Positions 1-23,446 of a stretch of DNA of 23,446 bases are shown here, one piece after another. Both the position numbers and the translations under genes were made by a program. Below the pieces are notes generated by a model. The model worked only from the letters and a program-made list of their open reading frames with translations, searched no databases and was not told the origin of the DNA. Position 1 is the stretch's first letter. Every line of letters starts with the position of its first letter. The stretch spans positions 1 to 23,446 of IMG/VR virus record IMGVR_UViG_3300045921_000042; one strand, 5' to 3'. The stretch comes from a virus.

Positions 1-200
1 TCATGGGCAGCGGCACGACGGCCGAGGTCGCCATCCTGCACGGGCGCCAGTACCTGGGCTGCGAACTGAATGAGGAATACCGGGGCCTCCAGGACGCGCG
101 CATTCGAGGCGCGACGGCTGCACCAAAGCTGGCGCTGGCTCATACATCGCTGTTTGACACGGTGCCGAATAGCACTGCACCAGATCAGGGTGCGGCATGA
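1..200 (+). CDS. DNA methyltransferase, C-terminal fragment (5' end outside window)
   Basis: This is the 3' end of a gene that enters from the left edge; the reading frame is open from position 3. The visible 65 residues begin with MGSGTT followed by AEVAILHGRQYLGCELNEEY. That is the S-adenosylmethionine-binding motif I (usually D-P-F-x-G-S-G-T-T) with the acidic E-L-N loop after the next strand. A motif I this close to the C-terminus is the order found in beta-class N6-adenine or N4-cytosine methyltransferases, where the catalytic DPPY/SPPY motif comes first; here that part lies outside the window. In phages such enzymes usually protect DNA from host restriction. The internal ATG at 3 is not the true start. 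The stop overlaps the next start (ATGA). The base and sequence modified cannot be told from this fragment. Confidence 0.85.
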   Translation, partial: MGSGTTAEVAILHGRQYLGCELNEEYRGLQDARIRGATAAPKLALAHTSLFDTVPNSTAPDQGAA

Positions 201-607
201 AAACCTGCCGCACCTGCAATGAACTCAAACCCGCCGACGCCTACCGAGGCACCAGAAGCGCGTGCCGCAAGTGCGAGAAAGCACGCCGCCGCGAGTGGTA
301 CGCCGCGCAAGCCGTCAAGCCGTACCAGCGGCCCGAGATGAAGGCGTACTACCGCCAGTGGTACACGGCTCATGCCGAGTCCGTGAAGGCCCGCGCCGTC
401 GAGTGGACAAAGGCCAACCCGGGCAAGCGCCGCGACGTGTGCCGGGAAAACACGGCCCGCCAGCGCGCCAAGCTCAGCGATGCCTACGTGCGCCGGATGC
501 TGGCGCAGGAGATGGGGCTGCGCTGCAAAGACATCCCGCAGCCGCTGGTCGAAGCACAACGCGAACTACTCAAGATCAAGAGGTACATCCGTGAACACAG
601 CATCTGA
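197..607 (+). CDS. Zinc-ribbon small phage protein
   Basis: A 136-residue basic protein of unknown role. The N-terminus carries two CxxC pairs (C4/C7 and C23/C26), a compact zinc ribbon of the kind that precedes HNH or endonuclease VII-like nucleases in phages. The rest is rich in Arg, Lys, Trp and Tyr (repeated REWY, YYRQWY and ARAVEW-like helical segments) and looks helical and nucleic-acid binding. I see no HNH or GIY-YIG catalytic motif, so a nuclease call is not supported. The ATG overlaps the methyltransferase stop by four bases, and a CAGGG Shine-Dalgarno-like stretch lies six bases upstream. Co-transcription with the methyltransferase is likely. It could be a DNA-binding regulator or a decayed nuclease. 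Confidence 0.75.
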   Translation: MKTCRTCNELKPADAYRGTRSACRKCEKARRREWYAAQAVKPYQRPEMKAYYRQWYTAHAESVKARAVEWTKANPGKRRDVCRENTARQRAKLSDAYVRRMLAQEMGLRCKDIPQPLVEAQRELLKIKRYIREHSI

Positions 608-815
608 ACTCCGCGCCGAACTTGCGCAGGTATTCGCTCACCTCAAGGCCGGTGAAATCAAGCCAGGCGAGGCGGCAGAGCTTGCTAATCTGGCTGGCAA
701 GATGATCGCGAGCGCCAAGGTGCAGGTTGAGTATTACGCGCTGCGCAAGGAGCCGCCGGATATCGGCTTTCTGAAGGATGACGCGCGGCGTGCTGGCGAA
801 GGAGATCAGACATGA
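591..815 (+). CDS. Small phage protein, unknown function
   Basis: I choose the GTG at 591, giving 74 residues beginning V-N-T-A-S-E-L. The open frame extends further upstream to an ATG at 480, but that part is in a shadow frame of the zinc-ribbon gene. An AAGAGG ribosome-binding site sits just ahead of the GTG at about seven bases. The protein looks mostly helical. A segment reading LKAGEIKPGEAAELANLAGK resembles the helical linker/regulatory proteins often found in early phage cassettes. It overlaps the preceding gene by 17 bases and the next start by four (ATGA). No catalytic motif is visible, and the function is unknown. Confidence 0.7.
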   Translation: MNTASELRAELAQVFAHLKAGEIKPGEAAELANLAGKMIASAKVQVEYYALRKEPPDIGFLKDDARRAGEGDQT

Positions 816-1009
816 CCACCTACAACATCATTGAGATGGCGCGCGAGGCGGGGCTTGGAACATCGCTCACGCACAACGGCGGGCAGCCTCGCGTGTGGAT
901 TGAGGGCGCTGACTGGCACGACGAACTGACCCGCTTCGCCGCCCTCGTCCGCAACGCCGTGCTAATCGAAATTTCCGCCGCCATCCGGGCGATGAAGGAA
1001 AAAACATGA
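812..1009 (+). CDS. Small phage protein, unknown function
   Basis: A 65-residue protein with an excellent AAGGAGAT ribosome-binding site ahead of the ATG. The N-terminal half (MTTYNIIEMAREAGLG) is followed by a short segment containing W-I-E-G. The C-terminal half is a helix ending in AIRAMKEKT. Similar short proteins (I-x-x-M-A-R-E-A-G-L start, then a helix ending in R-x-x-E) recur in phage early regions, but I know of no assigned function. It overlaps both neighbours by four bases, so translation is probably coupled. Confidence 0.7.
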   Translation: MTTYNIIEMAREAGLGTSLTHNGGQPRVWIEGADWHDELTRFAALVRNAVLIEISAAIRAMKEKT

Positions 1010-1290
1010 AAATCGACGAAGCAGTGAAGATCTTGATCGCCATCGACACGGTGTGCGATGCGCTTTCGCATTCCGATGACTGGGCTCGCGCCCTGCGCCT
1101 GGCCGACGACGCGGCCGAAAGCGTCATCTGCACCGAGGGGCACAACACCGAAGGCCGCCAGTGGGTGCTGTACCCGGAGCAGATCGCAGCCGACCCCTAC
1201 CTGGAGGACTGCATCGCGCATCTGCAGTGGCGTGGGCTGGCCGACGTGGATCGCGAGAGCGAGGGCGTGCGCCTGAAGGTCCGGGGGTGA
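1006..1290 (+). CDS. Small acidic phage protein, unknown function
   Basis: A 94-residue acidic protein starting at an ATG that overlaps the previous stop (ATGA), with an AAGGA ribosome-binding site in the last codons of the upstream gene. The N-terminal part is helical with many Asp, Glu and Ala residues. The C-terminal part (PYLEDCIAHLQWRG onward) could form a small alpha/beta unit. I do not recognise the family. It belongs to the same packed early cassette as its neighbours. Small acidic phage proteins include DNA mimics that inhibit host enzymes, but nothing here proves that. Confidence 0.65.
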   Translation: MKIDEAVKILIAIDTVCDALSHSDDWARALRLADDAAESVICTEGHNTEGRQWVLYPEQIAADPYLEDCIAHLQWRGLADVDRESEGVRLKVRG

Positions 1291-1292
1291 AC

Positions 1293-1493
1293 ATGGATTT
1301 CGTAACCCACCCGGAGACAGAGCTGATGGTGGCCACCGTCACCCACGTGGGCCGCCGCTGGATGCTGATGCTGTACGACGGCCAGGGCGACCATGTCGGC
1401 ACCGAGTGGCACCCGAGCCGCGAGGCCGCTCGCGACGGCATGCGCCGACACATGCACGCCCTTGGATTGACCGCGACAGGGGATGAGCCGTGA
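1293..1493 (+). CDS. Small phage protein, unknown function
   Basis: I place the start at the ATG at 1293, giving 66 residues beginning MDFVTHPETE. A GTG at 1287 that overlaps the previous stop is an alternative and would add two residues. The frame is open further upstream only as a shadow of the preceding gene. The sequence suggests a short beta-rich N-terminal half (LMVATVTHVGRRWMLMLYDG), then W-H-P-S-R-E-A-A-R-D-G and a short helix. That pattern is consistent with a small alpha/beta fold of unknown function. The stop overlaps the next GTG start. Confidence 0.6.
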   Translation: MDFVTHPETELMVATVTHVGRRWMLMLYDGQGDHVGTEWHPSREAARDGMRRHMHALGLTATGDEP

Positions 1494-1804
1494 AGATGAC
1501 CAAGCAGGTGCGCGCCCGCGAGTGGGCACGCAAAGAGGTCGAGTTCTGGACGGACTCGTCAGGCCATCTCACACAGACGCCGCAAGAGATGGCCGAGCGG
1601 GGGTGGCGCGCCGGGTACGAAGCCGGACGGCGCGAGGCTGCCGCCGCCCGCAGGCAAGCGGCCCAAGCGCTGCAAGCGCTGGCGCGCCTGGCCGAGATCG
1701 CAGACACAGACCCGTTCGCTTCGATCGGCCATGTGCTTGAGCACGTGATGCCAGAAGTCAGGGCAGTGGCGACGCAAGGAGACGCCCGTGCCGCGCAAGC
1801 TTGA
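1490..1804 (+). CDS. Small helical phage protein, unknown function
   Basis: A 104-residue protein starting at a GTG that overlaps the previous stop codon (GTGA); an ATG at 1496 is an alternative start two codons later. The central part is a long Ala-, Arg- and Gln-rich helix (GRREAAAARRQAAQALQALA) that may form a coiled coil. It is preceded by a Trp-containing N-terminal region (VEFWTDSSG, then a G-W-R-A-G-Y-E-A-G motif). No known domain is evident. It ends inside the ribosome-binding region of the next small gene, which supports a single operon. Confidence 0.6.
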   Translation: MKMTKQVRAREWARKEVEFWTDSSGHLTQTPQEMAERGWRAGYEAGRREAAAARRQAAQALQALARLAEIADTDPFASIGHVLEHVMPEVRAVATQGDARAAQA

Positions 1805-1913
1805 CCTCACCGGCCGAGACTTCGGCCGCGTGACCGTGACCTTTGATGCAGGCGGTATCGCGGCCGCGGCCGTGGCTGTTACGGATGCCCGGGCGGCGTT
1901 GCAAAAACGATAG
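1788..1913 (+). CDS. Very short phage ORF, 41 residues
   Basis: This short frame begins at a GTG preceded by a strong AAGGAG six to seven bases upstream, overlaps the 3' end of the preceding gene by 17 bases, and ends at a TAG at 1911. The product would begin V-P-R-K-L-D-L-T-G-R-D-F-G and continues through a predicted beta strand and an Ala/Val-rich helix. The good ribosome-binding site and the fit with the neighbours make it a plausible gene. At this length there is no independent coding evidence and no family I recognise. Confidence 0.5.
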   Translation: MPRKLDLTGRDFGRVTVTFDAGGIAAAAVAVTDARAALQKR

Positions 1914-1934
1914 CGCTGCGTTCCAGCGGTGGCG

Positions 1935-1962
1935 TTGAGCCCGCGCATCATCTGACGATAAT
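1935..1962 (+). promoter_or_regulatory. Candidate sigma70-type promoter for early genes
   Basis: TTGAGC (1935-1940) and GATAAT (1957-1962) are separated by 16 bases, matching the sigma70 consensus at 4/6 and 5/6 positions. It lies in a 76-base gap after the short ORF ending at 1913. It is followed by a GGAGG ribosome-binding site (about 1979) and the ATG at 1990. This is the best host-type promoter match I find in the window and would drive the second half of the early cassette. Confidence 0.5.
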
Positions 1963-1989
1963 GACCGCTCCACAACTGCGGAGGCCACC

Positions 1990-2199
1990 ATGAAGATCCA
2001 AGAGGGCAAGAGCTACATCGACCGAAAGGGGCGCTGCGTCCACATCTTGCGCGAGATGCGCACCGACGAGCCGCATCGGTTCCTCGGCGTCACGGTCGAG
2101 GCATCGGGCCTTGAGTCGCACGACACCTGGGACGAGGACGGGCGCTGCGATGTCGCCGGTCGATATTCCCCGTGGGACATCGTGGGGGTGTGGCAGTGA
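1990..2199 (+). CDS. Small phage protein, unknown function
   Basis: A 69-residue protein with a GGAGG ribosome-binding site and a promoter-like sequence directly upstream. It starts MKIQEGKSYIDRKGRCVHI and looks like a small beta-barrel: repeated short strands, conserved-looking Gly and aromatic residues, and the ending RYSPWDIVGVW. Proteins with this layout (an N-terminal G-K-x-Y-x-x-R-x-G start and a Y-x-P-x-D-I-V ending) are common in phage early regions and have no assigned function that I know of. The next gene starts within its last codons. Confidence 0.65.
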   Translation: MKIQEGKSYIDRKGRCVHILREMRTDEPHRFLGVTVEASGLESHDTWDEDGRCDVAGRYSPWDIVGVWQ

Positions 2200-2423
2200 T
2201 CCGCGCAGCCCTGATCGCACTGGCCTACGTCGGCATGATCGCCGCCCTGCTCGCCGCTATGTCGATCCACTACGCCGTCACGCTTAAACTTGTGGCCGTC
2301 GTGATGACCTTCGCGGCGATTGCCGGGGCTGTGATCTTCATCGACGAGACAATACAGCAGCGCCGCAAGTGGAGAGACCACCTCCGCCGCCGCGCCGGCA
2401 TCATCAAGGACTGGGACGAATGA
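2196..2423 (+). CDS. Small membrane protein with two transmembrane segments
   Basis: I choose the GTG at 2196, which overlaps the preceding stop (GTGA) and follows a GGGGGTG stretch. An earlier in-frame ATG at 2172 lies inside the upstream gene. The 75-residue product has two hydrophobic segments (about residues 4-22 and 28-48, the second containing KLVAVVMTFAAIAGAVIF). A short basic, probably cytoplasmic tail rich in Arg, Lys and Trp follows. The topology resembles small phage inner-membrane proteins, including some holins and superinfection-exclusion proteins. Its position in the early cassette, far from any endolysin, argues against a holin. Function is unknown. Confidence 0.65.
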   Translation: MIRAALIALAYVGMIAALLAAMSIHYAVTLKLVAVVMTFAAIAGAVIFIDETIQQRRKWRDHLRRRAGIIKDWDE

Positions 2424-2563
2424 CACCCACCAAGCCTCGCAAGAAACCCCGAAAGCTGACTGTTGCCCAGGAACTTGCGTTCCGCATGCCGATCAAACAG
2501 CCGTCCTCGGCAGACCGCATCATCCCGCCGCGCGCTCGAATGGGGGTCAAGGTCAATGGATAA
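2420..2563 (+). CDS. Short basic phage protein, 47 residues
   Basis: The ATG at 2420 overlaps the stop of the membrane-protein gene (ATGA) and gives 47 residues. The first part is very basic (MTPTKPRKKPRKLTVAQELA). The remainder has Pro and Arg and is probably extended. The frame is open upstream to an ATG at 2369, but that part reads as Pro/Arg-rich shadow sequence. A basic, largely disordered peptide fits a nucleic-acid- or host-binding role, but no family is recognised. Confidence 0.5.
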   Translation: MTPTKPRKKPRKLTVAQELAFRMPIKQPSSADRIIPPRARMGVKVNG

Positions 2564-2640
2564 GCTCGAACCGATCCGCCGGGTGTTCCGCAACGCCGGC
2601 CTTTAGATCGCAGCCGATCCGTAAAGATTAAGTGCTGACT

Positions 2641-2832
2641 ATGACAAAGATCAAGCCAACCGCATACCGGATCATCGACGGCGACCTCTACTGCGATGTG
2701 AGCGTAGATCACGCAAGCAGCCCGCCGGGGATGCCGCCAGCGTATGAGATCGACCAGGATGGCAGGGTGGTATGCGTCACCAGAAGCATGCTTGAGCATC
2801 TCATCAATGCCATCGACATGATCGAGAGGTGA
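2641..2832 (+). CDS. Small phage protein, unknown function
   Basis: I choose the ATG at 2641 (63 residues starting MTKIKPTAYRIIDGDLYCDV). A GTG at 2632 would add three residues, and neither start has a strong ribosome-binding site. The product has an N-terminal strand-rich part, a Pro-rich linker (SSPPGMPP) and a C-terminal helix ending LINAIDMIER. It is separated from its left neighbour by about 77 bases, the loosest spacing in the cassette. No known domain. Confidence 0.55.
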   Translation: MTKIKPTAYRIIDGDLYCDVSVDHASSPPGMPPAYEIDQDGRVVCVTRSMLEHLINAIDMIER

Positions 2833-2847
2833 TCAGGGATTCAGCAC

Positions 2848-3030
2848 ATGACACGCCCGCCCTACCGGCCAGAGCTGAGCATCGAACAGCTCTCGGCGCT
2901 GGCCAAGCGCCGCGACCTCGAAGCACGCCACACCATGCGCATGGCGGCCCGCCTGCAAAGCGAGGCCGACGCCTGCCGCAAGGAGATCCGGCGCAGGCAG
3001 CGCGAGGCGCGACGCGCGGAATTGCGCTGA
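2848..3030 (+). CDS. Small basic helical protein, unknown function
   Basis: A 60-residue protein with a CAGGGA ribosome-binding site about nine bases ahead of the ATG. It is very basic and almost wholly helical: MTRPPYRPELSIEQLSALA, then R-R-D-L-E-A-R-H, then an Arg-rich C-terminal helix ending RRRQREARRAELR. It could dimerise as a coiled coil or bind nucleic acid. It is the last small gene before the primase-helicase. No specific function can be assigned. Confidence 0.6.
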   Translation: MTRPPYRPELSIEQLSALAKRRDLEARHTMRMAARLQSEADACRKEIRRRQREARRAELR

Positions 3031-3136
3031 GCGCACCAACTGTTGCACCATCCTCTAGCCGGGACATGGCGCGGCCACGCCCGGGGGTGTCCCTGTCACC
3101 CCCTTACCGGCACCTCTACCAGCATCAGGGAGCTGT
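3031..3136 (+). other. Primase leader with a perfect stem-loop
   Basis: This 106-base gap holds a stem-loop with perfect seven-base arms, GGGGGTG (3083-3089) and CACCCCC (3097-3103), and a seven-base loop. No T-run follows, so it is not a typical intrinsic terminator and may instead structure the leader of the primase mRNA. I see no convincing -10/-35 pair. A GGGAG ribosome-binding site lies seven bases before the ATG at 3137. Confidence 0.4.
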
Positions 3137-5446
3137 ATGTCCATCGACTTCTCCGGCATTCGCGCCGCCAACCCCATCGCCGACGTCGTCGGCCGCTACG
3201 TTGAGCTGCGCCGCGCCGGCACCGAGTACCGCGGGCTCTGCCCGTTCCACGCCGACAAGTCGCCCAGCCTGTACGTCAACCCAAAGAAGGGCAAGGCGTT
3301 CTGCATGGCCTGCCACTGGGCAGGCGACGCGATCGACTTCGTCGCCGAGTACGAGTCCTGCGACCTGGCGGAAGCCGCGCGCAAGCTGGGGCACGACGAG
3401 CTGCCCAAGGACCGACCCGCGCCGGCGCCGCTGCCGCCGGACACGTCGGACGAGTGGCGCCCGATCTTGCCCGTGCCGGCCGACGCGCCGGCCTACGACC
3501 CGGCTCAGACGTTCAACCCGAAGCGCGGCCGATTCGTCCGCTACCGGCCGGTCGCGACCTGGCCGTACCGCGACGCCGCCGGCGATCTGCTGGGCTACGT
3601 GCTGCGCCTCGAGATCGACGGCGCCAAGATCACCCCGACCATCACCTACTGCCAGCACAAGGACGGCACGCGCCGCTGGTGCGCGCGCCCGTTCCCCGTC
3701 CAGCGGCCGCTCTACGGCCTCGACAAGCTCGCCGCGAGGCCCGAGGCGCCCGTCGTCGTGGTAGAGGGTGAGAAAGCTGCAGACGCCGCGCAGGCGGCCT
3801 TGCCGCGCATGGTCGTCGTCACCTGGCCCGGTGGCACCAACGGCGTGCGCTGGGCCGACTTCTCGCCGATCGAGCTGCGCGACGTGACGTTCTGGCCGGA
3901 CGCCGACCTCGTCGGCATCGAGGCCATGCTGGCGATCGCCGCCAAGGTTCCCCTCAAGCGCACCCGCTGGATCAACACGGACGGCCTGCCCAAAGGGTTC
4001 GACGCGGCCGACGTCGAGGGCAGCATCCCCGCGTTCTGCAAGGAGCGCGTCACCGACGTGGCGCCGGTGGTCGACCGCCCGGCCGCCGAGGGAAGCGAAC
4101 CAGAGAGGGGTGCCCAAGTCGCAGACGAACCGGGCGGTCGTGGTGCGGATGATGCCAGCCCGGAGCCCTCTGCAGCAACGGAGCCGCCGCCGGCAATTGA
4201 GGGCGAGGTCGTCGACCTGCCGCGCACCCCGTCGGGCTCGGCCTACGCCCAGCTCACGAGCTGGTCATCGCTCGACCTGGTGCTCTCCGACAAGGGCGTG
4301 CCGGTGGCGAACATGGACAACGCCGCGCGCCTCCTCGAGCGGCACCCCGACATGCAGGGCCGGTTCTGGTTCGACGAGTTCCAGCGCCGTGTCTACTCGA
4401 CATGGAACCCCGCCGGCACCGAGCAGGAATGGAGCGACGCCGACGACGTGCGGCTCGCACTGTGGATGCAGCGGACCATGGGCATCGGCCGCATGGCCGT
4501 TGGCACCGCGCGCGACGCCGTCACGGCCGTGGCCATGGCCCACAAGCGAAACGAGGTGCACGAGTGGCTGCGCGCGCTAGAATGGGACGGGGTCGCCCGC
4601 CTGTCCCGCATGCTGCCCGAGGCGTTCGGCACCGTCGACACGCCATACACCCAGGCCGTCGGCCGCTGCTGGCTGGTGTCCATGGTGGCCCGCGCGCTGG
4701 ACCCGGGCTGCAAGGTCGACACGATGCCGGTGTTCGAGGGCGACCAGGGCCTGCGCAAGTCGACCGCGATGCAGACGCTAGTCGGCGCCCGCTGGTTCGC
4801 CGAGGCCTCGGAGAGCCCGACGTCCAAGGACTTCTACCAGGTGCTCACCGGCAAGCTGCTGGTCGAGATCGCCGAGCTCGATGCTTTCTCGAAGGCCGAG
4901 GTCAACACGATCAAGCGCGTGGTCACGTGTCGGGTCGACCGCTACCGGGCGCCCTACGGCCGCCGGGCCGAGGATCACCCCCGCGCCTGCGTGTTCGCCG
5001 GCACGACGAACCGCGACGACTGGAACCGCGACGAGACCGGCGCCCGCCGCTTCTGGCCCGTGGCCTGCACCGCCGTCGACGTCGAATGGCTGGCCCGCCA
5101 CCGCGACCAGCTGTTCGCCGAGGCCGTCGAGCTCTACGAGGCCGGCTCCCCGTGGTGGGACGTGCCCAGGGAGGACGCCGAGCGCGAGCAGGAAGCACGC
5201 CGCGCGTCCGACGAATGGGAGGAGGTCATCGCCGACTGGACCGTCGGCAAGTGGGAGGTCACGGTCGGCGACGTCCTGCAGCACGCCCTCGGGGTCGCGC
5301 CCGAGCACTGGGACAAGGCCATGCAGATGCGCGCGGCCAACTGCCTGCGCGTGCTGGGCTGGAGGCGCACGACCGCGCGCCGCGGCTCGAAGGTCGTCAA
5401 GATGTGGCTTCGTGGCGGTAACGGCGGTAACGACGCCCCCTTCTAA
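3137..5446 (+). CDS. Primase-helicase: CHC2 zinc finger, TOPRIM-like, VapE-type P-loop domain
   Basis: A 769-residue replication protein. Residues 10-75 form a DnaG-type CHC2 zinc finger with ligands C35, H38, C56 and C59 (CPFH and CMAC). Residues 205-260 look TOPRIM-like: VVVVEGEKAADA with E210, then FWPDADL with D255 and D257, the E and DxD metal-binding signature. An acidic, Pro-rich linker covers about 320-350. The C-terminal part (about 400-700) is VapE/DUF5906-like, with Walker A GDQGLRKST (535-543, K541), Walker B LLVEIAELD (ending near D582), a sensor-like FAGTTNRDDW and an ETGARRFWP arginine motif. The expected role is priming and helicase loading or unwinding at the phage origin, as in P4-alpha-like proteins. 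A GGGAG ribosome-binding site supports the start. The last codons contain two GGTAAC boxes of the repeat block that follows. Confidence 0.9.
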   Translation: MSIDFSGIRAANPIADVVGRYVELRRAGTEYRGLCPFHADKSPSLYVNPKKGKAFCMACHWAGDAIDFVAEYESCDLAEAARKLGHDELPKDRPAPAPLPPDTSDEWRPILPVPADAPAYDPAQTFNPKRGRFVRYRPVATWPYRDAAGDLLGYVLRLEIDGAKITPTITYCQHKDGTRRWCARPFPVQRPLYGLDKLAARPEAPVVVVEGEKAADAAQAALPRMVVVTWPGGTNGVRWADFSPIELRDVTFWPDADLVGIEAMLAIAAKVPLKRTRWINTDGLPKGFDAADVEGSIPAFCKERVTDVAPVVDRPAAEGSEPERGAQVADEPGGRGADDASPEPSAATEPPPAIEGEVVDLPRTPSGSAYAQLTSWSSLDLVLSDKGVPVANMDNAARLLERHPDMQGRFWFDEFQRRVYSTWNPAGTEQEWSDADDVRLALWMQRTMGIGRMAVGTARDAVTAVAMAHKRNEVHEWLRALEWDGVARLSRMLPEAFGTVDTPYTQAVGRCWLVSMVARALDPGCKVDTMPVFEGDQGLRKSTAMQTLVGARWFAEASESPTSKDFYQVLTGKLLVEIAELDAFSKAEVNTIKRVVTCRVDRYRAPYGRRAEDHPRACVFAGTTNRDDWNRDETGARRFWPVACTAVDVEWLARHRDQLFAEAVELYEAGSPWWDVPREDAEREQEARRASDEWEEVIADWTVGKWEVTVGDVLQHALGVAPEHWDKAMQMRAANCLRVLGWRRTTARRGSKVVKMWLRGGNGGNDAPF

Positions 5447-5484
5447 GTCACTGATCTGTATAGTGTTACTTACTGTTACCACAG

Positions 5485-5512
5485 TTACCACTAACAAAGA
5501 ACATTATAGAAT
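5485..5512 (+). promoter_or_regulatory. Candidate promoter in the AT-rich patch
   Basis: TTACCA (5485-5490) and TAGAAT (5507-5512) are 16 bases apart, matching sigma70 boxes at 4/6 and 5/6 positions. The -35 element overlaps the GTTACC box at 5484, so a protein bound to the boxes could control it. It would read toward the terminase operon. AT-rich origins also match -10 boxes by chance. Confidence 0.35.
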
Positions 5513-5530
5513 AGAGCCCAGCCAGCCCCT

Positions 5531-5562
5531 CGCACACACATACACGCGCGTGTACGCACGCG
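5531..5562. other. 32-base strictly alternating pyrimidine-purine tract
   Basis: Every position from 5531 to 5562 alternates pyrimidine and purine without a break, made of CA/TG and CG steps, with the perfect 14-base palindrome TACACGCGCGTGTA at 5541-5554. Such tracts can adopt left-handed Z-DNA under negative supercoiling, and the palindrome could form a cruciform. It lies between the two groups of GTTAC boxes. The alternation is seen directly; any structural role is inference. Confidence 0.6.
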
Positions 5563-5634
5563 AGAGGCCAAAAAGGCTCAACGCTGTTACCGGTAACGGT
5601 CGGTAACAGCGGTTACAGCCCCAGCGCGTCACCA

Positions 5635-5663
5635 TTGCGCCCAACGCATCACCCCGCTAGGAT
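5635..5663 (+). promoter_or_regulatory. Candidate promoter for the packaging genes
   Basis: TTGCGC (5635-5640) and TAGGAT (5658-5663) are 17 bases apart, just upstream of the terminase small-subunit ATG at 5671. The spacing leaves almost no leader and the -10 overlaps the AGGA that would serve as ribosome-binding site, so an upstream start is also possible. A similar TTGCAT-N18-TAGGCT pair precedes the capsid gene. Confidence 0.3.
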
Positions 5664-5670
5664 TCGCTCC

Positions 5671-6090
5671 ATGACCGGACGACCCACAATCCGCACCGAC
5701 GCAATGGTCGACGACATCCTCGCCCGGCTGTCCAACGGCGAGCCGCTGGCCGCCATCTGCCGCACGCCGGGCTATCCCCACCCCTCGACCTTCCGCGACT
5801 GGGTGAACGCGGACGAGGCCCTTTCCCTCCGGTTCGCGCGCGCGAGAGAGGCCGGCTTCGATGCGATCGCCGAGGAAGCGCTCGAGATCGCCGACGGCGC
5901 CCCCGGCGCCACCCCAACCGGCACGGTGGACGGCGCCGAGGTGATGAACCGCAAGCTCCGCATCGAGACCCGCCTCAAGCTGCTGGCCAAGTGGGACCCC
6001 AAGCGCTACGGCGACCGCGTCGAGCTCGCCGGCGACGCCAGGGCCCCGCTCACGGTGCACGTCGTCAAGCTGACCGATGGCGGGCAGTAA
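5671..6090 (+). CDS. terS: Terminase small subunit
   Basis: A 139-residue DNA-recognition subunit of the packaging motor. The N-terminal part (about residues 11-48) is a helix-turn-helix region (MVDDILARLSNGEPLAAICR followed by a P-S-T-F-R-D-W-V recognition-helix pattern). The C-terminal part carries the family-typical NRKLRIETRLKLLAKWDPKR then YGDRVEL, a segment seen in many small terminases of this group. I choose the ATG at 5671 over a TTG at 5635, because AGGA lies at a suitable distance before the ATG and the homologous start is M-x-G-R-P. It overlaps the large-subunit gene by 14 bases, which supports coupled translation and complex formation. Confidence 0.88.
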   Translation: MTGRPTIRTDAMVDDILARLSNGEPLAAICRTPGYPHPSTFRDWVNADEALSLRFARAREAGFDAIAEEALEIADGAPGATPTGTVDGAEVMNRKLRIETRLKLLAKWDPKRYGDRVELAGDARAPLTVHVVKLTDGGQ

Positions 6091-7456
6091 CGTCATCCAG
6101 CTGCCGGCGAACGGCTGGCGGCCTCGGCACTACCAGATGCCGGCATGGGGCGCGCTCGAGGCCGGCAAGAAGCGCATGGCGCTGGCCTGGCACCGCCGCG
6201 CGGGCAAGGACGACATCTGCCTGCACTGGGCCGCGGTCTCGGCGATGACCCGGGTCGGCGGCTACTGGCACATGCTCCCGCAGGCGAACCAGTCGCGCAA
6301 GGCGATCTGGGACGCGGTGAACCCGCACACCGGCCGCCGGCGCATCGACGAGGCGTTCCCGGTCGAGCTGCGCGAGACCACGCGCGAGCAGGACATGTTC
6401 ATCCGGTTCAAGAACGGGTCAACGTGGCAGGTCGTGGGCTCGGACAACTACGACTCGTTGGTCGGCTCGCCGCCCGTCGGCGTGGTGTTCTCCGAGTACG
6501 CCCTCGCCGACCCGGGCGCCTGGGCCTTCCTGCGCCCGATCCTCGCCGAGAACGGCGGCTGGGCCCTGTTCATCTCGACGCCGCGAGGCCGCAACCATTT
6601 CGCCCGCCTGGTCGAGTACGCGCGCCGCGACCCGGACTGGTTCGGCCAGGTGCTCACCGTCGAGGACACCGGCGCGATCCCGGCGGCGACGATCGAGCGC
6701 GAACGCCGCGAGCTGGCCGCCGAGCGAGGCGACACCGAGGCGAACGCCATCATCGCGCAGGAGTACTACTGCGACTTCGACGCGGCGATCCCAGGCGCCT
6801 ACTACGGCGAGCTGATGACCCGCGCCGAGCGCGAGGGCCGCATCGGCGACTTCCCGCACCTTCCGAACCTGCCCGTGGGCACGGCGTCCGACCTGGGCTT
6901 CGGCGACTCGACCGTGATTTGGTTCTACCAGCAGCTGCCGAGCGGGCGCGTCCGCGTCATCGACTGCATCCCAGGCTCGGGCGTCGGCGTCGATTGGTAC
7001 GCCAAGCACGTGACTGGCCGGCCCTACACCTACGCCGACCACATCTGGCCGCACGACGGCGACGCCGGCAACATCCGCGATGTGAACGGCACGACCCTCA
7101 AGGCGCAGGCCGAAAAGCTGGGGTGGCGCCCGATCCGCGTGCTCGACCGTGACCCAACCGTCGACACCGGCATCCAGGCCGTGCGCGCCATGCTGCCGCT
7201 GGTCGAGTTCAACACGAACCCGATCCCGCTGCCCGGCGAGACGCCGGACGAGGCCCGCCAGCGCATGAGCCGCGCGCTCGACGCGCTCCGGCAGTACCGG
7301 CGCGAGTGGGACGAGAAGCTGCAGCGGTTCCGTGACAAGCCCTTGCACGACTGGGCCTCGGACTTCGCCGACGGCATCCGCTACCTAGCCCGCGGGCGCA
7401 AGCCGTTCAGGGAGCGGGGCGGCGCCGGCATGCCGGCCCAGGCCATCATGGACTAG
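6077..7456 (+). CDS. terL: Terminase large subunit (packaging ATPase-nuclease)
   Basis: A 459-residue motor protein that drives DNA into the prohead and cuts concatemers. The ATPase part has Walker A WHRRAGKDD (38-46, with G43-K44-D45), Walker B-like VGVVFSEYALAD (about 134-145, E140 as likely catalytic Glu) and the coupling-type LFISTPRGRNHF. The nuclease part has SDLGFGDST (D272 and D277) and an acidic C-terminal segment ASDFADGIRYLARG (D429, D432), matching the RNase H-like nuclease layout. The Walker B aspartate position is Ser (VVFSE), a variant I recall from related podovirus and Mu-like terminases. Length is normal. The ATG lies 14 bases inside the small-subunit gene. Confidence 0.95.
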   Translation: MAGSNVIQLPANGWRPRHYQMPAWGALEAGKKRMALAWHRRAGKDDICLHWAAVSAMTRVGGYWHMLPQANQSRKAIWDAVNPHTGRRRIDEAFPVELRETTREQDMFIRFKNGSTWQVVGSDNYDSLVGSPPVGVVFSEYALADPGAWAFLRPILAENGGWALFISTPRGRNHFARLVEYARRDPDWFGQVLTVEDTGAIPAATIERERRELAAERGDTEANAIIAQEYYCDFDAAIPGAYYGELMTRAEREGRIGDFPHLPNLPVGTASDLGFGDSTVIWFYQQLPSGRVRVIDCIPGSGVGVDWYAKHVTGRPYTYADHIWPHDGDAGNIRDVNGTTLKAQAEKLGWRPIRVLDRDPTVDTGIQAVRAMLPLVEFNTNPIPLPGETPDEARQRMSRALDALRQYRREWDEKLQRFRDKPLHDWASDFADGIRYLARGRKPFRERGGAGMPAQAIMD

Positions 7457-7513
7457 GCGTTGCGCCGGCCGCATCGCCGTGGCAGTATCCGCACCAAACG
7501 TCTGGGTGCCCCG

Positions 7514-7693
7514 ATGTCCAACTTCGTCTCAAAGCTGCCGATGCCGCACAAGAAGCTCGAGAAGTACGACCCGGTCGGCCGGGCCGTCAAGGACCAGGTC
7601 GCGAAGTCGCCGACGTCCGGCATGCACTCGCCGCTCACTCGCGCGCTGCTGTCGCGGCGCCCGAGCCCGACCGCCAACAACACCGGAGGCTGA
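7514..7693 (+). CDS. Small phage protein between terminase and portal
   Basis: A 59-residue basic protein starting MSNFVSKLPMPHKKLEKYDP; the frame is open upstream to 7460, but the ATG at 7514 has a GGGTG ribosome-binding site. The sequence has a DPVGRAVKDQVAKSP segment and a Ser/Pro/Asn/Gly-rich tail. Proteins of this size and position occur in several podoviruses and may be minor head components, but I know of no proven function. It ends one base before the GTG of the next small gene. Confidence 0.65.
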   Translation: MSNFVSKLPMPHKKLEKYDPVGRAVKDQVAKSPTSGMHSPLTRALLSRRPSPTANNTGG

Positions 7694-7694
7694 C

Positions 7695-7886
7695 GTGAGC
7701 TTTTCCAAGCCCAAGACCCCGGCCCCGCCGCCGCCGCCGCCGACTGTCGACGAGGCAGTGCGCTCGAGCGAGGAGGCCGACAAGCTGCGCCGCCGCCGCG
7801 GTCGACTGGCTACCGTCTACGCCGGCCGCATGCAGGGCGGTGGGGCGGCCCCGCAGGTCGCGACCAAGCAGCTGACGGGGCAGTGA
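7695..7886 (+). CDS. Small proline-rich phage protein (GR-type head-region protein)
   Basis: I choose the GTG at 7695, which follows GGAGG at seven to eight bases and gives 63 residues beginning M-S-F-S-K-P-K-T-P. The N-terminus is proline-rich (a run of six prolines). Then comes an acidic/basic helix (VDEAVRSSEEADKLRRRRGR) and a tail with TVYAGRMQGG and a T-K-Q-L-T-G-Q ending. Short proteins with an R-R-x-G-R-x-A-T motif ahead of the portal gene are common in tailed phages and are probably minor virion or assembly factors; the exact role is not known to me. Upstream frame extension to 7479 is shadow sequence. Confidence 0.7.
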   Translation: MSFSKPKTPAPPPPPPTVDEAVRSSEEADKLRRRRGRLATVYAGRMQGGGAAPQVATKQLTGQ

Positions 7887-8032
7887 TGAACGCCCTGATC
7901 GAGTTCGTCGAGGCCTACTGGGCGCCGCTGTTCCTCGGCGCGGCCGCGATCGGCCTCATGATCGTGGACGCCCCCATTGGCGCGCTGATCTGCGCCTTCG
8001 GCGCTGGCCACTTCTTCCGCGAGAACCCCTAA
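7886..8032 (+). CDS. Small membrane protein, 48 residues
   Basis: A 48-residue frame whose ATG overlaps the preceding stop (TGATG) and whose stop overlaps the portal start (TAATG). It begins MNALIEFVEAYWAPLFLGAA and continues hydrophobically (A-I-G-L-M-I-V-D-A-P-I-G-A-L-I-C-A-F-G-A-G) to a short H-F-F-R-E-N-P tail. One or two membrane segments are possible. The tight junctions on both sides and codon usage like the neighbours support a real gene. A membrane protein between terminase and portal is unusual. It might be a holin-like or membrane-assembly factor, but no endolysin is nearby. Confidence 0.7.
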   Translation: MNALIEFVEAYWAPLFLGAAAIGLMIVDAPIGALICAFGAGHFFRENP

Positions 8033-9678
8033 TGTCCGACTCCCGCGCCGACGAGATCCTGCGCCAGCACTCCACCATGGAGAGCGACCGCGCCGTGTTC
8101 GAGGGACACTGGCGCGAGATCGAGGAGCGGATCAGCTACAAGGGCCGCTACTTCCAGAACCAGACCGACACGCAGGGCACCAAGTCGACCGATCGGATCT
8201 TCGACGTGACCGCGCCGCTGGCCTGCGACCGCTTCGCCGCGGCCATGGAGTCGATGATTACGCCGCGCACGCAGCGCTGGCACAAGCTCACGACCGCGTC
8301 GCCGGAGCTCGCCGACGACCAGGAGGTCAAGGCCTGGCTCGACGAGGTGACGGACATCCTGTTCGCCGCGCGCTACGCGCCGCAGGCCAACTTCGCCAGC
8401 CAGGTGCACGAGGCCTACTGGTCTATCGGTGCCTACGGCTCTGGCTGCCTGTTCGTCGACGACTCGCTAGGCCGGTCTCTGGTTTACCGCGCGATCCACC
8501 TGTCTGAGCTGTTCTTCGCCGATGACATGTCGGGCCGCATCGACAAGGTGCACCGGCGCCAGCGGCCGACGCTTCGCCAGATCGCCCAGCGGTTCGGCGT
8601 CGACGCGATGCCGCCCAAGCTGCGCGCGATGCTCGAGAAGTCGCCCGAGGCGCGCACCGAGGTCATCCACTGCGTCAAGCCCAACGAGGAATACGACTCG
8701 CGCCGCTCGGACTACCGCGGCCGGGCGTTTGCGTCCTACTACGTGCTGCAGGAGACGCGCTCGATCCTCGAGACCTCGGGCTACCGCTCGATGCCGTACT
8801 GCATCGGCCGCTACTCGACCACGCCGCGCGAGGTCTACGGTCGCGGCCCGGGCATGCTGGTATTGCCCGAGATCAAGATGCTGAACGAAATGCGCAAGTC
8901 GATCCTGCGCGCCGCGCAGAAAGCGGTCGACCCGCCGCTCCTGCTGCCCGAGGACGGGCTGCTGCGCGCGTTCGACCTGCGCGCCGGCTCGCTCAACTAC
9001 GGGGGCGTCGACGCCAACGGCAACCCGCTGGTCACTGCGCTGCAGGGCATCGGCCGCGTCGACATCGGCGAGGAGATGCTGGCCCAGTGCCGCCAGGTCA
9101 TCAACGACGCTTTCCTCGTCACGCTGTTCCAGATCCTCGTCGAGACGCCCAACATGACGGCGACCGAGGCCATGCTCCGCGCGCAGGAAAAGGGCCAGCT
9201 CCTCGCCCCGACCATGGGCCGCACGCAGGCCGAGATGATCGGCCCGTGCATCGAGCGTGAGCTCGACATCCTCGCCGCTGCCGGCCAGCTGCCGCCGATG
9301 CCCGAGGCGCTGCTTGAGGCGGGCGGCCTGGTCGAGATCGCCTACGAGTCGCCGCTCAACCGCCTGCAGAAATCCGAGGACGGCATCGGCATCCTGCGCA
9401 CGATCGAGTCGCTGGTCCCGCTGGCCCAGCTCGACCCGACGGTCGTCGACGTGTTCGACCCGGAGCAGGGCGCCCGCATCATGGCCGAGGTCAACGGCGT
9501 GCCGGCCAAGGCCATGCGCTCGCCCAAGCGCGTGCAGGCCATCCGCGAGGGCCGCGCCGAGCAGCAGCAGATGTCCGAGCTGCTGCAGGCCGCGCCGGTC
9601 GCCGCCACCACGGCCAAGACGCTGGCCGAGGCCCAGGCCGTCGCGCGCAACAACCCCGCGCCGCTGCCGCTGGGCTAA
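8032..9678 (+). CDS. Portal (head-to-tail connector) protein
   Basis: A 548-residue protein matching the T7 gp8-type head-to-tail connecting family in length and position. The N-terminus (DEILRQHSTMESDRAVFEGH then WREIEERI) is the typical first helix. It is followed by the R-I-F-D-V-T-A-P-L-A-C-D-R-F-A-A-A-M-E-S segment and the YWSIGAYGSGCLFVDDS core. The middle has YGRGPGMLVLPEIKMLNEMR and DPPLLLPEDGLL, both hallmark regions. The dodecameric portal sits at one capsid vertex, receives DNA from the terminase and later binds the adaptor ring. The ATG overlaps the upstream stop (TAATG). The C-terminal 40 residues are Ala- and Gln-rich, as expected for a barrel/tail region. Confidence 0.95.
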   Translation: MSDSRADEILRQHSTMESDRAVFEGHWREIEERISYKGRYFQNQTDTQGTKSTDRIFDVTAPLACDRFAAAMESMITPRTQRWHKLTTASPELADDQEVKAWLDEVTDILFAARYAPQANFASQVHEAYWSIGAYGSGCLFVDDSLGRSLVYRAIHLSELFFADDMSGRIDKVHRRQRPTLRQIAQRFGVDAMPPKLRAMLEKSPEARTEVIHCVKPNEEYDSRRSDYRGRAFASYYVLQETRSILETSGYRSMPYCIGRYSTTPREVYGRGPGMLVLPEIKMLNEMRKSILRAAQKAVDPPLLLPEDGLLRAFDLRAGSLNYGGVDANGNPLVTALQGIGRVDIGEEMLAQCRQVINDAFLVTLFQILVETPNMTATEAMLRAQEKGQLLAPTMGRTQAEMIGPCIERELDILAAAGQLPPMPEALLEAGGLVEIAYESPLNRLQKSEDGIGILRTIESLVPLAQLDPTVVDVFDPEQGARIMAEVNGVPAKAMRSPKRVQAIREGRAEQQQMSELLQAAPVAATTAKTLAEAQAVARNNPAPLPLG

Positions 9679-9681
9679 CGC

Positions 9682-9966
9682 ATGCACCCCAAGCTCGCCG
9701 CGCTGTTCCGCAAAAACACCGCCTACCGGCAGTGCTTCCTCGACGACAAGGGCCAGCTCACGCCGGCCGCGAAGGTCGTCATGGCTGACCTGGCGAAGTT
9801 CTGCGCCGCCACCGAGGGCACGACGGTCGTCTCGCCGGTGAGCCGGTCGACCGACGTCCCCGCCACCATGCAGCGCGAAGGGCGCCGCGAGGTGTTCGTC
9901 CGGGTGTGGCGCATGTTGCGCCTGCCCATCAACCAGCTGTTCGAGATCGAGGAGTTCCGAGAATGA
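9682..9966 (+). CDS. Bbp19-like small phage protein
   Basis: A 94-residue protein between portal and scaffold. The ending REGRREVFVRVWRMLRLPIN and the N-terminal segment (KLAALFRKNTAYRQCFLD, then L-T-P-A-A-K-V-V-M-A-D-L-A-K-F-C) resemble the Bbp19 family named from Bordetella phage BPP-1, which sits in the same gene position. The family has a G-R-R-x-V-x-x-x-I-x-x-x-L pattern near its C-terminus, as seen here. Its role is not known; presence in the head gene block suggests a virion or assembly function. Assignment is by pattern and context only. Stop and next start overlap (ATGA). Confidence 0.65.
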   Translation: MHPKLAALFRKNTAYRQCFLDDKGQLTPAAKVVMADLAKFCAATEGTTVVSPVSRSTDVPATMQREGRREVFVRVWRMLRLPINQLFEIEEFRE

Positions 9967-10343
9967 GCGAGACCAACCTGCTGGACCTGACCGTCCGCGA
10001 GATTGCGGCCGAGCTGCCGAGCCTGTCGACCGAGTCGCTGGAAGCGCTGCGCGCTGCCGAGGTCGCGGGCAAGACCCGCAAGACCGTCATCGAGGCGATC
10101 GACGAGGAGCTGGCCGCGCGCGAGCGTGGCGAGACCCCGCCGGAGCCGCAGGCGCTGCCGGACCTCGAGGCCGTGCCGCTGGCCGTGGCCGAGCTGCAGA
10201 TCCTCGGCGCCGACTACACCGGCGACGAGTGCGAGATCCGCGTCGGCTCGCGCAAGTTCACCGGCCGCGGCGAGACCCGCCCGGCCGCGTACCGTTCCGC
10301 CGTGGGCGCCTGGCTGGCGTCCGAGGGCAAGGCGCTGGCCTGA
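9963..10343 (+). CDS. Small head-region protein with HeH-like N-terminus
   Basis: I choose the ATG at 9963, overlapping the upstream stop, which gives 126 residues; the open frame to 9906 is shadow sequence. The N-terminal 50 residues (NLLDLTVREIAAELPSLSTE, then L-E-A-L-R-A-A-E-V-A-G-K-T-R-K-T-V-I-E-A-I) form a helix-extension-helix pattern found in several phage head and Mu-like proteins. The C-terminal part (ILGADYTGDECEIRVGSRKF onward) looks like a small beta domain ending in a helix. It probably acts in head assembly or completion because of its place between portal and scaffold genes. No biochemical role can be named. Confidence 0.65.
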   Translation: MSETNLLDLTVREIAAELPSLSTESLEALRAAEVAGKTRKTVIEAIDEELAARERGETPPEPQALPDLEAVPLAVAELQILGADYTGDECEIRVGSRKFTGRGETRPAAYRSAVGAWLASEGKALA

Positions 10344-10367
10344 TCCAGCACAACGAGAGGTGACACC

Positions 10368-11195
10368 ATGAGCGACAACAACGGGTCCGCAGGTGCGGGC
10401 AACCCGGCGCCCGGCGCCGGAGACGGTGGCGGCACGGGCGGGGCTTGGTTCGACTCGATCCCCGATGCCGAGCTGAGAGGCTTTGCCCAGACGAAAGGCT
10501 GGAAAGACCCGGCCAGCGTCGTGGACGGCTACCGCAACCTCGAGCGGCTGATCGGCGCCCCCAAGGAGCGCGTGCTCAAGCTGCCGGAGAAGCCGGACGA
10601 CCCAGGCTGGAACGACGTCTATGCGCGGCTCGGCCGGCCGGAGAAGCCCGAGGCCTACGAGCTGCCGGTGCCCGACGGCTACGGCGACCCCGAGTTCGCC
10701 AAGGGCATCGCCGAGGTCATGCACAAGCACGGCGTGCCCAAAGGCGCGGCACAGGCTCTGGCCCAGTTCAACAACGAGTACGTGCAGAAGCTGGTCGAGT
10801 CGCACCAGCGCGAGCAGGAACAGAAGTCGGCGGCCGAGCTGTCGCAGCTCAAAACCGAATGGGGCGCGAAGTTCGACGAGAACGCCGAGCTGGCCAGGCG
10901 GTCCGCCCGCGAGTTCGGCGTCTCCGAGGACCAGGCGAAGGCGATCGAGGGCGCGCTCGGCGCCGCCGGCATGCTCAAGCTGTTCAACTCGATCGGCTCG
11001 CGGCTGGCCGAGCCCAAGGCGTTCGAGGCCGGCGGCGGTGACGGTGGCGCTGGCTTCGGCCTGACCCCAGAGGCGGCGAAGGCCCGCATTGGCCAGCTGC
11101 GCAACGACCGCGACTGGACCTCGAAGTACCTGGCCGGCGACGTCAACGCCCGGCAGGAAATGGAGCGGCTGTCCCGCATCGTGGCGGGCGGCTGA
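10368..11195 (+). CDS. Capsid scaffolding protein
   Basis: A 275-residue acidic protein directly upstream of the capsid gene. The N-terminus is Gly/Ala-rich and disordered. Then comes the segment typical of podovirus scaffolds, with F-A-Q-T-K-G-W-K-D-P-A-S-V-V-D-G-Y-R-N-L-E-R-L-I-G, LPEKPDDPGWNDVYARLGRP, KPEAYELPVPDG and a long central helix region. The C-terminal helix (IGQLRNDRDWTSKYLAGD onward) would bind the coat protein. Scaffolds guide coat assembly into a prohead and leave or are degraded before DNA packaging. I see no serine-protease motif, so it is not an obvious protease fusion. GAGAGG upstream supports the ATG at 10368. Confidence 0.88.
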   Translation: MSDNNGSAGAGNPAPGAGDGGGTGGAWFDSIPDAELRGFAQTKGWKDPASVVDGYRNLERLIGAPKERVLKLPEKPDDPGWNDVYARLGRPEKPEAYELPVPDGYGDPEFAKGIAEVMHKHGVPKGAAQALAQFNNEYVQKLVESHQREQEQKSAAELSQLKTEWGAKFDENAELARRSAREFGVSEDQAKAIEGALGAAGMLKLFNSIGSRLAEPKAFEAGGGDGGAGFGLTPEAAKARIGQLRNDRDWTSKYLAGDVNARQEMERLSRIVAGG

Positions 11196-11412
11196 CCCCC
11201 TGTTGCATTGGGCGCAGCGCTGGGTGTAGGCTGCGCCCAAGATTGCGGCACACGCATCGCGTGCCGCACTGATCGCAGCGGGCAAGGCCACGCGCCCCCG
11301 CTGACGCCGGGAAAGACCGGCGCGTGCCTCTGGCGCATCGGGGGCATGGGTTCCGCGGACCCCGCGGGGAAGCCCGACCGTCAATTCTTCCCTGACTCTC
11401 GGAGACATCCTC
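11196..11412 (+). ncRNA. Structured leader upstream of the capsid gene (four hairpins)
   Basis: This 217-base gap, long for this compact genome, contains four successive inverted repeats. Hairpin 1 has perfect 11-base arms TTGGGCGCAGC (11208-11218) and GCTGCGCCCAA (11230-11240). Hairpin 2 has eight-base arms TGCGGCAC (11244-11251) and GTGCCGCA (11261-11268). Hairpin 3 has CGCCGG (11305-11310) and CCGGCG (11317-11322) around GAAAGA, with outer CACGCG/CGCGTG arms. Hairpin 4 has CCGCGG twice (11353-11358, 11362-11367). None is followed by a T-run. A GGAG ribosome-binding site then precedes the ATG at 11413. The block may stabilise or control the abundant coat mRNA. Calling it an RNA element is inference from the repeats. 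Confidence 0.45.
11203..11232 (+). promoter_or_regulatory. Candidate capsid-operon promoter
   Basis: TTGCAT (11203-11208) and TAGGCT (11227-11232) are 18 bases apart just after the scaffold stop. The -10 box is a weak match, but the pair resembles TTGCGC-N17-TAGGAT upstream of the terminase genes. The two sites also share the nine-mer TGCGCCCAA (5636-5644 and 11232-11240). The elements overlap the first hairpin of the leader. Confidence 0.3.
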
Positions 11413-12330
11413 ATGTCCGTGAATATCCCGCAGCATTACGTCGTTCAGTTCGCGACCAATATCCAGCTGCTCCTGCAGCAGAAGGGCTCGAAGCTGCGCG
11501 ACACCGTCACCGTCGGCAGCTACACCGGCAAGCAGGCCTCGCCGGTCGACCAGGTCGCCGCCATCGCGGCACAGAAGGTCACTGGCCGATTCAACCCCAT
11601 GGGCCGCGTCGACGCCGCGGTCGATCGTCGCTGGGTGTTCCCGCAGGACTACGACCTGCCCCAGCTGATCGACACCTTCGACAAGCTCCGCCTGCTGCTC
11701 GACCCGACCTCGACGTTCGTCACCAACGCGACCTACGCCATGGGCCGCGCCATGGACGACGAGATCATCTCGGCGTACTTCGGCACCGCGCAGGTCGGCG
11801 AGCAGGGCGGCACCGCCCGCACGTTCGGCACCGCGCTGACCACGGCCGGCGGCCAGAACGTCGGCGTGAACGTCGGCGGCACCACGTCGGGCCTCAACGT
11901 CGCCAAGCTGCGCGAGGCCAAGAAGCGCCTCATGCAGAACGAGGTCGACGTCGAAAACGACCCGCTGATCTGCGTCGTGACCGCCACGCAGCACGACAAC
12001 CTGCTGAACGAGATCCAGGTCATCTCGGCCGACTTCAACCGGCAGGAGACCCCGGTCCTCAAGGAAGGCAAGCTCGAGCGCTTCCTCGGCATCAACTTCG
12101 TGCAGTGCGAGCGCCTGACGACCGGCACCGATGACCAGTCGGGCACGTCGCGCGCGATCCCGCTCTACGCGAAGTCGGGCATGCACCTCGGCATCTGGAA
12201 CGACATTCAGAACGACCTCCGCCAGCGCCCGGATCTGCAGGGCCTGCCGTACCAGGCGTACACCTGGGGCACCTTCGGCGCGACCCGCCTCGAGGAGCCC
12301 AAGATCGTGCGCATCTGGTGCCGCGAGTAA
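11413..12330 (+). CDS. Major capsid protein
   Basis: A 305-residue coat protein. Features typical of this podovirus coat family include the N-terminal Q-Q-K-G-S-K-L-R-D-T-V segment, R-R-W-V-F-P-Q-D-Y-D-L-P-Q-L-I-D, a helix reading A-M-G-R-A-M-D-D-E-I-I-S-A-Y-F-G, and GTTSGLNVAKLREAKKRLMQ. The C-terminal part has a LGINFVQCERL strand and ends MHLGIWNDIQNDLRQRPDLQ and a short tail. The fold is expected to be HK97-like, although only the scaffold, portal and terminase context shows this here. It assembles the icosahedral shell. It lies between the structured leader and a cement-like gene, with a terminator after the latter, matching the need for high expression. Confidence 0.92.
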   Translation: MSVNIPQHYVVQFATNIQLLLQQKGSKLRDTVTVGSYTGKQASPVDQVAAIAAQKVTGRFNPMGRVDAAVDRRWVFPQDYDLPQLIDTFDKLRLLLDPTSTFVTNATYAMGRAMDDEIISAYFGTAQVGEQGGTARTFGTALTTAGGQNVGVNVGGTTSGLNVAKLREAKKRLMQNEVDVENDPLICVVTATQHDNLLNEIQVISADFNRQETPVLKEGKLERFLGINFVQCERLTTGTDDQSGTSRAIPLYAKSGMHLGIWNDIQNDLRQRPDLQGLPYQAYTWGTFGATRLEEPKIVRIWCRE

Positions 12331-12357
12331 CTGGCCCCCTGAACCCGGAGAACGATC

Positions 12358-12855
12358 ATGGCAAACCTGACCAGCACGCTCATCTCGAACACCAACGCGA
12401 CCCCGAAGGTGCTCAACAGCGCCAACGCCGGCGCTCCTGGTGCCGTCCTCAACACCTACGCCCAGGTGGCGGTCACGACCTCCGAGGTCTCGACCAACGT
12501 CCTGCGCATCGTCCGCGTGCCGTCGAACGCTCGCGCCATCTCGGTTCGCGTCTCGTGCACGGCCCTGGGCGGCACCTGCGCCGGTGACATCGGCCTCTAC
12601 CGCATTGCGGACGAGGGCGGCGCGGTCGTCGATGCCGACTTCTTCGGCTCGGCGGTCTCGTTCGTCTCGGCGCTCGCCGCGGCCGAGCAGCTGAACGAGT
12701 CGGGCGTCAACACGCCGATCCTGCAGGGTCAGCCGTTGTGGCAGGCCGCCGGCCTCGCCGCCGACCCGCGCAGCTTCTTCGACGTGGCGATCACGCTGAC
12801 GGCGAACGTGGCGACCGGCGGCAACGTCGGCCTGTCTGTCAGCTACGTGCAGTAA
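12358..12855 (+). CDS. Probable capsid cement/decoration protein
   Basis: A 165-residue, beta-rich protein starting 27 bases after the coat gene behind CCCGGAG. It is rich in Ala, Val, Thr, Ser and Asn. Alternating hydrophobic strands (VLRIVRVPSNARAISVRVSC, G-D-I-G-L-Y-R-I and a C-terminal V-G-L-S-V-S-Y-V-Q) suggest a jelly-roll or beta-sandwich. In BPP-1 and related podoviruses the gene immediately downstream of the coat gene encodes a small cement protein that clamps capsomers. Position, size and predicted fold fit that role, but the sequence has no diagnostic motif, so a head fibre or other decoration is possible. Confidence 0.65.
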   Translation: MANLTSTLISNTNATPKVLNSANAGAPGAVLNTYAQVAVTTSEVSTNVLRIVRVPSNARAISVRVSCTALGGTCAGDIGLYRIADEGGAVVDADFFGSAVSFVSALAAAEQLNESGVNTPILQGQPLWQAAGLAADPRSFFDVAITLTANVATGGNVGLSVSYVQ

Positions 12856-12861
12856 GGCAAC

Positions 12862-12888
12862 GGGGCCCGGTTCGCCGGGCCCCTTCTT
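12862..12888 (+). terminator. Strong intrinsic terminator with UUCG tetraloop
   Basis: Perfect nine-base arms GGGGCCCGG (12862-12870) and CCGGGCCCC (12875-12883) enclose a TTCG loop, one of the most stable RNA tetraloops, followed by TTCTT. It lies six bases after the stop of the cement-like gene. This matches an intrinsic terminator, although the short U-rich tail (4 U in 5) suggests partial read-through to the downstream tail genes, comparable in role to the terminator after gene 10 of T7. Confidence 0.85.
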
Positions 12889-12902
12889 ACCGGGAGACCG
12901 CT

Positions 12903-13097
12903 ATGCCGCAGTTCCAGTTCTCGGCCAACCGCATCGGCCACACCGACGAGGTCGTCAAGGCCGCCGGCGCTTCGATCGGCACCTTCGCCGTCCGCGTCAT
13001 CGTCGACGACGTCAACGCCGGCTCCAAGCAAGAGGCCATCCGCCAGCTCGACACCATCCGCGACCGCTTGGTCGAGGACACCTGGCCGCCGGCCTAA
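12903..13097 (+). CDS. Small virion-region protein, unknown function
   Basis: A 64-residue protein starting at an ATG behind GGGAG, just after the terminator. It starts MPQFQFSANRIGHTDEVVKA. The next part is a beta-strand segment (I-G-T-F-A-V-R-V-I-V-D-D) followed by a helix (KQEAIRQLDTIRDRLVED) ending in TWPPA. The frame is open upstream to 12738, but only as shadow sequence of the cement-like gene. It is a small alpha/beta unit without a family I can name, probably a minor virion component from its place in the structural block. Confidence 0.65.
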   Translation: MPQFQFSANRIGHTDEVVKAAGASIGTFAVRVIVDDVNAGSKQEAIRQLDTIRDRLVEDTWPPA

Positions 13098-13107
13098 GGG
13101 GTAGACC

Positions 13108-13458
13108 ATGCCGACGCGCAACGCAGTCATCACCGAGCTCCCGCACGCTCGGCTTGTCACCTGGTCGGGCCTGCTCAACACCGACGACGGCAACCCGTTT
13201 GAGGGCGCCGAGTTCGCCGACCGCACCGCGCAGGTGATCGGCACCTTCGGCACCGGCGGCTCGGTGCAGCTCGAGGGCAGCAACAACGGCACCGACTGGG
13301 CGATCCTGGCCGATCCGCAGGGCAACCCGCTGACGTTCACCACGGCCCGCATCGAGCAGGTGCTCGAGCTGCCGCGGTTCATCCGCCCGCGCGTCACCGC
13401 CGGCGACGGCACCACAAACCTGACCGTGAGCATGTTCTGCCGTAGGGGGCTGCGATGA
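13108..13458 (+). CDS. Beta-rich virion-region protein, unknown function
   Basis: A 116-residue protein with mostly beta structure. The middle segment GSVQLEGSNNGTDWAILADP followed by Q-G-N-P-L-T-F-T is a pattern I associate with widespread podovirus structural-region proteins of unknown role: a discoidin-like sandwich in which a strand-turn-strand bears N-N-G-T-D-W. The C-terminus (PRFIRPRVTAGDGTTNLTVS) completes the sheet. It may decorate the head or form part of a fibre. It overlaps the coiled-coil gene by four bases (ATGA), so the two products may work together. Confidence 0.65.
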   Translation: MPTRNAVITELPHARLVTWSGLLNTDDGNPFEGAEFADRTAQVIGTFGTGGSVQLEGSNNGTDWAILADPQGNPLTFTTARIEQVLELPRFIRPRVTAGDGTTNLTVSMFCRRGLR

Positions 13459-13925
13459 AAGAAATGACCCTGAGCCAAGCCGCGGCCGAGGCCCAGAAGT
13501 TCGCGCAGACGATCCGCGCGTTCTCGAAGCTCACCGAGGTGATCGACGCCGCGGTCGCTGCCGAGCAGCTGTCGAAAGAATCGGCCGACGCGACCGCCAA
13601 GGCGCGCGCCGAGCTGGCCGACCTGCGCACCAGCATCGCCGCCGCTGGCGAGGATCTGGCCGCTGCCAAGGACGCCGCCGCCAAGGCGATCGCCGACGGC
13701 AAGGGCAAGGCCGCCGCCATCGTAGACAACGCCGAGGCCAAGGCCTCGCAGCTGGTCGCCGACGCCGAGGCCGTCAAGGCCCAGGCCGACGCGCTGCTCG
13801 CCGAGAAGCAAGCCGCCGCTGCCGAGATCGACAAGGCCGTCGCCGCCAAGCGCGGCGAGCTCGCCGACATCGAGGCCCGCATCGCCAAGGCCAAGGAGCA
13901 GGCTCGCGCCCTGCTGGGGGGCTGA
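13455..13925 (+). CDS. Alanine-rich coiled-coil protein
   Basis: A 156-residue protein that looks almost wholly helical, Ala- and Lys/Glu-rich from about residue 36 to 150, with regularly spaced hydrophobic residues consistent with a long coiled coil (for example ARAELADLRTSIAAAGEDLA and KRGELADIEARIAKAKEQAR). GGGGG lies ahead of the ATG, which overlaps the preceding stop. Its place among beta-rich structural genes suggests a stalk, spacer or chaperone for a fibre or decoration. No homologous family can be named from sequence; low-complexity composition makes similarity searches unreliable. Confidence 0.65.
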   Translation: MKEMTLSQAAAEAQKFAQTIRAFSKLTEVIDAAVAAEQLSKESADATAKARAELADLRTSIAAAGEDLAAAKDAAAKAIADGKGKAAAIVDNAEAKASQLVADAEAVKAQADALLAEKQAAAAEIDKAVAAKRGELADIEARIAKAKEQARALLGG

Positions 13926-13928
13926 CGC

Positions 13929-14360
13929 ATGGCGACCTCGGCCTGGAACAAGTACCAGGACTTTTCGGAGCAGCTTATCCGGGGCGTCCACGACTTCGAC
14001 GCGCACGTGTTCAAGGTCGCGCTGACCAACACCGCGCCGACGCCCACGCATACAAGCCTGTCGCAGATCGGCGAGATCGCGGCCGGCAACGGCTACACCG
14101 CAGGCGGCAACACGACGACGGTCACTATCTCGGAGACGGCCGGCACCGCGACGGTATCTGGCACCGAGGTCGTGTTCACCGCCTCGGGACCGATGGCCGA
14201 GTTCCGCTATGCCGTGCTCTACAACGACACGGCTACGTCGCCGGCTGACGCGCTTATCGCGTGGTTCGACTACGGTTCGGCGATCAACCTGACGGCGGGC
14301 GAGACTTTCACGGTGCGGTTCAACAACGCATCGACTGGCACGATGTTCACGCTGACATAA
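13929..14360 (+). CDS. Beta-sandwich virion-region protein, unknown function
   Basis: A 143-residue protein with a strong GGGGGG stretch before the ATG. It opens MATSAWNKYQDFSEQLIRGV, then H-D-F-D-A-H-V-F-K-V-A-L-T-N-T-A-P, followed by GEIAAGNGYTAGGNTTTVTI and repeated beta strands to the end. This layout (N-K-Y-x-D-F-x-E-Q-L-x-x-G-V-H-D-F) is one I recall from several siphovirus and podovirus structural proteins annotated only as hypothetical. It is most likely an Ig-like or jelly-roll unit exposed on the virion. The next gene follows within nine bases. Confidence 0.68.
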   Translation: MATSAWNKYQDFSEQLIRGVHDFDAHVFKVALTNTAPTPTHTSLSQIGEIAAGNGYTAGGNTTTVTISETAGTATVSGTEVVFTASGPMAEFRYAVLYNDTATSPADALIAWFDYGSAINLTAGETFTVRFNNASTGTMFTLT

Positions 14361-14368
14361 GGGCAGGC

Positions 14369-15190
14369 ATGGCGATCACGACCCGCGACCAGCTCATCGA
14401 CGCACTGGCGAACAAATCGAGCCAAGTCATCATCGACAAGGCATCGCTCCCCAACGCATCCAGCGGACAGACGTTTTCGCTCTGGCGCGCGGCTGGCGTC
14501 CCCGGTCAGGCCGCGATTCCAGGCGCTGCCGCGGTGCTCGACCACACCCTGCCCGGAGCCATTGGTTTCACGCAGCAGACGGCGCCCGCCAGGAGCTACT
14601 TCGCCTGGCTGCGCGGCGCCACCGGCAACGCCACCATGTCGGTGGAGATCCACGACCGCCTCGCGCACATGGGTGGCCTGAACGGAACGACCACCACGGC
14701 TCAGACGGTAAACGTGGACATCACCGGTACCAGCAACAACCTCGCCGCCCGCCTTGGCAAAGCCGACTATTCGGACGTGTCCTGGTGGCTGGAGTGGTAC
14801 ATCGACACGGGCGCCACCGCGTCGAATGCCACGGTGAACGTGACCTACGACGACGGCAGCACGGGCAACCTTGCGGTGATCGCGGTGGGCGGCACCGTTC
14901 GCGCCGGCCGCTTGATCCCGCTGGTACCAGCGGTCGCCGGCCGCTTCATTCGAGCCGTCAACAACATCACGCTGTCGGCTTCCACCGGCACGGCGGGAAA
15001 CTTCGGCGTCACCGCGACGCGCCTGCGGGCTGCGTTCGACACCTACTTGTCCAACAAGCCCGAGACCTACGACTGGGCGCAGCTCGGTCTGCCGGAGATC
15101 TTCAATTCCTCGTGCCTGTTCCCGATCGTCACCTGTAGCACGACCAGCACGGGCAACGTCCGAGGGCAGGGCAAGATCGCGCACGGCTGA
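14369..15190 (+). CDS. Putative virion surface protein (beta-rich, phage-wide family)
   Basis: I choose the ATG at 14369 (273 residues, MAITTRDQLIDALANKSSQV); the longer frame from 14261 overlaps the previous gene. The N-terminal helix MAITTRDxLIxAL, the central TGATASNATVNVTYDDG segment, the G-x-V-R-A-G-R-L-I-P-L motif, NNITLSASTGTAGNFGVTAT and the C-terminal TYDWAQLGLPEIFNSSCLFP form a pattern I recognise from many phages, where it is annotated as hypothetical or structural. The fold is probably beta-rich. It could be a head fibre or receptor-binding element. No tail-fibre trimer motif or chaperone domain is visible, so function stays open. Confidence 0.65.
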   Translation: MAITTRDQLIDALANKSSQVIIDKASLPNASSGQTFSLWRAAGVPGQAAIPGAAAVLDHTLPGAIGFTQQTAPARSYFAWLRGATGNATMSVEIHDRLAHMGGLNGTTTTAQTVNVDITGTSNNLAARLGKADYSDVSWWLEWYIDTGATASNATVNVTYDDGSTGNLAVIAVGGTVRAGRLIPLVPAVAGRFIRAVNNITLSASTGTAGNFGVTATRLRAAFDTYLSNKPETYDWAQLGLPEIFNSSCLFPIVTCSTTSTGNVRGQGKIAHG

Positions 15191-15193
15191 CCG

Positions 15194-15583
15194 ATGGCCG
15201 TCCGCGACCCGCAACGTGACAACCGAATCCGCGGCGGCGCGGAAACCTGGGACAAGGGTCTCGCCGGCGCGCTCCTAGTCGCCGACTACTTCCCGACCGC
15301 GACCCCGCCAAGCGGCTCGGTCGAGCTGATCGTCACCCCGGCGACCTACGTACTGACCGGGGCCGACGCCGCCGTCCGCTGGGGCCAGCGCGTCGACGTC
15401 ACCCCGGCCGCGTTCGCCATCGGCGGCCAGGCTGCCGAGGTGAGTCGCACCTACCGCGCTGACGTGCTGCCGGGCGCGTATACTGTCGCCGGGTCGCTTG
15501 TCGACCTTGCATACTCTGGCGAGGTGCCCGCGGCCATCGAGGGGCAATTCGTCATCATCATGCGCCGTCGTCGCCGGAGGTAG
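15194..15583 (+). CDS. Small virion protein with three 22-residue beta repeats and poly-Arg tail
   Basis: A 129-residue protein beginning three bases after the previous stop with only a weak ribosome-binding site. Residues 46-105 hold three copies of a 22-residue repeat, with matching positions at 48, 70 and 92: TPATYVLTGADAAV, TPAAFAIGGQAAEV and LPGAYTVAGSLVDL. The pattern [TL]-P-[AG]-x-[YF]-x-[LIV]-x-G-x-x suggests short stacked strands, as in fibre or decoration proteins. The C-terminus is six arginines (124-129). The codons of the last two arginines contain CGGAGG, the ribosome-binding site for the next gene. Function is unknown; a structural role is likely from context. Confidence 0.65.
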   Translation: MAVRDPQRDNRIRGGAETWDKGLAGALLVADYFPTATPPSGSVELIVTPATYVLTGADAAVRWGQRVDVTPAAFAIGGQAAEVSRTYRADVLPGAYTVAGSLVDLAYSGEVPAAIEGQFVIIMRRRRRR

Positions 15584-15586
15584 CCC

Positions 15587-16186
15587 ATGGCGAGCAATGT
15601 CGAGATCGTCAACCGCGCGCTCACCAAGCTGGGCGAGTCGCGCATCCTTGCGCTGACCGATGACACCAAGGCGGCCCGCGACGCGAATAGCCTGTTCGCC
15701 ATCGTGCGCGACGCCGAGCTACGCGCGTCCCGCTGGCGGTTCGCCATCAAGCGCGCCGCGCTGCCGGCGCTGGGCTCGCCGCCGGCATTCGGCTACGACC
15801 GGCAGTTCAAGCTCCCGACCGACTGCCTCAAGGTGCTGGACGTCGGTGACTTCTACCCTGGCGTCGACACCTCGGACTACATCGCCAGCGATACCGCCGA
15901 GTACGCCATCGAGGGCAATGCGATCTTGACGAACCTCGCGGCCCCGCTGCGCCTGCGCTACATCGCGCGCATCGAGGACCCGACCCTGTTCGACGCTTCG
16001 TTCGTCGAGGCCTTCGCGTGCAAGCTCGCCATCGAGCTGTGCGAGTCCCTGACCGACTCCGGCAGCAAGCGCGAGCAAGCCTGGCGCGAGTACGAGATCG
16101 CCATCAACGCCGCGCACCGCGCCAACGCCATCGAGCGCCCGCCGACCAAGATCGCCGACGACACTTGGATCATCTCGAGGAAGTGA
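15587..16186 (+). CDS. Tail adaptor (T7 gp11-like tail tubular protein A)
   Basis: A 199-residue protein matching the tail tubular A/adaptor family in length and pattern. The start MASNVEIVNRALTKLGESRI and the segments A-A-R-D-A-N-S-L-F-A-I-V-R-D-A-E-L-R-A-S-R-W-R-F-A, YDRQFKLPTDCLKVLDVGDF and LRLRYIARIEDPTLFDASFV are typical. It forms the dodecameric ring that docks onto the portal and carries the nozzle. The nozzle gene follows within four bases. The ATG has CGGAGG upstream, inside the last codons of the preceding gene. Confidence 0.92.
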   Translation: MASNVEIVNRALTKLGESRILALTDDTKAARDANSLFAIVRDAELRASRWRFAIKRAALPALGSPPAFGYDRQFKLPTDCLKVLDVGDFYPGVDTSDYIASDTAEYAIEGNAILTNLAAPLRLRYIARIEDPTLFDASFVEAFACKLAIELCESLTDSGSKREQAWREYEIAINAAHRANAIERPPTKIADDTWIISRK

Positions 16187-16190
16187 CACC

Positions 16191-18647
16191 ATGCCGAGGG
16201 CGTCACCGATTCAGGCCAATTTCAACGCCGGCGAGCTGTCGCCGACCCTCGAGGGTCGCGTCGACATCTCCTGGTACGGCAACGGCTGCCACAAGCTCCG
16301 CAACTTCATCCCGCTGGTGCAGGGCCCGGCGCGTCGCCGCTCAGGAACGCGCTACGTCGCCGAGGTGAAGAACAGCGCCGAGCGCACCTGGCTGGTGCCG
16401 TTCAAGTTCTCCGACGACGTCGCGTTCATCCTCGAGTTCGGGAACCTCTACATCCGGTTCTACACCCAGCACGGCCAGGTCGTCACCGGCGCCCCGCTGG
16501 CGCCGCTCGAGGTCGTGACCCCATGGACGACGGCGGATCTCACCGCGGCCGACGGCACGTTCCGCCTGTCGATGGTGCAGTCGGCTGACGTGATTTACAT
16601 CGCGCACCCGAGCTATCCGCTGCAGAAGCTCATCCGCGTGAGTAACACAAGCTGGACGCTGGGCCCGGCCGACATCAAGGGCGGCCCGTTTCAGGTCGTC
16701 GACCCCGACCAGACGATCACCGTCTACGCCAGCGCGGCCACCGGCACCGGCATCACGCTCACCGCGTCGTCGGCGATCTTCACCGCGGACAAGATCGGCT
16801 CGCTGTTCCTGCTCGAGTCTCGCCCGGTCGACGACGTGCGGCCGTGGGAGACGAACAAGGCCGTCGCGCTGGGCGCCGAGCGGCGCAGCGACGGCAACAT
16901 CTACGCCGCTCTCAACGCCGCAACGACCGGCACCGTGCGGCCCACGCACACCGTCGGCTCGCGGTTCGACGGCGACACCGGCGTGCAGTGGGAGTATCGT
17001 CACTCCGGCTGGGGCTACGTTCGCATTACTGCCGTCGGCGGCGGCGGCACGACCGCGACCGCCGACGTGGTGAAGCGCATCCCGACGCAGGCCGTCGGCT
17101 CCGGGCAGGCGACGAATCGCTGGGCGTTCTCCGAGTGGTCGAACGACCTCGGCTGGCCGTCGCACGTGGCGTTCTTCCGGGAGCGCCTGTGGCTGGGCCG
17201 TGGCACGAAACTATGGGCGTCGGTCGTCGCCGACTTTGAGAACTTCTCGAGCCGCGACGGCGCTGACGTCACGCCCGACATGGCGATCTCGATCGACATC
17301 GCATCGGACCAGATCAACGACCTAGCCTGGATGGCGGCGGGCGACGCGCTGCTGCTCGGCACGGTGGGCAACGAGTTTGCAGTCGGCGAGGTCTCCGGCA
17401 ACGAGCCGATCGGCCCGGCCAACATCCAGGCGAAGCAGCAGACGTCGCACGGGTCGCGCCAGGTGCAGCCGGTGCGCGTCAATGACGCGATCCTGTTCGT
17501 GCAGCGCGCCGGCCGCAAGCTCCGCGAGCTGCGCTTCACCTTCGAGTCGGAAGGCTACACCACGACCGACGTGTCGCTGCGCGCCGAGCACATCACCCGC
17601 GGGCAGATCGTGCAGCTCACCTACCAGCAGGAGCCGCACTCGATCGTATGGGCGTGCTGCGCCAACGGCGACCTGCTCGGGTTCACCTACAACCGCGAAC
17701 AGGACGTGCAGGGCTGGCACCAGCACACGATCGGCGGCGGCGCCGTCGTCGAGTCCGTGGCCTCGATCCCGAGCCCGGACGGCGCCCGCGACGAGCTCTG
17801 GATCATCGCGCGCCGCACGATCAACGGCGTCACCCGACGCTATGTTGAGTGGATGGAGCGCGACTGGATCAGCTACGAGGGCAGCACGGTCGACGAGGCG
17901 TTCTTCGTCGACGCCGGCGGCACCTTCAACGGTGCGCAGCCGTCGGTCACGCTGACGCTGTCGCGGGTCGCGGGCAACTTGGTCACCGCGAGCGCGGCGG
18001 TGTTCTCGGCCGGCGACGTGGGCGACGAGATCATCCTGCGCCGCGGCACGACCGAGCAAGCCCGGTTCGTCATCGACTCATACGTCAACCCGACGCAGGT
18101 CGGCATCGTCCCGCGCACGACCTTCCCGTCGTACTTCGACACGACCGGCGATGCCGAGACGGGCTTCCACTTCGCGCGCGACGTCATCACCGGCCTCGGC
18201 TACCTCGAGGGGCAGTCGGTCGACGTGCTCGTCGATGGCGCCGTGCATCCGGTGCGCACCGTGACCGGCGGGCAGATCACGCTCGAACGGTTCGGCGCGG
18301 TCGTCAACGTCGGCCTGCGCTTCACCGCGACGCTTATCACCGGGCGCCTCGAGGCCGGCTCGGCAGACGGTACGGCCCAGGGCAAGACCAAGCGCGTGCA
18401 CAAGGTCCGCTACCGCCTCCTCGACACGCTGGGCGGGAAGGGCGGCACGCGCGAGGACGCGCTCGAGCGTATGCAGTTCCGCGTGGCGTCCGACCCCATG
18501 GGCTCGCCGCCGGCGGTGTTCACGGGCGACGTCGACCTGCTGATCCCGTCGGGTTACGAGAAAGATGCCCGCATCGTCTACGTCAACGACCAGCCGCTCC
18601 CGGCGACGGTCGTCGCGGTCATGCCGCAGGTGGTGACGAATGACTAA
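16191..18647 (+). CDS. Tail nozzle (T7 gp12-like tail tubular protein B)
   Basis: An 818-residue protein whose start (SPIQANFNAGELSPTLEGRV) is the hallmark of short-tail nozzles and phage stabilisation proteins. It is followed by R-N-F-I-P-L-V-Q-G-P-A-R-R-R-S-G-T-R-Y-V and LVPFKFSDDVAFILEFGNLY. The middle and C-terminal parts are long beta-rich blocks (GWPSHVAFFRERLWLGRG, IASDQINDLAWMAAGDALLL and VDVLVDGAVHPVRTVTGGQI). Six copies are expected to form the tubular tip through which DNA leaves the head. Length is close to the T7 protein. The ATG has a GAGGAAG ribosome-binding site. The stop overlaps the next start by eight bases. Confidence 0.95.
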   Translation: MPRASPIQANFNAGELSPTLEGRVDISWYGNGCHKLRNFIPLVQGPARRRSGTRYVAEVKNSAERTWLVPFKFSDDVAFILEFGNLYIRFYTQHGQVVTGAPLAPLEVVTPWTTADLTAADGTFRLSMVQSADVIYIAHPSYPLQKLIRVSNTSWTLGPADIKGGPFQVVDPDQTITVYASAATGTGITLTASSAIFTADKIGSLFLLESRPVDDVRPWETNKAVALGAERRSDGNIYAALNAATTGTVRPTHTVGSRFDGDTGVQWEYRHSGWGYVRITAVGGGGTTATADVVKRIPTQAVGSGQATNRWAFSEWSNDLGWPSHVAFFRERLWLGRGTKLWASVVADFENFSSRDGADVTPDMAISIDIASDQINDLAWMAAGDALLLGTVGNEFAVGEVSGNEPIGPANIQAKQQTSHGSRQVQPVRVNDAILFVQRAGRKLRELRFTFESEGYTTTDVSLRAEHITRGQIVQLTYQQEPHSIVWACCANGDLLGFTYNREQDVQGWHQHTIGGGAVVESVASIPSPDGARDELWIIARRTINGVTRRYVEWMERDWISYEGSTVDEAFFVDAGGTFNGAQPSVTLTLSRVAGNLVTASAAVFSAGDVGDEIILRRGTTEQARFVIDSYVNPTQVGIVPRTTFPSYFDTTGDAETGFHFARDVITGLGYLEGQSVDVLVDGAVHPVRTVTGGQITLERFGAVVNVGLRFTATLITGRLEAGSADGTAQGKTKRVHKVRYRLLDTLGGKGGTREDALERMQFRVASDPMGSPPAVFTGDVDLLIPSGYEKDARIVYVNDQPLPATVVAVMPQVVTND

Positions 18648-18876
18648 CCGCCGGCGAATGGGCGAGGGCGACCCCGGCCTGCCGAGCCTGCTGGGCGGGA
18701 GCTTCGGCCCCAGCGCCGGCACCTCGTCGCGCGCCGGCATGGCGCTGGTGGCCGCCGTCCGTGGCGCCGTCTCGCGGCGCGACTCCCGCGTCGCCTCGGC
18801 TGGCGGCGGTTCGTCTGGCCCAGGCCTCGGCGGCCCGTTCCGCCCCGAGCCGACCACCCCTGTCCGGATGAAGTGA
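18640..18876 (+). CDS. Small disordered Gly/Ser/Arg-rich protein
   Basis: A 78-residue protein starting inside the nozzle gene (8-base overlap). It is rich in Gly, Ser, Arg and Pro (MTNRRRMGEGDPGLPSLLGG, later G-G-G-S-S-G-P-G-L-G-G-P), has one short hydrophobic stretch (GMALVAAVRGAV) and looks disordered. The position between nozzle and ejection genes suggests a minor virion component. No family is recognised. Its stop overlaps the next start (TGATG). Confidence 0.6.
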   Translation: MTNRRRMGEGDPGLPSLLGGSFGPSAGTSSRAGMALVAAVRGAVSRRDSRVASAGGGSSGPGLGGPFRPEPTTPVRMK

Positions 18877-19295
18877 TGCGAATCGTGCCCTACGCCCGCG
18901 AGCATCTGCTCAAGGTCCAGGTGCAGCCGGCGCAAATGGACGCCGCCCCGTGGATCACCCCCGAGGTCGCGGCCGAGCTTGAGGGCCCGAACGCCTGGTC
19001 GGTGCTGGTCGACGGCGAGCCGGTATTCTGCGGCGGCGCATGGGATCTCTGGCAGGACCGCGCCCTCGTCTGGGCGATCCTGTCCAAATCCGCCGGCCCG
19101 GTCATGCCAAGGATCACCCGCGGGGTGTTACGCTACCTGCAGATGCTGCCGCACCGCCGCGTCGAGGCCTACGTCGATGCCGCCTTTCCGGCGGGCGTCC
19201 GCTGGGCTCGCATGCTGGGGTTCGTCAATGAGGGCAAGATGACGGCGTTCCTTCCGACCGGCGCCGATGCTTACATGTTCGCGAGGGTCAAGTAA
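18876..19295 (+). CDS. T7 gp13-like GNAT-fold protein
   Basis: I choose the ATG at 18876, which overlaps the preceding stop; a GTG at 18873 would add one Met-coded residue. The 139-residue product has the GNAT-fold layout seen in T7 gp13-type proteins: a first strand-helix with W-I-T-P-E-V-A-A-E-L, then W-S-V-L-V-D-G-E-P-V-F-C-G-G, then a strand reading RALVWAILSKSAGPVMPRI and the closing motif GVRWARMLGFVNEGKMTAFL, with P-T-G-A-D-A-Y-M-F-A-R-V at the end. In T7 gp13 is needed for assembly of the internal core. The canonical acetyl-CoA loop (Q/RxxGxG/A) is not clear, so it may be structural rather than an active acetyltransferase. Confidence 0.85.
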   Translation: MRIVPYAREHLLKVQVQPAQMDAAPWITPEVAAELEGPNAWSVLVDGEPVFCGGAWDLWQDRALVWAILSKSAGPVMPRITRGVLRYLQMLPHRRVEAYVDAAFPAGVRWARMLGFVNEGKMTAFLPTGADAYMFARVK

Positions 19296-19828
19296 TGGCA
19301 TTCATCGCTCCGGTAGTCGCGTGGATCGGCGCCAACGCTGGCGCGATCGCTGCTGTCGGTACGGCCGTCAGCGCGGTGGGAATGGTGCAGCAGGGGCAGG
19401 CGGCCAACGCCGCGGCCAAGTCCAACGCCAAGGCCTTAGAGCAGCAGGCCGAGGCCGAGAACCGCGCCGCAGGCGCGCGCGAGGAGGCCCAGCGCCGGCA
19501 GGCCCGGCAGTTCCTCGGCGGCCAGCGCGCCGCGCTTGCGCAGGCTGGTATCGGCCTTGACGGCTCGGCCTACGACGTCGCTCGGCAATCGGGCATCAAC
19601 GCCGAGCTCGACGCGCTCAACATCCGCTACGACGGCCAGCTCGCCGCCGCAGGCCTGCAGGGGCGCGCGGACATGACGCGCTTCGAGGGCCGCCAGGCGC
19701 GCACCGCGGGCTACATTGGCGCCGGCACTGCGCTGCTGCAGGGCGCGGCCAGCTACGGCGGCAAGTCGGCCGTCTCGCCCTCGAAGGTATATCGACCGCC
19801 GGCCCCGCCGCGCAAAGGCATCACGTGA
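19295..19828 (+). CDS. Internal virion protein, T7 gp14-like ejection protein
   Basis: A 177-residue protein starting at an ATG overlapping the preceding stop (TAATG). The N-terminus is hydrophobic and Gly/Ala-rich (FIAPVVAWIGANAGAIAAVG), a likely membrane-insertion segment. It is followed by an Ala-, Gln-, Glu- and Arg-rich helical region (A-K-S-N-A-K-A-L-E-Q-Q-A-E-A-E-N-R-A-A-G) and the family-typical R-R-Q-A-R-Q-F-L-G-G-Q-R-A-A-L-A-Q-A-G-I-G-L-D-G-S-A-Y-D-V pattern. The family forms the outer-membrane part of the ejected channel in T7-like phages. It is followed by the lysozyme-containing core protein, with which it would assemble. Confidence 0.88.
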   Translation: MAFIAPVVAWIGANAGAIAAVGTAVSAVGMVQQGQAANAAAKSNAKALEQQAEAENRAAGAREEAQRRQARQFLGGQRAALAQAGIGLDGSAYDVARQSGINAELDALNIRYDGQLAAAGLQGRADMTRFEGRQARTAGYIGAGTALLQGAASYGGKSAVSPSKVYRPPAPPRKGIT

Positions 19829-22401
19829 TGGCAGTCCGCATCCCGACCTACGACCAGCGCACCAGCGTCAACGCCGGGCCAGGGCCCGCCATGGCCTCGG
19901 GCCGCAGCCCCGTCGGTGAGGCGCTGCAGAACGCCGGGCAGACGATCGTCTCGATCGCGCAGCAGGCCAAGGCCGACCGCATGCGCGAGGAGGAGGAAAA
20001 CGGCCGGATCTGGGCCGCGAGCGCTGTCGCCAAGGCCCGGCAGGACCTGACCCGCGAGTTCGTGACCCGGCAGAACGGCGTCGCCCCTGGCGCGTCCGGC
20101 TTTACCGCCGAGCTCGAGGAGTTCTCGAACAGCTACGAGGAGCAGCTGCTCGCCAACGCGCCGACCGAGTCCGCGCGCCGGTTCGCGCAGGAGCGCATGC
20201 TCGCGCTGCGCTCGGACCTCGGCGGCAACGCCATGGCCTTCGAGGAGGGCGAGCGCCGCCGCTGGCGCGTCGAGACGCTGGGGCAGGCGATCGACACCGC
20301 CGCCGGTGCTGTGGCCGCCGATCCGAACGCCTACGCCACGGCGCTGGCCGAGCAGCTGGCCGTCATCGACGCGCTGGACGTCCCGCCGGAGATGCGCGCC
20401 AAGCTGCGCGACGACGCCATCCAGAAGATCAGCAAGGGCGTGGTGCTGGGCGACGTCGCGCGCGACCCGCGCAGCGCTCGCCGCCTGCTGGACCAGCGCC
20501 TCGGAATCGCGCCGACGCCGCAGGGCGCCCCAGTGCGCGCCGGAGACCGCAGCGCGCCGCGCGGCATCCGCAACAACAACCCGGGCAACATCGAGGCCGG
20601 CATCGGCTGGAAAGGCGAGGTCGGCACCGACGGTCGGTTTGCCATCTTTGCCACGCCCGCCCACGGCATCCGCGCGCTGGCGCTGAACGCGGTCAACTCG
20701 CAGCGCATCCACGGCAACGACACGGTCTCCGAGCTGATCGACCGCTGGGCCCCGCCGACTGAGAACAACACCGCCGCCTATGCCGCGCAGGTGGCCAAGG
20801 CCCTTGGCGTCAATCCCGACGACCCGGTCGACCTGAGCAACCCCGCGACGCTCGCCAAGTTCACCGCCGCCGTCATCCAGCACGAGAACGGGCAGCAGCC
20901 GTATTCCGAGACCGACATTGTCGCCGGCGTCGATGCCGCGCTCGGCCGCTCGACCCTGCCTGACACGCCGGCCCCGACCGCAGACGCGGCCATGCTCGCC
21001 GAGGGTGGCGGGTCGACCGGCAACGCGGCCTACGACCGGCTCTCCGTGCCCGAGGTCATCGCGCTGCGCAACGCCACGAACGCGGCCGTCGAGCGCGAGG
21101 ACGCCACGTTCCGCAGCTACGTGGCGAACCGCGAGGCCGACGACCTAGCCGCCTACGGCGACGGGCAGCAGGTCCCGCAGCCGTTGACGCAGGCCGACTA
21201 CATGCGCGCCTACGGCGACGAGGAAGGCTCGCGCCGCTTCGCCCAGTACGCCCGCAGCCAGCAGTACGCCGGCGAGCTGGCGAACCTCAAGACCATGCCG
21301 CCCGCCGAGATCGAGCGCGTGCTGCAGGCCCGCCGGCCGACCCGCGGCGGCGAGGGCTATCGCCAGGAGGCGGCCCGCTACAACGTGCTGCAGCAGGCGG
21401 CAAAGCAGGTCATGGAGCAGCGGGCCGAGGACCCGATCGCGTTCGCCGCGTCGGCCGGGCTCGCCACCGTGCAGCCGCTCGACCTCAACGACCCGCAGGC
21501 CTTCACCGCCGAGCTTCGCGCCCGCGTCGGCGTCGCGTCGACCATGCGCGACAAGTACGGCACCGGCTACACGCTGCTCACCAAGTCCGAGGCGACCGGC
21601 CTCGCTTCGGCGTTCCAGACGATGACCGCGCCGGAGCGCGCGAAGCTGCTCAAGGACATGCGCGGCGCGCTGCCCGACGACACGCCCTACCTGTCGATCA
21701 TGGGCCAGATCCGCACCGACTCGCCCGTCACCGCGCTGGCCGGGTCCATCATGGTGCAAAAGGGCACGCCGATCGTCTCGCCCGGCGGCCTGTTCTCCCG
21801 CGCGCAGGCGATCACCCCGGACAAGGTCGCCTTGCGCATCCTCGAGGGCGAGGACCTGCTCAACCCGACGCGGGCGCAGAGGCAGACCGACGGCCGCGGG
21901 GCGACGTTCCCGATGCCCAAGGAGAACGATCTCCGCGCCGAGTGGGCCGCCACCGTCGGCGACGCCTACCGCGGGAGCCCGCAGACCGAGGCCACCGCCT
22001 ACCAGGCGTTCCGCGCCTTCTACGCCGGCGAGGCCGCGTCGCGTGGCCTCAACACCGGGCAGCTCGACCGCGACGTCGCCGAGCTCGCCTCGCGCGCCGT
22101 CACCGGCGGCGTGACCGAGGTCAACGGCTCGAGCATCGTCCTGCCGTGGGGCATGGACGAGACGCTATTCATGGACGCCGCGCGGATCTCGTTCGCGCAG
22201 GCCGCCCAGCGCGCCGGCGTGCCGGCCGACTTCGAGGCCGTGGGGCTGCAGACGATCGCAAACGGCGTCTACATGGCGACCAGCGGCGCGACGCCGCTCG
22301 TCGACAAGGAGGGCCGCCCGCTGACGTTCCGCGTTGATCCGACCGCCGCCGCGCCGGCGCTCACGCCCGAGGACATCCGCATGCATGGGGCCGCGCAGTG
22401 A
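19828..22401 (+). CDS. Internal virion protein with embedded lysozyme-like domain
   Basis: I choose the ATG at 19828, giving 857 residues. The N-terminal 225 residues are helical (core or ejection region). Residues 243-365 form a lysozyme-like unit recognised from RGIRNNNPGNIEAG (245-258), then GRFAIFATPAHGIRALALNA, SELIDRWAPPTENNTAAYAA and a VIQHENGQQPY ending near 361. Each is a hallmark of phage structural muramidase or transglycosylase domains. It should cut peptidoglycan during DNA ejection. The exact catalytic residue is not obvious to me. The remaining 490 residues are helical and resemble the long middle of T7-type core proteins. It lies between the gp14-like gene and the next, still larger, ejection gene. 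Confidence 0.9.
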   Translation: MAVRIPTYDQRTSVNAGPGPAMASGRSPVGEALQNAGQTIVSIAQQAKADRMREEEENGRIWAASAVAKARQDLTREFVTRQNGVAPGASGFTAELEEFSNSYEEQLLANAPTESARRFAQERMLALRSDLGGNAMAFEEGERRRWRVETLGQAIDTAAGAVAADPNAYATALAEQLAVIDALDVPPEMRAKLRDDAIQKISKGVVLGDVARDPRSARRLLDQRLGIAPTPQGAPVRAGDRSAPRGIRNNNPGNIEAGIGWKGEVGTDGRFAIFATPAHGIRALALNAVNSQRIHGNDTVSELIDRWAPPTENNTAAYAAQVAKALGVNPDDPVDLSNPATLAKFTAAVIQHENGQQPYSETDIVAGVDAALGRSTLPDTPAPTADAAMLAEGGGSTGNAAYDRLSVPEVIALRNATNAAVEREDATFRSYVANREADDLAAYGDGQQVPQPLTQADYMRAYGDEEGSRRFAQYARSQQYAGELANLKTMPPAEIERVLQARRPTRGGEGYRQEAARYNVLQQAAKQVMEQRAEDPIAFAASAGLATVQPLDLNDPQAFTAELRARVGVASTMRDKYGTGYTLLTKSEATGLASAFQTMTAPERAKLLKDMRGALPDDTPYLSIMGQIRTDSPVTALAGSIMVQKGTPIVSPGGLFSRAQAITPDKVALRILEGEDLLNPTRAQRQTDGRGATFPMPKENDLRAEWAATVGDAYRGSPQTEATAYQAFRAFYAGEAASRGLNTGQLDRDVAELASRAVTGGVTEVNGSSIVLPWGMDETLFMDAARISFAQAAQRAGVPADFEAVGLQTIANGVYMATSGATPLVDKEGRPLTFRVDPTAAAPALTPEDIRMHGAAQ

Positions 22402-23446
22402 CGTTCCTCGCCAGCAACGAGCGCGAACAGCGCCAGGTCGTGCAGGGCGCCGGCATGGGCCCGGGCGTGTTCGACGTCGGCGGCCCGGCCGCGTTCGAGG
22501 GGTTCGGCACGGCGACGGCGACCGGCATCGGCCGCGGTCTCGCCACGACCGGCGCCTTTCTCAACGAGGTCAGCCGGTTCACGCCGACCTACCGGATGCA
22601 GGAGTCCTTGTCGGACCTGTTCGGCGCCGGCGACGCTTTCCGCCAGAACGAGGCGATCGTCGACGACGCCATCCGCGGCGCGATCGACTACTACCGCCTC
22701 GACCCCGCGACGACGGGGTTCGCCGGGCAGATCAGCTATGGCGTCGGCGCGACCCTGCTGCCGGCCGTCATCGGCACGGCCGTCGCTGGTCCGGCTGGCG
22801 GCGCCATCCTCGCCGGCGGCTCCGTCGGCACCGGCACGTTCGTCGACATGACGGGCGAGGGCGTCGACCGCGACACGGCGCTCCGCGCTGCCGGCATCGA
22901 CGCGCTTGCCACCGGCTTGGGCGTGCTGGCCCCGGCCAGCCTCGGCACCAGCCTGCTGACCAAGGCCGCCACCGGCGCGGGCGTCAACCTGGCGCTCGGC
23001 GCCGGCCAGCGCTACGCCATGGGCGAATACATGCGCAGCGCGGGCTATGGCGAGATCGCTGCCCGCTATGATGCGCTGGACGCAACGGCCATTGCGACCG
23101 ACGCCATTCTCGGCGCCGCGTTCGGCCTGCTGCCTGGCTCCCGGCCGTCGCAGCAGGCGGTCGATGCGGCCATGGTCTCGCGCGCGACCGTGCAAACCGA
23201 GATCGGCACCGCGCCGGGCATCCCGGTCAACGCCGCGAGCTTGAACGCCCACGTGCGCGCGGTCGACGCTGCCGAGGCGGCGCTGCTGCGCGGCGAGCAG
23301 CCCAAGGTCGACGGCATCGTCGCCGGCGCGAAGTTCATCCCCAAGCCGGGCGAGGGCGGCACTGCCGAGGCCCGCGCGCTCGCCCAAGCCCTGGCCGAGG
23401 TCAATTTCGCCGGCCTCGCCGACGAGGTCGCCCAGCTCACCAAGGA
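22398..23446 (+). CDS. Large internal virion (ejection) protein, N-terminal part
   Basis: A frame starting at the GTG at 22398, overlapping the preceding stop (GTGA), stays open to the window end (349 codons). The visible product begins V-T-F-L-A-S-N-E-R-E-Q. It has Gly/Ala-rich hydrophobic segments at about 108-142 (GVGATLLPAVIGTAVAGPAG), 165-190 (DALATGLGVLAPASLGTSLL) and near 230-245 (ATDAILGAAFGLLPG). These resemble membrane-active parts of very large core proteins in the T7 gp16 position. No lysozyme motif is seen in this part. Expected role: trans-envelope channel for DNA entry. It is truncated by the window, so total length is unknown. Confidence 0.8.
   Translation, partial: MTFLASNEREQRQVVQGAGMGPGVFDVGGPAAFEGFGTATATGIGRGLATTGAFLNEVSRFTPTYRMQESLSDLFGAGDAFRQNEAIVDDAIRGAIDYYRLDPATTGFAGQISYGVGATLLPAVIGTAVAGPAGGAILAGGSVGTGTFVDMTGEGVDRDTALRAAGIDALATGLGVLAPASLGTSLLTKAATGAGVNLALGAGQRYAMGEYMRSAGYGEIAARYDALDATAIATDAILGAAFGLLPGSRPSQQAVDAAMVSRATVQTEIGTAPGIPVNAASLNAHVRAVDAAEAALLRGEQPKVDGIVAGAKFIPKPGEGGTAEARALAQALAEVNFAGLADEVAQLTK

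Follow-up and report, generated by a model that had tools for sequence, protein, structure and literature searches.

The origins that most closely resemble the arrangement considered here have so far been described for phage satellites, namely the SaPIs and other PICIs, and belong to a known kind of which we report a probable phage example. The C-terminal domain of SaPI Rep recognizes iterons located directly downstream of its gene (PMC7581432), and rep-ori segments of SaPIbov1, SaPI1, and EfCIV583 drive autonomous plasmid replication, with EcCICFT073 among the elements tested (PMC6092414). The latter report states that the PICI origin layout is common to no other replicon. Two further systems share some of these features. 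The putative origin of SCCmec Cch2 involves an initiator helicase, short repeats downstream of its gene, and binding by a C-terminal domain (PMC7581432), and the origin of pRN1 lies just downstream of the gene for ORF904, a primase–helicase with a winged-helix domain (PMC4234260).

We analyzed a 23.4-kb phage genome fragment (hereafter the window) that carries a block of short repeats at the 3′ end of a primase–helicase gene. This block is in all likelihood the origin of replication of the phage, and it very probably represents the SaPI/PICI rep-ori kind in a phage. On the best reading of the data, the origin would be bound by the VapE initiator that the phage itself encodes. Because the window is only a fragment of the genome, further origins may exist elsewhere. 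The features of the locus are as follows.

3137–5446, plus strand: initiator gene, whose product of 769 amino acids is a fusion of a CHC2 zinc-ribbon primase module and a VapE-type AAA+ helicase (Pfam, PHROGs, 7pds).
5213–5413, plus strand: DNA encoding the C-terminal winged helix (residues 693–759), the predicted box-binding domain (AlphaFold2 model).
5417–5422 and 5426–5431, plus strand: boxes A1, both GGTAAC, within the final codons of the initiator gene; unchanged in the close relative L009.
5465–5489, minus strand: boxes A2, the inner left run, with GTTAC(T) at 5465 and GTTACC at 5475–5480 and 5484–5489, spaced by 10 and 9 bp; unchanged in L009.
5485–5512, plus strand: promoter-like sequence TTACCA-16-TAGAAT (consensus scan only; one found, 0.1 expected).
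5490–5515, no strand: AT-rich stretch and candidate melting site, the lowest-GC 26-mer of the window (23% GC versus 69% for the window).
5531–5562, no strand: alternating pyrimidine–purine tract CGCACACACATACACGCGCGTGTACGCACGCG, perfect over 32 bp and Z-DNA-prone.
5586–5616, both strands: boxes B, with GTTACC at 5586–5591 (minus), GGTAAC at 5592–5597 (plus), GGTAAC at 5602–5607 (plus), and GTTAC at 5612–5616 (minus); partly kept in L009.
5671–6090, plus strand: Sf6-type small terminase gene, terS (Pfam Sf6_terminase, E = 5e-30).

The initiator matches the Pfam families VapE-like_dom (E = 3e-74) and Zn_ribbon_DnaG (E = 1e-22) and the PHROGs annotation DNA helicase/primase. An AlphaFold2 model of residues 380–769 (mean pLDDT 94.6, pTM 0.88) places a predicted winged helix, composed of three helices followed by two strands and modeled with pLDDT above 90, after the ATPase core. 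The DNA that encodes this domain stops 3 bp before the first box, and thus the specificity domain and its presumed target adjoin within approximately 400 bp. The best Foldseek match of the model is 7pds (‘PriRep1 with dsDNA’, TM 0.82), and a search of the PDB with the family profile likewise recovers 7pds (‘Similar to D. nodosus vapE’, E = 4e-85). This entry is a staphylococcal VapE-type protein solved with DNA, which we take to be SaPI1 Rep, and it is the closest solved relative of the window initiator.

The locus has several elements in common with the rep-ori regions of SaPI1, SaPIbov1, and EcCICFT073: a self-loading initiator helicase homologous to Rep, a DNA-binding domain (here the predicted winged helix) C-terminal to the ATPase core, and an origin immediately 3′ of the initiator gene, with boxes at 5417–5616 around a gene end at 5446 and a similar placement in relatives. 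However, the window locus belongs to a tailed phage that encodes a terminase, portal, capsid, and tail of its own, whereas a PICI satellite as a whole lacks virion genes of its own. Downstream of the block lie genes for the Sf6-type small terminase, a terL-like protein, a portal/connector, a major head protein, and tail proteins, and it is from these virion genes that we identify the element as a tailed phage. The small terminase gene is not counted as part of the replication module because the array also occurs without it. Upstream of the module, a small gene at window positions 197–607 gives weak PHROG matches to endonuclease VII-type families. The window differs from the satellites in other respects as well: its primase module is DnaG-like (CHC2) whereas the primases of SaPIbov1 and SaPI5 are AEP-type, the box words differ among all of these elements, and its first boxes lie inside the gene. 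The core of the window block also carries the 32-bp alternating tract.

The remaining systems are more distant. For Cch2, only three 5-nt direct repeats and no two-sided array are described, and the helicase belongs to the D5/Primase_Cterm group. The pRN1 replicon depends on a stem-loop of approximately 100 nt instead of a set of iterons, and its primase is AEP-type. A λ-type arrangement, in which iterons lie inside an O-type gene and a separate helicase loader is present, does not describe the locus, as the initiator has no O-type family match in Pfam or PHROGs and the boxes are located at the 3′ end of, or behind, the helicase gene. Phage P4 α is a satellite primase–helicase that replicates from its own cognate origin, and the earlier note had drawn its comparison with proteins of this type. 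The domain build of α differs from that of the window protein, which joins a CHC2 zinc ribbon to VapE and matches DUF5906 (Pfam) only below the cut-off of that family; the SaPI/PICI Rep (VapE) initiator is the comparison that fits. PMC6092414 names α together with its cognate site.

A count of exact sites bore out the repeat inventory of the earlier note, which had listed seven full GGTAAC/GTTACC hexamers, two looser copies, and no further full hexamer in the window. All seven exact sites of the window fall within 5417–5607, and the looser GTTAC copies are at 5465 and 5612. The number for the whole window (expectation 2.4), a count that the note had proposed to set against shuffled controls, equals the largest found in 100 shuffles. 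The clustering exceeds that of local dinucleotide shuffles: among 300 of these, no hexamer of comparable GC content (at most three G/C) reached more than five copies per 250 bp versus seven in the block, and GGTAAC itself never exceeded two. The first two boxes indeed lie in the last codons of the gene, as had been noted, where the reading frame runs R-G-G-N-G-G-N-D-A-P-F-stop. The boxes form two groups (5417–5489 and 5586–5616), and the spacing of 9 to 10 bp claimed for them holds inside the groups but shrinks to 6 bp across a perfect 12-bp palindrome, GTTACCGGTAAC, which is present at 5586–5597 as described. A stem was also correctly recognized, but its arms, CGCTGTTACCG at 5582–5592 and CGGTAACAGCG at 5601–5611, are 11 bp long rather than nine.

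The AT-rich stretch that the note had placed between the groups is the AT-richest 26-mer of the window. That ranking was missed at the time, as was the alternating tract, which also lies between the two groups, is the only alternating run of at least 14 in the window, and was matched in length by none in 400 simulations. A scan for intrinsic terminators found none. GC-skew, proposed in the earlier note as a check, has no clear switch at the block, neither in the window nor in a 43.6-kb relative, and thus lends no support to the origin assignment.

The close relatives reveal which parts of the block persist. In L009, whose helicase is 94% identical to that of the window, none of the five A-side boxes has changed although their spacers have, and the B-side boxes are partly degraded. 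In L008 (66% identical), the layout matches but the word has become GGTAGCAA, and all seven copies of this word in the 43.6-kb contig fall in the block at the matching place. Boxes containing GTTACC are found in L021, whose helicase is 34% identical, and in L067.

We then surveyed 180 VapE helicases drawn from virus contigs, bacterial genomes, and phage records. These were reduced to 73 at 70% identity, of which 71 had enough downstream sequence. A stretch starting 120 bp ahead of the stop codon and ending 1.1 kb past it was scored by the number of copies of one 7-mer within 350 bp, and 734 windows taken from the same loci served as controls. At least six copies were found for 49% of the 71 non-redundant helicases versus 2.2% of the controls, and at least five copies for 68% versus 6.5%; a clear array is absent in about a third. 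After setting aside a few best 7-mers that were coding repeats or chance, 40 arrays consisted of two tandem runs flanking a core, and in 36 of these 40 the runs are mirror images (binomial P ~1e-7, with random tie-breaking). The spacing is most often 9 bp, the median gap is 101 bp, and the cores have a GC content of 44% versus 60% for the loci. Alternating runs of at least 14 occur in approximately 38 to 39% of related cores versus a mean of 4% and a maximum of 15% in dinucleotide shuffles.

The box word varies by phage and includes GGTAAC, GGTAGCAA, TGTCCCA, GGTTGGG, and TGTTGAC. The same plan with other words was found in the annotated phages Pseudomonas U5, Hamiltonella APSE-1, Marinobacter PS3, Paenibacillus Pd_22F, Staphylococcus st30, and Streptococcus Javan405, and in the Pseudomonas U5-type group the array lies beyond a small intervening gene, more than 450 bp past the helicase. 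Of the annotated phages examined, Burkholderia Mica and Bacteroides BT12 did not evidently follow the plan. Thus, the geometry is conserved (mirror-image runs, 9-bp spacing, and an AT-rich core of approximately 100 bp) but the word is not, and conservation of the block in related phages, on which the earlier note had made its proposal depend, applies to position and geometry and not to the exact hexamer. The similarity of box words correlates weakly with that of the winged helix (Mantel rho 0.10) and of the ATPase core (0.12; partial 0.06, P = 0.13), and at this sampling no covariation specific to the winged helix was seen, so that covariation does not bear out cognate recognition.

Plasmids that carry a VapE gene present the arrangement in its most reduced form. 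Microcystis p2-NIES88 (NZ_AP024567.1, locus L289; 3,117 bp) consists of the VapE gene and one small ORF, and its array has nine copies of GGTAGGG in mirror-image runs around an AT-rich core. In Enterobacter pE76_003 (CP042502.1, locus L293), nine GTAACCA/TGGTTAC boxes at 3140–3330, nearly the word of the window, follow the VapE gene as mirror-image runs with an AT-rich core between them. There are 12 copies on pKNA06, 10 on p1318-5, and five of one word on pGO128 (4.3 kb); 7-mer copy counts revealed no such array on pCENA543d or on a Comamonas plasmid. That a two-gene circle carries a VapE gene together with its array argues strongly, if circumstantially, for a replicon able to sustain itself, and p2-NIES88 would be a natural minimal replicon of this kind.

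Several other functions for the block were weighed. The region upstream of terS is a common place for terminase recognition sites, and the block lies directly upstream of this gene, as would be expected for a cos or pac site at which packaging starts after binding of the small terminase encoded next to it. However, arrays of at least five copies precede just 9% of 70 related terS genes (half of them one TGCAGCA-repeat family) versus the 68% found downstream of VapE genes, the array follows the helicase without an adjoining terS in Pseudomonas phage U5, APSE-1, and L021, and arrays are present on the VapE plasmids too. As arrays do not go with terS, we rejected this function, which is scarcely credible. 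An operator array is somewhat easier to envision, but is also improbable: the boxes would bind the helicase or a repressor and control a promoter in the AT-rich stretch for the terS and head genes, acting as a switch rather than as an origin. The promoter-like sequence does overlap both the AT-rich stretch and the final A2 box, and it may drive terS, which begins downstream, 55 bp beyond the last box of the block. Nevertheless, arrays built on this geometry are also found in places with no late operon behind them, among them the 3.1-kb plasmid with one other ORF, and a repressor operator would have no need of paired mirror-image runs enclosing an AT-rich core of approximately 100 bp. Operator and origin functions can coexist, and initiator binding might also gate late transcription through this promoter-like sequence.

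There is only a slim chance that the boxes bind a host factor or form a chance cluster with no role in replication. GGTAAC boxes also occur inside an unrelated replication-initiator gene at locus L049, and thus the word is not exclusive to phages with VapE; yet a single host factor would not show a different word in each related phage, and chance is excluded by the shuffles and by a geometry conserved under differing words. The L049 boxes, seven copies of GGTAAC/GTTACC at 678–874, lie within a gene matching phrog_2509 (‘replication initiation protein’), a family different from VapE, in a manner reminiscent of λ O and with the same word as the window.

The best-supported reading is the one that the earlier note had considered plausible, a self-origin adjoining the primase–helicase gene: arrays follow VapE genes, and not terS, across very distant phages and plasmids, and the homologous SaPI Rep uses an iteron origin directly 3′ of its gene (PMC7581432, PMC6092414). 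What the analysis shows is a clustered set of boxes, whose position and geometry are conserved, and a homologous initiator for which a winged helix is predicted. In the model that we infer from this, the GGTAAC-type boxes would be bound by the winged helix at the C terminus of the VapE-type initiator, and the two largely mirror-image runs, with their spacing of approximately 9 bp, would position one initiator ring on each side of the core. These rings could then melt the AT-rich stretch between them, perhaps helped by the supercoil-absorbing alternating tract, and load as two helicases facing opposite ways for a bidirectional start, with synthesis presumably primed by the fused DnaG-like primase module.

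The layout also occurs in phages and on two-gene plasmids, which bears on the statement that it is confined to PICIs (PMC6092414) and points to a single replication module common to satellites and phages. A literature search, with most subscription papers outside its reach, found no description of the layout for VapE phages. More tentatively, and with slightly less than even confidence, we propose that tailed phages, PICIs, and minimal plasmids might constitute a single replicon class, defined by a self-loading VapE/Rep initiator and, directly behind its gene, mirror-image runs of boxes spaced by 9 bp around a melting core, often with a Z-DNA-prone tract in the core that works in melting. In such a class, the geometry would be fixed and word turnover so fast that the origin of each phage lineage is private. 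For many phages without an annotated origin, two mirror-image runs of boxes spaced by 9 bp directly behind a VapE-type helicase gene provide a rule for finding one. Since the geometry stays constant while the words change, direct tests become possible both of origin specificity and of how phages and satellites avoid or exploit one another's initiators.

Some loci depart from the common plan. The helicases of L010, L012, L014, and L013 are approximately 52% identical to that of the window and have no array at the gene end. Instead, two boxes (GCTACCCA or GGTGGCC) spaced by 11 bp are located approximately 350 bp downstream (7137–7148 in L010, L012, and L014), and a second pair lies approximately 570 bp downstream in L014 (7352–7363) and in L013, whose boxes fall within 5293–5521; these pairs perhaps represent a reduced or shifted origin. 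Finally, a Lysobacter dokdonensis contig (L190, 5001–6182) carries a VapE helicase of a bacterial genome, approximately 59% identical to that of the window and followed by GGGAAGG/CCTTCCC boxes, and this locus gives a clue to the phage's host group.
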